64,000 nucleotides of DNA, from positions 409,211 to 473,210 of the forward strand of contig NZ_CP036281.1 in NCBI RefSeq assembly GCF_007750395.1, in the 5' to 3' direction. Position 1 is the first letter of the stretch, and the number at the start of each line of letters is the position of its first letter. This DNA comes from Polystyrenella longa (GTDB lineage Bacteria > Planctomycetota > Planctomycetia > Planctomycetales > Planctomycetaceae). Below the pieces are notes generated by a model. The model ran no database searches, had not been told where the DNA came from, and saw only the letters and a list, made by a program, of their open reading frames with translations. The position numbers and the translations under genes were made by a program. Of this stretch, positions 1 through 64,000 are shown in pieces.

Positions 1-256
1 CCGCCGTGTCGGGACCGGAATTTCCCGGTTCTTCCCCTGGGGTGTAGAACGATTGACGATTTTCCGCTCCGTCTTCGGACGAGTTTAACAGCACGCTATA
101 CCGTTGCTGAACTCCTGATCGACGATAGAGCGCGACGATTTGCCTCTGTTTTTTTTCGTCGACTCGACCCAGATGTTTGGCAATCTCCGCCGCGTCTTTT
201 TGTTGAACCGCGTGTTCGGGATTAGCCGTACCGACCCCCAGTATTTCAAAACTCAT
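1..256 (-). CDS. Type III polyketide synthase, N-terminal part (cut by window start)
   Basis: The reverse strand from an ATG at 256 gives 85 codons that stay open to the window edge. The product starts MSFEILGVGTANPEHAVQQ and continues with an Ala/Glu-rich helix, the usual N-terminus of chalcone synthase-like type III PKS enzymes, which condense malonyl-CoA units on an acyl-CoA starter. The catalytic Cys-His-Asn residues lie outside the window. It is the last visible gene of a leftward cluster with an FAD oxidoreductase (87 bp upstream) and a methyltransferase, the tailoring set expected for an alkylresorcinol- or quinone-like lipid. The product is inferred. A ketoacyl-ACP synthase III is the main alternative. 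Confidence 0.75.
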   Translation of the reverse strand, partial: MSFEILGVGTANPEHAVQQKDAAEIAKHLGRVDEKKQRQIVALYRRSGVQQRYSVLLNSSEDGAENRQSFYTPGEEPGNSGPDTA

Positions 257-343
257 TTAATGCTCTATTTGGTTAAGGCGATATGCCAGTATAAAAAGAT
301 GTGCCAGTCAACGAAGAGAATTGATCGCTTCCACACTTCGTCC

Positions 344-1552
344 TCAGGACGGAGCATCGACCAGCACAGGAGCGAGGGGTTCGTTTAAGTGTTTGATGAT
401 GGGACGGGTCAGGCCGGGAAACCAGTTAATGGTGGAGAGGGCGAGTTCCACGGCGCGGGGATAACGAGAGAGTCGAGCGATCCAGCGACAGTATTGATAC
501 CGCTGTTGCACTTCAGTTCGGTGCAATCGGCTCCACTCCTCTTCGTCGGCAGTCCCCCATGAATCTATTCTAGACGCTACCAGAGTAGAAGCGAGGTAGC
601 CACTGCAGAGAGCACTGGCGATTCCTTCTCCCGTGAAAGGTTCCACATACCCAGCGGCATCGCCACATCGCAGCGTACGAGGTAGGGCTTTGACGGTAGT
701 CGTACGGGTCAGAGCAATTGTCCCAGACCAGTCGACGGAGTCCAGATTATTAATTTCGGGGAGATGAGCCTCTTGAATGATTTGCTGTATCAAACCGGAA
801 GTCGAGTTCGCCTGTTTCAGCACGGGGGCGTTCAGCGCGGCGGCCAGATTCAGGCTGCCATCCTCCAGCTGAGTCAGACCGACATATCCCGCAGGAGAAA
901 CCGCCATATGAATACTGCCTGCGTCGTAACCTGTAGGAGGTTCCATCAGGATGCCCCCCAATCCCAGCCGCGATGCCGTAGTTGAAAGGCTCTTATGTTG
1001 AGGATATTTTTTGAGCGACGAATTCGCCAGACCATCGGCAACTAAAACGATGCGAGCGGTTGCGATGACTGTCTTGCGATCTGTCGATTGCAATTCTACC
1101 CGACGTTGATCGCCGAGAGGCGTCAGTTCCTCCAGGCGAGCTGTGACTTCGGAAAGGAACTCAGTTCCCTTGGTGATTGCTTCCGTCACCAGAATTTCAT
1201 CAAAGCGAGTCCGACTGAAAGCGACACCGTGAGGTAGCGGTACAGAGACTTCCCGCCGTGGGCTATTGATTTGCAACTCCTGGATTGGAATCGCGCCCGC
1301 GTCTTTCAGCAGTGGCATCAAACCTGCTTGCTCGACGACACTCAGCGTCCGCTCATTGAGGCAACCTCCACACACTTTGTATCGAGGAAACGACTTCCGG
1401 TCGATCAGCAATGTCTTCAAGCCCGCTTTGCCCAGTTGCAGCGCGGCGAGTGCCCCGGCCGGTCCGGCGCCGATGATCAGCACGTCCCAATTCGTCGACG
1501 CGGCCTCGGAGATATCCAGAGTGTTTTTAATCGTCACGTGCGATTCCTCCAC
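344..1552 (-). CDS. FAD-dependent oxidoreductase, geranylgeranyl reductase-like
   Basis: 402 aa. A Rossmann FAD-binding motif GAGPAG lies at residues 28-33, followed by an acidic ribose-binding residue in LLIDRK and a CGGC motif at 61-64. A second FAD-contact motif, RCGDAAGYVEPFTGEGI, lies near residue 290. This order is typical of the geranylgeranyl reductase / tryptophan halogenase-like flavoprotein superfamily; no halogenase WxWxIP motif is seen. The start overlaps the end of the methyltransferase gene by 19 bp, so the two are probably translationally coupled. Together with the type III PKS it probably hydroxylates or reduces the polyketide. The exact reaction cannot be read from the sequence. 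Confidence 0.8.
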   Translation of the reverse strand: MEESHVTIKNTLDISEAASTNWDVLIIGAGPAGALAALQLGKAGLKTLLIDRKSFPRYKVCGGCLNERTLSVVEQAGLMPLLKDAGAIPIQELQINSPRREVSVPLPHGVAFSRTRFDEILVTEAITKGTEFLSEVTARLEELTPLGDQRRVELQSTDRKTVIATARIVLVADGLANSSLKKYPQHKSLSTTASRLGLGGILMEPPTGYDAGSIHMAVSPAGYVGLTQLEDGSLNLAAALNAPVLKQANSTSGLIQQIIQEAHLPEINNLDSVDWSGTIALTRTTTVKALPRTLRCGDAAGYVEPFTGEGIASALCSGYLASTLVASRIDSWGTADEEEWSRLHRTEVQQRYQYCRWIARLSRYPRAVELALSTINWFPGLTRPIIKHLNEPLAPVLVDAPS

Positions 1553-2241
1553 GAGAGCAGGAACCGTTCCGGCCAGTGACGGGTCACGGTAACCGATTCC
1601 ATACCCGCTTTCAGAGCGTGCTCAATCGCTTCCTTGATCGTGAAGGCCGACCGCACGGACAGGGGACCATCCACATGCACAATCGGTGATCGACTGAGTA
1701 ATCGACAGCCAATCTGAGCAAGGCAGTACCCGAAACGGGAACGACGAAGATCGTTCACCAGCACCAACTGCCGGGCCGCATAGGATATCTTGTTCAGGAA
1801 AAAAATCGCCTCTTCGGAACGGAGATGATGCAGGAACAGGGAACACATAATGACGTCGTATTCCCCCGGAACGGGTTCTTTTAGCACATCCCAACGGTGA
1901 AACGGAATCGACAGATCACGTTCGGTCGCCTGACGAGTGGCGTAATCCACGGCAACCGGACTGATGTCGGAGCCGGAGAACTCCATCGGGATTTGTTCCT
2001 GCTTCGCTCGCTGCGCCAGGTTGATGACGACATCACCCCCGCCGCTGGCCACGTCGAGCACTTTGAGAGGCCGGTCCGGGTGTTCCTGCGCCAGTTGCCG
2101 CAGCGGAGGCCAGAGCATGCTGCTGCTCCCACTGATCCAGTTGACCCGCTTCAACCCGGCAAGCGCCTGCTGGTGTTCCCGTTCATCCAGTCCGGGTTGA
2201 TCCATCAGTTCTTCGACTTGTTGACGCGTACTCAAATTCAT
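1534..2241 (-). CDS. Class I SAM-dependent methyltransferase
   Basis: 235 aa from the ATG at 2241. The open frame extends 50 codons further upstream to 2391, but that extension is Cys/Pro-rich and unlike a methyltransferase, so the internal ATG is preferred. SAM-binding motif I is VLDVASGGGD at residues 61-70, followed by an acidic motif II in SGSDIS and a post-motif with MCSLFLHHL, as in UbiE/ubiquinone-type methyltransferases. It is the first gene of the type III PKS cluster and probably methylates the polyketide product. No strong ribosome binding site is visible, so the start is uncertain. Confidence 0.75.
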   Translation of the reverse strand: MNLSTRQQVEELMDQPGLDEREHQQALAGLKRVNWISGSSSMLWPPLRQLAQEHPDRPLKVLDVASGGGDVVINLAQRAKQEQIPMEFSGSDISPVAVDYATRQATERDLSIPFHRWDVLKEPVPGEYDVIMCSLFLHHLRSEEAIFFLNKISYAARQLVLVNDLRRSRFGYCLAQIGCRLLSRSPIVHVDGPLSVRSAFTIKEAIEHALKAGMESVTVTRHWPERFLLSWRNRT

Positions 2242-2563
2242 AGATGCTGGGAACCGACAGGGAGAGAGGGAACAGGCAGTGGTGATAAACAGGCCCGGGC
2301 AACATTCATGTCCAGACCGAAACCGACAGCCGCCGAGAGAAGGATCGCGCACCGTCTCTGGTATTGTAGCCACTGGAAGAAAAGAGAACACTCACTAACG
2401 GCATCCCATCTGCCTACAAACTTAGTTGCCAAAGTAATTGTTCCAGAATCTATACTGATGTGGCTATAACGGACCTAATTGCCTCTTTTTCTGATCCAGA
2501 ATCCGGAATTGGATATAAGACTCTGGTCTCGGTTAAGGGGGGCAGATCAGCCGACCCAACCCG
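2242..2563. other. Gap without supported gene, upstream of the PKS cluster
   Basis: About 320 bp between the methyltransferase start and the stop of the next leftward gene. Short frames here are shadows or the doubtful N-terminal extension of the methyltransferase. The promoter of the leftward PKS cluster should lie here, but I see no convincing boxes. Confidence 0.4.
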
Positions 2564-3088
2564 CTAAAACGTAACGTAAAGCCCCTTTTGTGACTGAGTA
2601 GCTCGCTGTAAGAATTCAACAGCCTCAGTTACTTCTTCTGATGAATGCTCTTGTGCAAGTTGCTGCAAAAAACCAAGACTCTCGCTCACCTGTCCATTGC
2701 TTTGGAAATACGAACCCATTTTGCCGGGATCGAAAGAATTGTTGTCACTTCCGACAATCAAACCCAAGATCGGTGAGCTTCTCCGGTCGTCAGGAACTAT
2801 TTCCTGGACTGATTCCCAAGCTGAGCCAAGCCCGATGTCATCGGTTGGATCGTAGTATTTTGTCTGTGCAAAGTCTCCGTACTGGTGGGCATCCTCTGTC
2901 TCAATCATCCCTTCCCAGTCATCTTCCAGTGGTTCACCTTCGTAAGGATCGGTGAGTGACTTGAAGTTTTGTTGGATGAATGAAATCAAAGCACTACATT
3001 CACCTGTTGCAAGAGAGTCTTGCAGTACGGGTAATAGCTCCTGCTCAAACTTCTGGTAATCAAATATGAATGCCTTGTGTTCCATCAT
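2564..3088 (-). CDS. Hypothetical acidic protein
   Basis: 174 aa, not recognised. It has no signal peptide or membrane segment, is rich in Asp/Glu, and looks like a soluble alpha/beta protein with a helical C-terminal third (about residues 130-165). Both this gene and the next (3225-3593) are more AT-rich than the surrounding genes and stand apart from any operon. Such pairs of small acidic soluble proteins can be orphan immunity proteins, but nothing in the sequence proves that here. Two adjacent ATGs (3088 and 3085) are possible starts. Confidence 0.5.
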   Translation of the reverse strand: MMEHKAFIFDYQKFEQELLPVLQDSLATGECSALISFIQQNFKSLTDPYEGEPLEDDWEGMIETEDAHQYGDFAQTKYYDPTDDIGLGSAWESVQEIVPDDRRSSPILGLIVGSDNNSFDPGKMGSYFQSNGQVSESLGFLQQLAQEHSSEEVTEAVEFLQRATQSQKGLYVTF

Positions 3089-3224
3089 GATGTATCATCT
3101 CACGGCAAGAAATCGTTTAGCGAAGGACGCTGTAACAATTATAAAGAATTACGATAAGAGCACGTTGAAAACCGTCATTTTAACGGGCTGCCAGGCTATT
3201 CCCAAAGGTCTTGCCATCTAACAC

Positions 3225-3593
3225 TCAGGCTACTTGGATCACACTTTTGGTTACACCATCTTCTGAAATGAAGGCAAACAGACATGCATCATCATGGTAA
3301 AGTCCAGTAGACTTCGGGATTGATACCTCCCCAACAAATACCATTGGTTTGTTATTGTGGAATTGCCATTCAGCTTCTTGAATCCAATTCGGGCCGTCAA
3401 TTGGAATTGAGCGGAACCATCCTCCAACGTTCTCACGAGCAAACGAAACGAATTCTACTTGATTACCTTGGAATCCATCTACGAGGTTCTCAAAAAAACG
3501 TTCGCTTTCAATTGGTACATCTATTTGTGCTCCACAATTTGATACAATGCTCAAGAGCTCTTCATAGACATCGTCAAGTTTCATTGATGGCAT
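3225..3593 (-). CDS. Hypothetical small soluble protein
   Basis: 122 aa, not recognised. The N-terminus is helical and acidic (MKLDDVYEELLSIVSNCG), followed by a Trp/Phe-rich beta region (GGWFRSIPIDGPNWIQEAEW) and a C-terminal strand. There is no signal peptide. It lies 136 bp upstream of the other unknown gene on the same strand and shares its AT-rich base use, which suggests a common, possibly acquired, origin. ATGs at 3593 and 3584 are both possible starts. Confidence 0.5.
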   Translation of the reverse strand: MPSMKLDDVYEELLSIVSNCGAQIDVPIESERFFENLVDGFQGNQVEFVSFARENVGGWFRSIPIDGPNWIQEAEWQFHNNKPMVFVGEVSIPKSTGLYHDDACLFAFISEDGVTKSVIQVA

Positions 3594-3957
3594 CCTCAGT
3601 CAACTAAGCCTAAAAAGTCGTATCCTATGTGGCAAAATTGGTCAATCCGCTCGTGCCTCCTCTAAGGATGAGTCCTTTTCACCCCAAAGTAAATGTCCAA
3701 TTTCTTCTTTGCCTATCTCTGGAACTTCGCTCAAGGGTTTTAGAGCGTTGTTTAGAAACCGGCGGACCTGTTTCTCGGCTAAGAGCGAGCCGGCTGAGAC
3801 GAATTCCTGACGATCTTCGGACTAGAAGAGGCAAATGGGACGCGTTGCGATGAATTCCCCAAAACGGTTCCTTCCTTGTTTGAAGAAGGAAATGCTGACG
3901 CGGGAAAATCTTTGTCTGGAAATAGAATCTTCTTCGACTTGAGTTTGTGGTACCTCG
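3594..3957. other. Gap without supported gene
   Basis: About 360 bp between divergent genes. Frames on both strands are Arg/Ser-rich and look non-coding. It contains an imperfect inverted repeat near 3869-3892 (TTCCTTC paired with GAAGGAA). The promoter for the sigma factor gene is probably here, but no box can be assigned. Confidence 0.4.
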
Positions 3958-5217
3958 ATGACAAGCCGGCAGCAGACGGAACTGGAAAATCAGATTACGA
4001 TTCTGTATCAGACAGAATCGCGTCGAGTTCTGGCGACGTTGATTCGGTTGCTGGGCGACTTTGACCTGGCCGAAGAAGCGATGCAAGAGGCGTTCACTGC
4101 GGCGGCTGAGCAGTGGGCTGAAGAAGGTGTGCCTAAGCACCCTCGCGCCTGGTTGATCTCAACGGGCCGCTTCCGGGCTGTCGACCTCATTCGTCGACGG
4201 ACGCACTTCCGGAAAATCCAGCCCGAGCTCACCGCCCGTGTCGAAGAGATCGTCCATCATAATGCGGATCTGGCCGATCACGATATTCAAGATGACCAAC
4301 TCCGACTGATCTTCACCTGTTGTCACCCGGCCATTGACCCTCGCGTTCAGATTCCCTTAACGCTTCGCGAAGTCTGCGGACTGACGACCGACGAAATCGC
4401 CAGCGCTTTTCTAACGGCCCCCGCGACGATGGCTCAGCGGATTGTGCGTGGTAAATCGAAAATCCGTGACGCCGGTATTCCCTACATCATTCCTTCCGAA
4501 GCCGATTTGCCACAGCGACTCGATGCGGTGCTGTCGGTTATCTATCTCGTGTTCAATGAAGGCTATTCGGCCTCGGGTGGGGAATCGCATTTGCGGCCCG
4601 CGCTGTCCACCGAAGCGATCCGACTCGGCCGGTTGATGCTCGATCTCCTTCCTGATCCGGAAGTGATGGGGCTGTTGGCGTTAATGCTGCTACACGAGTC
4701 GCGCCGCACCGCTCGTCAGTCGGCGGACGGAGATATCATCCTACTGGACGATCAGGATCGAACGCTCTGGGATCAACACTTGATCACAGAAGGGCAACAA
4801 CTTGTTGGACGTGCCTTTTCTTCTGGACAGATCGGGGTTTATTCCCTTCAGGCCGCCATCTCGGCAGTGCATGCCTCGGCGCAGCGGCCAGAGGAAACCA
4901 ACTGGAGTCAGATCGTCGAACTATATGACACTCTCCGACAGGCGGAGAATTCTCCCATCGTCGAATTGAATCGGGCGGTGGCGGTCGCCATGCGGGATGG
5001 TGTGCAGGCAGGGCTGGATCTCATTCAGGCTATTCTGGATCGGGGGGACTTGATCGACTATCACCTTGCTCATTCTGCTCGGGGGGAACTACTTCGCCGG
5101 GTGGGCCGCATCGAAGAATCCCGAACTGCCTTTCTGGAAGCATTGAACCTGACCCGACAGGAACCGGAACGTCGCTTTCTCCGCCGTAAATTGCAGGAAC
5201 TTGATTCAGCAGAATAG
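3958..5217 (+). CDS. ECF sigma factor with C-terminal TPR-like domain (ECF42 / DUF6596 type)
   Basis: 419 aa, about twice the size of a plain ECF sigma factor. Residues 1-90 are sigma region 2 (LLGDFDLAEEAMQEAF, then a RAWLISTGRFRAVDLIRRR helix). Residues about 110-165 are region 4 (TLREVCGLTTDEIASAFL). Residues about 180-419 form a helical repeat domain with VIYLVFNEGYSAS and LNRAVAVAMRDG motifs typical of ECF42. Members of this group usually lack an anti-sigma factor and sit beside DGPF/YCII proteins, as here, with the C-terminal domain thought to control activity. It probably drives the downstream genes to 7890. Confidence 0.88.
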   Translation: MTSRQQTELENQITILYQTESRRVLATLIRLLGDFDLAEEAMQEAFTAAAEQWAEEGVPKHPRAWLISTGRFRAVDLIRRRTHFRKIQPELTARVEEIVHHNADLADHDIQDDQLRLIFTCCHPAIDPRVQIPLTLREVCGLTTDEIASAFLTAPATMAQRIVRGKSKIRDAGIPYIIPSEADLPQRLDAVLSVIYLVFNEGYSASGGESHLRPALSTEAIRLGRLMLDLLPDPEVMGLLALMLLHESRRTARQSADGDIILLDDQDRTLWDQHLITEGQQLVGRAFSSGQIGVYSLQAAISAVHASAQRPEETNWSQIVELYDTLRQAENSPIVELNRAVAVAMRDGVQAGLDLIQAILDRGDLIDYHLAHSARGELLRRVGRIEESRTAFLEALNLTRQEPERRFLRRKLQELDSAE

Positions 5218-5473
5218 ACAGTCGTCCGAGAAGGCAATGTCATTAACTCCTTTATTCCCTTCTGTTTAGAACCGCTCTGTTTTACAGGTCACAGAGTAAA
5301 GCGGATCGGTAAGAACTCAATAAAGACTTTCTTTTGAGAATTGTTACCGTGGTTGTCGATTTCCGAAGCTCCCATTCGACTATTACCTAAACAGGGCCTT
5401 GGAGTCATTTCAAGGCGAACAATAGATAGACCACTCAGGCCACATTGAAGTGCCACTTTGAAGGGGAAGACCG

Positions 5474-6307
5474 ATGAAAGTCATGGTGCTGGTGAAAGCG
5501 AATGCTGATTCCGAAGCGGGCAACATGCCCAGTGAAGAAATCCTGACGGAAATGGGGGCGTTTAATGAAAAGCTTTCTCAGGCGGGAGTCATGCTGGCGG
5601 GCGAAGGGCTCCATCCGACTTCCAAAGGGAAGCGGGTCGCGTGTGAAGGACAGAAACGCATCGTGACGGATGGTCCATTCGCCGAGACCAAAGAACTGCT
5701 CGCCGGTTTCTGGATGTGGCAAGTCGAGTCGATGGAAGAGGCACTCGACTGGGCCAAACAAAGTCCGTTTCAAGAAGGGGAACTGGAGTTACGCCCTGTC
5801 TTCGAGGCAGAGGACTTCGGCGACGAATTTACTCCGGAACTGCGCGAACAGGAAGAGGCCCTCGCCGCGAGGAATTCCCTGCGGTCCGCAACGGTTCAAC
5901 CTTATCTCTTCTTCGGAGGGACCTGCGAAGAAGCCCTCGAGTTTTACAAACAAGCTGTCGGAGCGACCGTAGATTGTCTGATGCGATTCAGTGAATGTCC
6001 CGACCCTTTTCCCGAAGGAATGCTGCAGGAGGGCTTTGAAAACAAAGTGATGCACGCCCAGTTCCGCGTCGGCCAGATGAGCCTGATGGGATCGGACGGC
6101 TGCAACGATACCGCTCCCTTCTCCGGTTTTCGTCTGGCACTTTCTGTCGCCACCCAGGCGGACGCCGAACGGACCTTCAACGCGCTCGCCAAAGGGGGAC
6201 AGGTCGACATGCCGCTGGAAAAAACATTTTTCTCTCCCTGCTACGGTCAATTAACAGATCAATTCGGGGTGGGGTGGATGGTCATGGTGCCGGGCGAACC
6301 GGGGTAG
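5474..6307 (+). CDS. YCII (DGPF) domain fused to a PhnB-like VOC domain
   Basis: 277 aa with two domains. Residues 1-115 are a YCII-related fold with the DGPF motif at 66-69 (VTDGPFAETKELLAGFW). Residues about 140-277 are a PhnB/glyoxalase-like VOC domain (YLFFGGTCEEALEFYKQAVGA and a C-terminal DQFGVGWMV). The two are normally separate genes in ECF42 loci, so the fusion links them functionally. The enzymatic role of DGPF proteins is not established; PhnB-like domains often lack full metal sites. The start ATG at 5474 follows a GAAGGGGAAGA ribosome binding site. It lies downstream of the sigma gene after a 256-bp gap. Confidence 0.85.
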   Translation: MKVMVLVKANADSEAGNMPSEEILTEMGAFNEKLSQAGVMLAGEGLHPTSKGKRVACEGQKRIVTDGPFAETKELLAGFWMWQVESMEEALDWAKQSPFQEGELELRPVFEAEDFGDEFTPELREQEEALAARNSLRSATVQPYLFFGGTCEEALEFYKQAVGATVDCLMRFSECPDPFPEGMLQEGFENKVMHAQFRVGQMSLMGSDGCNDTAPFSGFRLALSVATQADAERTFNALAKGGQVDMPLEKTFFSPCYGQLTDQFGVGWMVMVPGEPG

Positions 6308-6369
6308 GTCGTCGTCTCTCGATCACTATCACTTAGTTCAAAAACAAGACGCAAATCAGGAGAATAAAA

Positions 6370-6855
6370 ATGACCACTTATCAAAACAACACCGCAGACG
6401 AAAACATGATTCGGGAGATGATCGACAAATGGTCCCGAGCGCTCGAAGCGAAAGATCTGGATGGACTGACGGCCGACTACGTTCAGGACGCCATTTTGTT
6501 CGACGCCATTCCGCCTTACAAGACGGTCGGAGTCGAAAATATCCGCAATGTCTGGGCCAACTGTCTGCCTCATTTCCCGGAATCATTTCGCTCGGAGCAT
6601 CGTGATCTTGAAATCCATGTCGAAGGGAACACCGCCTTCATGTATGGATTACATCACTTCATCCCCGATGATCCCCAGCACCCCTGTGGAATGACTTGGA
6701 TGCGAATCACTGTGGCGTATCGTAAGATTGAAGGGAAATGGAAAGTAATCCACGAGCATGCCTCCATTCCCTTTAACCCACTTAACAATACAGCCTGGAC
6801 CATCGACGATCCGGATAAACTGGACGCTCCCGACTGGAGCCAACCCGAAGCGTAA
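6370..6855 (+). CDS. SnoaL-like / ketosteroid isomerase-fold protein
   Basis: 161 aa. The layout is that of the NTF2-like/SnoaL superfamily: an N-terminal helix (MIREMIDKWSRALEAKDLDGLTADY) and a cone-shaped beta sheet ending in AYRKIEGKWKVIHEHAS. There is no signal peptide, so it acts in the cytoplasm. The ATG is preceded by CAGGAGAATAAAA, a good ribosome binding site. It lies between two DGPF genes in the ECF42 locus and probably belongs to the regulon. The substrate is unknown. Confidence 0.8.
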   Translation: MTTYQNNTADENMIREMIDKWSRALEAKDLDGLTADYVQDAILFDAIPPYKTVGVENIRNVWANCLPHFPESFRSEHRDLEIHVEGNTAFMYGLHHFIPDDPQHPCGMTWMRITVAYRKIEGKWKVIHEHASIPFNPLNNTAWTIDDPDKLDAPDWSQPEA

Positions 6856-6939
6856 ACACTAAACTTCGATACGTTCCCGTTACAAACATTGTGAAAATAT
6901 TGAATCAGACAATTTCGTATTCCTTATTAGGATCTTATT

Positions 6940-7290
6940 ATGAAATACATGTTACTCATCTACGGTGATGAAAACAGTTGGACGCCAGAGGAACGCGAGA
7001 CCTGCATGCGCGACTCGATGGCGATCTGTCAGGAACTCGAAGCGGAAGGGAAGTGGATTGCTTCCTCGCCTCTGCGTTCCATCTCAACGGCGACCAGCGT
7101 GCGTGTTCGGGAAGGAAACCAGCAAGTGACAGATGGCCCCTTCGCCGAGACAACCGAACAACTTGGTGGTTATTATATCATTGACGTCGACAACCTGGAC
7201 GAAGCAATCGAGATCGCCAGTCGCATTCCCCCGGCCAAGAAGGGGACTGTCGAAATACGTCCTTTGGATACGATGCCCGACGAACTATGA
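6940..7290 (+). CDS. YCII-related DGPF domain protein
   Basis: 116 aa, the usual length of a single YCII/DGPF protein. It begins MKYMLLIYGDENSWTPEE, carries the diagnostic VTDGPFAETTEQLGGYY with DGPF at residues 65-68, and ends with the usual VEIRPL strand. It is the second DGPF protein in this locus; unlike the first it has no VOC fusion. Stand-alone DGPF proteins are the standard partners of ECF42 sigma factors. The biochemical role is unproven. Confidence 0.88.
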   Translation: MKYMLLIYGDENSWTPEERETCMRDSMAICQELEAEGKWIASSPLRSISTATSVRVREGNQQVTDGPFAETTEQLGGYYIIDVDNLDEAIEIASRIPPAKKGTVEIRPLDTMPDEL

Positions 7291-7332
7291 TGACACTTTC
7301 ACCAGCTTAACACTCAGTCAGGAATTGGTATT

Positions 7333-7890
7333 ATGAATCGTATACTTATCGCACTCAGTTGTTTCGTTCTGCTCAACACATCGCTCCTATCGGCGGAACC
7401 GGAGTTCCCGCAAGCTCAGGAAGAGCATGTCTGGCTGAAGCAATTCACGGGCGAGTGGACATCGACTTCGCAATCGATTGGTAATCCCGATCAACCCTCT
7501 GTGGAGTGCTCGGGGAAAATGAGCTCTCAGATGCTGGGGGACTTCTGGGTCGTCAACCGGATGGAAGGGGACGCAAATGGAGAAACGTTCCAGGCGATTC
7601 AGACAATTGGTTATGACGGTTCAAAAAACAAATACGTCGGTACCTGGGTCGACACGATGATGAATCAACTCTGGCACTACGAAGGAACCGTCGACGATTC
7701 CGGAAAAAAACTAACACTCCTCGCTGAAGGCCCTTCCTTCTTCGATCCGGAGAAAACGGCGAAATACCGCGACAGTTACGAATTCAAATCGAACGACAAA
7801 ATCATCGCCACTTCGGAAGTGATGGAAGAAGATGGAGAATGGGTGATGTTCATGAAAGGGGAACTGCAGCGAAATAAAACAGAGAAATAA
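7333..7890 (+). CDS. Secreted DUF1579-type protein
   Basis: 185 aa. A signal peptide is clear (MNRILIALSCFVLLNTSLLSAE, cleavage after about residue 21). The mature part matches DUF1579 in pattern: GEWTSTSQ, then a GDFWVVNRMEG core and YDGSKNKYVGTWVD, a lipocalin-like beta barrel. It lies 42 bp after the second DGPF gene and is probably the last gene of the ECF42 locus. The function of the family is unknown; an extracytoplasmic ligand-binding role is plausible. Downstream (7930-7957) a short motif AATCCAAGTGA occurs twice. Confidence 0.78.
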   Translation: MNRILIALSCFVLLNTSLLSAEPEFPQAQEEHVWLKQFTGEWTSTSQSIGNPDQPSVECSGKMSSQMLGDFWVVNRMEGDANGETFQAIQTIGYDGSKNKYVGTWVDTMMNQLWHYEGTVDDSGKKLTLLAEGPSFFDPEKTAKYRDSYEFKSNDKIIATSEVMEEDGEWVMFMKGELQRNKTEK

Positions 7891-8103
7891 ATCGAACTGG
7901 CATTGGCCTGCACCGAGCCCTCAGCTTTTAATCCAAGTGATCCTAATCCAAGTGAGTGTAAGGCATAGCAATAGCCCATTCCTTCAAAGTTCAACGACGT
8001 CTTGGATTGGTATCTCCCGCAACAGTCTGGTACGGTGACTTGAATCGGCCAGACTGGTTGGATCTCTGGGCAAAGAAAACTGCGGCACGACGGGAATTCG
8101 ATA

Positions 8104-9408
8104 GTGAGTACATTACAGCGGGAAGTTGGCCTCATCGGGGCGATGATGATGGGGCTTGGTTCGATTCTGGGAACCGGGGTTTTCGTGAGTGTGAATATCG
8201 CTACTGAAGTCACCGGCCCGGCCGTGGTGTTGGCGATTGCTGTAGCAGCCCTCGTGGCCACCTTGAACGGACTCAGCAGCGCGCAGTTGGCTGCAAATCA
8301 TCCTGTCAGCGGCGGCACCTATGAGTACGGTTATCGCTGGTTGACACCCACGCTCGGGTTCGTGGCCGGGTTCCTGTTTCTATGTGCCAAAAGTGCATCC
8401 GCCGCAACCGCCGCTCTCGGTTTCACCGGTTACTCACTCAGCTTTCTCGGTATAGAACGCCCCGACTGGGTCGTGCCGATTTCGGTGATCACGGTCGTGC
8501 TGGTAACGTTACTCGTTCTCTCGGGCATCAAAAGATCGAACGCGATGAACATCATCATCGTTTCGATTACGTTGATTTCGCTGGCCTGTTTCGTCTTACT
8601 TGGATTGTCTGCTTCGCTAAGTAATGCCGGCGAGAATCTGGTTCCCTTCTTTCAACCCGAAACCGGCGATACGCCTGTCGCCAGTTTTCTGGAAGCGTGT
8701 GCGCTGATGTTCGTCGCCTTTACCGGTTACGGTCGCATCGCCACCTTGGGCGAAGAGGTCCACGAACCTCGACGGACGATACCCCGTGCCATTATTGTCA
8801 CTTTGATCGTCTCTTCGGTCGTGTATATGCTTGTCGGTTTTGTTTCCGTCGCAGCAGTTTCGTCTACCGACTTAATGGATTCGAGTTACAGTCAGAGTGC
8901 CCCGCTTGAACAGATTGCGAGGAGTCTCGAATTCTCTCCCTTGGCTCAGCGGTTGATTGCTGTGGGTGCCGTTACGGCGATGCTGGGTGTCCTCCTTAAT
9001 TTGGTACTCGGTCTTTCCCGCGTCGCCTTCGCCATGGGGCGGCGGAGTGATATCCCCATTTATCTAGGGAAGGTTACTGAGAAGAACTCGAACCCCACGA
9101 ATGCGATTCTGCTGGTGGGGGGCGTGATTTTGCTTTTAACATTGATTGGTAATGTGAAAACGACCTGGTCATTCAGTGCCTTCACCGTGTTGATCTATTA
9201 CGCTATCACCAACCTCGCAGCGATTCGGCTAAGTGAAGCAGAGAGATTGTATCCTCACTGGATTCCCTGGGCCGGCCTGATTCTCTGCCTGTCGCTTGCC
9301 TTCTGGGTCGAGACTCGTATCTGGATAACCGGTACGGGCATTGTATTACTTGGTCTGGTGTACCGGTTTGTGCGGCACCAATTACTCAACTCTGGAAAGT
9401 CTGACTGA
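8104..9408 (+). CDS. APC-superfamily amino acid permease
   Basis: 434 aa with about 12 hydrophobic segments, an inner-membrane transporter. The N-terminal helix 1 has the APC signature GLIGAMMMGLGSILGTGVFV, and the region around residue 200 (FVAFTGYGRIATLGEEVHEPRRTIPRAI) matches the conserved loop of cationic or branched amino acid permeases. It starts with GTG at 8104. Its stop shares one base with the start of the DoxX gene, so the two are co-transcribed. Substrate specificity cannot be read from sequence. Confidence 0.85.
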   Translation: MSTLQREVGLIGAMMMGLGSILGTGVFVSVNIATEVTGPAVVLAIAVAALVATLNGLSSAQLAANHPVSGGTYEYGYRWLTPTLGFVAGFLFLCAKSASAATAALGFTGYSLSFLGIERPDWVVPISVITVVLVTLLVLSGIKRSNAMNIIIVSITLISLACFVLLGLSASLSNAGENLVPFFQPETGDTPVASFLEACALMFVAFTGYGRIATLGEEVHEPRRTIPRAIIVTLIVSSVVYMLVGFVSVAAVSSTDLMDSSYSQSAPLEQIARSLEFSPLAQRLIAVGAVTAMLGVLLNLVLGLSRVAFAMGRRSDIPIYLGKVTEKNSNPTNAILLVGGVILLLTLIGNVKTTWSFSAFTVLIYYAITNLAAIRLSEAERLYPHWIPWAGLILCLSLAFWVETRIWITGTGIVLLGLVYRFVRHQLLNSGKSD

Positions 9409-9857
9409 TGAATAAACTGTTTACGAAACTGATGCAAACCAGCGGTGGTTTTTCAGTCTTGCTTATTCGAGCAATGGTCGGACTTGTCTTTCTCTCGGAA
9501 GGGATCCAGAAGTTTCTTTATCCGGTTACGAGGGGGGCGGGCCGATTCGAAGAAATCAGTCTCCCTATGCCCGACTTTCTCGGTTACTTCGTCGGCAGTT
9601 TTGAAATTGCCTGCGGATTACTGATCGTCATCGGTCTCTTTGTTCGTCTGGCTGTTATTCCGACGATCATCATCATGCTCGTCGCGATCTCCACCACAAA
9701 GATCCCCATGCTGGCGGAAGACGGATTCTGGGCAATGGCCCACGCCGCTCGCACCGACTTCTGTATGCTGCTCGGTTCGATCTTCCTCTTTCTCGTGGGT
9801 GCAGGCACCCTCTCCTGCGACCGGGTTCTGTTCTGGAAACGCTCCCGCGAAAAGTAA
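9408..9857 (+). CDS. DoxX-family membrane protein
   Basis: 149 aa with four hydrophobic segments. The DoxX pattern is visible: IRAMVGLVFLSEGIQKFLYP in helix 1 and SFEIACGLLIVIGLFVR in helix 2. DoxX proteins are small inner-membrane proteins linked to redox functions, mostly without a proven reaction. The ATG overlaps the permease stop by one base (TGATG), indicating translational coupling. It ends 7 bp from the convergent ThiF-like gene, with no visible terminator between them. Confidence 0.82.
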   Translation: MNKLFTKLMQTSGGFSVLLIRAMVGLVFLSEGIQKFLYPVTRGAGRFEEISLPMPDFLGYFVGSFEIACGLLIVIGLFVRLAVIPTIIIMLVAISTTKIPMLAEDGFWAMAHAARTDFCMLLGSIFLFLVGAGTLSCDRVLFWKRSREK

Positions 9858-9864
9858 TCTACCC

Positions 9865-10902
9865 TCAACTGCCGATATAGCGGGCGTAGAGCGTTCGGGC
9901 TTCGCTGATGTCGTCGGTCCCCTTGATGATGGCGCGACCGTCAGGGAAGAGGGTGAGTTCGTGTTCGGATTCGTTCAGTTTCGCTTTTAATAAAAAGCGG
10001 TTCTGAGTGACCGTGGCCGAGTTCTGTAACTTGCGGTTCAACTCATCCAGGTTCATCTTGAATCCGGCCGGGGGCGAAACTTGTACCGCGTTGCGACCGC
10101 AGAGAATGACGGTTTGCGAACCTTCGCGTCCATCGAGCCACAATCGTTCCCCCTTGTGGCAGGCAGGGCAGTCGCCCCGTTCCCGCAGCGTCTTCATGTT
10201 CATCTTCCGCAGGGAAAGATCCCATACGTCGACGATGGTGAGAACCGGTTCAATGGCGTCCCGTTTGCCGCTGAGAACTTTCATCGCCGCAACGCATTCC
10301 AGAGAAGAGACCACGTTCACTGCCGGTCCAAGAACGCCCGCCGTGTCGCACGTCTCAACCGAGCCAGGTTCGGGGACTCTCTCTATCAGGCAGCGCAGAC
10401 AGGCAGTCTCGTGCGGGAAGATCGTCATCGTCTGACCGTGTGATCCGATGACACCGCCATAGATCCACGGAATGTTTGATTCCAACGAGTAGTCGTTTAT
10501 GAGGAACCTGATTTCGAAATTATCCGTTCCGTCCAGAATCAGGTCGACCCCTTCTGCAAACTGAGCGATGTTGGTGTGATCGATATCGGCGACGTGCGGT
10601 TCGATGGTCACGGAGGAATTGATCTTGCGCAATTTCTCCGTAGCAGCGATCGCTTTGGGAAATTGGGACTCGATGTCCGCTTCATCGAAGAGGACCTGCC
10701 GCTGCAGGTTGCTCAGTTCCACAAAGTCTCGGTCGACGATGCGTAATGTCCCGACACCGGCGCGGACGAGTGTCTCGGCGATAACAGTTCCGAGTGCTCC
10801 ACATCCACAGAGCAGGACAGTCGAGTCCTGTAGCTTCTGTTGTGCAGCGGCGTCCCAGTCGGCGAAAAGCAGTTGTTTCTGATAGCGGTCCGAAGGAAGC
10901 AT
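9865..10902 (-). CDS. ThiF/MoeB/HesA-family E1-like adenylyltransferase
   Basis: 345 aa. The Rossmann ATP-binding motif is GCGALG at residues 33-38, followed by VDRDFVELSNLQRQ, which is strongly conserved in the family. Zinc ligands appear as a CLRC pair and a later CPAC pair, and the catalytic cysteine region reads ETCDTAGVLGPAVNVV. The enzyme adenylates the C-terminal glycine of a ubiquitin-like sulfur carrier (ThiS or MoaD type) for thiamine or molybdopterin synthesis. Instead of a rhodanese domain it ends in about 80 residues resembling a sulfur-carrier-like beta fold. No carrier gene is adjacent, so ThiF and MoeB cannot be told apart. Confidence 0.85.
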   Translation of the reverse strand: MLPSDRYQKQLLFADWDAAAQQKLQDSTVLLCGCGALGTVIAETLVRAGVGTLRIVDRDFVELSNLQRQVLFDEADIESQFPKAIAATEKLRKINSSVTIEPHVADIDHTNIAQFAEGVDLILDGTDNFEIRFLINDYSLESNIPWIYGGVIGSHGQTMTIFPHETACLRCLIERVPEPGSVETCDTAGVLGPAVNVVSSLECVAAMKVLSGKRDAIEPVLTIVDVWDLSLRKMNMKTLRERGDCPACHKGERLWLDGREGSQTVILCGRNAVQVSPPAGFKMNLDELNRKLQNSATVTQNRFLLKAKLNESEHELTLFPDGRAIIKGTDDISEARTLYARYIGS

Positions 10903-11042
10903 TTCTCGGATTATTTCTGTTTTATAAACGGGGATATCTCAAACAGCCAAACGGCAGGCTGACTTCATTTTTGCTACACCTGAGACAGTTTACCAGTGTC
11001 ATAATTTGACGCACACAGCAGGCTGATCAGAAACAGCAGAAA

Positions 11043-11438
11043 ATGAATCGCAAATCTTCATCGAGAGGAATGAGCATAACGATGTCGGTGACGAAATCAA
11101 ACGGAACCAAGGTTGTCCTACCCCGGTTAGGCGTGGATCACCTCTGGGAGGACATGAAAAACCATTACGCCGCTCTCAACCAGGTGAAGTGGAAGCACTT
11201 CGCCATGCTGACGCTGGCCGAGTTGGGGAACTGGCCGATTGACCGCATCGCAATTGTGATGGGGCACAGTCCCGGTCATGTATCGCGATGTATTGAAAAA
11301 GTGAAAACAGAATTGCGTGAACATTTCAATGATCCGTTTTTCGAAAACGAACCCGAAATGCAGCAATCCAGCGACCACAGTAATCCTGCGGGCCCGGGTG
11401 TTGCGCAACGGGCAGGTCGTTCCGCTTTCGATAAATAA
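11043..11438 (+). CDS. Small helix-turn-helix protein of the phage-like module
   Basis: 131 aa. The central part (about residues 48-90) reads as a helix-turn-helix: KHFAMLTLAELGNWPIDRI, then AIVMGHSPGHVSRCIEKVKTEL, similar to sigma-region-4 or terminase-small-subunit DNA binding folds. The N-terminus is Ser/Lys-rich and the C-terminus (after residue 100) looks disordered. It is the first gene of the module, 26 bp before the ParB-like gene. It could be a regulator of the module or a DNA-recognition protein. In-frame ATGs at 11043, 11070 and 11082 are all possible starts. Confidence 0.6.
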   Translation: MNRKSSSRGMSITMSVTKSNGTKVVLPRLGVDHLWEDMKNHYAALNQVKWKHFAMLTLAELGNWPIDRIAIVMGHSPGHVSRCIEKVKTELREHFNDPFFENEPEMQQSSDHSNPAGPGVAQRAGRSAFDK

Positions 11439-11464
11439 CTTTCGTAAGAATGAAAAGGGTAAGT

Positions 11465-12079
11465 ATGTTCGCAGAAATTAATCCCCAAGTTGAGGGGAAG
11501 GGGGGAATATCGTTTCCCTTACGCAGGATGCCGATCACGGAACTCAAGCCGGCTCCATACAATCCTCGCATTCCGTTGGAACCAGGGACTCCCGCTTATC
11601 GTCGGTTGGAACGTTCGCTCCAGGAATTCAGCCTGGTGCAACCCATTGTCTGGAATGATCAAACGGGGCATATCGTCTCCGGCCATCAACGGGTGGAAAT
11701 ATTGAAGGACCGGGGAGAGACCGACATCCCCGTACTAGTGGTTTCGCTGTCCACGGAACGGGAGAAGGCTCTCAATGTGACATTGAACAACCGGCAAGTC
11801 GGAAGCGATTGGGATCAAAATGCGTTAGCCACATTGATGACGGACCTCGTCGATCTTCCTGATTTTGACGCGACTCTTACCGGTTTTGATGAGAGGGACC
11901 TGAACGACTTCCTGTTTACTCCCGATCCCAACTTTGAACCCGAAGAAGAGGAGGCGGAGCAAAATCATGTTTTAGTGACATTGGAAGTGCCGCCCGAACA
12001 CTGGACGGAAATCCAACAGGACCTGAACGAAATAATCAGACGCTGGCGAGTACCTGTGCACGTGCAATTACCCAGCTAA
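11465..12079 (+). CDS. ParB/sulfiredoxin-like N-terminal domain protein
   Basis: 204 aa from the ATG at 11465, chosen because AAAAGGG lies 6 bases upstream; an ATG at 11450 is also open. Residues about 20-110 are the ParB N-terminal (Srx-like) fold: LKPAPYNPR, then a VQPIVWNDQTGHIVSGHQR motif in which GHQR is the ParB box II-like nucleotide-binding loop. The C-terminal part is acidic (EPEEEEAEQ) and ends in a small beta/helix unit. No HTH or dimer domain follows, so it is the phage type that often precedes terminase genes, not a chromosome-partitioning ParB. Confidence 0.82.
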   Translation: MFAEINPQVEGKGGISFPLRRMPITELKPAPYNPRIPLEPGTPAYRRLERSLQEFSLVQPIVWNDQTGHIVSGHQRVEILKDRGETDIPVLVVSLSTEREKALNVTLNNRQVGSDWDQNALATLMTDLVDLPDFDATLTGFDERDLNDFLFTPDPNFEPEEEEAEQNHVLVTLEVPPEHWTEIQQDLNEIIRRWRVPVHVQLPS

Positions 12080-12150
12080 TCAAGTCATTAATTCTCTTAG
12101 TACCTTCGAGTCTTCGTGGTTCAAAACAAATCAGGAAATGAATCTTAACT

Positions 12151-12873
12151 ATGAAAGTTTCTGTCATTCATCAATTTCAACCGAAGTCACCTTCCATTAA
12201 CACATCGATGGTGATGGACCACTTTGGGATCGATCTTCAGCGCGAGGCACAGGAGATCATTCCCGAGATGGAGTTACCGATCGAGTCTGGTCAGGTTGTC
12301 TGTTTTACGGGCCCATCAGGATCGGGAAAGTCGAGTTTATTACAGAACGTGGCCACACAACTGGAGGGGGTTCTGGATGTTGAACGGCTTACGTGGGAAG
12401 AGAAGCCGCTGGTCGATTTATTTAAATTGCCAGTAGAAGACTCTCTTTCTCTGTTGGCTGCCTGCGGGTTGGGGGAAGCCCGTTTGGCGTTGAGGTCACC
12501 GGGGGAACTGAGCGATGGACAACGGTTTCGCTTCCGCTTGGCTCTTGGGTTTGCAGCAGGACCAAAGTGGATTCTCTGCGATGAATTCACGGCGACGCTC
12601 GACCGGAAACTGGCGCATTTGGTGGCCGGCAATATGCGACGACTGGCCGAGCGATTCGGGGTGGGTTTGTTGCTGGCCACGACACACGAAGACATTGTCG
12701 AAAGTCTGCAATCCGATGTGCATGTGCAATGTCTGGGAGAGGGTGTTGTGGAAGTGAATACAGACGACGGTAAAAAAAAAGAGACGACTTCTTCCGTCGG
12801 TTCTGGATCAGCGAAGGAAACTCTGCCGACTGGCCGTACTTCGCTCGGTGGAATTATCGAAGTCATCGCCTAG
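12151..12873 (+). CDS. ABC-type ATPase, COG2401-like
   Basis: 240 aa, soluble, no membrane partner nearby. Walker A is GPSGSGKSS at residues 54-62, the ABC signature-like region is LSDGQRFRFRLAL, and Walker B is WILCDEF followed by a switch-type TTHED. The best match in memory is COG2401, an ABC-type ATPase that is normally fused to an acetyltransferase domain. Here the acetyltransferase is a separate gene starting 14 bases after the stop. The tail after about residue 205 is Ser/Thr-rich and looks disordered. The role in the phage-like module is unknown; DNA handling is more likely than transport. Confidence 0.75.
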   Translation: MKVSVIHQFQPKSPSINTSMVMDHFGIDLQREAQEIIPEMELPIESGQVVCFTGPSGSGKSSLLQNVATQLEGVLDVERLTWEEKPLVDLFKLPVEDSLSLLAACGLGEARLALRSPGELSDGQRFRFRLALGFAAGPKWILCDEFTATLDRKLAHLVAGNMRRLAERFGVGLLLATTHEDIVESLQSDVHVQCLGEGVVEVNTDDGKKKETTSSVGSGSAKETLPTGRTSLGGIIEVIA

Positions 12874-12887
12874 GCTGCGTTCGCCGG

Positions 12888-13364
12888 GTGACATTACTGT
12901 GGAATGACTCGAGACCAGTTGGGATCGCCGCGTTCACCTCGGCTCCGTTATCGCTGCGACCAAGAAATCGGTTCTTCAACCGCAAGGGAACCTGGAACCG
13001 CGTTCAGATGCAACAGGTGGATCGACAAGTGGTGATGCTTTCCCGGATTGTATTGCATCCGGACTATCGCGGACTCGGTTTGGCGCATCGGTTTGTACGG
13101 GAATCCTGCCACACGACTTCGTGGCCGTGGATTGAATGCCTGTCAGAGATGGGGAGGTTTAATTCATTTCTGGAGCGAGCGGGATTTCAGAGGATCGGTG
13201 TTTGTGGAAAAGGTCGCGCCGGACTGCAACAACATTCAGCACTTTACGGAACAAGGAAACGGCATGGCAAAAAAAGGACGCTCACGAAAAGCACCTTCGA
13301 AAAAAGTCGCTACGCGCGCCCGATCTATTACCTCCTCGACAATCGGGAGCACTTCGAAAAGTAA
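12888..13364 (+). CDS. GNAT-fold acetyltransferase (partner half of COG2401)
   Basis: 158 aa, starting with GTG at 12888. The GNAT core is visible: a beta strand with VVMLSRIVLHPDYRGLGLA, where the RGLGLA loop is the acetyl-CoA pyrophosphate-binding motif A, and later FLERAGFQRIGV. The end PIYYLLDN is plausible for the family. The gene begins 14 bases after the ATPase, in a different frame, so it looks like the C-terminal half of COG2401 carried as a separate cistron. The last 101 bases overlap the small terminase gene in another frame. Target unknown. Confidence 0.72.
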   Translation: MTLLWNDSRPVGIAAFTSAPLSLRPRNRFFNRKGTWNRVQMQQVDRQVVMLSRIVLHPDYRGLGLAHRFVRESCHTTSWPWIECLSEMGRFNSFLERAGFQRIGVCGKGRAGLQQHSALYGTRKRHGKKRTLTKSTFEKSRYARPIYYLLDNREHFEK

Positions 13365-13794
13365 GAGCAAGCCAAACGGTATGAGAAACAGACTGTTGAC
13401 GAATACCGAACAACGAGATGTCCTGCAGTTGGTGCAGAAGGGGGCGTCGCCTATGGGGGCCTGCCAACAGATGGGACAGACGACAGGTTCCTTTCTACGA
13501 ACCTTCACCGAGAAGGAGAGCTTTCGCGATGAATACTACGCTGTGATGACATTACTGAGCCAGAACGTATTGATGGCATTGTACCGGCAGGCAATGGAAG
13601 GCAGCGTGAGTGCTCAGACAAACTGGCTAAAAGCGATGCCACCACCGGGATGGGATGGTGTGCCTGCGATTGAGCATGTTCCTCTTTTTAGTTTTGACGA
13701 AACTCTGGATGACTTATCGGATGACGAACTTCTTAACCTGGCTCGAGCGATGGAGATTGAAGTGCCAACTGCAATTGAGAAAAACGGCTCATGA
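13264..13794 (+). CDS. Putative terminase small subunit
   Basis: 176 aa from the ATG at 13264, which has AAGGAAACGGC directly upstream. The open frame reaches further upstream (13048), but that part is a shadow of the GNAT gene. The N-terminus is very basic (KKGRSRKAPSKK), followed by a helix-turn-helix-like region (NTEQRDVLQLVQKGASPMGACQQMG) and the helical FRDEYYAVMTLLSQNVLMALYRQAMEG, as in small terminases that bind pac/cos DNA. The acidic C-terminus may contact TerL. It precedes the large subunit gene directly and overlaps it. Confidence 0.65.
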   Translation: MAKKGRSRKAPSKKVATRARSITSSTIGSTSKSKSKPNGMRNRLLTNTEQRDVLQLVQKGASPMGACQQMGQTTGSFLRTFTEKESFRDEYYAVMTLLSQNVLMALYRQAMEGSVSAQTNWLKAMPPPGWDGVPAIEHVPLFSFDETLDDLSDDELLNLARAMEIEVPTAIEKNGS

Positions 13795-15223
13795 TCGATT
13801 GTTGGCCCAGTCGCCCGAATATTTTCGGAACCAACTCCGAATTGAATCGGAAGGTCATCAGCCATTACGAGAAATTCTGGAACCCTGGCAGCAGGACGAC
13901 TTCGCGGCACTCGATCCGGCGTGGCGATGGCTGGCGGAGGATCGAAAGCCTTCCAGACAAGGCAGGTTAATTCGACGGGCTTACATCGAACGCCCACGCG
14001 GACATAGTAAGACGTCCGACATGGCGGTGCAGATAGCATGGATCTTGCAGTATGCCAAACAGAATCTACGTGGAGTCGCGGCGGCTGCAGACCGGGATCA
14101 GGCGGGGTTGATTCTGAACGCAATCCGAAAGTTAATTCAGCTGAACCCCCAACTCTGCCGCGACCTCGTTGTGAGAAAAGAGTACGTCGAGAATCAACTG
14201 ACAGGAAGTCGGCTGGAATTGATCTCGTCCGACGTTCAAAGTTCGTGGGGAATCCTGCCTGACTTTGTGGTGTGTGATGAACTGTGCCATTGGGAGAAGG
14301 CCGATTTGTGGTACTCGCTGTTGTCCTCCGCATCCAAACGGCGGCATTGTTTGCTGATCGTATTAACAAACGCAGGCGTTGGGCGGGACTGGCAGTGGGA
14401 AGTGCGGGAGAACGCTAGACGACATCACCGGTGGTACTTCGCCTCGCTTGATGGACCCCATGCGAGTTGGATTCAGCAGGAGAGCCTGGAAGAGCAACGG
14501 CAATTGCTTCCACTCCCAGTGTACGAGCGGTTATGGCTCAATAGATGGCAGCATTCGGATGGGGAATTCGTCACCTTGGCGGAAGCAGAAGCTTGCCGAT
14601 TGGACTCACTCGTTTACTGTGACCGGGGCGAACCTCAGTATGAATATATCGCCGCGATCGACTATGCCGAAAAGCGGGATTACACCGTTGGCATCGTCCT
14701 GCATTGCGAAGGGGAACGATTGATTGTGGATCGGATGGATGTTGTCGTGCCTTCTGCCAATGAACCGACGCCTGTGGCGTGGGTGGAGGAATGGATGCAC
14801 GAAATTGCGTCGTCGTTCTCCGTGCAGCGATTCATCATCGACGAGTATCAATTGCTGGGCACGATCCAGCGACTGGAGAACGAGTATCCTATTCAACGAT
14901 TCGAGTTCGCCGGCAGTCGTGGCAATCATGAACTGGCGATGTTGCTACGGCAATTGATAGTCGGGCGACGGGTTCGGTGGTACTCCGGTTGTGGACAAAT
15001 TTCGGGAGGAGAGAGACAGGATGACTTGGAGACTGAACTCGCTTCATTGTTGTTGAAGCAGTTGGGACGGGGACGCATTCGCATCGATCATCAGTCTCGT
15101 CTCGGCTATCACGACGACCGGGCCTTCGCATTGGGGGCGGCTTGTCTATACGCCGTCAAAGGGACCGCTTCGTCCGACTGGTTGGAGATGACCTTACCTG
15201 ATGAAAGAGGATTTCAGTTGTAA
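13709..15223 (+). CDS. Terminase large subunit
   Basis: About 504 aa from the ATG at 13709; ATG 13721 and TTG 13799 are other candidates, so the start is uncertain. The ATPase half has a Walker A-like loop RPRGHSKTS, Walker B DFVVCDE and the coupling motif LTNAG. The nuclease half has the three acidic positions expected for an RNase H fold: AIDYAEKRD, FIIDEYQ and YHDDRAFALGAA. The enzyme pumps and cuts phage DNA at the portal. All key residues appear intact, unlike in a decayed prophage. The N-terminus overlaps the small subunit gene by up to 86 bases. Confidence 0.85.
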   Translation: MTYRMTNFLTWLERWRLKCQLQLRKTAHDRLLAQSPEYFRNQLRIESEGHQPLREILEPWQQDDFAALDPAWRWLAEDRKPSRQGRLIRRAYIERPRGHSKTSDMAVQIAWILQYAKQNLRGVAAAADRDQAGLILNAIRKLIQLNPQLCRDLVVRKEYVENQLTGSRLELISSDVQSSWGILPDFVVCDELCHWEKADLWYSLLSSASKRRHCLLIVLTNAGVGRDWQWEVRENARRHHRWYFASLDGPHASWIQQESLEEQRQLLPLPVYERLWLNRWQHSDGEFVTLAEAEACRLDSLVYCDRGEPQYEYIAAIDYAEKRDYTVGIVLHCEGERLIVDRMDVVVPSANEPTPVAWVEEWMHEIASSFSVQRFIIDEYQLLGTIQRLENEYPIQRFEFAGSRGNHELAMLLRQLIVGRRVRWYSGCGQISGGERQDDLETELASLLLKQLGRGRIRIDHQSRLGYHDDRAFALGAACLYAVKGTASSDWLEMTLPDERGFQL

Positions 15224-15308
15224 CCTGAAGCGGTAAGAGCGTGTGGAAACAGCCAGACGCAACAAACTTAGATCTACGAATTTAATAATTAACAGGGAGT
15301 AGCGATTG

Positions 15309-16697
15309 ATGTTGAGTTTCATTAAAGACCGGTGGCGGATTGCGCAGTTGAAAGCGGAGTACCAGCGGCGAGTGCAGGAGAATCTGTTGGAGCTGGTCGA
15401 AGCGAATCATTCTCGACCAGTGGCTGACGATTCGGGGGAATGGATGCAGGTGGGTAAATCGAAAACAGGAGCAACTGAATCGGAGCAGGCGGCGACCCGG
15501 GATCAGGTGCGGAAGATGGTTCACGAGAATCCTCACGCGCGGAACATTCTAAGATTGATGGAAGTTTATGTGGTTGGACCAGAATTGCAGTTGAGTCATC
15601 AACCGCAGTTACGGGAGGGAGAGCAGGAAGACCGGGAACTGACGCGCTCGGCGACCACCCTTTGGAAGGACTTTCTGTCCGAGAACCAACGACATTTCAG
15701 TTACCGGGAATATGCGAAGCGGACATGGCGCGATGGAGAAACCTTTCTTCGTCAGTTTGATACCGAGGTCTGGCCACCGACAGTACGGTTTATTGATCCG
15801 GAACAGATTGGGGCGACAGCGGAGTTACCAGACAGCGAGGGAATCATTACTCAGCGACACGATGTCGAGACGCCGATTTATTATTTGCAAGTCGATGCGA
15901 ACACGGGTGAACTGCTGGAACAGATTCCGGCGGCGGAAGTTTTTCATACAAGAATCAATGTAGATTCCAACCAGAAGCGAGGGGAGAGCCTGTTCGCTCC
16001 GATACTCGCCTGCCTGTCGTCTTTTAACAGATGGGTCGAGACCGAACTGCTCGCGCGAAAGTTACAGGCCTCCATTGTGTTGTGGCGAAAGGTGCAGGGG
16101 TCCGCCTCGGCAGCGACGAACCTGGCGGAGAGCGCCCAGACATCTTCGACGCGATACGGAGGAGACAGTGTGCGGCGGGAACGCTTTGCTCCGGGAACGA
16201 TTCTAACGACTTCTGCTGGAACGGACTTGCAGTACCTCTCGCCGAATACAAACTTCGGTGACGCCGTTCCGCTGGGACGATTACTGCTGTTGTGTACGGC
16301 GGCCGGAGCGGGGCTGCCTGAGTTTATGCTGACGTCGGACGCAGCGAATGCCAACTATTCATCAACGATGGTGGCCGAAGGACCGGCTGTGAAAATGTTC
16401 CAGTCGGAGCAGAACTTCTTTGCCAATGAGTTCACCAGGATCTGGCGCTGGGTTATGCGAGAAGCGATATCACAACAGTTACTGCCCGACGACTTTCTCG
16501 ATCGGTATCGCCCCAGTTGGAACTTTCCCCAACTCGTCAATCGGGATCGATCGCGCGAACGGTTGGCAGATACCCATATGGTCGATCATCAAATTCTCAG
16601 CCGGGCCGAAGTCGCCCGGAGAGATGGAGTTGATCCCCATACGATGCAAACGGAAATCGATCAGGAAACTACCCGGCAGGCGAAAAAGGCAGCTTAA
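15309..16697 (+). CDS. Phage portal protein, lambda type
   Basis: 462 aa. The ATG at 15309 is preceded by ACAGGGAGT; a TTG one codon earlier is also possible. Conserved lambda-portal features are a start helix with WMQVGKSK, the core RNILRLMEVYVVGPELQ, TWRDGETFLRQF, RFIDPEQI, the IPAAEVFHTRI strand and a long C-terminal helix region. A typical portal forms the dodecameric channel for DNA at the capsid vertex. It is full length for the family (about 450-530 aa). No capsid or protease gene follows, so its partner shell is missing from this locus. Confidence 0.85.
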   Translation: MLSFIKDRWRIAQLKAEYQRRVQENLLELVEANHSRPVADDSGEWMQVGKSKTGATESEQAATRDQVRKMVHENPHARNILRLMEVYVVGPELQLSHQPQLREGEQEDRELTRSATTLWKDFLSENQRHFSYREYAKRTWRDGETFLRQFDTEVWPPTVRFIDPEQIGATAELPDSEGIITQRHDVETPIYYLQVDANTGELLEQIPAAEVFHTRINVDSNQKRGESLFAPILACLSSFNRWVETELLARKLQASIVLWRKVQGSASAATNLAESAQTSSTRYGGDSVRRERFAPGTILTTSAGTDLQYLSPNTNFGDAVPLGRLLLLCTAAGAGLPEFMLTSDAANANYSSTMVAEGPAVKMFQSEQNFFANEFTRIWRWVMREAISQQLLPDDFLDRYRPSWNFPQLVNRDRSRERLADTHMVDHQILSRAEVARRDGVDPHTMQTEIDQETTRQAKKAA

Positions 16698-16887
16698 GGT
16701 TTAGGCTGGCACGATTGTACGGGCCCCTTTTTTCGGTGTTTTATGAAACTCGGAACCTTGTGAATAGGCATGATCACCACTTTCCGGAGGTACAGTCCTT
16801 TTTTCGTAAGTGGGGTTTGAATAGAATGAAAACTCCTCCGCTGTGACTTTGCATTCTCCTGAACTTTTCAGATAAGGATTTCTCCTG

Positions 16888-17481
16888 ATGGTTAAAACTG
16901 CTTCCACCATGATGCCGCTTGGTCAGGCTGCGCCTGATTTTTCACTACCGAATGTTGATGGCAACACGGTTTCGCTCAGTGATTTCAAAGGTAAAAAAGG
17001 GCTGGTTGTCATCTTCATGTGTAATCACTGCCCCTTCGTGATTCATCTGGCATCCGCGATTGCAGAGTTTGGCAAAGAGTACCAGGAGAAAGGATTGGGA
17101 GTCGTCGGGATCAGCTCGAACGATGTCGGGACTCATCCGGATGACAGTCCCGAACTGATGATCAAAGAAGCGGCGGAGCGGGGGTACAGCTTCCCCTATC
17201 TGTACGATGAAACTCAGGACGTTGCCAAAACCTATCGGGCTGCCTGCACCCCCGACTTCTTTCTGTTTGACAGTGACTTGAAACTGGTCTACCGCGGTCA
17301 GTTCGATTCCAGCCGACCCGGGAATGATCTGCCTGTGACAGGACAGGATTTACGCGGAGCTTGTGACAGCCTACTGGATGGACGTCCGGTTGATTCGATT
17401 CAGAAACCGAGCATCGGTTGTAACATCAAATGGAAATCGGACAGTGTGCCCGACTACTTCACGGGGCAACCTGCGGAATAG
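16888..17481 (+). CDS. Thioredoxin-fold redoxin (AhpC/TSA-like)
   Basis: 197 aa. Starts LGQAAPDFSLPNVDGNTVSL, the usual redoxin strand, then the active site MCNHCPFV with a CxxC pair near residue 48. The rest (GISSNDVGTHPDDSPELM, YLYDETQDVAKTYRAACTPDFFLFD) matches a thioredoxin family common in planctomycetes and other bacteria. There is no signal peptide, so it acts in the cytoplasm, probably as a thiol peroxidase or reductase. The ATG follows AAGGATTTCTCCTG. A terminator follows at 17512. Confidence 0.85.
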   Translation: MVKTASTMMPLGQAAPDFSLPNVDGNTVSLSDFKGKKGLVVIFMCNHCPFVIHLASAIAEFGKEYQEKGLGVVGISSNDVGTHPDDSPELMIKEAAERGYSFPYLYDETQDVAKTYRAACTPDFFLFDSDLKLVYRGQFDSSRPGNDLPVTGQDLRGACDSLLDGRPVDSIQKPSIGCNIKWKSDSVPDYFTGQPAE

Positions 17482-17511
17482 AACCGTTAAGTAATAATCG
17501 TAATTCCCAAA

Positions 17512-17545
17512 GGGGTGTCCTGTTCAGACGGGCATCCCTTTTTTG
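17512..17545 (+). terminator. Rho-independent terminator after redoxin gene
   Basis: GGGGTGTCC and GGGCATCCC form a 9-bp stem with wobble pairs around a short loop, followed by TTTTTTG. It lies 31 bp after the redoxin stop. Confidence 0.75.
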
Positions 17546-17655
17546 TTTCTTATTACGGTGAAGTTGTGTTGGAAATGTAGCAATCAGGTGTGGCTGATCC
17601 TAAAATCAAGGATGATGGTTTTTAATAATTCATCTCCACATGAACAGGTTCTCTT

Positions 17656-18993
17656 ATGGCTGCTTACTCGATTCGCAAAAAGCGGCTGTTATTACTGGCG
17701 ATCGGCCTGCTGGTGATGACGACGGCATTTTTCGCTTGGCGTGATTGGCGAGTCCGGTCGATTCCTGATCTGGGAGAACCCTTCGACGTGGCGGCCTTTG
17801 AGGAAAAGTATCCTCTGGATGAACCGAACGCGTTTAATACGTATTCAAGATGGTTGAAAGTTCGCGATCTGATCCATCAACAGAACCTGTCCGCGAATGT
17901 GAATTACAACATCGCTTACGATTCCTGGGAAAATGCGAACGAAGCGACCGTCGAATATCTGGAGGAAATGCGACCTCTCATAGGGCCGTGGGAAGAAGGG
18001 AGTCAAATAGCCCAAGGGTTTGAAATCGACCCCCGTGAAATTAGTTTCGAGTCTCTGTTGGAAGTGACACAAGAATCACGAGATATCAGTCGAATTATCC
18101 TGTTAGATACAGCCCGCTTGATGCACGAGGGTGATCGTAAAGCAGTGTGGGATCGGTATCGTCTGCTGATGCGGATCGAACGGCATATTCGAAATGGTTG
18201 TCTGATTACTCAACTGGTATGTTATGCCATGCACAAAAACTGGCTTTCGCAGTTTGAGCGTTTCCTTGCTCAAGAGGAAATCACCTTGGAAGAACTGCGT
18301 CAGTTCCGTGACGACCTGACCCGCTTGCAGCAACAGTTCCCCGGGCCTGAGGTTGCCATCAAGTTCGAGTACCTCGGAATGCGACGTACGCTGGCACCTA
18401 AACTGGCTCAACATAGTTGGTCCAACTATCTATCGAATGAGCCGGAAGTCTTTCAGCGAGTCCTTAGTCTCTTCTATCGAAACTGGCTCGCTCATTGTGC
18501 CAAACCTCCCTGGGAGGCTCCTCCCTTTGTTGAACATCAGTGTGCCACTAGCCAGATACAGTCATTGTTAAATCAGAATGACTCAGCTTGCCGCTGGGAT
18601 TATTTTGACGATGGCACCACGAGTGAAGATTTACTCGCCGCCTTTCACAAACCTTCGTACAGCCAACGCTACCTGAATCAATTCATCCCTGCACTGAAGT
18701 CCTGTTACCGCAGCATGAATTCAGACCGTCTCTATCAACAAATGGCACTCGTTCAGCTCGGTTTGCATATCTACTACCGCGAGCGGGGCGACTTCCCAGA
18801 GAAGTTGAAAGACCTGATCCCCGACTACATCGACGAACTCCCCCGCACCCCGGACGCGACCGGGGCAGTGCTTACTTATACGAAGACGGATACGGGCAGG
18901 GAGATATCGTCGAGTGATGGAAAGTTTTTGTTCAACATTTATGCACCGGGGACCGATTTGCCAAGTTTGTTTGAGCCAGCATCAAACAAGTAA
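17656..18993 (+). CDS. Membrane-anchored hypothetical protein
   Basis: 445 aa, not assigned to a named family. Basic residues then a hydrophobic segment (about residues 10-28) anchor the N-terminus; the rest is helical and probably outside the inner membrane. The C-terminus (ERGDFPEKLKDLIPDYIDELPRTP, then GKFLFNIYAPG) is a recurring ending in planctomycete secreted proteins with an ordered sheet domain. No catalytic motif is recognised. It is a single gene, with terminators before (17512) and after (19032). Confidence 0.65.
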   Translation: MAAYSIRKKRLLLLAIGLLVMTTAFFAWRDWRVRSIPDLGEPFDVAAFEEKYPLDEPNAFNTYSRWLKVRDLIHQQNLSANVNYNIAYDSWENANEATVEYLEEMRPLIGPWEEGSQIAQGFEIDPREISFESLLEVTQESRDISRIILLDTARLMHEGDRKAVWDRYRLLMRIERHIRNGCLITQLVCYAMHKNWLSQFERFLAQEEITLEELRQFRDDLTRLQQQFPGPEVAIKFEYLGMRRTLAPKLAQHSWSNYLSNEPEVFQRVLSLFYRNWLAHCAKPPWEAPPFVEHQCATSQIQSLLNQNDSACRWDYFDDGTTSEDLLAAFHKPSYSQRYLNQFIPALKSCYRSMNSDRLYQQMALVQLGLHIYYRERGDFPEKLKDLIPDYIDELPRTPDATGAVLTYTKTDTGREISSSDGKFLFNIYAPGTDLPSLFEPASNK

Positions 18994-19031
18994 GTCCTTT
19001 GATGATTCGCCTTTTGCTTCCCAATATCTAG

Positions 19032-19053
19032 AACAGGACGAAAATGTCCTGTT
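19032..19053 (+). terminator. Hairpin terminator after the anchored hypothetical protein
   Basis: AACAGGAC and GTCCTGTT form a perfect 8-bp stem with a 6-base loop, followed by a weak TGTCTCTT tract. Confidence 0.6.
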
Positions 19054-19181
19054 TGTCTCTTATACTCCGGTTCCCTTTTTCCTAAATTGAAGTTAGAACA
19101 CGACCTGCGAGACTTGTCATTGGATTTCGGTCTCAGTTTTTATCTGATTTATTGCGAATTATGGATTTAGGAGACGTCCTC

Positions 19182-20768
19182 ATGGAGAGTTTTGACCTTT
19201 CAGCCTACGGAATTTCCGTCAATCGGGTGCTGCGAAACCCGGCCCCTTCCGCGCTGTATGAAGAGGCCATTCGTCATGAACCGGGGACGTCGATCTCCGA
19301 TACCGGCGCGCTGCTGGCTTATTCAGGAGAGAAAACAGGACGGTCTCCCAAAGATAAACGGGTCGTCAAGAATTCGGAATCGGAAGAGAATATCTGGTGG
19401 GGTGATGTGAATTATCCTCTCGATCTCGATTCGTTCCATACGAACTATGAACGGGCGATCGACTATCTAAATCTCTGTCCGACGTTATACGTGATCGATG
19501 CTTTTGCTGGTTGGGATCCAGATTGCCGGATTAAAGTTCGGGTGATTTGCTCGCGTCCTTACCATGCACTCTTCATGCACAATATGTTGATCCGCCCGAC
19601 CGATGCCGAATTGGAAACCTTCGGTGAACCAGAATATGTGATCTTCAACGCCGGTACCTTCCCCGCTAACAGATACACCACGGGAATGACGTCCAAAACT
19701 TCGGTCGATCTTTGTATCGAAGAAGGCAAGATCGTCATTCTGGGAACAGAGTACGCTGGCGAGATGAAGAAGGGGGTCTTCACTGTCATGAACTACCTCA
19801 TGCCGGCACGAGACATTCTGTCGATGCACTGCTCGGCGACGGCGGATCGTGATACAGGTCGCTCTTCCGTTCTGTTCGGATTATCGGGAACCGGGAAAAC
19901 GACACTCTCGGCCGATCCCAAACGGTACCTCATTGGTGACGACGAACATTGCTGGTCCGATAACGGTATCTTCAATATTGAAGGGGGCTGTTACGCGAAG
20001 GCGATTTATCTGTCGCTGGAACGGGAACCGGAAATCTTTCAGGCTCTTCGTTTTGGGGCAGTGCTCGAAAATGTTGTTTATGATGAAGCCCATCATCATG
20101 TCGATTTCGACGACACGACCATCACGCAGAATACGCGCGGAGCTTACCCGATCGAGTTTATGCCGAGTGCAAAAATTCCATGTATTGCCGAACATCCTTC
20201 CGATGTCATCTTCCTGACCTGTGATGCTTTCGGTGTATTGCCTCCTGTTTCCAAGCTGACGCCCGAGCAGGCGATGTACCACTTCATCAGCGGATACACG
20301 GCGAAGGTGGCCGGAACTGAGGTCGGTGTAACGGAACCACAAACAACGTTCTCTCCCTGTTTTGGTGGGCCATTCCTGGTCTGGCATCCGGGGAAATACG
20401 CTGACCTGCTCGCCAGTAAAATCCAGAAACATAACGCGAACGTCTGGCTCGTGAATACGGGCTGGAACGGTGGCCCTCCTGGAGTGGGTGAGCGAATCAG
20501 CCTTCCGCACACTCGAGCGATTATCGATGGCATTCATTCGGGCGCTTTGGCCAACGCGAAGACTCAGAAAGACCCGGTCTTCGGTTTCGAGATTGTCACC
20601 GAATGTCCCAACGTGCCGAGTGAAATGCTCATTCCGCGAAACACCTGGAAAGACCCCGCCGCTTACGACAAGACCGCCGCTAAACTGGCCACGTCATTCA
20701 ATAAGAACTTCGAGAAATATGCCGACGGCGTCTCGAAAGCAGTACTGGACGCCGCACCAAAAGTTTAA
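19182..20768 (+). CDS. pckA: Phosphoenolpyruvate carboxykinase (ATP)
   Basis: 528 aa from the ATG at 19182, chosen because TAGGAG lies 9 bases upstream; the frame opens 10 codons earlier. The enzyme converts oxaloacetate and ATP to PEP, CO2 and ADP at the start of gluconeogenesis. The kinase P-loop GLSGTGKT is at residues 233-240. RSPKDKRVV is seen near the N-terminus and IEFMPSAKIP and GWNGGPPGVGERI further on. Length and motifs fit the ATP-dependent class, not the GTP one. It is monocistronic: a hairpin lies upstream and a strong terminator follows. Confidence 0.95.
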   Translation: MESFDLSAYGISVNRVLRNPAPSALYEEAIRHEPGTSISDTGALLAYSGEKTGRSPKDKRVVKNSESEENIWWGDVNYPLDLDSFHTNYERAIDYLNLCPTLYVIDAFAGWDPDCRIKVRVICSRPYHALFMHNMLIRPTDAELETFGEPEYVIFNAGTFPANRYTTGMTSKTSVDLCIEEGKIVILGTEYAGEMKKGVFTVMNYLMPARDILSMHCSATADRDTGRSSVLFGLSGTGKTTLSADPKRYLIGDDEHCWSDNGIFNIEGGCYAKAIYLSLEREPEIFQALRFGAVLENVVYDEAHHHVDFDDTTITQNTRGAYPIEFMPSAKIPCIAEHPSDVIFLTCDAFGVLPPVSKLTPEQAMYHFISGYTAKVAGTEVGVTEPQTTFSPCFGGPFLVWHPGKYADLLASKIQKHNANVWLVNTGWNGGPPGVGERISLPHTRAIIDGIHSGALANAKTQKDPVFGFEIVTECPNVPSEMLIPRNTWKDPAAYDKTAAKLATSFNKNFEKYADGVSKAVLDAAPKV

Positions 20769-20793
20769 CGGTGCATGAACCCTGTAAATGCAA

Positions 20794-20830
20794 AGCCCGT
20801 CTCCTCAGCAGAGTGAGACGGGCTTTTTTT
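20794..20830 (+). terminator. Strong rho-independent terminator after pckA
   Basis: AGCCCGTCTC and GAGACGGGCT form a perfect 10-bp stem with an 11-base loop, followed by a run of seven T. Confidence 0.9.
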
Positions 20831-20888
20831 GTGAAGCAGATAAAGCTGCGATAGGGTTATAAGCGAGCGACCGACATCGCGATCTTTA

Positions 20889-23800
20889 TTAATCCAGCGT
20901 TTCGCTCTCGTCTTCTTTCGTTTCCATGAGCCGTTGTCCTGCTTTCATACCGTAGAGCCAGAAGAGGGCAGGGCGGACGAGGAATTCCAGGATGGTGCTG
21001 GAAATCAGCCCCCCTATGATGACGGTGGCGACGGGGTATAATATCTCCCGGCCCGATTCACCTGCAGAAAAAGCGAGCGGGACAAGGCCGATCCCGGAGG
21101 TGAGAGCCGTCATGAGGACCGGCGCTAGACGTTCTTGTCCCGCTCGTACGATCATCTCTTTCGACCAGGTTTCCCCTTCGAATTCAACGAGATGTAGGTA
21201 GTGATTGAGTAATAAAATTCCGTTTCGCGAGGCGATCCCACCCAGCGAAATGAAACCGACCATGCTGGCGATGGTGAGCGTCTGGCCGGTGTAGAGCAGG
21301 GCGATCACGCAACCAATGAAGGCCATTGGTACGGCCGCGAGCACTTGGAGGGAGAAGTTGAAGGATCCGAACATGGTGTAGAGCACGATCAGGATGCCGA
21401 TGAGCGACAGCGCGAAGAAGGCCATGATTAACCGACTGGCCGATTCCTGACTTTCAAACTGACCGCTGTATTCGACGAAGTATCCTGTAGGCAGTTCGGC
21501 TTCGACCGGTTCAAGCCTTTCTTTAATTTCATTGACCACGTCGACGACCCCGCGGCCCGCGACGTTACATTGCAGAATGATACGGCGGCGGACTTGCTCT
21601 CTGCGGATAATGTTCGGGCCGGTTGCTTCGTAAATGTCGGCCACCGCTTCCAGCGGAATGACTCCTCCATCGGGCAAGTTGATGGCGAGTCGTCGCAGTT
21701 TCTGTAGATCTTCCCGGTACTCTTCCTGCATCCGCACGACCAAGTCGAAGATCCGTTGCCCATCCAGAACTTGAGAAACGACTCGTCCCTGCATCGCCGT
21801 TTCGACGAATTGATTCACTTCCTCTGGTCGCAAACCGTACAGGGCGAGTTGGTCCCGGTCGAGTTCGATTCGCAATTGCGGAATCGCCGCCTGTTGTTCG
21901 ACGAAGAGATCCGTGACCCCTTCGATCGAGGCAATCTCCGCTTTCATCTGTCCCGCCAACCGGCGGAGAGTGGTAAGGTCGTCACCGTAAATTTTGATAC
22001 CGACATCGGCCTTCACTCCAGAGAGCATATGGGAGATCAAGTGAGCCAGGGGTTGGTCAGACGACGCGATGATGCCGGGAATATCTTGCATTTCGCTACG
22101 GATCTCGGCGAGAATCTCTTCGCGAGTCCGGGTCGTTTCGGGATTAAACTCGATGATGATTTCGCTCGTATTCACATCCATTGCGTGTTCGTCGAGCTCG
22201 GCACGACCTGTACGAACAACAAAGCTGTCGACGTCTTCAATTTTGGCGAGTCGATCTTCAACCTGGTGCGCGACTTTACGCGATTCTGCCAGCGACGTTC
22301 CCGGGGGAAGCCCGATGTTGACTTGGAATGAACCTTCGTTGAACTCGGGCAGAAAGTCGCTTTCGAGTTGCGTTAACGCGAGTCCCGATAACACGACCGC
22401 CAGGCTGGCGACGCCCAGTATTAACCGGGGGACGGTCAGGCTGAAACGAATCATTCCGCCTCCCACTTTTTTGAGAAATCGCAGAAAGAAGCTGTCGTGA
22501 TCTGCCTGCAATTTACTTTGAGGCAGCAGCCAGTAAGAGAGAATAGGAGTGACCGTTAACGAGACAACCAATGAGGAAAGGATGGAGACGATGTAGGCGA
22601 TACCCAGCGGAGCGAACAGGCGACCTTCCAACCCGGAGAGGGCGAAGAGGGGCAGGAAAACGAGGATGACAATCATTGTGCCGAAGACAATGGAGTTACG
22701 AATCTCCAAGCTCGCTCGATAAACGACCAGCAAAGGGCTGTCGGGTTTCTTTTTCTGTTTATTTTCTCCCAGTCGCCGAAAGATATTTTCCACATCGACG
22801 ATGGCGTCGTCGACGAGTTCTCCAATGGCGACCGCCAGGCCACCGAGCGTCATCGTGTTGATGCTCAATCCGAAGAAGGCAAATACCAGCGAGGTGATTA
22901 CGATCGACAGCGGAATTGCTGTCAATGTGATGAGTGTGGTTCGGAAGTTCAGTAGGAAGATGAACAGAATGACGGTGACCAGCACGGCTCCGTCCCGCAA
23001 CGCTTCGATAACGTTTTCAATCGCCCGATCGATGAACTGTTTTTGAGAGTAGAGTAAGGGTTCAATATGAACTCCGTCCGGAAGGCCTGCTTCGAGTTCG
23101 TCCAGTGCTTTAATCACATCTTCGGTAATCCGGCGGGTATCGGCATCGGGTTGTTTATTAACGGTCAGGATGATGGCATCGCCTCCATCGAGCACACCCT
23201 CTTCATTGCGTGCAAAGGCGGAGCTGTCTCCTCGTTTGATCTGGCCCGCTTCGACGATTCTCGCGACCTGCTTTAACAGAATCGGTTGGTCTTCATGATT
23301 AGCGATGACCAGCTTTTCAAGGTCTTCAATTTTCTGAACACGTCCCAGAGTACGAACAAGCAACTCGTTGGCGCCCTGTTCGTCGAGATACCCTCCGACG
23401 GCATTTCGGTTACTCTCTGCGACAGCCTGGTCGACTTGTTGCAACGTGACGCCGTATTTACGCATCGCATCGGGATCGACCAGTACCTGGAATTGCTTCC
23501 GTTCGCCCCCCATGACAAAGACTTGAGAGATACCGGGGATGGTTAATAACCGTTGCCGAATGACCCAGTCGGCCAGCGTGCGTAGTTCGAGCGGATCGAC
23601 ATCTTCGTTTTCGCTCCAGACACCGATCATCTGGATCTGACCCATGATAGACGAGATCGGCGTTAATGTGGGAGTAACTGATTCCGGCAGGTTTTCCTGA
23701 ACCAACTGAAGTCGCTCGTTCACAATCTGTCGGTCGATGTAGATGTCCGAGTCCCAGTCGAATTCGACGTAGACAATCGACAGGCCGACGCCCGAATCGG

Positions 23801-24050
23801 AACGGACGGCGAGGACATTGCTCGCACCGTTGAGGGCGGTTTCGATCGGTAAGGTGATTCGTGCTTCGACTTCTTCCGGAGACCAACCGTGTGCTTCTGT
23901 CAGGATGACGACACGTGGACGGTTCAGGTTGGGAAAGACATCGATGCTCAGCTTCTGAATGTGATACAGCCCGTAGACTGTCAGAAACAGGGAGAAGGCG
24001 ATGACCGGGACACGATTCTTCAATGAGAATTTGAGTATTTGATCAAACAT
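20889..24050 (-). CDS. Heavy-metal RND efflux permease (CusA/CzcA family)
   Basis: 1053 aa, the usual size of an HME-RND pump, with two sets of large periplasmic loops between transmembrane blocks. It starts MFDQILKFSLKNRVPVIAF. The TM4 proton-relay region reads AIGELVDDAIVDVEN, with the acidic residues expected for heavy-metal RND pumps. It exports metal ions (or similar) from the periplasm through an adaptor and a TolC-like channel. The adaptor gene ends 78 bp upstream on the same strand; the channel gene is divergent at 26648. Whether the substrate is Cu/Ag or Zn/Co/Cd cannot be told from the sequence. Confidence 0.88.
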   Translation of the reverse strand: MFDQILKFSLKNRVPVIAFSLFLTVYGLYHIQKLSIDVFPNLNRPRVVILTEAHGWSPEEVEARITLPIETALNGASNVLAVRSDSGVGLSIVYVEFDWDSDIYIDRQIVNERLQLVQENLPESVTPTLTPISSIMGQIQMIGVWSENEDVDPLELRTLADWVIRQRLLTIPGISQVFVMGGERKQFQVLVDPDAMRKYGVTLQQVDQAVAESNRNAVGGYLDEQGANELLVRTLGRVQKIEDLEKLVIANHEDQPILLKQVARIVEAGQIKRGDSSAFARNEEGVLDGGDAIILTVNKQPDADTRRITEDVIKALDELEAGLPDGVHIEPLLYSQKQFIDRAIENVIEALRDGAVLVTVILFIFLLNFRTTLITLTAIPLSIVITSLVFAFFGLSINTMTLGGLAVAIGELVDDAIVDVENIFRRLGENKQKKKPDSPLLVVYRASLEIRNSIVFGTMIVILVFLPLFALSGLEGRLFAPLGIAYIVSILSSLVVSLTVTPILSYWLLPQSKLQADHDSFFLRFLKKVGGGMIRFSLTVPRLILGVASLAVVLSGLALTQLESDFLPEFNEGSFQVNIGLPPGTSLAESRKVAHQVEDRLAKIEDVDSFVVRTGRAELDEHAMDVNTSEIIIEFNPETTRTREEILAEIRSEMQDIPGIIASSDQPLAHLISHMLSGVKADVGIKIYGDDLTTLRRLAGQMKAEIASIEGVTDLFVEQQAAIPQLRIELDRDQLALYGLRPEEVNQFVETAMQGRVVSQVLDGQRIFDLVVRMQEEYREDLQKLRRLAINLPDGGVIPLEAVADIYEATGPNIIRREQVRRRIILQCNVAGRGVVDVVNEIKERLEPVEAELPTGYFVEYSGQFESQESASRLIMAFFALSLIGILIVLYTMFGSFNFSLQVLAAVPMAFIGCVIALLYTGQTLTIASMVGFISLGGIASRNGILLLNHYLHLVEFEGETWSKEMIVRAGQERLAPVLMTALTSGIGLVPLAFSAGESGREILYPVATVIIGGLISSTILEFLVRPALFWLYGMKAGQRLMETKEDESETLD

Positions 24051-24128
24051 CGGGACCGCTTTTCAGGAGACTGTGAAAGTTCAGAAGGCAGTGATAGTTA
24101 AGAGAACACGTCGACAAGTTCGTTGGGA

Positions 24129-25655
24129 TTAATGGGCGTGGCCATGGTGGTCGTCCCCGCCTCCACCTGCGTTGCGTTCGAGCGCCATATACATCTGGCG
24201 GGTCCCTCGCATCGCGATGATGACTCCTGGTTTCAGTTGAGCATTCGGAACGAGCACCGCATTCTGACGGTCACGATAAAGTACTTCGACTTCTACCCGG
24301 CGATACTCGTTCGAGCCTTCTTTGATAAACACAAAAGCGCTCGCCGATTCATCCACAACAGCATCGCGCGGTAGCACAATTCTGTCCGTCCAGGTTTCGA
24401 CAGGAAGTTCCACATAAGCTCGCTGACCCGGTTTGTATTTCCAGTTCAGGAATTGATCGTTCTCGACCGAGTCTTCTGGTTGCATCAGATTATTTTTAAG
24501 CTCGACATAAAAGTGATACGTCCGCGTGTTGGGATTCACTTCATTCGACAGGTATTTGATCTTCATTCCCGGTAACCGTTCCGGATTTTGGGCACTGTTT
24601 TGAAAGACGAGGGTGATCTCTTTATTTTGTGCGACAATGCTGCTCAGTTCGGGCATGTCCTGCTCGTAGGCATGACCTTCCAGATAGAGATCTTCGTAGT
24701 TGGTGAGAACGCCCAAAGTCGCCCCTGCCTGGACCGCTTCCCCTTTGTGGACAACGACTTCTTTCACTGAGAACCAGGCTTGCCGCAGGTGGTATTCGTC
24801 GTCAGTAGAACCGGCGTGGTCCTGCGACGGGTTCGCGGTTGATTGCGAATGGGAAAGCCGACGGATGGATGGGTCACGGTGAAAGGTTTCCATCGCGTCG
24901 TGAATCGAGTTGTCCTGATGCAGGAATGGGACGGAAATGGTGACCTCGCGTAAGAGGCTACGATGTTCGTCAATCAGATTAACTTGTTCTTTACTAAGCC
25001 CGTGTAGCAGTAAGGTTTCCCGGAAGGCGTGTAGCATCGATTCGAGTTTTTCAACCTCGTATTCCTTCTCCAGCAGGACTCGTCCTGCGACCGCTCCACT
25101 TTCGGAGATCTTTTTAAGCCGTTTGACTTCCTTCAATTCGACGTCCAGCTGCCCCAGCGTACGCAGGAATTCAGTTTGGGCCGAAACGAGGTCTTCGTGA
25201 GTTAATCGAAGACGAAAAACAAGATCGCCCGAAGTCACAGTTTCCCCCGCAATGATTTCGATCCCGGTTACAATGCCCGTCAAAGGTGCAGAGATCTCCA
25301 TTCGGGATTTACCCGGAATTTCGGTAACGATTCCCGGGAGTGAAATCGATCGGGTGTAATCCTGCAGTTCAACTTTGCCGACTTTCAACTGGATGTTGCG
25401 ACGCGCCTCTCGAGAGAGTGTCAGCAGGTTTTCATCCTTCTCTTCGTCATGTCCCCCTTCGCCATGATCATGTCCGGCATGAGGGTCGGCTTTGGAGGCT
25501 GCAGCGTTCTTCGATGGGGAGGTGGATAGCCGATTTAATTGGGCTAGCGCGTTATTCCGCCAATCGGGAACGGCCAGGACCGCGACGATCAATACGAGGA
25601 CTAGTACAACCAAGCCAGTTTTGAACCAGCGCAATTTATTCGTTGATGAAGTCAT
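24129..25655 (-). CDS. RND periplasmic adaptor (CusB/CzcB-like) with His-rich ends
   Basis: 508 aa from the ATG at 25655; the frame opens 21 codons earlier, but the internal ATG directly precedes the anchor segment (about residues 13-30). Two His-rich clusters frame the protein: HAGHDHGEGGHDEEKDE after the anchor, and DDHHGHAH at the C-terminus. The middle is a membrane-fusion protein: a lipoyl-like half (ISAPLTGIVTGIEIIAGETV), a long coiled helix pair (about residues 140-230) and beta-barrel units. It links the permease to the outer-membrane channel and may bind metal with the His clusters. Confidence 0.85.
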   Translation of the reverse strand: MTSSTNKLRWFKTGLVVLVLVLIVAVLAVPDWRNNALAQLNRLSTSPSKNAAASKADPHAGHDHGEGGHDEEKDENLLTLSREARRNIQLKVGKVELQDYTRSISLPGIVTEIPGKSRMEISAPLTGIVTGIEIIAGETVTSGDLVFRLRLTHEDLVSAQTEFLRTLGQLDVELKEVKRLKKISESGAVAGRVLLEKEYEVEKLESMLHAFRETLLLHGLSKEQVNLIDEHRSLLREVTISVPFLHQDNSIHDAMETFHRDPSIRRLSHSQSTANPSQDHAGSTDDEYHLRQAWFSVKEVVVHKGEAVQAGATLGVLTNYEDLYLEGHAYEQDMPELSSIVAQNKEITLVFQNSAQNPERLPGMKIKYLSNEVNPNTRTYHFYVELKNNLMQPEDSVENDQFLNWKYKPGQRAYVELPVETWTDRIVLPRDAVVDESASAFVFIKEGSNEYRRVEVEVLYRDRQNAVLVPNAQLKPGVIIAMRGTRQMYMALERNAGGGGDDHHGHAH

Positions 25656-25861
25656 AGTTACAGACTCAGTCCAGAGACGGGGCGATAGAAAACGAAATGG
25701 AAACGGAGCGATAAGCAAACAGGAGGGATCGCGGATCAGAAAATACCAATAAAATGGAGACCGATCGACGGATCAAGTTTGCAGATGTCGTCAATGATGC
25801 ACGGTGCAGAGAACGCCAAGCGAAAAGCATCCGGCGTAGAACTCGGTGCGACGAGAGAGAA

Positions 25862-26287
25862 TCAGATCAGCCAGATCTGCAGCGGTTGGTGCAGGCGCGC
25901 ACCCGAAGCGTTCGAAAAACGCGATGGTCTTAGCAGTGAAAGCGAAGTTTCCAGCGACGAGTGTGTAACGAGCTGGATCTCGATCAGACCGGAGAGCAGT
26001 GATAGTTCGGGTGCTGGAACCTGTACGGTCGCACTGACATTGAAATCGCATCCACCATGTTCACAGAGGTCAAGTGGTTGTTCTTCTGGATTGGTTGAGT
26101 CGGAAGGTGCTTCGCAAGGATGGTGATCGATTGCAGAAGTGTGACCATGAGTATGTTGGTGTGTTGCCAGTTCATCATGTTGATGGTCGGCACAGGCATG
26201 ATTCAAATGCGCGCAACAACCACCCCAGAGGTGAACCAGCATGGCCACCACATTGACGATAGAGATGATTGAAGTTGATGTACCCAT
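25862..26287 (-). CDS. Small His/Cys-rich protein upstream of the RND genes
   Basis: 141 aa, no named family recognised. The N-terminus is hydrophobic (about residues 5-25, ending near GGCCAHLNHAC) and can be a signal or anchor. Residues 30-80 are packed with His, Cys and acidic residues (CADHQHDELATHQHTHGH, then CEHGGCDF), a pattern typical of metal-binding proteins. It is the first gene, at 206 bp, of the leftward metal efflux unit and may act as a metal sensor or buffer. Homology to CusF cannot be shown. Confidence 0.6.
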   Translation of the reverse strand: MGTSTSIISIVNVVAMLVHLWGGCCAHLNHACADHQHDELATHQHTHGHTSAIDHHPCEAPSDSTNPEEQPLDLCEHGGCDFNVSATVQVPAPELSLLSGLIEIQLVTHSSLETSLSLLRPSRFSNASGARLHQPLQIWLI

Positions 26288-26647
26288 TGGATTGGGGCCG
26301 CATTTCCACTGAACATAAGGTGAACGATATATGTCTGAACTGGATTATTAGTACGAAAAAGGGATGAGGTCAATGACAGATCCCGATTCGTCCGTCCATT
26401 TTAGTAAACGAACTGAAATCTCAGAGACATTGCTCGCCACTAACTGGAGGACGGCTCCTTACAGTCGTTACGACCGTAACTCTCAGTGTCAGAGAAGGAT
26501 AGCTCGGGATTGGGTTGGTCGGGTTGTAGCGATGAACCGGCCTTTCGTCTTCCTGTTTGCGTAGTTGCTCCTGGCGTGCCGATGAAGAGGATTGTTCACG
26601 TTGGACGCATGAGGTGAGAGCCATGGAATCCAGCTATCCTTACGATC
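26288..26647. other. Divergent promoter region of the metal efflux genes
   Basis: 360 bp between the leftward His/Cys-rich gene and the rightward TolC-like gene. Short frames of 60-70 codons on both strands look like shadows. Promoters for both directions must lie here; I see no operator repeat that I would trust. Confidence 0.4.
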
Positions 26648-27994
26648 ATGAGACCGATGATGATTCTGAGATTAACTAATAGCTTTGTTGTTTGCCTGTT
26701 CGCCGGGTTATTTCTTAACTCTGCCCTGGCTCAGGATCCCGCTCCTCAGGAATTACGAATTCCAGACGCACCCCCGGGTGTGGGTGAAGGAGATCGTTCC
26801 AGTTCCGTCCGGCTGAGTTTGCAACATTTACAACAGCTGGCGATGGAGCATAATCCGACGTTGGCGCAGGCCCGTGCCGAAACCTGGAAAGCCAACGGCC
26901 AATTTGTGCAGGCGGGGCTCAAACCGAACCCGAACATTTATTACACCGGTGACGAAATCGGGAACGAAGGTGCGGCAGGTTTGCATGGGGCCTATGTCTC
27001 GCAGGAATTCGTTACGGGCGGAAAGTTATATCTGGCTTCCCAAATTTACGCCTTGCGACAACGCGGTGCGAACTGGGAGCGAACGGCTCAGATCTATCGA
27101 GTCGAGAATAATGTGCGTGCCGAATACTTTCAGATCATCGTAGCGGAACGACTGCTTCAATTGTCGATGGAAGTTCGACAGATCGCGGAAAGCAGTTTAA
27201 AGACAGCCCAGGACCGCGTTCGGCAAGGAGAGTCTTCGAAAATCGATCAATTGCAGGCGAAAATCGAACTGCAAAAAGCTCTGGTACTAAACCGCAATGC
27301 CCAAGCGGAATACGATGCGGCCTGGAATCGAATGCAGGCCGTGATTGGTTGGAACGGGTTAGCACCGCAGCCGCTGGACGAAGATATCGAGATGGGTACA
27401 CCTGAGCTCGAATGGGAAACGACTCGTGATCGGCTGTTGTCACTGAGCCCACAAGTGCAACAGGCGCAAGCCCGGGCTGCCTCGGCCATGGCGAAGTATA
27501 ACCGTGCCGTGGTTGAGCCGACTCCGAACGTGACCGTTCAGGCAGGGGCCGGCTACGACTACGGAACGGAAGATGCTTTTGGTCGTGTTCAGGTTGGAAT
27601 GCCCATTCCGATCTTCAATAAGAACCAGGGCAACATCCGCACTGCCCATGGCGAATGGATTCGGTCTTGTCGAGAAGTCGAACGGCTCAAGTTGCAACTG
27701 GCCCGTAATCTGGCGGAAGAGTTCAAAAAATATGTCGCCAGCCGGGCACAGCTCGAACTGTATCGCGGAGAACTGATTCCTGCTTCCGCGGAAACATTGG
27801 AACTCAGTCAGAAAGCGTTTGAAGCGGGGCAGTTGAACTACTTGCAACTTCTTACAGCTCAGCGAACGTTCACGGAGACCAACATCGATTTCGTGAGAAC
27901 AAAGAATGTCCTCTGGCAGAGCCAGATTGCCATTGATGGACTGCTGCTGACGGATGGCTTGCAGGCCCCCAAGGAATCCGTCAACGCAGACTGA
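26648..27994 (+). CDS. TolC-family outer membrane channel (CusC/CzcC-like)
   Basis: 448 aa. A signal peptide is present (RLTNSFVVCLFAGLFLNSALAQ, cleavage near residue 29). The mature part has the two-repeat outer-membrane efflux protein pattern: LQQLAMEHNPTLAQARAET with heptad helices, then a second repeat with LSPQVQQAQARAASAMA and the end QLNYLQLLTAQRTF. The channel spans the outer membrane and periplasm and should complete the RND pump encoded in the opposite direction. The divergent arrangement suggests shared control by metal. It starts MRPMM; the second or third Met could also be used. Confidence 0.85.
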   Translation: MRPMMILRLTNSFVVCLFAGLFLNSALAQDPAPQELRIPDAPPGVGEGDRSSSVRLSLQHLQQLAMEHNPTLAQARAETWKANGQFVQAGLKPNPNIYYTGDEIGNEGAAGLHGAYVSQEFVTGGKLYLASQIYALRQRGANWERTAQIYRVENNVRAEYFQIIVAERLLQLSMEVRQIAESSLKTAQDRVRQGESSKIDQLQAKIELQKALVLNRNAQAEYDAAWNRMQAVIGWNGLAPQPLDEDIEMGTPELEWETTRDRLLSLSPQVQQAQARAASAMAKYNRAVVEPTPNVTVQAGAGYDYGTEDAFGRVQVGMPIPIFNKNQGNIRTAHGEWIRSCREVERLKLQLARNLAEEFKKYVASRAQLELYRGELIPASAETLELSQKAFEAGQLNYLQLLTAQRTFTETNIDFVRTKNVLWQSQIAIDGLLLTDGLQAPKESVNAD

Positions 27995-28301
27995 TCACTT
28001 GTCTCAGTTATTCATGATGATTGCCTATCCCGTTAGCGCATTGGGTTCTGGCCTCTGTGATACCTTACTGAATGGCCTACAATCCGACAAAACTTAGCTG
28101 GTATACGATGTGACCGAGACTTCGCCACCACTAATCGCGATTCTACATTTTCTGGGTCGAATCCGATCACAATCTTCAGGTCGAGAAATGAATCTCGTTC
28201 GAGATCCTTCGCTCTTCAGCAACACAACCGCTTGGAATCACTCGGTTTTGATGTCGGTTGAATACTTTTACGATACGGCCATCAGGTTGGGTAGAACTCC
28301 T
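27995..28301. other. Gap without supported gene
   Basis: 307 bp after the channel gene. I see no terminator with a T-run and no convincing frame. A short inverted repeat (CGAGA / TCTCG) lies around 28181-28205. Confidence 0.35.
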
Positions 28302-28661
28302 TCATAATGTACCCTTGATGCAACTTATGAGATAAGCAAGAACTAATGAAGTTGATAAAAATCCCAATAGAATAATCGCCCCAGTAATAATATTAGATAA
28401 GATATATACAAAAAGTATCTTTAGACCCTCCTCGAACGGCCAATAAGGGATTGCAAATATGGTAATGACCCAGCTTAAAACCGGATGAATAACAAGCCAA
28501 TACGACATCTCGCGTTGAAGGGAATACGATTGGTGACTCATTGGCTTCAACACAATACTTATAAAACATATCAATCCTATAGCTACATACATCCACACAA
28601 GATGGATATCAATACGTACTAAAGAACATACTTTTAAAACAAAACTTTTGCATCCCATCAT
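28302..28661 (-). CDS. Small AT-rich membrane protein, possibly frameshifted
   Basis: 119 aa, not recognised. It has three or four hydrophobic segments (VWMYVAIGLICFISIVL, a Trp/Ile-rich WLVIHPVLSWVITIFAIPYW, and a long C-terminal pair), so it is an integral membrane protein. The DNA is distinctly AT-rich compared with neighbouring genes, a sign of foreign origin, and the gene sits directly next to an IS remnant. An overlapping frame just upstream (MTNPDNPFIVWLAEWLNDG, from about 28710) also looks coding and may be its true N-terminus in a shifted frame. Real but possibly broken. Confidence 0.4.
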   Translation of the reverse strand: MMGCKSFVLKVCSLVRIDIHLVWMYVAIGLICFISIVLKPMSHQSYSLQREMSYWLVIHPVLSWVITIFAIPYWPFEEGLKILFVYILSNIITGAIILLGFLSTSLVLAYLISCIKGTL

Positions 28662-28763
28662 TTAACCATTCCGCTAGCCATACAATAAAAGGGTTATCAG
28701 GATTCGTCATTAAATTTTGGTTGACACCATGGCCTGCGAATCTAGAGGGAGTTTCAAAACCTC

Positions 28764-29177
28764 TTAAGTATAGTGAACAGACCAGTCGAGTTTCACCTCC
28801 TGTTGGAGCTTTTCTTCGAGTCGTTCCCAAGCGAGTCGAAAGACTCCCGACTCTGTCCATAATTTGAATCGCCTCCAACACGTTGTAAAAGAGGGAAATG
28901 GAAAAGCTACCGCGGTCATTTCTTATTCCTCGTTATCCACTCGGCGAAATCACCTTGCTTCTTTCCATCGGGCGCCTGTTCGCAGGACCCAAAGAATGAC
29001 TTCAAAGCACTCTCGTGGTGGTGCCTGTGGCCGCCTCTCAACTCGGGAGGGACCCTCCCAGGGAAAGAGGTCTTCGATCAAAAGCCATTGCTCATCAGTG
29101 AGTTCCGTAATACAGTCCGTCCTGGACGCTGTTGTGTATCGTTCGAGTGAGGGATACCATTCCAGCGTCATCTCCAT
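28764..29177 (-). pseudogene. IS5-type transposase remnant, frameshifted and truncated
   Basis: The frame from 29177 starts with the N-terminal DUF4096-like domain of IS5-group transposases (LTDEQWLLIEDLFPWEGP, ... CFEVILWVLRTGARWKEA) and hits a stop at 28950. About 50 bases later another frame continues the same protein family: FPSFTTCWRRFKLWTESG, then LAWERLEEKLQQEVKLDWS, and stops at 28764. Everything after the LDWS position, including the whole DDE catalytic core, is missing. A small palindrome GTCTCCT-TTC-AGGAGAC lies just upstream (29184-29200). Clearly dead; no terminal inverted repeats identified. Confidence 0.75.
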
Positions 29178-29380
29178 TGTTAAGTCTCCTTTCAGGAGAC
29201 ATCACAATGCAATCAGCAGGCCAAACTATTCACTAATTTGCGAATTTCAGGATGGGGTCGAAGGATTTGCGGTAAATTCCGTTCACTCACTGCATCCCTC
29301 CCCCATCCATAAGCTATTAGTGTTCAATATACCTCTGTTTGTTGAGACACAAAGTGAGGTAGGGAAGCCCTCAGAATAGT
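29178..29380. other. Gap between IS remnant and 6S RNA promoter
   Basis: About 200 bp with no supported gene. It holds the palindrome at 29184-29200. The only long forward frame (28864-29379) is a shadow of the broken transposase. Confidence 0.35.
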
Positions 29381-29408
29381 TTCAAACTGGAAATTGCGGG
29401 TGTATTAT
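29381..29408 (+). promoter_or_regulatory. Sigma-70-like promoter for the candidate 6S RNA
   Basis: TTCAAA at 29381-29386 and TATTAT at 29403-29408 with a 16-base spacer resemble the -35 and -10 elements of a housekeeping promoter. Transcription would begin near 29414-29416, just at the base of the predicted RNA structure. Confidence 0.5.
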
Positions 29409-29413
29409 TTTGA

Positions 29414-29580
29414 GATGTAGGTCCCTCCTGTGCCGCACTCGGTCTGTGCGGGCGGAATCAGGACGCGGAGCTGGGAACCGCTTTCCAACTTTGACGCTTC
29501 CAAAGTCGTGGATTGTTTGCACTTCCGGCCTGTGACCGGTACCTTGTGAATATCTATTTTAAACACAGGGACCGGTCTGC
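29414..29580 (+). ncRNA. ssrS: Candidate 6S RNA upstream of the cyclo-ligase gene
   Basis: A stretch of about 165 bases folds by eye into one long interrupted hairpin. The closing stem pairs 29420-29425 and 29429-29432 with 29564-29573 (GGTCCC..TGTG against CACAGGGACC). A 6-bp hairpin CCGCAC/GTGCGG (29433-29451) lies on the 5' side. Inner pairs CAGG 29459-29462 with CCTG 29529-29532 and GGA 29467-29469 with TCC 29524-29526 follow, and an apical stem ACTTTG/CAAAGT caps it. This is the shape of 6S RNA, which in many bacteria lies directly upstream of the 5-formyl-THF cyclo-ligase gene, as here. It would bind housekeeping RNA polymerase in stationary phase. Shape and linkage are the only evidence. 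Confidence 0.5.
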
Positions 29581-29680
29581 GAAAAATCAATCGCGTCGGT
29601 TTGTAACAGGGGTCTCCACCGCCCTTTCCGGAGATCCATCCAACGGATTGTCCACCACATGTGGGAGCGAAAAACCAGAC

Positions 29681-30289
29681 ATGTCTGAATCAGACCTGAG
29701 CGATTTACAAGTCCTGAAAAACCAAATCCGGGAACAGGCACACGAGAACCGGAAAAACCAAGAGGACAAAGACGGCGTCAGCAGCAAGATCGTGGCAACC
29801 TTTATGGGACTGCCCGAATATGAAGCGGCTCAGACAGTCATGTTTTATGTCGACGTGAGAAGTGAAGTCCGCACCCGACACGATCTGGAGAAAGCACTTA
29901 ACAGTGGCAAGCGGATTGTCGTCCCTTACTGCGTTGATGACGAGCTCGAACTCTTCCTGCTGGAATCGATGGACGAACTCGAAATCGGGATGTACAAAAT
30001 TCTAGAACCCAAAGCCGACCTGCGAGATGTCGCTGCGAAAAAAGTCGACGTCTCCGAACTCGATCTGATCATGGTTCCCGGCGTTGCCTTCGATGCGCGA
30101 GGCGGTCGTACAGGCCACGGGTTCGGGTACTATGACAAACTTCTCGAGAACGCCAAAGCGGAAACACCGCTGGTGGCTCTCTCCTTTGAATGCCAGATGT
30201 TCCCCGAAATTCCGATGCAGGACCATGACATCTTCATGGACAAAGTCATCACCGAAGACAAAGTTTATCCCGGCCGTGGTCGCGGATAA
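29681..30289 (+). CDS. 5-formyltetrahydrofolate cyclo-ligase
   Basis: 202 aa from the ATG at 29681; the frame is open from 29513, but that part overlaps the candidate 6S RNA and is not protein-like. The signature of the family is seen: KRIVVPYCVDD, ELDLIMVPGVAFDARGGRTGHGFGYYDKLL with the glycine-rich ATP/substrate loop, and a C-terminal metal and folate region. The enzyme returns 5-formyl-THF to 5,10-methenyl-THF using ATP. It is 68 bp upstream of ftr and probably in one transcript with it, joining folate and methanopterin C1 chemistry. A GGAG ribosome site lies upstream. Confidence 0.88.
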   Translation: MSESDLSDLQVLKNQIREQAHENRKNQEDKDGVSSKIVATFMGLPEYEAAQTVMFYVDVRSEVRTRHDLEKALNSGKRIVVPYCVDDELELFLLESMDELEIGMYKILEPKADLRDVAAKKVDVSELDLIMVPGVAFDARGGRTGHGFGYYDKLLENAKAETPLVALSFECQMFPEIPMQDHDIFMDKVITEDKVYPGRGRG

Positions 30290-30357
30290 GGAATGTTCTC
30301 TCGGAATAATAGAGGATCAATCAGGAACCACCAGCCACCGCGATCGAGAGGGAGCTC

Positions 30358-31293
30358 ATGTTCGAACAGTACCAGTGTGAAGTCGAGGATACTTATGCCG
30401 AAGCGTTTCGCAGTCTGTATGCCGAGTTCCTGATTACCGCCCGCGATCGTAAATGGCTCAACCATGCGTTGTATGCCGCCACCGGTCATGCCTCCAGTAC
30501 GATTATGTGTGACTGTGAAGCTGGACTGGACCGTTACGTTGGTCCGGGTGGCGATGAATCGTTTGCCACGCCCGATGGCCGTCCGGGGGCGATTGTGCAG
30601 TTGCATGTTCCTCGCTTTCGGAAAGATCGTGTACCAGCGCTCGAAAAAGCGTTGCTCTCCCGAGTGAGTCAAAACGTACTGACCTGTCCGACCACTGCCT
30701 GCTTCAACATGCTGGAGTCAGAAGATTACTACCGTCTCGGACGCAAAGTCTCCTATTTTGGCGATGGTCACGAATTTCTGGACGACCGCCACGGTCGCAA
30801 AATGTGGGTCATTCCGACCATGGGGGGCGAGTTCAGTATCGATCGCCGCTTTGGATATTCCGATGGGATCATGGGGGGCAATCTCTGGTTTATGGGCACG
30901 TCCGAAGAGGCGGCCATCACTGCGGCAGAACGGGCTGTCGAAGGAGTCGAAAAAACACCGGGAACCATTACCACGTTTCCAGGTGGTGTCGCCGCCAGCG
31001 CTTCCAAAGCGGGCAGCAAATATAAGTTTCTCTTCGCCAGCACCTTCGCCGAGTACTGCCCGACCTTAAAAGAGAAGCTGGGAGAGAAGTCGCTGGTGCC
31101 GGAAGGAGTGACTTCGATCCAGGAAATCATCATCAACGGTCGAGACCTGGATGCTGTTGCCGAAGCGACCTACGCCGCCATGGATGCCTGCCACGATACG
31201 CCCGGTTTGGTGAAAATCTCAGCGGGTAACTACAATGGTCGCCTAGGGAAAAGCTTCATCTACCTCGACCGCAATCAACAGCCCGCTTCGTGA
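30358..31293 (+). CDS. ftr: Formylmethanofuran:tetrahydromethanopterin formyltransferase
   Basis: 311 aa, close to the 295-305 aa of known Ftr enzymes. Typical features are the N-terminal YAEAFRSLYAEFLITARD, the VPRFRKDRVPALEKALLSRVSQNVLTCPTTACFN region, GDGHEF and the GGEFSIDRRFGYSDGI core. The enzyme moves the formyl group between methanofuran and tetrahydromethanopterin in the C1 pathway found in methanogens, methylotrophs and planctomycetes. In aerobic bacteria it acts in formaldehyde or C1 oxidation together with Fhc. The other pathway genes are not in this window. The ATG follows GAGGGAGCTC. Confidence 0.92.
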   Translation: MFEQYQCEVEDTYAEAFRSLYAEFLITARDRKWLNHALYAATGHASSTIMCDCEAGLDRYVGPGGDESFATPDGRPGAIVQLHVPRFRKDRVPALEKALLSRVSQNVLTCPTTACFNMLESEDYYRLGRKVSYFGDGHEFLDDRHGRKMWVIPTMGGEFSIDRRFGYSDGIMGGNLWFMGTSEEAAITAAERAVEGVEKTPGTITTFPGGVAASASKAGSKYKFLFASTFAEYCPTLKEKLGEKSLVPEGVTSIQEIIINGRDLDAVAEATYAAMDACHDTPGLVKISAGNYNGRLGKSFIYLDRNQQPAS

Positions 31294-31638
31294 ACCGGGT
31301 TAAGCATGGGCATTTGCGTCAGGTTGCTGCAATCACCTGAAATGCCAATTTCTTTACAGATTCTGCTTGTAGGTCTGGAACGTATCGCGATACGATGAAC
31401 ATAGGTGATCTATATTACGCCCGGAATCTGTTGAGCGGGCGCTAGGACTTCGCCCGTTGATCACAGTCTGAGGGGATCGAATTAGGGTTAATATAGTTCA
31501 TCCATCTCAAAAAAAACGGTCCGAAATCAGGCGTGATCCGTCTTGTATGGAAGCAAAGGGGCAACCCTCGATCTCATGGTGGCCAGCCTTCTATTAGTCT
31601 GACCGTCCCGGAAGATTGCAATTCAGGAGTCTGCAATA
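31294..31638. other. Gap with a perfect 14-bp palindrome
   Basis: 345 bp between ftr and the lipoprotein gene. It holds a perfect palindrome CGTATCGCGATACG at 31381-31394 and a possible stem (AGCGGGCG/CGCCCGTT) near 31434-31457 without a T-run. No gene is supported. The palindrome could be an operator for the lipoprotein operon. Confidence 0.4.
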
Positions 31639-34065
31639 ATGTTTCGAAAGATTTTCCCTCTCGGAGTTAGTTCTCTCGTTGTCTGTTCTCTCTGGGCCTG
31701 CTTTCTTTGTCTGATGTTCTCTGGATGCGATGAGCCTGTACGCGAGGTCGAGCCGGTTGAAGAAACAACCAGCCAGACCGAAGCGACCATCCTTCCCGCA
31801 TCCACCGCTACTGAGGATGCGGCAGTACCGGCAAAAGAGGAACCGGAAATAACCGAACCCTACACAGCAGAGCTGGAAGCAATAAAAGCGGCCTGGCAGC
31901 ATAACGCAGAGAAATATAACGAGATCAAAGCGGTGCTGGAGGTCGAATATATCAGCCCGCCCATTTACGAAGAGGCCGAGGACGAAGCGGAACTGCAGGA
32001 ACGTCTGGCTTCAGTAAAACCGGAAGACTACACCATTAAAGAATGGCGCGAATCGGTCTGGTTAAACGGGCTTCAATTCCGCAAAGAACGCGAGATCACC
32101 CGCCATCATCCCAAGGAGTTCTGGTTTGATACTCAGGTGACTTACGACGGTTTGCGGGAACTTCATTCGCTTACCGTGCGCGAAGAAGAACAGGCGCCCT
32201 CACTCGGTTCCGTCGATGCGCGGTCCCCTGGTGAATTGAATAACTACTGGCCGGCTGAACTTGAACCGTTTTACAAAGTGGTACGCAACGCAGATGACTA
32301 CGATCACGTCGACTTCTGGAATTCACTCCAGGTCATCGGCGAAGAGGAATATAAAGAGGAAACCTGCCTCGTCGTACAATTGGAAGAAGAGGATAGAGAG
32401 CAGGTGGAATACACGGTCTCTCCCCAAACCAATTATCACATTGTGAAGTATCGTCATCTCGAAAACGGAGTCCCATCCGTTACAGGAGAGATTCAATATA
32501 GGAAAACGGAAACAGGTTGGGTGCCGACGAAGTGGGAAACAATCCAGATGAAAGCGGGCGAAGACGGTCCATTCACAGTGAAAGCGATGCAGGCGAATGT
32601 GACCGTTTCTGAATTCCAGAACGACTTTGAACACACACAAAATTTATACAGTCTTTTATTCCCGGTAGGAGCCCAGGTCCGAATGTGGGGTAGTTCCGAC
32701 CTGATTCCCGTGGTGGCGTCCGTGCCCGAAGAGGAACAAGCCGTTCCCGATCCAATCGAACCGTTGAATGTGAGTGCGATCGTTGAAGAAGTCATTGGGA
32801 CGACTCCCGAAGAAAAGAATACGGAAGGCTTGCCCGCAACGCATAAACCAGTCGACAAAATTACCGCCACTTACAACGACAAACCGATCAATCTAAATAC
32901 CTTCTGCCTCGACCGCGAAGGCAACATTCTGCTCAGTTGCGGAGGCGAAGTTCAGCAGTTGGTTCTTTCCGAGGAAGAGAAAAAACTGCTCGATGAAGAA
33001 GGCGAGGATGCGAAGGTCGATGCTTCTGTCGAAAGTAGTAACAGCGTCATTCTCGTCTATTCCCCCGAAATGAAATTGCAGAAAACGATCAAGCTTCCGT
33101 TCAAAGCAACCGCTTTGACTTCCTTTGATGATTCATCCCTGATGATCGGTGGAGAAGGGCGTCTGGCCCGGATTGATCGGGATGGCAACGTTCTTCATTC
33201 AGGAAGCTCACCACAGATCGACGATATCGATTCTTATCGCGAGAAACTGACCGAAGCCGCGAAAAAAGAACGTGCGGAAGTCATGGAATACCTGAAAGAG
33301 GATCTCATCACGATCCAGAAGCAGTTGGACATTCTCGAGAAAACCAAAGAAGAAGATCGCAGCCGTGGTCAGAAACGAACCATGTTGGCTCTACAGGGAC
33401 AGATCAACTTGATCAATCAGCATCTCAAGCAGGACCAGAAAGGAGTCGATCCGCAATTCGAGATGATGATGCAGATGAAATTACGCGTTCCTGCTCTTTC
33501 TGTAACAGAGAAAGACATTTTCGTCACGGTGCCCAGCCTGGAGGGGTATGGATTTGAAGTTTGGCGAGTGGATCACCAATTCCAGAACCCGGAAATGATC
33601 ATCAGTGACCTGCGTGGCTGTTGTGGTCAGATGGATGTGCAGGCGAAGGACGACAAAATTTACGTCGCCGAAAATGGTCGTTTCCGTGTCGCTTCTTTTG
33701 ACCGAGAAGGCGAACGCCTGAATTCCTTTGGGAAATCAGATCGCTCCTCTAAAGAAGGGTTCGGAAGTTGTTGTAATCCGATGAATGTTCGCTGTTGCAG
33801 TAATGGCGATATTCTGACGGCCGAATCGAGCGTCGGTAACATCAAACGATTTTCACCCGAAGGAGAACTGCTGGCGAACATCGGACATGTGACCGTTACA
33901 GGCGGATGTAAAAACGTCGCCATCGAATACGATGAAGCCCGCGATCGGTATTACATGATGGATCTTCCCAATCACACGATTCATGCTCTTCATTCCATCG
34001 CTCCCACCAGCGAGGTGACTCTCAATGTAGAACCGAATGCAAATTCGCAGCAGCAGGTTAATTAA
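31639..34065 (+). CDS. Cys-rich lipoprotein with C-terminal NHL/6-bladed propeller
   Basis: 808 aa. A lipobox ends the signal peptide (LMFSGC, Cys at 30), so it is a lipoprotein. After an acidic linker, residues about 75-370 look like a LolA-type lipoprotein-sorting fold. Residues about 420-800 are a six-bladed propeller of NHL type, interrupted by a helical insertion (about 535-600). Adjacent Cys pairs stand in the propeller: CC at 661-662 (RGCCGQMD), CC at 711-712 and CC at 719-720, plus a single Cys in GGCKNVA. Such paired Cys could bind a metal or heme. It heads a likely operon with the PhnD-like gene 85 bp downstream. Confidence 0.7.
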   Translation: MFRKIFPLGVSSLVVCSLWACFLCLMFSGCDEPVREVEPVEETTSQTEATILPASTATEDAAVPAKEEPEITEPYTAELEAIKAAWQHNAEKYNEIKAVLEVEYISPPIYEEAEDEAELQERLASVKPEDYTIKEWRESVWLNGLQFRKEREITRHHPKEFWFDTQVTYDGLRELHSLTVREEEQAPSLGSVDARSPGELNNYWPAELEPFYKVVRNADDYDHVDFWNSLQVIGEEEYKEETCLVVQLEEEDREQVEYTVSPQTNYHIVKYRHLENGVPSVTGEIQYRKTETGWVPTKWETIQMKAGEDGPFTVKAMQANVTVSEFQNDFEHTQNLYSLLFPVGAQVRMWGSSDLIPVVASVPEEEQAVPDPIEPLNVSAIVEEVIGTTPEEKNTEGLPATHKPVDKITATYNDKPINLNTFCLDREGNILLSCGGEVQQLVLSEEEKKLLDEEGEDAKVDASVESSNSVILVYSPEMKLQKTIKLPFKATALTSFDDSSLMIGGEGRLARIDRDGNVLHSGSSPQIDDIDSYREKLTEAAKKERAEVMEYLKEDLITIQKQLDILEKTKEEDRSRGQKRTMLALQGQINLINQHLKQDQKGVDPQFEMMMQMKLRVPALSVTEKDIFVTVPSLEGYGFEVWRVDHQFQNPEMIISDLRGCCGQMDVQAKDDKIYVAENGRFRVASFDREGERLNSFGKSDRSSKEGFGSCCNPMNVRCCSNGDILTAESSVGNIKRFSPEGELLANIGHVTVTGGCKNVAIEYDEARDRYYMMDLPNHTIHALHSIAPTSEVTLNVEPNANSQQQVN

Positions 34066-34150
34066 TTCTGTTCACAAACAGCCTGCGTTATAAAGAGATT
34101 GAACGGCAGAGAGGAAATCCTGTGCCTTCATTCCAGAAAGAAATGACTTC

Positions 34151-35032
34151 ATGCAACGTCTTCTGAATGCTGGACTTGTCCTGTGTGGTTTGATGTTTCT
34201 ATTGCCTCTTCATTCGAGTGCTGCAGAAACCGAGAAGCAGCCGCTGAACTTGATCGTCATGGATCCGCTTGCAGCGCCGTTGGCGTGTGATTGTGTGAAA
34301 GGATACGCTCAGCGAAAGTACGAAAAACTGGCCGAACACCTGGAGACCGAACTCGATCGTCCCGTGAATGTATCCTGGGGAGCATCACTGGAGATCGCGT
34401 TAAAAGAAAAGACGGTGGCGGGGGCCGATCTCATCATTGGTAAAGATTCCGTCGTTCGATATGACAGTGCGAAAGCGAAAATCGATGTTCAGCCAGTCGC
34501 CTGTCTGGCGGGTAAAGATGGCGGTGTGACTCAGTCCGGTTTGATCGTCGTCCGCGCCAAAGACGCGGCGCAGTCGGTGGGGGACTTGAAGGGGTATCGC
34601 CTCTTCTTCGGGCCGAAAGAGAACGAAGAAAAATACGCCGCACCGATGAAGTTACTCCAGGCGGCCAATGTAACTCTCCCCGAGAAAATCGAAACGTATC
34701 CCGCTTGCAGTGATGCAGCGACAGCGTTACTTGAACTCGATAAAGACATTCAGGCGGCGGCCGTTATCTCCAGTTATGCGGAACCGCTACTGGAAGGGTG
34801 CGGGTCGGTAAAAAAAGGAGACCTGCGCGTTGTTGGTGAATCAGAATCGGTCCCTTTCGTGACCGCATTTGTGAATCAAGAGTTATCGACCGCAGAACAG
34901 GATCAAATCAAACAGGCCCTGTTCGATATGATCGATCATCCAGAACTCTTGAGGTCGCTCGAAACCAGTATCGGGTTTCTGGAAATCGAAGAACAGCAAG
35001 CTGTTTTGGGAAGCAGTAAAAAAAAAGAGTAA
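34151..35032 (+). CDS. PhnD-like periplasmic substrate-binding protein
   Basis: 293 aa in the zero frame. A signal peptide is present (GLVLCGLMFLLPLHSSAAE, cleavage near residue 25). The mature protein has the two-lobed PhnD/SsuA fold: MDPLAAPLACDCVKGYAQRKYEKLAEHLE, then a DLIIGKDSVV strand and GLIVVRAKDAAQSVGDLKGYRLFFGP. A Cys pair (CDC) occurs near residue 47-49. No permease or ATPase gene is nearby, so it probably does not work as an importer part here. The gene ends in nine A, and its last codons together with the following stem form a recoding signal that could extend it into the PQQ frame. Confidence 0.75.
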   Translation: MQRLLNAGLVLCGLMFLLPLHSSAAETEKQPLNLIVMDPLAAPLACDCVKGYAQRKYEKLAEHLETELDRPVNVSWGASLEIALKEKTVAGADLIIGKDSVVRYDSAKAKIDVQPVACLAGKDGGVTQSGLIVVRAKDAAQSVGDLKGYRLFFGPKENEEKYAAPMKLLQAANVTLPEKIETYPACSDAATALLELDKDIQAAAVISSYAEPLLEGCGSVKKGDLRVVGESESVPFVTAFVNQELSTAEQDQIKQALFDMIDHPELLRSLETSIGFLEIEEQQAVLGSSKKKE

Positions 35033-35057
35033 CGGATCTTAAAGCTGAGTCCGTTAC
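35008..35057 (+). other. Candidate -1 frameshift (recoding) signal
   Basis: Elements in order: a Shine-Dalgarno-like GGGA at 35008-35011, a run of nine A at 35018-35026 giving the slippery heptamer A AAA AAA in the zero frame, then a perfect 8-bp stem GTAACGGA / TCCGTTAC (35029-35036 with 35050-35057) with a 13-base loop. The stem covers the TAA stop of the PhnD-like gene. A -1 shift joins that gene to the downstream PQQ frame. The order of elements is like that of dnaX. Transcript slippage on the A-run, or a sequencing error in it, would have the same effect. Confidence 0.6.
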
Positions 35058-36219
35058 GAATGATTGGCCAGGTTGGCGGGGAGGCAACAGGCGAGGTGAG
35101 CTCACTTGGCTCCCCGACAGTCTGCCCGACGAAGCCCAATTTCGCTGGACTGCTCCTTTACCCAGTAAAGGGATCGGTGGCTTGGCTGCCAGCCAGGGAG
35201 TAGTGATTGTCGGCGGTCGCAATGTCACCGACAACAGCGATCTCTTCCAATGTTTTGAGGCCGAGACGGGTGAAGAACGCTGGGCCTTCCGCCAATTCGC
35301 CCCAGGGAAAGTCGATTATGGCAACACCCCACGGGCGACTCCACTGATTTCCGAAGATCATGTCTGGGTGGCCGGTGCCTTCGGGCACATCGCCTGTCTC
35401 CGGTTGAACGATGGCGAAGTCGTCTGGAAGAAACATCAGCAGTTTGAGTTTGAAGCGGCTCCCATGATCTGGGGGCACGCCGGTACGCCCTTGCTTGTCG
35501 AGGACCGACTCATTATTCATCCCGGAGGTCCGGATTCCGCCCTGGTTGCCCTTAATGCGCTGACGGGAAAAGTCCTTTGGGAAACCGCTGGCAATCCACC
35601 GGGATATTCTTCGTTGATCGTTGCCGAGGTGCATGGTCGAAAGCAGATCATCGGTTACGAAGAAAAAGCTCTATGCGGGTGGGATTTTGAATCCGGAAAA
35701 CAACTTTGGTCTCTCATCCCTCCCTTCAAGGGTGACTTCAATGTACCAACTCCAATTTACTACGACAGTAAATTGTTCGTTGCCACAGAGAATAACGGGG
35801 CGCGTGTTTATGAATTCGATCCCGCAGGCGAGATTGTTCCTGAACCTTTGATGACGTTTGAAGATCTCGCCCCTGATTCTCATACTCCCGTCATCGCCAA
35901 CGGTCGTTTGTTTGGTGTCTGGGATGGGCTATTTTGCCTGGACTGGAAAAACGACCTGAATCCATTGTGGGTAAATGAAGAACCTTCCTTCAGCAATTAC
36001 GTCAGTCTCGTCACGGATGGAAAGCATGTCCTCGCTACGACAGTGAAAAGCGAACTGATTCTGTTTGATGCGAATGCGTCCGGTCCCGAACCTGTAGATC
36101 GCCTGGAATTGACCACCGACCGAACGGATACCTACGCTCATCCCGCTTTTCTCGGAACTGATATCTTCGTCCGCATCAACAAAGAACTCTGCTGTCTCAA
36201 CCTTGCTCTTCAGGAATAG
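35026..36219 (+). CDS. PQQ-type beta-propeller domain, read through a -1 shift
   Basis: This frame is open from 35020 and has no ATG, GTG or TTG before TTG 35182. Codons before that TTG already encode the conserved start of a quinoprotein-like propeller (DWPGWRGGNRRGELTW), so the real N-terminus lies upstream. Shift-dependent fusion to the PhnD-like protein gives about 689 aa (292 + 397) and supplies the signal peptide the propeller lacks. Propeller blades repeat the motif of ETGEERWAFRQF, LNDGEVVWKKH, LTGKVLWETAG and ESGKQLWSL. It should be a periplasmic binding protein with a BamB-like propeller. If no shift occurs, a 345-aa product from TTG 35182 would lose the first blade. Confidence 0.65.
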   Translation, partial: RVTDLKAESVTNDWPGWRGGNRRGELTWLPDSLPDEAQFRWTAPLPSKGIGGLAASQGVVIVGGRNVTDNSDLFQCFEAETGEERWAFRQFAPGKVDYGNTPRATPLISEDHVWVAGAFGHIACLRLNDGEVVWKKHQQFEFEAAPMIWGHAGTPLLVEDRLIIHPGGPDSALVALNALTGKVLWETAGNPPGYSSLIVAEVHGRKQIIGYEEKALCGWDFESGKQLWSLIPPFKGDFNVPTPIYYDSKLFVATENNGARVYEFDPAGEIVPEPLMTFEDLAPDSHTPVIANGRLFGVWDGLFCLDWKNDLNPLWVNEEPSFSNYVSLVTDGKHVLATTVKSELILFDANASGPEPVDRLELTTDRTDTYAHPAFLGTDIFVRINKELCCLNLALQE

Positions 36220-36391
36220 AGTTAAGTCATCAGTGGCCGGAAAGAATTGTCGATTGATTCTGATTCGCGGTGGACAATTGGGTCTCGCCTGATGCACAAT
36301 GCAGGGGAATGATCGCCATCATCTGAACTGATCACCCATCGTCGCATCAACATATCATGTTACACTTTTCTTTATCAACAGGAATGACGTT

Positions 36392-37918
36392 ATGCTCCGT
36401 CAAACTGTCTGGCTCGTTGCTTTCGGATTCTTCGCCCTGACCTCTTCGCTGTTGGCCGCCGATCAATCCCGTCCGAACATCATCTTGATTATGGCGGACG
36501 ACATGGGGTACTCCGACATCGGATGTTATGGGGGCGAAATCAATACGCCCCATCTCGATCAGTTGGCGGAGCGGGGTGTTCGATGGACGCAGTTTTATAA
36601 CAACGCCAAATGCACCACGACGCGTGCGTCATTGCTCACCGGCTTGACCCCTCGGCGGAATAAGACGCTGTTAAACCCGAATATGGTCACCATCGCAGAA
36701 GTCCTCCAGTCGGCGGGTTACCGGACTGGCCTCTCCGGTAAATGGCACTTGGGAAGCAAAGAGCCTCATCGTCCTTCGGATCGTGGGTTCGATCATTATT
36801 ATGGTTTACTGGATGGCGCCTGTAATTTCTTCGATCCCTATTATCCCGATCCCCCCTTCAAAGGAGGTCGTCGACGTGTCTTCGCCGAGGATGATGAAAT
36901 CATCACGGAATTTCCGGAAGGGTATTATACGACGAACGCCTTCACCGACGATGCCGTTGAGTTCGTCAAAGAGAGTGCCCAGCAGCCTGATCCCTTCTTT
37001 CTGCATGTCTGTTACACGGCCCCTCACTATCCACTGCATGCACCCGAAGAAGATGTCATCCCCTACCTTGGGAAATATAAACAGGGTTGGGAGCAGTTGC
37101 GGGCGGAACGCTATCAACGTCAGTTAGATATGGGTTTACTGGCCGAACCTTGGGAACTCCCAGCAGCCAACCGGGAAGTGATTCCATGGGAGGAAGCGAT
37201 TGACCACGACTGGCAGGATCGCCGGATGGCTGTATACGCCGCGATGATTGAAATTATGGACCGTGGAATTGGTCGCATATTGACGACGATAAAAGAACAG
37301 AAGATCGAAGAGAATACCATCGTGATGTTCCTCTCGGACAACGGGGGTTGTGCCGAGATTCCGGGAGGTGAAGACCCTACCGCCAAACCAGGGGTTATCG
37401 AGACCTACACTACTTGTGGCCCCGGTTGGGCCTACGCTTCTAACACACCCTTTCGCCGGTATAAACAGTGGGTTCATGAAGGGGGCATCTCCACACCCTT
37501 CATCGTGCATTGGCCCGGACACATTGAAGGAGGAACCTACAACCGCAATGTCGGGCACATTATCGACCTTCTCCCTACCTGCGTCGAACTCGCCGGGACG
37601 ACTTATCCCGAGACTTTTCGTGATGAGAAAATCGATCCAGTCGAAGGAGTCAGTCTGTTAAAGGCAATGCAGTCGGACCAACCACAGTCGGAGTTAAACG
37701 ATCGGACGTTATATTGGGAGTGGAGTGGCAGCCGGGCGATACGAACTGGCGACTGGAAACTTTCCTGGGACCGAGGCATAAAAGAGTGGGAACTGTATCA
37801 CATCACGAAAGATCGTACGGAGTTACATGATCTGGCAGCTGAGCACCCCGACCGGGTCGAACAGATGAGCCAGGACTGGCTGGCCTGGGCCAAGCGGACG
37901 CATGTGAAATCGAAGTGA
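36392..37918 (+). CDS. Sulfatase (formylglycine-dependent)
   Basis: 508 aa. A signal peptide (LVAFGFFALTSSLLAA, cleavage near residue 23) directs it out of the cytoplasm. The metal site RPNIILIMADDMGYSDIGCYGG is typical. The formylglycine motif is C-T-T-T-R at residues 74-78: the cysteine and arginine are kept but the usual proline or alanine at +2 is threonine. Further sulfatase features are GKWHLG and FLSDNGG and the C-terminal TGDWKLSW. It hydrolyses sulfate esters of polysaccharides, as in many planctomycetes. It ends 20 bp before the convergent cydB gene. Confidence 0.88.
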   Translation: MLRQTVWLVAFGFFALTSSLLAADQSRPNIILIMADDMGYSDIGCYGGEINTPHLDQLAERGVRWTQFYNNAKCTTTRASLLTGLTPRRNKTLLNPNMVTIAEVLQSAGYRTGLSGKWHLGSKEPHRPSDRGFDHYYGLLDGACNFFDPYYPDPPFKGGRRRVFAEDDEIITEFPEGYYTTNAFTDDAVEFVKESAQQPDPFFLHVCYTAPHYPLHAPEEDVIPYLGKYKQGWEQLRAERYQRQLDMGLLAEPWELPAANREVIPWEEAIDHDWQDRRMAVYAAMIEIMDRGIGRILTTIKEQKIEENTIVMFLSDNGGCAEIPGGEDPTAKPGVIETYTTCGPGWAYASNTPFRRYKQWVHEGGISTPFIVHWPGHIEGGTYNRNVGHIIDLLPTCVELAGTTYPETFRDEKIDPVEGVSLLKAMQSDQPQSELNDRTLYWEWSGSRAIRTGDWKLSWDRGIKEWELYHITKDRTELHDLAAEHPDRVEQMSQDWLAWAKRTHVKSK

Positions 37919-37938
37919 TCCTTCGGTTCCCTGAATTC

Positions 37939-39021
37939 TTAATAGCTCGTCTCTTCCAGTTTGACTTTCCCATGGAAGGTCCAGTAAATAACGGCGCTAT
38001 AGGCCATAACGCACGGCATACCGATGATGGCAATCAACAGCATAATGCCTAAAGTTTTCTCGCTGCTGGCTGCGTTGAGAATGGTCAAACTGTAGGAGGC
38101 ATCGTTACTGGCAGGAACCAGAAACGGGAAGATCGCCGTGATAAACAGCACCACAAAGGCGGCGATGACACAACTGCTGCTGAGAAACGCATGGCCTTCA
38201 CTCCCTTTGCTGATCGCTCGGGGAATATTGAGTACGGCGAGGGCGTTCAGAATCGGGACGACCCATAACAGCGGGTAGGCATGTAAGGTCTCCACTGCGC
38301 GGGGAACGGTTAACGTAGTCCAAACTGTCATGATGACAAACAAAACGGCAAACACGTAGAACATCCGCCACATCACTCGCCGCATTCGTTGTTGAAGTTC
38401 GCCCTCTGTCTTCAGGTATAAAAAGATTGAACCGTGCAATGCGAATGCGAAGACCCCCAATAGTCCCACCGCCAGCGAGTACGGGTTCAACAGCATCCAG
38501 AACGTACCGATGTATTCGTGATGAGCATCCAGCGGGACGCCCAGCATCATGTTGCCCACGGCCACGCCAAAGAGGAATGTCGCGAGGAGCGATCCCAGAA
38601 AGAACGCCAAATCCCACACCTGACGCCAGGCAGGCGATTTGACTTTCCCTCTGAATTCCAGACTGACGGCACGCAGGATGAGGGCCAGCAGCAACATCAT
38701 CAGCGGTAGATAAAATCCACTGAAGACTGTCGCATACGCTTCCGGGAACGCGGCGAATAAAGCTCCTCCGAATGTGACCAGCCAGACTTCATTCCCATCC
38801 CAGATTGGACCGATGCTGTTCATGACAAGCCGTCGTTCTTTATCCGTCTTGGCAACAAATGGATGCAGAATTCCAACACCCAAGTCGAAACCATCCAGAA
38901 TCGCATAACCTGTCAGCAGCACGGCTAACAGCAAAAACCAGATGAATGCCAGGCCTTCCCGACTGATGAAGGAAAAGAGCCCTTCGGCGAACAGGGGGAT
39001 ATCGAATAACAAATCAGTCAT
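37939..39021 (-). CDS. cydB: Cytochrome bd ubiquinol oxidase subunit II
   Basis: 360 aa from the ATG at 39021, chosen because GAGGAGAGCAAC lies just upstream; the frame opens 48 codons earlier. Hydrophobic segments and the conserved [22 protein letters not shown] and [23 protein letters not shown] identify CydB, the heme-poor partner subunit of the bd oxidase in the inner membrane. The start overlaps cydA by 8 bases, so the two are translated together. The enzyme reduces O2 with quinol at high affinity, giving tolerance to low oxygen. Confidence 0.92.
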
Positions 39022-40675
39022 GTTGCTCTCCTCGGTCGGTCGATTCCGTCGGGTCGTCCCAAAGGCCGGCATCCGCCAGACCAAGTCGATCATGTTCTCC
39101 ACCGACCTGGAATATGCTCTCGGATTGATTTTTGGCAAATCCATCTTCTGGAGGTTCAGGACCATGTTGGATCTTCTTGTTTAAGATGAATATCCAGACA
39201 GATCCCAGCAGTAAATAGATCAGCAGGAACATTACGATTGAGGCGGCCACCTGTTCTGCTGCAACGGCTTTACTGACTCCGTCGGTCGTGCTGAGACCCG
39301 CGTACCGTTCATAAATTGATCCGTCCGGCAAGGCGGCGGATACTTTTTCGTATTGAAGAAATCCATCTTCGTCGAACACAGGTTGATTGTCGGTATCGGT
39401 GACAATCGGAGGATGAACGATCCACGGTTGCCGTCCAACTTCCGCCGCGACCCAGCCTACCTGATTCGCAATCACCGCCAGCAGGACACTCACACAATAG
39501 GCCCACATTACCCAGCGTTTCTTAAATAAGGTCCCTCGCCACAACAGATAATAACTGTAAAGAGTCAAGGCAATAAAGAATGTTCCGATCCCCACCATGA
39601 GTCGCCACGAGATGAATGGGATCCACAACGGAGGTCGATGTTCGGGTCGAATTTTGTCCAGACCGATCACCGGTTCAGTGAAACTGGTGTCGTCATGCAC
39701 CATAAAACTGAGTGCGCCCGGGATGGCGATGCGCATATGAATCGTCTCTGCTTCTGCATCCGGTATCCCAAACAGAGTCAGGTCTGCTGGCCCCTCGCTT
39801 TCAAAGTGTCCTTCGAACGTGGCCAGCTTGGCGGGTTGATAGTGGTAGACGTTTTGTGCCTGTTGATGTCCATTGAAAGCGATCAAAATACTGCTGATCG
39901 TCGCCAGAAAAAGCGCTCCACCAAAACTTCGTTTGGCAAACTCGACGTGCTTACCTTTGAGAATATACCAGGAGCAGATGCTCAGAATGAAAAACGAACC
40001 CATAATGAAGCAACCGAGCAGTACATGGGAAAGCCGATAGCCGGTGGAAGGATTCAACACCATCGCCCAGAAATCGGTCACTTCAGCCCGCATGACGGGA
40101 ACACCATCGATGATCCAGGGTTTGGTGATCAAGACCCCGTTCTCGTCGAAGGTACGCTGTCCGTGCTCGTTCAAGACCTCGCGAGTCATCGGGACAATAT
40201 GGCTTCCGGCGGGAGTCTGTTGCCACGAATTCGCAATGACGATCCAGACACTGGAGAAAATGCTCCCAAACGAAACCATACAGGTAGAGAAGAAGTGCAT
40301 CTTCGGACCGACCCGATTCCAGCCGAAGATGAGCACGGCCAGAAAGCCCGATTCCAGGAAGAAGGCAAAAATGCCCTCAGCTGCAAGCGCTGATCCAAAG
40401 ACGTCCCCCACGAATCGTGAATAAGTCGCCCAGTTCGTGCCAAACTGGAATTCCATGACGATTCCCGAAGCGACGCCGATCGCGAAGTTGAGTCCGAATA
40501 TCCTCGTCCAGAATTTTTGCGCCTGCCGATAGGCGGGATCGCGCGTCTTCAGATACATTCCGCCGAGATACACCAGTACCACGCCCATCCCGATCGTGAG
40601 CGGGGGAAACAGGTAATGGAACATGATCGTCAGCGCAAACTGAATGCGGGAGAGTAGTACCAGGTCGAGTTCCAT
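39014..40675 (-). CDS. cydA: Cytochrome bd ubiquinol oxidase subunit I with two extra loops
   Basis: 553 aa. The N-terminal helix carries the heme ligand His20 ([16 protein letters not shown]), and the [18 protein letters not shown] helix has the acidic residues of the proton path. The quinol-binding loop is the short type. Two insertions are unusual: about residues 162-193 (after SHIV) and about 421-462 (after GRQPWIV). Both contain a similar motif, FDENGVL and FDEDGFL. Subunit I binds hemes b558, b595 and d. The gene starts the cydAB operon, with an inverted-repeat operator candidate upstream at 40721-40769. Confidence 0.93.
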
Positions 40676-40720
40676 AACCGCAAAATCCTATCAGCCAAAA
40701 ACGATCGGACGAAAAGTCTA

Positions 40721-40769
40721 ATGTATGCTTTATCATTGTCGCGGATTGTCTGTTACAGTCAGCATACAT
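40721..40769. promoter_or_regulatory. Inverted repeat upstream of cydAB, operator candidate
   Basis: ATGTATGCT at 40721-40729 and its exact reverse complement AGCATACAT at 40761-40769, 31 bases apart, lie 46-94 bases upstream of the cydA start. Half-sites of this length around a promoter are typical for dimeric regulators or looping pairs, for example Rrf2-type or FNR-type oxygen and NO sensors. The regulator is not known. Confidence 0.5.
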
Positions 40770-40945
40770 AAAAACCATTAAAGGTGAGTTATCAAAATTA
40801 GGAATTACTCGCTGGGTAATCTCGGAATTGAATCTGGGCCACTGCCGGGATACAACAGAGTCAGTCCGGTATTGATCAACGTTGCTTTATTCGTAGTCAT
40901 TTATTTAAGCCGTCGTTTCCCTCTTAGATTGAGAGACCAGGTTCC

Positions 40946-41893
40946 TTGGGTATCATCATTGGCATGGATGAAGCTGGCTACGGGCCCAATTTGGGGCCTC
41001 TGGTTATTTCGGTCGTCGGTTGGAAATCCGTGGCTTCACCGCGTGAGACCGACTTCTGGACTCTGTTTGAACCCATCGTCACTCAGAAATTCAAACGGAA
41101 TGAGACCCGCGTGCATGTGGGAGACTCCAAAGCGGTGTACACACCGGGGCGAGGAGTGAAGCAACTCGAACGATCCGTACTCTCATTTTTGGGACTGGTT
41201 GGCCAATTTCCCAGTTCGTTTCGCCAACTCATCGAATTCGTCTCTCCGCATACGCTCGATGAGTTTGCCCTCGAACCTTGGTTCGCCAACAGCGATCTCG
41301 AACTGCCGCTGAAAAATGAAGCGGTTGAAATTGAACAGACTGCCCATCGTTGGCGAACGTTATGTGAAGAATGTCAGCTCGAACCCCTCCTCATGCGTTC
41401 CGATGTCGTCGGCACTGTCCGTTTCAACCAGGAAGTTGAGCGTCATCAGAGTAAAGGAGTCGTCCTTTCAGAGGCGACAATCAGCCTGCTCCAAAAAGTT
41501 TGGGAACCCGTGCGGCAGGAGACCTGTTGGATCGTGGGGGACAAACATGGCGGACGTAATCGATATGACGATCTGTTGGGGCCTCTCGCCGGGGATTCGA
41601 TGATCCTCCGTCGCGAAGAGGGGACCCAGCGAAGCGAGTATCGGATTGATCAGACCGACATCCGATTCCAAACCAAGGCGGAGTCGCACTTTTCAGTCGC
41701 CTTGGCCTCGATGATTTCCAAGTACGTGCGGGAAGTCTCAATGGAAGTGTTCAACCGCTATTGGCAAACCCATCGCCCCGACCTCAAACCGACCAAAGGT
41801 TACCCGACCGATGCCCGTCGCTTTCAGACAGAGGTAGCCGATCTCCAACGTGAACTCGGCATCAGCGACGAATGTTTCTGGCGAGCCCGGTAG
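40946..41893 (+). CDS. Divergent ribonuclease HII-like protein
   Basis: 315 aa, starting with TTG at 40946; an in-frame stop at 40925 excludes an upstream start, and an AGAGACCAGG site precedes it. RNase HII-like features are GMDEAGYGPNLGPLV with the catalytic Asp-Glu pair at 8-9, GDSKAVY near residue 54, and a C-terminal SMISKYVREVSMEVF helix with KGYPTDARRF. Those regions mirror the DEAGRGPLAGP, DSKKL and ASILAKVTRD motifs of RNase HII. It is about 100 aa longer than usual, with an insertion between residues 70 and 200. It would cut RNA in RNA/DNA hybrids. Activity is inferred. Confidence 0.75.
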   Translation: MGIIIGMDEAGYGPNLGPLVISVVGWKSVASPRETDFWTLFEPIVTQKFKRNETRVHVGDSKAVYTPGRGVKQLERSVLSFLGLVGQFPSSFRQLIEFVSPHTLDEFALEPWFANSDLELPLKNEAVEIEQTAHRWRTLCEECQLEPLLMRSDVVGTVRFNQEVERHQSKGVVLSEATISLLQKVWEPVRQETCWIVGDKHGGRNRYDDLLGPLAGDSMILRREEGTQRSEYRIDQTDIRFQTKAESHFSVALASMISKYVREVSMEVFNRYWQTHRPDLKPTKGYPTDARRFQTEVADLQRELGISDECFWRAR

Positions 41894-42288
41894 GTTGGGA
41901 GGATCAGGAGGCTCGGTGGTCTGCGTTCGCCCAAACCTGCGATGTAGACGTTGAAAAAGGCTGCTGTTTCTCTACTTCGGCCGTCTCATGCCTTTAAAAC
42001 AGGTGATTTCGAACTTGTTTATGCGCTTTGATTTACGTCCAGTCAATCGGAACCCGGTTGCTTCTTGGAGGAGCGAGCTCCCTGCCGTAAAGCGGTATTG
42101 ACGCACTTTAGCTTATTTCCTACTTTTCCGGCCCAAATTGTAAAATTTATTCACAGGGGGGCCTTCCGCAGTACCCAATCCGGGTGGATCGCAATAACAG
42201 TCCGTGCGAACTGCTGAAGCTATTTAATCAGTTGGTCTGATAATAAAAATCTCCCGTCGGAAACAAGCTGAAGCGGCCGTTCTTCCTA
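41894..42288. other. Upstream region of the exopolysaccharide operon
   Basis: 395 bp without a supported gene. It contains an AT-rich patch near 42130-42155 (AAATTGTAAAATTT, a short inverted repeat) that could be part of a promoter. No -10/-35 pair can be assigned with confidence. Confidence 0.35.
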
Positions 42289-43473
42289 ATGATACGACCT
42301 GATCAGAGACTAAAAATAAACCACTCTAATCCGCTCCTGGTTGCCTGTTCAAACCGGGGGATGGCTGCGGTGTCGTTGCTGCTTGGTAGCTTTCTGCTAT
42401 TTTGCATGGCAGGGTGTAGCACTCTCCCCATGTTTACCGGCGAGAAAATCTATCGCCCCCATAACATGCCGATAGCATTGCACGCACCCACTCAGAAAAA
42501 CGCGCATACCGTCGACCTTTCGGAATTCGCTGTTGGCTCCGTTAGCAGTGAGCAGATTGATTCCGGCGATATTATTACCGTCAGTATCGCTTCTGGACTC
42601 GATAAAACGGATACCGTGGACATCAATTCGCGTGTCGACGAAAGCGGAAATGTGGACATCCCCATTATCGGACAGGTACCCGTGGCTGGGATGGAATTGA
42701 TCGATGCCGAAGCAGCAATCGCTGCTGTGGCGATACAGCGTCGCATCTTCAAGAGTCCCCACATCACCGTCACGATGAAGCAACAGCGTGAAAACAAAGT
42801 GACTGTCATCGGAGCCGTCGTCAATCAGGGCGATTACAAGTTGCCCCGTGGCAAGTCCGACTTACTCGCGGCTCTCGTCGCGGCAGGCGGGTTGTCCCTG
42901 GATGCTGGAACGACGGTTGAAATTCGGAATGTCAGCGACACCGATCCTTCCGCGACTCCTCCCCGGCTATTGGCTGAAAACAGCGACGTTGAAGCAGGGC
43001 TAGTTCCCGCTGGACACGTCAAACCAGTCTCTCAGCAATCAGAAAAATTCACTATCGATCTGGTCTCCTCCAGTCGCGAAGAAACACAGAAATACAAATT
43101 GGGCGATGGAGCGGTCGTCCGGGTTGAAAAACGCGATCCGAAACCGTTCCACGTCATGGGACTCGTTCACAAGCCCGGCCCACAGGACTACCCCGTTTCC
43201 AAACCGATCAAAACTTTGGAAGCAGTTGCTCTTGCAGGCGGAATTTCCAACCCGGTCGCCGACAAAATCTATGTGATCCGTCAGCTTGAAGGTAGCGAAA
43301 AACCAGCTGTTATTCAGGTCAGCATGGCTCGTGCGAAACGAGATGGCCAGTGGAACATTGAACTTGCTCCTGGTGATATTGTGAGTGTCGAACAAACACC
43401 CGCGACTGTATTAATTGAAGCTCTGCGTGTCCTGCCCTTCGGAGTCAGTGCCTCCCTGGGAACCTTCTTGTAA
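42289..43473 (+). CDS. Outer membrane polysaccharide export lipoprotein (Wza-like)
   Basis: 394 aa. The lipobox FCMAGC (residues about 39-44) follows a hydrophobic stretch, so it is a lipoprotein. A polysaccharide-export domain (EQIDSGDIITVSIASGL, VDESGNVDIPIIGQVPVAG) is followed by SLBB-like repeats (KVTVIGAVVNQGDYKLPRGKS and the later HVMGLVHKPGPQDYPVSKP). It should form the channel for export of an acidic polysaccharide across the outer membrane. It is the first gene of the three-gene exopolysaccharide operon (42289-48780). Confidence 0.88.
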   Translation: MIRPDQRLKINHSNPLLVACSNRGMAAVSLLLGSFLLFCMAGCSTLPMFTGEKIYRPHNMPIALHAPTQKNAHTVDLSEFAVGSVSSEQIDSGDIITVSIASGLDKTDTVDINSRVDESGNVDIPIIGQVPVAGMELIDAEAAIAAVAIQRRIFKSPHITVTMKQQRENKVTVIGAVVNQGDYKLPRGKSDLLAALVAAGGLSLDAGTTVEIRNVSDTDPSATPPRLLAENSDVEAGLVPAGHVKPVSQQSEKFTIDLVSSSREETQKYKLGDGAVVRVEKRDPKPFHVMGLVHKPGPQDYPVSKPIKTLEAVALAGGISNPVADKIYVIRQLEGSEKPAVIQVSMARAKRDGQWNIELAPGDIVSVEQTPATVLIEALRVLPFGVSASLGTFL

Positions 43474-43558
43474 CGAGACTCACTTCGACTGTCGCCACCA
43501 ACTCCGGCCCGGTCAACCGCCAGTATGATTGATTCCTTCTCCCCTTGGATTGCCATTC

Positions 43559-45934
43559 ATGAACCCGTATCTCGATCAGTCCAATTCAAATGAGAGCAGC
43601 AATCACGATAATTCTACTTCGGCGATGATGGCCCGTGTGATGCGTTTTTTACGTGTCATTATGCTGCGAAAAAAAATCATCGTCGTCTGCGTGATACTCT
43701 CGTCGGTCGCGGGCGCCTATCGGTACTCGACACAGATACCGATGTTTCAGTCTACCGCCCAGCTCTTAATTCTGAGTAACGGTGGATTCCAGACAGATGA
43801 TGTCAGTGGCCAGTCCCTGTTGAAAAACCAGATGCCGACGTACACCCGGCTGCTCTCCAGCGACCGCGTATTGGAAACTGCAGCGTCTCATTTACCTCCC
43901 GAACATCAGGTCGATGTCTCCGGCAATCCAATGGAAATGCAGGTCAAAATTCTGCGCAGTCAACTCAGTACGTCCGTATCACCACAGACGAATCTGATTG
44001 ATATTCGGTTCACATCGCAATCGCCCGAGACTGCGGCTTACACCATTGACCAGGTCATCATGGCGTATCTCAAATTTATGGAAGAGACACACCAGAACGG
44101 AACGCAGAATCTCCTGAAACTGTTGACCGAAGACCAGACTAAGATGGAAAACCAATATCAGGAGAATGCCAATCAACTGATTGAGTTACAACGCCGATCC
44201 GACTTGCTGCTGAATAGTGGAAGCGAGACGGTCAGCTTAGTCGGCCAGCGGATTCTTTCGCTACAGACCGCCTATACGGAAGCGCAAAACCAGATGATCA
44301 AGTTGGAGTCATTGATCAAGGTGTTGAAACAAGCGATCGAAAAAGGAAGTAACGCTCAACAGTATGCCGAAGAAATTCTCGGCCCGGGTCCTGTCGGAAA
44401 CGAACTGCTCAGTCAGGAAATGGGGCTGCAGGATCGCCTGATTGTCAGTCGATTGCAGGATCAACTTAAAGTGGATCAGGCCGAGTTGAAAAGTAAACTG
44501 ACTACGCTCGACTATAACCATCCAGATGTAATGGTTCTCACCAACCGAATTCAGTCGGCTGAAGATGCACTTCAACAACGATTGCAGAGTAATCAAAGTA
44601 GTTATCATGTTCAGCAGAATCGACGCCAGGCCCAACGCTTGCTTGAAATCGCCGAGCAGAAACTGGTTCAGTACGAGGAACGATACAGAGCTCTGAAAGA
44701 GAGCTACCTGTCCGAAGAGGAAAAAGGCCGTGAGTCAACATTAGTCATGTTGAAGATCAAACAACTTGAAACTCATCAAACGAGAATCATGGCTCAGCAT
44801 GATACATTGCTCCAGAAAATTCGAGAAGTCGACCTGGATGACCGGGCAAGCGTACTCGCCAAGACCGTGAAAAAACCGGAAATCTCACGATATCCCATTT
44901 CGCCAAATAAAATTCGCACGGCGATGTTCAGCCTGATTCTGGGAATCGCAATGGGCATCGGTGTGATTGTCGTTTTGGAAGCGCTTGACGATCGATTCCG
45001 ATCGCCGGATGAAATTAAATACCACCTCAATCTTCCCGTGCTCGCAATGGTGCGGAAGATGGAAGAAACTACAGGATACGCCATTGATGCCGTTCAAACG
45101 CATGTGAATCCCAACAGCGTAGAGTCGGAAGCATTCCGAACGTTGCGAACGGCAATCAGCTTCAGTTCGCACGAAAGCCGGCGACTGCTCGTGACCAGTA
45201 CCGAAAAGTCCGACGGTAAAACAACAGTGATGGCTAATCTGGCGGTTGCCTTCGCACAGTCCAACAAGAAAACACTCATTGTCGATACCGACATGCGGCG
45301 TCCCGGGATGACCAATCTGCTCGAACTGCGGAAAGAGGAAGGCCTCTCCAAGTTACTTCGAAGCGAAGAGCCGGTAGATCAATGTGCGGTGGAACTGATC
45401 CAACCTAGCGGTTCACCGAACCTCGATATACTTCCGTCCGGTAGCCGACCAGTCAATCCTTCGGAACTGTTATCGTCGAATCGTCTGTCCGATTTTCTGT
45501 CCTGGGCCGAGACTGTCTACGATCAAATCATTATTGATGCGCCACCGATTCTGGCTGTTTCCGATGCTGGAATCGTCGGTCGTCTCGTTGACACACTTGT
45601 TCTGGTGATGCGACCGGACAAAAATCGCCGTGGATTAGTCTATCGATCTGTTGAAACATTACAGATGTTTGGAATTCATATCTCCGGTATCGTCGTGAAC
45701 CATCTGACGCCGGACCAGGGCAGTGACTACTACGGCTATGGTTACGGATACGGGTACAGCGAAGACTATGGCCATGAAGAGTCTACTGGCGAAGATGGCT
45801 ACGACGAAGATGGTTACGGCGATGGAAACTACCAGAAAGAACCGGCAATTTTGGGTTACACCAGTCCAGACAGTGGTCAGGACGCAGGGTATGAAGACGA
45901 TGATTACGAAACCAACCCGTATCAGGCTGCTTGA
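43559..45934 (+). CDS. Polysaccharide co-polymerase / tyrosine autokinase (Wzc-like)
   Basis: 791 aa from the ATG at 43559; the frame opens 10 codons earlier. An N-terminal chain-length (Wzz) domain lies between two transmembrane segments (near residue 50 and near 465), with a long coiled coil between. The cytoplasmic kinase has the Walker A loop STEKSDGKTT (about residue 547), a Walker A' VDTDMRRPG and a Walker B IIIDAPPIL. The C-terminus from residue 724 is Tyr/Gly/Asp-rich (YYGYGYGYGYSEDYGH), the autophosphorylation tail, and is unusually long. It regulates polymer length and export with the Wza-like protein. Confidence 0.9.
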   Translation: MNPYLDQSNSNESSNHDNSTSAMMARVMRFLRVIMLRKKIIVVCVILSSVAGAYRYSTQIPMFQSTAQLLILSNGGFQTDDVSGQSLLKNQMPTYTRLLSSDRVLETAASHLPPEHQVDVSGNPMEMQVKILRSQLSTSVSPQTNLIDIRFTSQSPETAAYTIDQVIMAYLKFMEETHQNGTQNLLKLLTEDQTKMENQYQENANQLIELQRRSDLLLNSGSETVSLVGQRILSLQTAYTEAQNQMIKLESLIKVLKQAIEKGSNAQQYAEEILGPGPVGNELLSQEMGLQDRLIVSRLQDQLKVDQAELKSKLTTLDYNHPDVMVLTNRIQSAEDALQQRLQSNQSSYHVQQNRRQAQRLLEIAEQKLVQYEERYRALKESYLSEEEKGRESTLVMLKIKQLETHQTRIMAQHDTLLQKIREVDLDDRASVLAKTVKKPEISRYPISPNKIRTAMFSLILGIAMGIGVIVVLEALDDRFRSPDEIKYHLNLPVLAMVRKMEETTGYAIDAVQTHVNPNSVESEAFRTLRTAISFSSHESRRLLVTSTEKSDGKTTVMANLAVAFAQSNKKTLIVDTDMRRPGMTNLLELRKEEGLSKLLRSEEPVDQCAVELIQPSGSPNLDILPSGSRPVNPSELLSSNRLSDFLSWAETVYDQIIIDAPPILAVSDAGIVGRLVDTLVLVMRPDKNRRGLVYRSVETLQMFGIHISGIVVNHLTPDQGSDYYGYGYGYGYSEDYGHEESTGEDGYDEDGYGDGNYQKEPAILGYTSPDSGQDAGYEDDDYETNPYQAA

Positions 45935-46041
45935 AATGCCAGAAGGATCGAACCACTCAAGTCTTATCCACCCGCAAGAGATACTCCCGCTGAAGTCATC
46001 ATGGCTGAGGCGCACGAAAGGCTGACAGGGAAACGAGTTTC

Positions 46042-48780
46042 ATGTCTTCCACGAGCCCCCCGAAAATAAAAAAGAAACGGACGTTGAAATCGCCTCTACA
46101 ACAGCATCTGTTGCAGGGAACTGATCTGGGAATTCTCTCGGCGATTTTTCTCGTTCCGCTCTTTCTGGGAGGTCGACTGGGAGCGGGGCAATTGGCTCTG
46201 TTCTCAACGGCGGGTGTCATGGCACTCTGCTGGTTAACATTTCAGTCGCTGGATGAATCACCCAAATATCGCGTTACTCGATTCGAGCCTATTCTTATTC
46301 TGGCTGCGCTGCTGCTCTGGTTCCAATGTGCTGCTCTTCCTCCGGATTGGATCGCGATGCTCTCACCGCATATTGGTGAGACACTTTCTCTCTGGCAGGG
46401 AAATCCTGAGGCGACTTACGATCTGGGCGGTTGGTCTTCGATCTCGCTCACCCCGGCTGCCACTCGACAGGGACTGCTGTTTCTGATCGCATATACTTTG
46501 TTGTTTATTGTGACCACGCAGCGATTGCGTCACGTCGATGATATCGAAAAAGTCTTCCGCTGGATGGCTCTGGCCTCTCTGGGAATGGCGACTATTGGAC
46601 TGGCACAATACTTCTTCGGGAACGGTAGATTCCTATGGTCGTACGCTCATCCTACGATTACTACAGATGGTTCGGCGAAGGGAAGTTTTACGAACGGGAA
46701 CCACTTCGCTCACTTTCTAATGCTGGGAGCAGGACCACTACTCTGGTGGATCATGAAGGAGTCGGTGGCAGAAACGGAAACCCGCACTCATCGTTCCCGA
46801 CGTAAAGAGTTTCAATATCAAAATGAACGCCCCTTTTTGGCTTGGACACTCATGGCTGGAATGGGGGTCGTGATTTTTGCAGTCCTGATGGGTCTCACCC
46901 GCGGTGGAGCATTGGCCCTCGCGATCTCACTTTCAGTTTGTGTATTGGTCTGTTGGAGCCGTGGTTTCATTTCCGCGAGATTACTCGGGGGACTTACGCT
47001 CGGTGGAGTTCTGGCGGGCGGAGCGCTTTCCTTATACGGCTTGGAAGAAGTTTCCACGAACCTGAATGACTGGGAAGTCGATCGTTGGTTGATCTGGGAA
47101 GCGAACCTGAAAATCGCCAACGATTATCCGATCCTCGGAACAGGACTAGGTAGCCATTTCCAGAGTTATCGCAGCTATCTGAATACACCTCTATTTGAGT
47201 CCCGTTTTTCCCATGCGGAAAGTGGTTATCTTCAAGTGCTCTCAGAAACGGGAATCGTCGGCCTGAGTTTGCTTTCTCTAGCGATGCTCTTCCCGCTTTA
47301 CTGGTGCTTACGCGGTTTGCAGTTTTCGGAAACTCGGCAGGAAGTCATTCTGTTTGCCGCGCTGATGGGTAGCTTTGTTGCTAACTATTTACATGCGATC
47401 GTCGACTTTGTCTGGTGGGTTCCGGCCTGCATGACCTTACTCCTCATTCAGGCAGCTTGTGCTTGCCGGCTGTACCAAATCACACGGCGACGACACGAGT
47501 CGCGCAAAGCAGAGGAACCAGTTGTTCATTTTCCCAGATTGATTGTCTGGGGTTTAACCTCCTTTGCAGCTCTGTTGTGTGGCTGGTTAGTCCAGGAATC
47601 GGTAGGCGTATGGCGGGGAGAACAGGAGTTTCAAGCGTTTCAGCGTAAGGCTCTCATCAACGTGGAGGCCGATGACTCGATGGGGGCTTCGGTCGGATCG
47701 AGTTACGCCCGTGCAGAAAACACAGACAATGGTTTCTCTCCTGAAGAACGACAGGCTTATGCACAGCGACAGGTGGTGGAGCAGGTTAGCCTTTTGATTC
47801 ATGCATCCCTGAAGAATCCACAGGATGCGGAACTTCGGTACCGAGTCGCGGAAGGTTACCTGATCTACTTCGAACTACTTCAGTCGAAAAGTGATAATCC
47901 GATGAGTACTCCGCAGATTCGAGATGCCGTCTTTGCGTCTGAATTTGAGAATGTGGATGACATGCAAGACTGGTTAAAGCGGGCATTTGGAAACAATGTA
48001 CAATTCCTCTTTGCCGCATTCCAACATACCAAAGCAGCAATTAAATTATGTCCGCTTCAGGGGGACGCCTATCTCCAACTTTCACAGTTAGCTTTTCTTG
48101 ATGGGGCCGGCCCTGATTCGGTTGAACGGTGCTTGCAGCAAGCTCAACAAGTGCGACCGTACGACGCAGATGTCCTGTTTGAATTGGGCCGTTTCGAATG
48201 GAGTCAAATGCAGTACGATGAGGCTCTCGAATATTGGAAGCAGGCATTCCATCAAGAGATTCGAACACAGAAAAGAATCATTCGGCTGGTTGCCGGTCCT
48301 TTAGGCCCTGCGAAGTTTCTGAAAATATTTGAACCAGATTGGCAAGCACTGAGACGTATTGTGCAGCAATATCGATTACTGAAAGACGAGTCCGCACTAA
48401 AAGAAATTCTACCCTTGTATGCCGAACGTGCTATTCAGGAGGCTGGAAGAGAAAATAACCCGGAACCTGTCCGGGCTTGGATGCAAGCGGCAGTGGCTTA
48501 TCAGGAACTGGGTCAATCAGTGAATGCAGAGCGTTGCCTGGTTGCGGCGTTGAAGCGTTATCCCAACGAGTATCAACTGCATGAAACTTATGGAAAATTA
48601 CTCTACACGATGAACCGGATGGAAGAGTCCGAGAAGGAACTTCGCTGGTGCCTGACTTATCAACCAGATGATGTCGGTTTGCGAAAGCGGTATGAATTGG
48701 CTCAGCATAAACGCCTGCAAAGCAAGTCTCCAATTCGCTTAACCTCCGGACAACCATCGGAGTCGGGGACGCCGCAGTAG
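46042..48780 (+). CDS. O-antigen ligase / polymerase-like membrane protein with TPR tail
   Basis: 912 aa. About a dozen hydrophobic segments fill residues 30-500. The Wzy/WaaL-type periplasmic loop reads YPILGTGLGSHFQSYRSY, then FSHAESGYLQVLSETGIVG. Residues about 570-900 are a helical repeat region, at least four TPR-like units (e.g. DADVLFELGRFEWSQMQYDEAL). It probably joins or polymerises exopolysaccharide in the periplasm, with the TPR part as a docking platform. It is the last gene of the operon; a strong terminator follows at 48847. Confidence 0.82.
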   Translation: MSSTSPPKIKKKRTLKSPLQQHLLQGTDLGILSAIFLVPLFLGGRLGAGQLALFSTAGVMALCWLTFQSLDESPKYRVTRFEPILILAALLLWFQCAALPPDWIAMLSPHIGETLSLWQGNPEATYDLGGWSSISLTPAATRQGLLFLIAYTLLFIVTTQRLRHVDDIEKVFRWMALASLGMATIGLAQYFFGNGRFLWSYAHPTITTDGSAKGSFTNGNHFAHFLMLGAGPLLWWIMKESVAETETRTHRSRRKEFQYQNERPFLAWTLMAGMGVVIFAVLMGLTRGGALALAISLSVCVLVCWSRGFISARLLGGLTLGGVLAGGALSLYGLEEVSTNLNDWEVDRWLIWEANLKIANDYPILGTGLGSHFQSYRSYLNTPLFESRFSHAESGYLQVLSETGIVGLSLLSLAMLFPLYWCLRGLQFSETRQEVILFAALMGSFVANYLHAIVDFVWWVPACMTLLLIQAACACRLYQITRRRHESRKAEEPVVHFPRLIVWGLTSFAALLCGWLVQESVGVWRGEQEFQAFQRKALINVEADDSMGASVGSSYARAENTDNGFSPEERQAYAQRQVVEQVSLLIHASLKNPQDAELRYRVAEGYLIYFELLQSKSDNPMSTPQIRDAVFASEFENVDDMQDWLKRAFGNNVQFLFAAFQHTKAAIKLCPLQGDAYLQLSQLAFLDGAGPDSVERCLQQAQQVRPYDADVLFELGRFEWSQMQYDEALEYWKQAFHQEIRTQKRIIRLVAGPLGPAKFLKIFEPDWQALRRIVQQYRLLKDESALKEILPLYAERAIQEAGRENNPEPVRAWMQAAVAYQELGQSVNAERCLVAALKRYPNEYQLHETYGKLLYTMNRMEESEKELRWCLTYQPDDVGLRKRYELAQHKRLQSKSPIRLTSGQPSESGTPQ

Positions 48781-48846
48781 CCGCGTCAGTTTCTGTGAAT
48801 GCAGAGAGACTACTGGCTGAATCGCTTCCGGCTTTAACAGCAAATA

Positions 48847-48888
48847 AAAAACCCGCCATCCCGAAGCACGGGAGGCGGGTTTTCTTTT
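48847..48888. terminator. Bidirectional terminator between exopolysaccharide operon and oxidoreductase
   Basis: AAAACCCGCC and GGCGGGTTTT form a 10-bp perfect stem with a further inner TCCC/GGGA pair, flanked by A-rich DNA on the left and T-rich DNA on the right. It serves both convergent transcription units. Confidence 0.88.
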
Positions 48889-48960
48889 TAGTCGTATCAG
48901 TTACCACGGCAGTCGTGGTAGCGGCAATGATCGCCCATCGATAAGAGCTAGACTTATCGC

Positions 48961-50412
48961 TTAGACATTCTCAGCGCTGGGAACCTCGAATCCTTTACGG
49001 TATTCGCGGGTCAGCATGGGGCTGGCTTGCTCAGCCATCTCGCCGGTGAACTCTTCGCCTTCCAGCTTGAGTGTCGGTCCGAGAGAGATCTCAGTGCTTT
49101 CGCCTTCGAGACCATTGTTTTTCAGGTGCTGAGTGAATCGACCCAGTGTTTCCTGATATTCGTCGTTGTCACCGAGTTTTTCACCCACTTCAGCAACAGT
49201 CATTTTCTCACCGAGACGGTAAGAGATATTACCAAGGTGACAGAGAGCACTCGAGTAGTGACCTTCTTCGATGTCAGCGTTCAGGATGGTATGATCGTTG
49301 GCGCGAACGGCGTCGATGAAGTTCTGGAAGTGGTTACCTCCACCAGTGAACTTCTCAGTGACTTGACCGTCCAGATCGTAAGCAACCGCGCTGCTATAGC
49401 TCGGCTGAACGACATAACCTTCTGAACCGTAGTAGATCACGCCGACGCGGGTGTCCATGTACAATTCGGTTTCGAGTCCACGGACTTCGAAGATCAGTTG
49501 TTTGTCACCGTAGTTGTGAACACTGACCTGAGTGTTGGCGACATCACCGGCATCTTCGTAACCGAGTCGTCCACCGTAAGAGAGAACGCTGTCACCAATA
49601 CCGGAGACTCCCAGACCCCAGCGAGCGAGGTCCATCTGGTGAATACCCTGGTTGCCCAGGTCACCGTTACCGTACAGGAACTGCCAGTGCCAATCGTAGT
49701 GGAACTGAGGACGTGTCAGTTCCTCCATGGGAGCAGGGCCGGTCCACAGGTCGTAGTCGACGGTTTCGGGCACATCGTAGTTGCCTTTAGGACCGATAGA
49801 TTTACGACGTTTGTAGCAAAGGCCACGGGCTTTGCTGATCGTTCCGACTCCACCCTGATGCATGAAGTCCATGACATCGAGGGTCCCTTTCATGGAGCGA
49901 GACTGAGTTCCGGTCTGCACGATCTTCCCATGCTTACGGGCGGCATCGACAATACGACGACCTTCGCTCACATTGTGGCTGACTGGTTTTTCAACATAAA
50001 CATGTTTGCCAGCTTGAACGGCCCAGATAGCTGCCAGGGCATGCCAGTGGTTAGGAGTCGCGATACTGACGATATCGATTGCCTGATCTTCGTAACATTT
50101 TCGCAGGTCAGTGTAGACGGCGGGACGTTTGCCAGTTTTCTTGGCAATTTCATCGGCACGCTGATTCAAGTATTTCTCATCTGGATCAACAAGGGCGACG
50201 ACTTCGCTGTCGGGGGAACCGGTGAAGCCACTGATGTGTGACTGACCTCGGCCTTTAACACCAACTACGGCGACCGCATATTTTTCGTTCGGTCCTTTTT
50301 CCTGTTTGTTGGCAGCCATCAGGGGCTGAGAAAGTGCGGAACTGGCGGCGTAAGCAGCTGCCGTGGCGAACATCGAGTTTTCCAGAAACTCGCGACGTGA
50401 TTGTTTCGTCAT
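48961..50412 (-). CDS. Gfo/Idh/MocA-family oxidoreductase, Tat-exported
   Basis: 483 aa. The N-terminus has a Tat signal (SRREFLENS with twin Arg, then an Ala-rich segment to about residue 35). The NAD(P) Rossmann domain follows (YAVAVVGVKGRGQSHISGF), then VSIATPNHWHALAAIWAVQAGKHVYVEKPVSHN, the typical EKP catalytic lysine motif. The C-terminal half is the substrate-binding sheet domain (GNGDLGNQGIHQMDLARWGLG). Planctomycetes carry many of these exported dehydrogenases acting on sugars or inositols. Substrate unknown. Confidence 0.9.
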   Translation of the reverse strand: MTKQSRREFLENSMFATAAAYAASSALSQPLMAANKQEKGPNEKYAVAVVGVKGRGQSHISGFTGSPDSEVVALVDPDEKYLNQRADEIAKKTGKRPAVYTDLRKCYEDQAIDIVSIATPNHWHALAAIWAVQAGKHVYVEKPVSHNVSEGRRIVDAARKHGKIVQTGTQSRSMKGTLDVMDFMHQGGVGTISKARGLCYKRRKSIGPKGNYDVPETVDYDLWTGPAPMEELTRPQFHYDWHWQFLYGNGDLGNQGIHQMDLARWGLGVSGIGDSVLSYGGRLGYEDAGDVANTQVSVHNYGDKQLIFEVRGLETELYMDTRVGVIYYGSEGYVVQPSYSSAVAYDLDGQVTEKFTGGGNHFQNFIDAVRANDHTILNADIEEGHYSSALCHLGNISYRLGEKMTVAEVGEKLGDNDEYQETLGRFTQHLKNNGLEGESTEISLGPTLKLEGEEFTGEMAEQASPMLTREYRKGFEVPSAENV

Positions 50413-50617
50413 GTTAATCGTTCTCTACTTTTTAGAGGCCAAGGAATTATCCCGGGACACGCTGTAGTCTCAGCGCATCCGACTGGCGACAATCGGTTAT
50501 GGTCAAATTACTGAATACAGAAGCATCCAGTTTACACGCACGAACCGATCAAAATCAACAGATGTGTTCGATTTGATACGTCGTCCAGGTGGCTTCTGTT
50601 GAGGGAAATAACGGAAA

Positions 50618-52141
50618 TCAGGGTTCTTTTGGCGATTCAGAAACAGGGGATTCTGCGATAATTTCCGGTGAGGAAAGGCTGTTTTCAGCCAGATTCCCTT
50701 CTGATGGCTCCTCTTCGGGCTGCGATTCTCCCGGAACGCAAAGAGCGACGAGGCCGGAGGAAACGACCAGACTAAGCACCGGAACTAGTAATTCGTTCAC
50801 CTTTTCGGACAGCATTTCTTCCGAATTCCACAGCCCATTCAGCTCCCGCCACCATAAAATCTGGACCAGCGTCGCCAGCAGGACGAGTAGACCCATCCCG
50901 CGATCATATCGGGATCGATTCACTAACAGGAGCGCGAGACTGGCAATCACAAACAACCCGGAGATTAAACAAGCGGCTTGCCATCCAAGATAATACCCCG
51001 AGAGAAATCCCATCCAGAACAGGGTATGAAGTCCGCCCGCGAATCCTGTTCTGGGAGATACACTGAGTGTCGTCACAAAACTCAACGAGCCCAGTAACAT
51101 CGCTCCTGTGAAAGCTCCGATGACCCCGGTGAGCGGGCCGACTGCTGAAATTTGAAACGCGGCTGATGTCGGCGAGGGAGTAACACCTGCTAGTCCTGGC
51201 AAATTGATGCCCAATGGGACGGGATACAGCCAGGGGAAGCAAAGCGAGAGTAAGCCCGCGCTGCTGATGGCAAAGCCTAGAAACCGACTGGGAATCAGTT
51301 GCCGGTCGAGGTGCATCATTCCCATCGCCAGCAACAACGTGAGTAACAGCGTATGCCATGCACACCAACCAGCTAAACCGCCCGCTTGTCGCGATGACAT
51401 CAGGCGAATTAATCCATTCGCTTGAACTTGAGGTGCGCCTGGTATGTTGGCTCCACCAGAAGCAAACTCCCACAGGAAGAGAAGGACGAAGAGTCCGGCG
51501 ACCGTTGCTTCGATTAAAGGGTAGCGGGCTGATATCGGAGTTTTGCAGTCATAGCATTTCCCCCGCAGCATTAACCAACCGAACATCGGTACGTTGTGCC
51601 GCATGCGAATGGGAGTCAGGCAGTTGGGGCAGCGGGACTTGGGTTTCGACAGATTCAGTCCCGCCGGCATTCGGTAGATGACGACATTCAGAAAACTACC
51701 GATTGAGGCTCCCACCCACATGAAAAACAGAACAGGCATCGCGGTTAACATTAACCGCATCACCCAACTCAGTTCGTTCGGCTGACCATGATTATGACGA
51801 TGTGGGCTTATCTTCTGGGATCGATCGATAGGTCTCTCCGGTCGAGTCTCGGAAGCCGTCGTTTCTTCCGTGGGCGCAGGACGTGGGGCCAACACTGGCT
51901 TGCGAGTTGAAGTCGTTGCATCATCGCTGGCCGTTTGTGAATTGGAGGCTGGCTCGGCGTTAGATTCCTGAGCCGAGACTGGAAGCGTGAAGCCAGACAG
52001 GACAATCAGCACGAACGTCCAACAGGCGGTTCTCCCTGCCGAGTTCCACGGCTTGAATCGGCGTTCGAGGGAATGGGCGCCTTCAGAGAGAAAGCGAAGT
52101 TGATGCGGTCTGGGCGGTAAATACACGCTGATGAAATCCAA
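50618..52141 (-). CDS. Prepilin peptidase homologue, second catalytic Asp not conserved
   Basis: 507 aa. The N-terminal 120 residues hold a signal-like segment (40-57) and a Ser/Thr/Pro-rich linker, not usual for PilD. The N-methyltransferase domain follows ([16 protein letters not shown], then CPNC at 171-174 and CYDC at 196-199, the Cys-x-x-Cys pairs). The peptidase helices keep one Asp in MHLDRQLIP (Asp279). Where the family has GxGDxK, the sequence reads [10 protein letters not shown] (around 368-376), so the second aspartate is missing. It is either a methylase-only or an inactive peptidase homologue, or it uses another acid residue. Confidence 0.78.
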
Positions 52142-52170
52142 AACTCATATGCCAATGGCATGAGCCTAGA

Positions 52171-52202
52171 GCAGTGAAAGGAATGTGCAGTGAAAGGAAT
52201 GT
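52171..52202. repeat. 16-bp tandem duplication
   Basis: The unit GCAGTGAAAGGAATGT occurs twice in tandem at 52171-52186 and 52187-52202, with GCAG again after it. Confidence 0.9.
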
Positions 52203-52362
52203 GCAGAAAGAAGGGAGTGCGGCCCGAGGCTTTGAGTAAATATGCTTCAACAGCTTGAACCGCAATCCATTCTTGTGCAGCCCGGCATCACTTGCAAGCA
52301 GGGGACGATTCCCACCGAGACCTTTGCTCAATTTAGCGTTGCTTGCGATCAGCTAAAACGAA

Positions 52363-52394
52363 CCCGTTGATCTTCTTGCCCGTTGATCTTCTTG
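52363..52394. repeat. 16-bp tandem duplication (second in the gap)
   Basis: The unit CCCGTTGATCTTCTTG occurs twice in tandem at 52363-52378 and 52379-52394. It lies in the same 260-bp intergenic gap as the other duplication. The rest of the gap has no gene. Confidence 0.9.
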
Positions 52395-52401
52395 AAAGTC
52401 T

Positions 52402-53370
52402 TTATCGCTCGAATCGACTGCGGCGGTCCTGCCAGGGAATCGATTTCTTCAGTACATGACTGTTCAGGAATTCTAAAATATCGGTTGCCATCTGCTGGTT
52501 CCGGCTGATCAACTCTGTGCCTCGATCACCATATTTCGGATAAATCTTTTTGTAAAACATTCGCATGTCATCCTTGTCGGACTCCTTGTTTCCAGTCAGA
52601 TAGGTATAGATCAGGTCGGAGGACTCTTTCCCTGTTTTATCGTTGTCGCCTGCGACCGTCATGATCGCGACATCATAGAAGGGACGCCTTAGCTGCAGCA
52701 GCGCACTCTTTCCTGATATCCCCGGTAAGTTCACTTCCGGAGAGATGACCACCAACGCTTTGACATCCTGACCACGGGGGGTCCGGGAATCCAATGTCGC
52801 GGCATCGCGGTAAGGAACTTTCTTCCAGTCGCGAACGGTGAATCCCATGGCGACCGGTGCCAAAGATTCCGGTGCGATGATGGCGAGCTTGGCCATATTC
52901 AGATTCTTCTGTTGGTGTTCTTCGAACAGAAACAGTTTCACTGCTTCAAGATCGTATCGAAGAACATCGGCATAGTCGGCAGGACGCATCTCTTTAACGA
53001 CGTTTTTCACATTGGCAGGTGGAGTACTCTCGCCATATTTGCGCGGGTCGAGTGTCAGCACGGCGTATCCGCTATTTCGCAAGGTGCTCGCGAAACCTGC
53101 CTGGCCTTCCCAATGCAATCGGTTTCCGCGATCACCCGGGAGGAGTAAAACGACAGGTCGTTGCACCCCTTCATTCGGATCATCGAAACGCATGTTGTAA
53201 TACGTTCCTTTCAGCGTCCAGCCATCTTCTGTTGTGAAAGTGCGTGCTTCCTCGAAAGGGACATCGTCCGCAAACACCGGCGTAGCCATATAAAAGAACG
53301 CCAACGAAAGACTGAATGCGATAGAGAGCCCCATCGGACTCCCGTTTTTAATATTGCCCCAGTAAGTCAT
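52402..53370 (-). CDS. Secreted alpha/beta-hydrolase-like protein
   Basis: 322 aa from the ATG at 53370; the frame opens 20 codons earlier, and a CAGGACGCAGCC site precedes 53370. A signal peptide is present (IAFSLSLAFFYMATPVFAD). The sheet order VVLLLPGDRGNRLHW, YAVLTLDPRKYGES, then LAIIAPESLAPVAMGF fits an alpha/beta hydrolase, with the serine of PESLAP at the usual nucleophile place although the GxSxG form is not kept. A late acid region (MTVAGDNDK) is present. Substrate unknown; it may be a catalytically altered member. No close neighbour suggests a role. Confidence 0.65.
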   Translation of the reverse strand: MTYWGNIKNGSPMGLSIAFSLSLAFFYMATPVFADDVPFEEARTFTTEDGWTLKGTYYNMRFDDPNEGVQRPVVLLLPGDRGNRLHWEGQAGFASTLRNSGYAVLTLDPRKYGESTPPANVKNVVKEMRPADYADVLRYDLEAVKLFLFEEHQQKNLNMAKLAIIAPESLAPVAMGFTVRDWKKVPYRDAATLDSRTPRGQDVKALVVISPEVNLPGISGKSALLQLRRPFYDVAIMTVAGDNDKTGKESSDLIYTYLTGNKESDKDDMRMFYKKIYPKYGDRGTELISRNQQMATDILEFLNSHVLKKSIPWQDRRSRFER

Positions 53371-53567
53371 GATGGCTGCGTCCTGATAAAGAGGAAGAGG
53401 TGCAAGTATCGATATCCTATCCGAATTCAACTGGTGGTTTCACCACTTTCAGTTTAAAACAGTATGTGGCTATAATCAATTCGCGATTTAGAGACCCCGG
53501 CCGATCTGTCATGTTAGGTAAGTCAATTGCCCTGTAATCCTTCAAGTTTACCTGGTCAGCCAGTTCT

Positions 53568-54380
53568 ATGAGTGCTCACGATCCTCTGATTACAATTACT
53601 TCTGATTTTGGAACCGCAGACAGTTATGTCGCGCAGATGAAAGGGGTGATTCTGGGCGTCAATTCACGGACCCGATTGATCGATGTCACCCATGAAATCC
53701 CGCCTCAGGCAGTCTTTCGTGCGGCGTTGATGCTGCCTGAACTTCTGCAGACATTCCCGGCCGGGACCTATCATCTGGTCGTGGTCGATCCGGGGGTCGG
53801 TTCTGCACGGAGAATCCTCGCGGCGGAATTAGATGGTCATTATTTTATCGCTCCCGATAACGGACTGCTGGATCCGCTGCTGCAACAAGCCACCCATTCC
53901 CGTGTTTACGAACTCACCAATTCCCGATTTTGGCGTAATGAGATTTCAACCACCTTTCACGGGCGGGATATCATGGCCCCTGCAATTGCACACTGGAGCA
54001 GGGGAGCGACACTCGATGAAATGGGGGAGCCTCTATCGGGTTCTCCAATATCACTTCCACTTCCTGAACCGACCATGACCGAGTCGGAAGTTGTCGGGAC
54101 GATTCTGTACGTCGATCACTTCGGAAACATGGTCAGCAATATTCGTCGCGAACACGTGAAACAATGGGAAGGGAGCGATGTCGATCCGATTATCCGTTTG
54201 GAAAGTGAAGGCAGCCTGCGGTTCATCGACTCCGGCATCAGCGAGACTTACGCCGATTCTCTACCAGGCCAAGGACTGATTTTGTGGGGATCGCACGGGT
54301 TTCTCGAAGTTGCTCTGAATGGAGGCAATGCCGCGGCCAAGTTTAAATCTCAGGCTGGAGAGACCTTGACGATCTACTGA
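53568..54380 (+). CDS. SAM hydroxide adenosyltransferase (DUF62 family)
   Basis: 270 aa. The family start is ITITSDFGTADSYVAQMKGVILG, then DVTHEIPPQAVFRAA, VVVDPGVGSARR and FIAPDNGLLDPLL, all typical of the SAM-dependent hydrolase/chlorinase fold. The C-terminal beta-barrel domain follows from about residue 165 (YVDHFGNMVSNI). In bacteria and archaea these enzymes split SAM to adenosine and methionine with water as nucleophile. A chlorinase or fluorinase role is unlikely because no linked halometabolite genes are present. Confidence 0.9.
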   Translation: MSAHDPLITITSDFGTADSYVAQMKGVILGVNSRTRLIDVTHEIPPQAVFRAALMLPELLQTFPAGTYHLVVVDPGVGSARRILAAELDGHYFIAPDNGLLDPLLQQATHSRVYELTNSRFWRNEISTTFHGRDIMAPAIAHWSRGATLDEMGEPLSGSPISLPLPEPTMTESEVVGTILYVDHFGNMVSNIRREHVKQWEGSDVDPIIRLESEGSLRFIDSGISETYADSLPGQGLILWGSHGFLEVALNGGNAAAKFKSQAGETLTIY

Positions 54381-54418
54381 CGCTCTCCCCCAAAACGATT
54401 CTGAACACCCCCCCAACA

Positions 54419-55747
54419 TTACTCCGTTGGCAGTAGAGGGTATTCGGTTATCAACTTTAAACCAGTTTGCCACTGTTTGTAGTAACGGTCGAGATTGGTT
54501 ATTTCGACCTCTTCCTCGACGTTCGAGTCTTCCAGAAATCCTTGCTGAATCATCCCTGGAAGAGGTTCCGCCATCACAGGTGCACCACTACTACGGGAAC
54601 CATAGTAGATTCCTTTACCAAGGTAATACAAAGAAGTCGCGTTCGGGAAACGGAAAATCTGCAACTGGCCTAACTCGGTGACATCATTTTCCACCAGTGC
54701 GGTTACCAGGCCAGTGTCACTGATCTCGATGTCGGTCGCCGACAATGGGATGTTAATCGCAGGCGACAATTCAAATTCATGAGTACCGACTTTCAAGACG
54801 ATTTGTCTGTTCGCACTCAAGGAAAAACAACCATTTCGGGTATAGTAGCTTAGGCCAGATTCTTGGGAGGCCACTTCCAACCAACCAGATACTTTTAGGG
54901 CCAGATCGAGTTCACGACCTGTCTCTCTCAATTTCCCCTGTGAAAGATCCAGACGATAGGTACCCGTAGGAGCAGTTGTTAATTCTTCATGTTCTTCATC
55001 CGCTGGAATTGGCATTTCATCTGTAGAAATAAATTCGAATCGTTTGTACCCCGAAATATGCGCCTGGCCGATATTGAACATCGCCATGTTACGGACCGTA
55101 GTCCACAACGTTTTCAACTCGGTCAACTCCGCGCTTTCCAAATCGATATTCGGTGAAATCGTCCGTGAGGGCGTGATGTTGGTTTGCTCTTCGACTTCCA
55201 TCTCTGGTGGAGCGGGCCCGATTGTGTTTTCGAGTGAGAGATCGGACGGGGTGAAGGAAGACCCAAAGTCTTTTCGCAGATTCAACAGGTTGCGAGCCAA
55301 GCCAGGAGATTCATTCCGTAACAGTTGGAACCAGATTTCCTGTTCTTCCTTCGAGGAATCTTTCATATCGACTTCGATAAATTTGCGAATGAGCGCTTCG
55401 TGTGGAACGGAGCCATTGGGAAGAGGCACAGCTTCCTCCGGATTTGCGAAGGCTTCTGGCGTCATACGTGGCTTTCCCACCTGATCGCGAGGTTCGGGCA
55501 CCGTTGATTTCAGTTCTTTCGGTTGATCGAGAGGTATGGGAACTGTTGAGTCCGAATCCTCCGCTGCTAATAGCAGCATGGCGGGAAGATCGCTTTCGTC
55601 GCTCAGTAGTTCTCGTGGAGGAGCGGAAGCTCCCGATTGCCTATCCGTATTCTGCTCACCGGCAGGTAGGCCCGACAGATGCAGGCTGAGTCCAAGGCAA
55701 AAGAGGGCGACTAATCCGAGACTTGACCAACTGTTTCGATTCTTCAT
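54419..55747 (-). CDS. Secreted protein with flagellar rod/hook-like C-terminus
   Basis: 442 aa from the ATG at 55747, which follows GAAGGAAACGTCC; the frame opens 34 codons earlier. A signal peptide (SLGLVALFCLGLSLHLSG) begins the protein, then a low-complexity acidic/Pro region to about residue 120. The last 240 residues resemble FlgF/FlgG rod proteins: AMFNIGQAHISGYKRFEF near the start, the YYTRNGCFSLSANRQIVL core (compare TRxGxF..xxxG), and the end GMIQQGFLEDSNVEEEVEIT (compare QGxLExSNV). Flagellar rod proteins use the flagellar type III system and lack such a signal peptide, so this is an unusual, Sec-routed variant of unknown role. Confidence 0.65.
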   Translation of the reverse strand: MKNRNSWSSLGLVALFCLGLSLHLSGLPAGEQNTDRQSGASAPPRELLSDESDLPAMLLLAAEDSDSTVPIPLDQPKELKSTVPEPRDQVGKPRMTPEAFANPEEAVPLPNGSVPHEALIRKFIEVDMKDSSKEEQEIWFQLLRNESPGLARNLLNLRKDFGSSFTPSDLSLENTIGPAPPEMEVEEQTNITPSRTISPNIDLESAELTELKTLWTTVRNMAMFNIGQAHISGYKRFEFISTDEMPIPADEEHEELTTAPTGTYRLDLSQGKLRETGRELDLALKVSGWLEVASQESGLSYYTRNGCFSLSANRQIVLKVGTHEFELSPAINIPLSATDIEISDTGLVTALVENDVTELGQLQIFRFPNATSLYYLGKGIYYGSRSSGAPVMAEPLPGMIQQGFLEDSNVEEEVEITNLDRYYKQWQTGLKLITEYPLLPTE

Positions 55748-56239
55748 GGACGTTTCCTTCAACAGCAAGCTTGCGGACGGGAAAATCGATTCCATCCGTG
55801 GTAGCAGACTGAATCGACGTGTTCCGAGACGGATATTTATATCGTCCACAGAAAAGAGTCTTTCGATGAAACTCTATATTACTGGAGTTTAGGGGAGATG
55901 AGTAGGGGAGAAACCGTACGGAAGCCCTTACTCGACGCGATTCTTAAACCGGGATTGACGGTTACTGGGAATCGGAATAAAGTGCCGTTCCGCGTCAAAA
56001 ATTGTCACTGTGGGAAAGTCCAAGGCAGGCTGGGTCAGGTCTGTGAGCTTTCTGGGGTCACTGGGACAATTTTTGTTGAGGAAATAAATCTGCCGTCAAC
56101 AAAACTCAGGCACGCTCTTTTCAATCGAAGAGGCACAGCCGCTCAGTCTGAGTCGAGTTTTCGCAGAACAGTTGACGCGCATCTAATGCGTTGTTACTGG
56201 AAAAGACAAGACGTCATCTAAGATCTAAGGAACCGGATC
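55748..56239. other. Gap of about 490 bp without a firm gene
   Basis: A forward frame of 107 codons (55898-56221) is open but its protein is basic and low in structure, so it is not supported. The region holds the promoters of the divergent genes at 55747 and 56240. Confidence 0.35.
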
Positions 56240-56992
56240 ATGATTCTAATGCACAACACAAATCCGGGTGGAGAGACCACCCATGAGGATATTCTGACCC
56301 CACCACTTCCCCGTCGCATGTTGCGGCACCTGATCTTTTCGCATCGGATTGATTTGGGTACCCGTTGGCTGGTTGCCGGTTGTGGAGAAGGGGAGCTGAC
56401 TCGTTATCTGCACATGCTCGGCTTCGAAGTCATCGGGATTGATGACGACTTGGAAAAAATCGAAACCGCCCGCAAGCTATCACCCCATATCCGCTATGAG
56501 CACTGGGACCGCGATCATGGTCCGCTCAACTTTGCTGAACAGGAATTCGATCTGATTCTGGTGTGTGGTCTAAATACATTCGCCCACAGTATTGAATCGC
56601 GAGAATCCCTCGAAACGACGGCGATGTTGCTTTCCAGCCTCAAGTCATCGGCACCCTTGGTATTCATTAATCGCCAGGAATACGAACAGAACGAAATGTC
56701 GTTCGGATTTCCGACCTGCACGTTTACGAACCTGCTGTCGAATTTCCCCGGACCAACTCAGACTGCCCTGTTTCCTGATGGCAGCTTTACTCCGTGGCCG
56801 TTTAACAAACTGCAGCACCGGGGCAAAGAAAATGGTTACCTGGCCGTTTCACTGCTGGCACCTCGACCGCAACTATCGCGCGGAAGCTGGTTGAAGCTGG
56901 CCGAAAATGGTGTTCGCAAACAATCTTTGTTACCATTTCAGACGTCCCAGCAGAAAGCAGAATCTACCGAAGCAATCCGCCGCGCGGCGTGA
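56240..56992 (+). CDS. Class I SAM-dependent methyltransferase
   Basis: 250 aa. The SAM-binding motif is RWLVAGCGEGELTRYLHMLG (residues about 38-57), followed by an acidic VIGIDDDLEKIETARKL and the DLILVCGLNTFAHS motif IV region. The ATG is preceded by AAGGAACCGGATC. It is 95 bp upstream of the NMNAT-like gene and may be co-transcribed. The C-terminal 50 residues look disordered. Substrate unknown; no pathway context. Confidence 0.72.
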   Translation: MILMHNTNPGGETTHEDILTPPLPRRMLRHLIFSHRIDLGTRWLVAGCGEGELTRYLHMLGFEVIGIDDDLEKIETARKLSPHIRYEHWDRDHGPLNFAEQEFDLILVCGLNTFAHSIESRESLETTAMLLSSLKSSAPLVFINRQEYEQNEMSFGFPTCTFTNLLSNFPGPTQTALFPDGSFTPWPFNKLQHRGKENGYLAVSLLAPRPQLSRGSWLKLAENGVRKQSLLPFQTSQQKAESTEAIRRAA

Positions 56993-57086
56993 TCGGCAGG
57001 TGGAATAGGTCGTGCGATCGGCTGGAAGAGTATGAGTTTACCCCTCTTGGTGGTGAACGATCTTCTGACGTATCGATAGTAGCACG

Positions 57087-58088
57087 ATGACGCCACTAAC
57101 TTTCTCTCCGCGAATACGATGGGTACTTCTGGCGAATTCGCCCTCGGCTGAACTGCGTTCGCTGCTGGTCGAATCGACATCTCCAGATTTGATTTCGATC
57201 GACGGTGACGGCCACCAATCGCTCGCACGGGCGATGGAGCAGTTTCATGCCGTGCTGGAGCCAGGTTGCCTTTTGAGGATGATCGTTCCTCGTTCTTTGC
57301 AACTGGCTGGCAGAGACGGCGAAGCGTATCAACTGTTATTGCTTGAACAGTCAGTCTGCCGTACGGCCTGCTGGGTGTGGGAATCGGTAACTGCAGATGA
57401 ACTCCGGCAACTCGTCCACTGGTTTCATCAACCGGAAGAGCAACCCCCGCGCGCTGCCGACGAATTATACGAACAAGTCGCAACCGCTGAACTGCAACAG
57501 CTGTGGTTGGGCGAACGGACCCGAACCTGGGTTCAGCAATCGCAGAGCCTTAGCGACGAACCAAGGCCGGTAGGGCTACTCTCGGGATCATTCAACCCTC
57601 TTCACACGGGTCACCGTGAGTTAAAGTCACTGGCCGAGAAAAGATTGAGGGGCCCTGTGCATTACGAGATGCCGATTCGTAACGCCGATAAACCACCGCT
57701 GGATTATCTCTCTCTCTTTCGGCGATTACGGCAGTTTGCCGATGAGCCGGTTTTACTTTCGACTGCCGCGACCTTTCAGGAGAAGTCGGTTGAGATGACG
57801 GAAGTGACATTCATCATCGGGGCAGATACTGCCATCCGTGTGGTCAATCCTCGTTTTTACGGAAGCGAGTCAGACATGTTATTCGCATTCGAACAACTCA
57901 GAGAAAGGGGCTGCCAGTTTCTGGTGGCGCCGCGTCAGATAGGCGGAACATTACTGGAAGAACGAAACGTCGAATTGCCTACCGCTGCTAAATCTCTGTT
58001 TGAGTTCATTCCTGTGGCGGAGTTTTGTCTCGACATCTCTTCCACCGAACTTCGTGGCTCACAGCTTCATCCTTTCGGATTAGATTAA
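57087..58088 (+). CDS. NMNAT-like nucleotidyltransferase with unknown N-terminal domain
   Basis: 333 aa. The C-terminal half (from about residue 160) is a NadD-type nucleotidylyltransferase: GLLSGSFNPLHTGHRELKSL with the HxGH-like site (HTGH), then EVTFIIGADTAIRV and the late ISSTELRGS, the ISSTxIR signature. NadD transfers adenylate from ATP to nicotinate mononucleotide for NAD synthesis. The N-terminal 160 residues are an alpha/beta region that I do not recognise; NadD itself is normally only 190-220 aa, so this is a fusion or a paralogue. Confidence 0.7.
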   Translation: MTPLTFSPRIRWVLLANSPSAELRSLLVESTSPDLISIDGDGHQSLARAMEQFHAVLEPGCLLRMIVPRSLQLAGRDGEAYQLLLLEQSVCRTACWVWESVTADELRQLVHWFHQPEEQPPRAADELYEQVATAELQQLWLGERTRTWVQQSQSLSDEPRPVGLLSGSFNPLHTGHRELKSLAEKRLRGPVHYEMPIRNADKPPLDYLSLFRRLRQFADEPVLLSTAATFQEKSVEMTEVTFIIGADTAIRVVNPRFYGSESDMLFAFEQLRERGCQFLVAPRQIGGTLLEERNVELPTAAKSLFEFIPVAEFCLDISSTELRGSQLHPFGLD

Positions 58089-58108
58089 ACCGCTAACGTA
58101 CTGGGCAA

Positions 58109-58921
58109 TTAACCAGGTTTGCCGAACAGACTAAACTGATGACAGCCTTCGAGTACGCCGCTGGTGGCGACCCCGGTTGCTTTATGCAATCGATCGTGCC
58201 AGCCCGCTTTGTTATGCGCCGTTTGGACATCGTCCACTAATTGCGGATCGGCATTACCGACGATGATCGAACGGTAGCCCCCCACGAGTGCAGCCAGGTC
58301 ATTCCCCGAATCACCCGCAAATAAAGTCTGCTCCCGATCAAGATCCTGATGACGATGCCACCAATCGAGCGCGTACGCTTTGGAGATCGATTTCGGCAAG
58401 AGATCAATCAATCCCCCTTTAGTGAAGGGATCGATGGATTGGATTAACGAGTAAGGAGCTTCGTTCACTTCGACCAGTTCTATAAGTCGATCGGACAGGT
58501 CACGGAGCCGTTCGGCATCGGTGTAGTAACTGAGTTTGAACTGACCCTGCTTTTCGTCTTCCTGAGGAACCAGCCCCACGATTCCTTCGAACGCATGCCG
58601 CAAGTCTTTAATGGGATAAGCGGCCGTGATCTCCGCTTGATGTTCGACATATCCATTGACTGGCGAGAAATCCATGTCGCCGACATTCTGATAGAGGGAC
58701 GTGCCGACATCGCCAATGATCCACTGAGGAACGGGCAGTGAATGTTGAACGATCAAGGCCTGTATAGCGTCCAGATGCCGACCCGTAACGAAAACCAGAG
58801 TGACGTCCCCCTCGCGCAGTTTTGTATTCAGTTCCTGCAAGTCGGCGACATTTTGAGGATTTCCGTCTAAAGGAATGAGAGTGCCATCCAGGTCGGTGGC
58901 GAGTACTTGAGAGGTCGACAT
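58109..58921 (-). CDS. HAD-superfamily phosphatase, sucrose-phosphatase-like
   Basis: 270 aa from the ATG at 58921; the frame opens 26 codons earlier. HAD motifs are complete: DLDGTLI (nucleophile Asp), VFVTGRHLDAI, the Lys of KSISKAYALDWW, and GDSGNDLA. The cap type C2B and pattern (KLSYYTDAE, IDLLPKSISKA) fit sucrose-6-phosphate phosphatases and glucosylglycerol-phosphate phosphatases. It would remove phosphate from a sugar phosphate, perhaps for compatible solute synthesis. It ends 20 bp from the convergent NMNAT-like gene. Confidence 0.82.
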   Translation of the reverse strand: MSTSQVLATDLDGTLIPLDGNPQNVADLQELNTKLREGDVTLVFVTGRHLDAIQALIVQHSLPVPQWIIGDVGTSLYQNVGDMDFSPVNGYVEHQAEITAAYPIKDLRHAFEGIVGLVPQEDEKQGQFKLSYYTDAERLRDLSDRLIELVEVNEAPYSLIQSIDPFTKGGLIDLLPKSISKAYALDWWHRHQDLDREQTLFAGDSGNDLAALVGGYRSIIVGNADPQLVDDVQTAHNKAGWHDRLHKATGVATSGVLEGCHQFSLFGKPG

Positions 58922-58956
58922 AGGAAACAGAATCTTTGTACGAATGGGTGGCGGAA

Positions 58957-59103
58957 TTAGATCGACAACAGCGCAGTTCCAGCAGAACCTGTCTCGCATT
59001 TATAGGCATTGTCACGCTGACAGGAAAGCCCCTCGTCGGATGCTGCGGCAGGAATCACCAGGACAAATAGAATGGCAGAGGCAATAATCGTACGGAGGAG
59101 AAT
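58957..59103 (-). other. Possible 48-aa signal-peptide-like frame without usual start
   Basis: The reverse frame between a TGA and the TAA at 58957 gives LLRTIIASAILFVLVIPAAA, then a short Cys-containing tail (CQRDNAYKCETG). That is a textbook signal peptide followed by a small domain with two Cys. No ATG, GTG or TTG precedes the hydrophobic core; only ATT at 59103 is available. It may be a real small secreted protein with a rare start, a remnant, or chance. Confidence 0.25.
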
Positions 59104-59117
59104 TCAAAAACGATGAA

Positions 59118-59762
59118 TTAGATAGACTCGATCCCAAACTGCGACAGATCGAAGTTGAGTACACGGGAACGCATTGCCGCTTCTTTCAGCTTGGAAAGCG
59201 TGAAATGTTTATGATTGGCAACCGCTTGTTCGGTGATGTCTAATTCTTCGGCGACCCGTTTATTGGGCCAACCCAGGACGAACAGCAGCTCCATGCACAT
59301 GAGCCGTTCGTACTCTCCCTGTTCTTGCCACTGCTCGATGAGTCCGGCCAGGCATTCGGCGATGACGATCCCTTCCTGCTGTTTTCCCTCGCGAGACTGC
59401 ATCAGGCTCGATGCTCGGCGAGCGCGGCCTACCGGGTCATGACTGCCGATGGAAGAGGAAGACGTCGTAAGCGACAGGGCGGGGCGGCGTCCTTCCCGGC
59501 GTAAATGGTCGGTCAGTTTGTAAGACGTTATCGTAAACAGATACGTTTCCAGTTTGGTTGCCGGGTCGTAATTCGGCAGGCTGGTGAGGAATCCCAAAAA
59601 GGCTTCCTGCACAATATCTTCCGCAGCTGCATTATTCCGAATTCGACTGCGGGCAAAAGCGAGCAGGCGTCCCTCGTACAAATTGATGAACTCCGACCAC
59701 GCCTCTTCTTCTCCGTGGCGGATACGTTCGATCAATAATAATGTCGCGGAATCTTGAGTCAT
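59118..59762 (-). CDS. Sigma-70 family RNA polymerase sigma factor (ECF type)
   Basis: 214 aa. Region 2 reads EEEAWSEFINLYEGRLLAFARSRI and AAAEDIVQEAFLGFLTSL with the core-binding DIVQEAF. Region 4 is LMCMELLFVLGWPNKRVAEELDITEQAVANHKHFTLSKLKEA, an HTH. A Ser-rich linker (SLTTSSSSIGSH) and an extra helix separate the two, as in planctomycete-type ECF sigma factors. No anti-sigma gene is next to it. It lies on the same strand as the RND pump, 185 bp downstream, and is more likely transcribed on its own. Confidence 0.88.
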   Translation of the reverse strand: MTQDSATLLLIERIRHGEEEAWSEFINLYEGRLLAFARSRIRNNAAAEDIVQEAFLGFLTSLPNYDPATKLETYLFTITSYKLTDHLRREGRRPALSLTTSSSSIGSHDPVGRARRASSLMQSREGKQQEGIVIAECLAGLIEQWQEQGEYERLMCMELLFVLGWPNKRVAEELDITEQAVANHKHFTLSKLKEAAMRSRVLNFDLSQFGIESI

Positions 59763-59947
59763 GTTTCCTGAGTCGTGGTTAGCGAGACGTTCAGACAGAC
59801 AAGACGAAGTTGTTAAATACAGTGGCTGCCAATGATCTTCTCATTGTCGAAGAGATCACCAGCAATCACAACGTGTATTCTGGACCGTCGGATCAAAACT
59901 CGGTGAGAATTTTTCCAAAACTTACGAAAGCCCTGTATTTATACAGC

Positions 59948-62900
59948 TTAGGCCGGTGCAGCAGGGGGTTCGGGAGTGGTTGCCGGAGTTGGAGCCGGTT
60001 TGGGTGTCGGTTGAGGGGCAGGCTCGGGTTGAAGAGGAGGTTCCGGATTCTCAGGGTTCTTGCGGTCCGCGAATTTCATGATAACCGAGTAGAAGACCGG
60101 TGTCAGGAACAGGCCGAAGAAGGTAACCCCCAACATCCCTGAGACGACCCCGATCCCCAATGCGAATCGCATTTCTGCCCCTGCGCCCGATGCCAGAACG
60201 AGTGGGAGAAAGCCGAGTACGGACGAGAACGCCGTCATCAGAATCGGCCGCAGTCTCAATCGGCAAGCATCGACCACGGCATCGAATCGGGACATCCCGG
60301 CATCCTGTCGGGCGCGGGCGAACTCCACAATCAGAATCGCGTTCTTCGCCGAGAGACCAACGAGTAGCACCTGACCAATCTGAGTGAAGACGTTGTTGTC
60401 CATTCCGACCAGCCAGACCCCGGCGATGGAACAGAGCAGACACATAGGGACAATCAGAATGACGGCCAGCGGGAGCGACCAACTTTCATACTGTGCGGCC
60501 AACACCAGGAAGACGAAAATGACTGCCATAGGAAAGACCAGTTTGGAAATCGGATCCACTCCGGCGATGATTTCCTGTAATGTCAGTTCGGTCCATTCAA
60601 ATCCCATTTCGCCAGTGGGAAACTTCTGCTGGAACAGTTGATCCATAATCGAAATCGAATCGCCCGAACTGAATCCAGGTTCGGGGTTTCCATTCAACTC
60701 GGCCGTACGGAACAGGTTGAAGTGGGAAATTTTGGAAGGACCAGTGATCTCTGCAATGGTGACCATCGTCGCGATAGGCACCATGTCTCCCGATGAGTTC
60801 CGTACTTTCAGTCTTCCAATATCATCCTTGCGAATACGGCTCTTCGGTTCCGCCTGAGCAATCACTTGCCAGTTGCGTCCGAAGTTACTGAAGTCGTTCA
60901 CATAGGCCGAACCCAGATTGATTTGCAAGGTCTCGAACAGATCGTTCAGCGAGACTCCCAGAGTTTTTGCTTTTTCTCGATCAATGTCGAGGAAAAGTTG
61001 AGGTTGATTGACACTGGTAGTGGTGAAGGCCGAGGCGATACCGGGCTGCGCCGTTGCCGCTTGTCCCAGTTGTTCGACCGCCGCTTGAAGTGCTTCACCC
61101 CCTCGTGCGTTCACATCCTGAATCTGCAACTTGAAACCACCCGTGCTACCGACGCCGTCGACCGGCGGAGGCCCGAAGCCGATGACCTGTGCACTTTTGA
61201 TGTCAGAGAATTGCCCCATCAGTTTTTGCAGGATCATCATTGAATATAGATTTTTATCTTCCTTGCGTTCTTCGAACGGGTCGAGCACGGCGATGACGGT
61301 CCCGGCATTCGACAGGTTACTTGAGGAGACCAGAGAGAACCCGGTCATGCTGATTGTGTGTCCCACACCGGGGGTATTCAGCACGATATCGTTAATGTTG
61401 TCGATGACTTCACTTGTTCGTTCCTTGCTCGCAGCATCAGGTAACTGAGCGTTAATAATCAGGTACCCTTTGTCCTGAGCAGGAATAAATCCTTGGGGGA
61501 CATTCTGGTAACCGATATACGTTAGATAAAGCAGACCGCCATAGATGAACAGGGTGATCATGCTGCCACGGACAACCAGTCGCACAATCCAGGCGTAGGA
61601 ATCACGACTGAGGTTCATTCCTTTGTTGAAGAACTTGAAGAACCAACCGAAAGCGAAGTCCATCACTTTCTCAAGTGGATCCTGTTTTGCTGTTTCCGGC
61701 TTGAGCAGCAAAGCACAGAGAGCCGGGCTGAGCGTCAATGCGTTGAAGGTAGAAATCGTTACAGCCGCCGCAATCGTTAATGCGAACTGACTGAAGAACG
61801 CACCGGTGATGCCCGACATGAAGGCGGTCGGAATGAACACGGCGAGCAATACCAAAGATGTCGCAATAACAGGACCGAATAATTCGGTCATAGCACGTCG
61901 CGAGGCTTCCTTACTGGAAAGCCCATTCGCCAGGTGCGTCTGCACGCTTTCTACAATCACGATGGCGTCGTCCACGACCACACCGATTGCCAGCACCAGC
62001 CCGAACAGCGAGAGGTTGTTCAAAGAGAACCCGAAAAACGCCATCCCCGCAAATGTACCAATCAGCGAGACAGGCACGGCTACCATCGGAATGATCGTCG
62101 CACGCCAGCTTTGTAGAAAGATCAGGACGACCAGGAAGACGAGTCCGAGGGCCTGAAACAAAGTCACGAAAACATCGTTGATGGATTGTTCAATAAAACC
62201 AGTCGTGTCATAAACGATTTTGTAGTCGAGACCAGTTGGGAATGTTTTCTTTAATGTTTCCATCTGCTCCCTAATGCGGGTCGCGGTGTCTAAAGCGTTC
62301 GAGCCGGGCAACTGGAACAGCCCCAATGTGACAGTAGGTTTACCATCGATCAAACTACTGATGTCGTAGTTTTTCGCGCCCAATTCAATGCGGGCGACAT
62401 CTTTGAGATGTGTCGTTTCGCCATTCGAACCTGTCTTCACGACGATCTGTTCAAACTCGGAGACTTCTTTCAGGCGACCTTTGGTATTAATGGTAAACTG
62501 AAAATCTTCTCCAGTAGGGACAGGAGGTTGTCCCAATTGGCCAGCTGCAACCTGCACATTCTGTTCACGAACAGCCCGTAAAACATCGCCTGCAGTCATG
62601 TCCCTGGCTGCTAGAAGACTTGGATCGAGCCACACACGCATGCTGTAGTCACGTGCCCCCCAGACAATCAGATCGCCGACCCCTTCGACGCGGGCCAGCG
62701 CGTCGCGAATACGGATCGTGACGTAGTTACTGAGGTACAGTTCGTCGTAGGTGTCGTCCGGTGAAACAATATTGACACACATCAGCAGACTGGGAGATCG
62801 TTTTTTCGTCGTGACCCCTTGACGCGTGACTTCTTCGGGCAATTTGGGCATGGCAATGGCCACCCGGTTTTGTACGTTGACCTGGGCCATGTCGATATCG

Positions 62901-63196
62901 GTACCGACTTTGAATGTTACATCGATATTCATCTGACCGTCGTTGGTACTGCTGGAGGAGAGATACAGCATGTCTTCAACGCCGTTGATCTCCTGCTCGA
63001 TCGGTGTCGCCACCGTGTCGGCAACCGATTCCGCGTTCGCTCCCGGATAAATGGTCGAGACCTGGATCGTCGGCGGGGTCACTTCCGGGTACTGAGCGAC
63101 TGGCAATACGAGGTACGCCACCGAGCCTAGAATCACGATCACGATCGACAAGACTGTCGCAAAAATTGGCCGGTTAATGAAGAAGTGAGAAAACAT
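59948..63196 (-). CDS. HAE-type RND multidrug efflux permease (AcrB-like)
   Basis: 1082 aa. The start MFSHFFINRPIFATVLSI and the periplasmic TVATPIEQEINGVEDMLYL are those of AcrB/MexB-type pumps. TM4 carries the proton-relay pair in LAIGVVVDDAIVIVE. Length fits (about 1040-1050) plus a Pro-rich tail of about 40 residues (PEPAPQPTPKPAPTPAT), which is unusual. It exports hydrophobic drugs or metabolites together with its adaptor (63297-64000). No outer membrane channel gene is seen in the window. Confidence 0.92.
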   Translation of the reverse strand: MFSHFFINRPIFATVLSIVIVILGSVAYLVLPVAQYPEVTPPTIQVSTIYPGANAESVADTVATPIEQEINGVEDMLYLSSSSTNDGQMNIDVTFKVGTDIDMAQVNVQNRVAIAMPKLPEEVTRQGVTTKKRSPSLLMCVNIVSPDDTYDELYLSNYVTIRIRDALARVEGVGDLIVWGARDYSMRVWLDPSLLAARDMTAGDVLRAVREQNVQVAAGQLGQPPVPTGEDFQFTINTKGRLKEVSEFEQIVVKTGSNGETTHLKDVARIELGAKNYDISSLIDGKPTVTLGLFQLPGSNALDTATRIREQMETLKKTFPTGLDYKIVYDTTGFIEQSINDVFVTLFQALGLVFLVVLIFLQSWRATIIPMVAVPVSLIGTFAGMAFFGFSLNNLSLFGLVLAIGVVVDDAIVIVESVQTHLANGLSSKEASRRAMTELFGPVIATSLVLLAVFIPTAFMSGITGAFFSQFALTIAAAVTISTFNALTLSPALCALLLKPETAKQDPLEKVMDFAFGWFFKFFNKGMNLSRDSYAWIVRLVVRGSMITLFIYGGLLYLTYIGYQNVPQGFIPAQDKGYLIINAQLPDAASKERTSEVIDNINDIVLNTPGVGHTISMTGFSLVSSSNLSNAGTVIAVLDPFEERKEDKNLYSMMILQKLMGQFSDIKSAQVIGFGPPPVDGVGSTGGFKLQIQDVNARGGEALQAAVEQLGQAATAQPGIASAFTTTSVNQPQLFLDIDREKAKTLGVSLNDLFETLQINLGSAYVNDFSNFGRNWQVIAQAEPKSRIRKDDIGRLKVRNSSGDMVPIATMVTIAEITGPSKISHFNLFRTAELNGNPEPGFSSGDSISIMDQLFQQKFPTGEMGFEWTELTLQEIIAGVDPISKLVFPMAVIFVFLVLAAQYESWSLPLAVILIVPMCLLCSIAGVWLVGMDNNVFTQIGQVLLVGLSAKNAILIVEFARARQDAGMSRFDAVVDACRLRLRPILMTAFSSVLGFLPLVLASGAGAEMRFALGIGVVSGMLGVTFFGLFLTPVFYSVIMKFADRKNPENPEPPLQPEPAPQPTPKPAPTPATTPEPPAAPA

Positions 63197-63296
63197 GGTC
63201 AGAAACCTTTAACAGCTCTTTTATCAATGACGGGAGAGGAAGCTGAGAGAAGTAAGGATGTGAGGCACCGCATAAAGTCTTGCGGACGGGTCGACT

Positions 63297-64000
63297 TTAT
63301 TTCGCGGGTTCTGCCGGTTTGGATTCTGGAGTCTCCTGCGCCGGAGCCGGTTCTGAAGCAGGTGATTTTTCCGGCGACTCTTCTGATTCGGATTCTTCTG
63401 CAGAAAGTTCCTGTTTAACAGGATTCACTGTCGTGCCGGGCTGCGCCCGTTGGAGACCATCGATCACAATCCATTCGTCCGCTTGAAGTCCCGCTTCGAT
63501 TTCTCGCATGCCATCGTCTGTTTGCAATCCGGGAGTCACTTGCCGGTATTGCGCCATCTTGTTTTCATCAATCACCAGGACGAATTTATTTCCCTGGTCC
63601 GTTCCAATCGCACGCGAGGGAACGAGGACATGAGGCCGTTCCTTACCCAGAGGAATCTTTACCGTCACGAACAAACCTGGCAGCAAAAAATTGTTCGTGT
63701 TGTCGAACTTAGCACGCAGGCGAATCGTTCCCGTTCCCGAATCGACCTGATTATCGACAAAGTCGAGTACTCCTTGATGCTCGAATGAATTTTCATTCGC
63801 CAGTTTAATCCAGACAGGCCATTGGACTTCGGAAAGTTTCCGCTTATCTTCTCCACCGTATTGTTTACGATGTTCGGCCTGAGCTTTCAGGATGGTTCGC
63901 TCATCCACGTCAAAGTAGACGTGGATCGGATCCATACTGACGACGGTCGTCAGTGGTATCCCGCTGATATTCACAGCCGACACGAGATTCCCCTTCGTCA
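63297..64000 (-). CDS. RND periplasmic adaptor (AcrA-like), C-terminal part
   Basis: The frame is open to the window end, where the residues TKGNLVSAVNISGIPLTTVVSM fit the beta-barrel part of AcrA-like proteins; the lipoyl and coiled-coil parts and the N-terminus are outside. Further on: YFDVDERTILKAQ, FDNTNNFLLPGLFVTVKIPLG, and LVPSRAIGTDQGNKFVLVID. The C-terminus after residue about 190 of this part is acidic/Pro-rich (EESESEESPEKSPASEPAP). It lies 100 bp upstream of the permease gene and is in the same operon. Both proteins share Pro-rich tails. Confidence 0.85.
   Translation of the reverse strand, partial: TKGNLVSAVNISGIPLTTVVSMDPIHVYFDVDERTILKAQAEHRKQYGGEDKRKLSEVQWPVWIKLANENSFEHQGVLDFVDNQVDSGTGTIRLRAKFDNTNNFLLPGLFVTVKIPLGKERPHVLVPSRAIGTDQGNKFVLVIDENKMAQYRQVTPGLQTDDGMREIEAGLQADEWIVIDGLQRAQPGTTVNPVKQELSAEESESEESPEKSPASEPAPAQETPESKPAEPAK

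Follow-up and report, generated by a model that had tools for sequence, protein, structure and literature searches.

The locus between positions 34151 and 36219 raises the question of whether two adjoining open reading frames of Polystyrenella longa, one for a PhnD-like substrate-binding protein (SBP) and one for a PQQ propeller that lacks a start codon, are expressed as a single exported protein, and, if they are, at what level of gene expression the reading frame is changed between them.

The binding protein–propeller locus of Polystyrenella longa

The window is the whole 64,000-nucleotide stretch of DNA that was analysed, taken from a genome assembled as one 6.1-Mb contig; all of the features of this locus lie on its plus strand. 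The binding-protein frame (34151–35032) encodes 293 aa, matches Pfam PF12974 (E 1.1e-22) and begins with a signal peptide, as judged by eye; its product ends in SSKKKE. The stop codon that terminates this short product is a zero-frame TAA at 35030–35032, directly 3' of a run of nine A (A9) at 35018–35026. The letters confirm that the run lies at the end of the binding-protein gene and supplies a slippery A AAA AAA, as given in the preliminary description, and eight to ten A (A8–A10) occupy the equivalent junction in 61 split loci of relatives. The PQQ_2/BamB-like propeller (35020–36219, 399 codons; Pfam PF13360, E 4.2e-21) occupies the -1 frame, which is open from 35020; its first ATG, GTG or TTG is at 35182, downstream of the codons for the conserved DWPGWRGG, again as first described. 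The length of 689 aa proposed for the joined product is arithmetically correct. Counting both strands, the 6.1-Mb genome has just 23 separate runs of at least nine A, and the same run recurs at this junction in relatives whose selection rested solely on protein similarity; the A9 is therefore beyond chance.

Split relatives across Planctomycetia

Relatives were sought with the propeller as query in 150 genomes of the family and with the binding protein in 170 genomes, and the class and phylum were searched with an 18-sequence profile; the roughly 100 loci obtained were selected by protein similarity and not by the presence of a run. Split loci that carry the run and have a readable propeller number 61. 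They come from at least five GTDB families of Planctomycetia and about 31 genera, with A9 in 44 loci, A8 in 16 and A10 in one. Sixty of them place the propeller in the -1 frame, including L056, in which the frame changes a second time further downstream while the W..WRG start is still in the -1 frame. The exception is L010, the A10 locus of a draft assembly, which would need the loss of one base or the gain of two. A zero-frame stop begins 1–13 nt past the run in all 61 loci, that is, within about four codons, and at 1 nt in 48. The usual junction reads GCA AAA AAA AAG TAR, and the Polystyrenella form AAA AAA AAA GAR TAR. The A8 state has arisen several times inside A9 groups through loss of the first (wobble) A, and across the split loci the A9 run is found in reading phases 0, 1 and 2. 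From this comparison, recoding at the A9 site is close to certain, although it is inferred from sequence without RNA or protein data.

The propeller could instead be a separate protein that initiates by translational coupling, either at a non-standard codon or at a start further downstream, as the two frames overlap or abut at the stop and a GTG or TTG precedes the propeller motif in 13 of 60 loci. An ATG is found upstream of the motif in none of the 60, however, and all three start codons are absent in 47; coupling would require neither an A-run nor a fixed -1 frame. The propeller was also described as having no signal peptide of its own, and this holds across the relatives: nearly all linkers lack a signal-peptide-like stretch, while a hydrophobic stretch is present at the N-terminus of the binding protein in 56 of 60. 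With about 30 relatives fused outright, independent synthesis of the propeller is scarcely credible. The sole split relative without the run, L136 in genome G202, has an in-frame TAG ahead of a propeller that needs no change of frame, and may represent separate genes, readthrough or an error.

Natural fusions in one open reading frame

About 30 relatives, including members of families outside the class, encode both domains in a single open reading frame. An AlphaFold2 model of one such natural fusion (mean pLDDT 88) features two folded domains joined by a disordered linker at residues 280–301, and in this model the run of the split relatives falls within that linker. The propeller of the fused homologue matches BamB structures by fold comparison, and a profile comparison relates the binding domain to phosphonate/phosphite-binding proteins. 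These one-frame genes are the strongest evidence, at the level of sequence, for a functional long product.

Because errors are common in homopolymers and many of the relatives are metagenome bins, a sequencing error, or a pseudogene made by a chance indel in the run, has to be considered. Yet the run, the frame and the adjacent stop recur in assemblies made independently, of which several are complete genomes in a single contig, and both halves of the gene are conserved at about 40–75% identity. Given the conserved -1 split loci and the fused relatives, the fusion is taken to be a functional product and error is refuted as a general explanation, its remaining probability being negligible; individual genomes, such as that of L010, could still be wrong. 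The exported SBP-propeller fusion by frameshifting or transcript slippage that was originally suggested is thus strongly supported: throughout the class the run is kept together with its nearby stop and with a propeller that lies in the -1 frame and lacks a start codon, and about 30 relatives are fused in one frame.

In Gimesia, four species have an in-frame A10 or A8 and four others have A9 and a split gene. Such variation among A8, A9 and A10 would be compatible with phase variation, in which the length of the run differs between cells and toggles the propeller on and off; outside Gimesia, however, the split A9 (or an A8 produced by base change rather than frame change) is kept over 31 genera, where a contingency locus would be expected in all lengths, and phase variation is considered very improbable. 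The split state requires 7 changes on a quick tree compared to 25.6 for shuffled labels. Lineages may leave recoding by restoring a single frame; the natural one-frame homologues serve as controls for asking why cells want both forms and how their ratio is held.

Transcriptional slippage or ribosomal frameshifting

The mechanism proposed is slippage of RNA polymerase at a conserved programmed site. In a share of transcripts the polymerase would re-align on the nine A and add one (A10); unslipped mRNA would yield only the exported binding protein with its KKKE end, while mRNA with the extra A would yield the 689-aa exported protein composed of binding domain, flexible linker and BamB-like propeller. 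The run would thereby determine the proportions in which one gene yields its two products. The run, frame, stop, missing start codon and natural fusions are established by comparison of sequences, whereas the occurrence of slippage, its placement at transcription, the proportions of the products and a periplasmic role are inferred.

The main rival is programmed -1 ribosomal frameshifting, which would make the same fusion from an unchanged mRNA on A_AAA_AAA, as in P. longa, or on the A_AAA_AAG of most relatives. The heptamer is in the zero frame at all split loci, mostly as AAA AAA AAG beside the stop, and is retained in the sixteen relatives that have only A8; these points count against polymerase slippage, but an in-frame heptamer is unavoidable within A9. 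A ribosomal heptamer site needs six or seven A, and the split loci retain runs of eight or nine. The surplus upstream of the heptamer is itself conserved: with AAA AAA AAR in register, the wobble base of the preceding codon is A in 41 of 57 loci, compared to 10% at the four-fold positions of these genes (the related sequences not being independent), and the phase of the run varies between loci.

The two ribosome-specific details first noted for this site did not hold up among relatives. The perfect 8-bp stem over the stop codon is present (35029–35057, with arms 35029–35036 and 35050–35057), but the congener, the nearest relative, retains only four of the eight pairs, and the stem begins only 2 nt past the run, while stimulators of frameshifting usually begin 5–8 nt downstream (PMC4066793). 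Taken alone the stem has modest support, the 91-nt segment scoring z -2.5 and 4 of 200 shuffled sequences folding equally well, and it is probably incidental; as a stimulator it was rejected, since the comparison of junctions bore out the run and the absent ATG but not the stem. Mean downstream folding across the relatives is slightly stronger than in shuffles (z -0.59), a signal that favours the ribosome but overlaps the GC-rich PGWRG codons. The upstream GGGA likewise exists (35008–35011), with a spacing of 6 nt rather than 7, and an upstream SD was rejected as a stimulator, as SD-like tetramers precede the run in 7 of 61 loci compared to 11% in controls. A 7-bp RNA hairpin adjoining the run (35000–35017) is predicted by folding in P. 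longa; as a nascent-RNA element it was also set aside, the mean z before the run being -0.10 over the 61 loci. A search of Rfam returned no match.

Both tRNA-Lys(UUU) and tRNA-Lys(CUU) are present, and the existence of the latter speaks against ribosomal frameshifting; two lysine tRNAs may explain polymerase slippage in Thermus, according to Atkins et al. (PMC5009743). Runs of nine A slip efficiently in bacteria (PMC5009743, PMC1088944), but for the E. coli RNA polymerase poly-A is less slippery than poly-T (PMC6260861), which counts against this mechanism, and the efficiency of the planctomycete enzyme therefore needs measurement. A near-constant direction of shift is read as a sign of ribosomal frameshifting by Antonov et al. 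(PMC3711429); here the direction is -1 in 60 of 61 loci and differs at the A10 locus L010 and at L248 of a second gene family, both in draft assemblies, and on that reading the near-constancy would favour the ribosome. With the ribosome-specific details gone, the remaining evidence points to the polymerase: because the stem and GGGA are not conserved, the run occurs in any phase, both lysine tRNAs are present, and dnaX and a third gene family keep the run, transcriptional slippage that adds one A is considered the best mechanism and a probable one on the sequences available. It is likelier than -1 ribosomal frameshifting, which is judged unlikely but remains the main alternative; the two levels may both contribute, above all in the A8 lineages.

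Comparison with known recoding systems

The closest parallel to slippage at this locus is dnaX of Thermus thermophilus (PMC1088944, PMC5009743), in which nine A give two products per gene, the short one stopped just past the run; there, however, the long product is read in the zero frame and slippage produces the short form, while here it is the long product that needs slippage, and the gene is unrelated. In tssM1 of Citrobacter rodentium (PMC4256274) a poly-A tract near a premature stop gains one base to give the long form, and both forms are needed; that case differs in its A11 run, in being a cell-envelope secretion protein and in its narrow distribution, as opposed to A9 across a bacterial class. 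Yersinia tssM3 is a further case of poly-A slippage (PMC4256274). The poly-A clusters of Antonov et al. 2013, for example magnesium chelatase, resemble this locus in that two annotated genes are joined by -1 with natural fusions elsewhere, and 40% frameshifting was obtained in E. coli from a cassette of nine A; the clusters belong to other gene families, only two planctomycete genomes were scanned, and the main text does not mention the SBP-propeller pair (PMC3711429). The -1 ribosomal frameshift of E. coli dnaX uses the A_AAA_AAG heptamer that is contained in the sites of most relatives; it differs in that E. coli relies on stimulators and has only one tRNA-Lys.

Outside mobile elements, poly-A slippage is, to our knowledge, recorded for few cellular genes and usually in narrow groups. 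The literature on slippage and frameshifting in planctomycetes yielded no report of this case, though an earlier one cannot be excluded as subscription journals were mostly not covered; the mechanism itself is known, while the SBP-propeller gene, its conservation across the class and the set of genes described below appear to be new. Standard gene calling breaks this gene in two, with a propeller that has neither start codon nor signal peptide, and the exported fusion is consequently missed.

Other genes with conserved A-runs

Two other complete genomes contain 9 and 15 runs of at least nine A, and their comparison with P. longa gave two further shared families; in one of these genomes (G048) three of the nine runs belong to the SBP-propeller, vWA/TPR and dnaX families. 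The first of these additions is the planctomycete dnaX, identified by Pfam, with its run at G000:C1:701777-701786 (L190; relatives L281, L303 and L304-L332). An A9 or A10 is present in the C-terminal part in 31 of the 32 genomes read, with a nearby stop in one, and mostly in both, of the other frames, a layout of stops like that of Thermus dnaX (PMC1088944); three loci of this set were found via the run itself and the remainder via the protein.

The second is a vWA/TPR family unrelated to the SBP-propeller gene, with A9 at G000:C1:4973593-4973601 on the minus strand (L209; relatives L242-L261). All 20 loci have A9 or A10, the sole A10 being fused in frame, and in the majority the addition of a single A opens at least 400 further codons and joins two long open reading frames; in another family of the class the gene is a single frame of about 1340–1475 aa. 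The runs of dnaX and the vWA/TPR family sit in other reading phases than that of the SBP-propeller gene. It is somewhat favoured, on this comparative evidence, that Planctomycetia have a class-wide recoding programme in which at least three unrelated genes keep A9 or A10, slipping transcripts would meter short and long proteins, and lineages exit by way of a single frame. With several conserved A9 genes, the planctomycete RNA polymerase is a good test case for slippage.

Protein function and gene neighbourhood

Both domains share fold and Pfam families with known proteins, the PhnD/PtxB binding proteins and the BamB/PQQ propellers, but differ from them in sub-cut-off scores, invariant cysteines and the fusion of the two. 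The binding protein passes for the Pfam superfamily PF12974 and misses the NCBIfam PhnD equivalog cut-off (29.3 vs 261.1 bits); the propeller misses the NCBIfam cut-offs for BamB (47.8 vs 285.2 bits) and PQQ dehydrogenase (41.1 vs 480 bits). The family alignment of the binding protein features an invariant CxC (34283–34294 of the window) and a further invariant Cys, which we believe to be unusual among PhnD-like proteins; these cysteines perhaps form a metal or thiol site. The two forms are inferred to serve as a free binding protein alongside one that carries a propeller, the ligand of the binding domain not being known.

An NHL/SMP-30-like propeller gene (Pfam SGL/NHL in relatives) lies upstream of the pair in 12 of the 13 loci compared. 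In P. longa this partner occupies 31639–34065 on the plus strand and encodes 808 aa, longer than most of its relatives, and the protein has paired cysteines.
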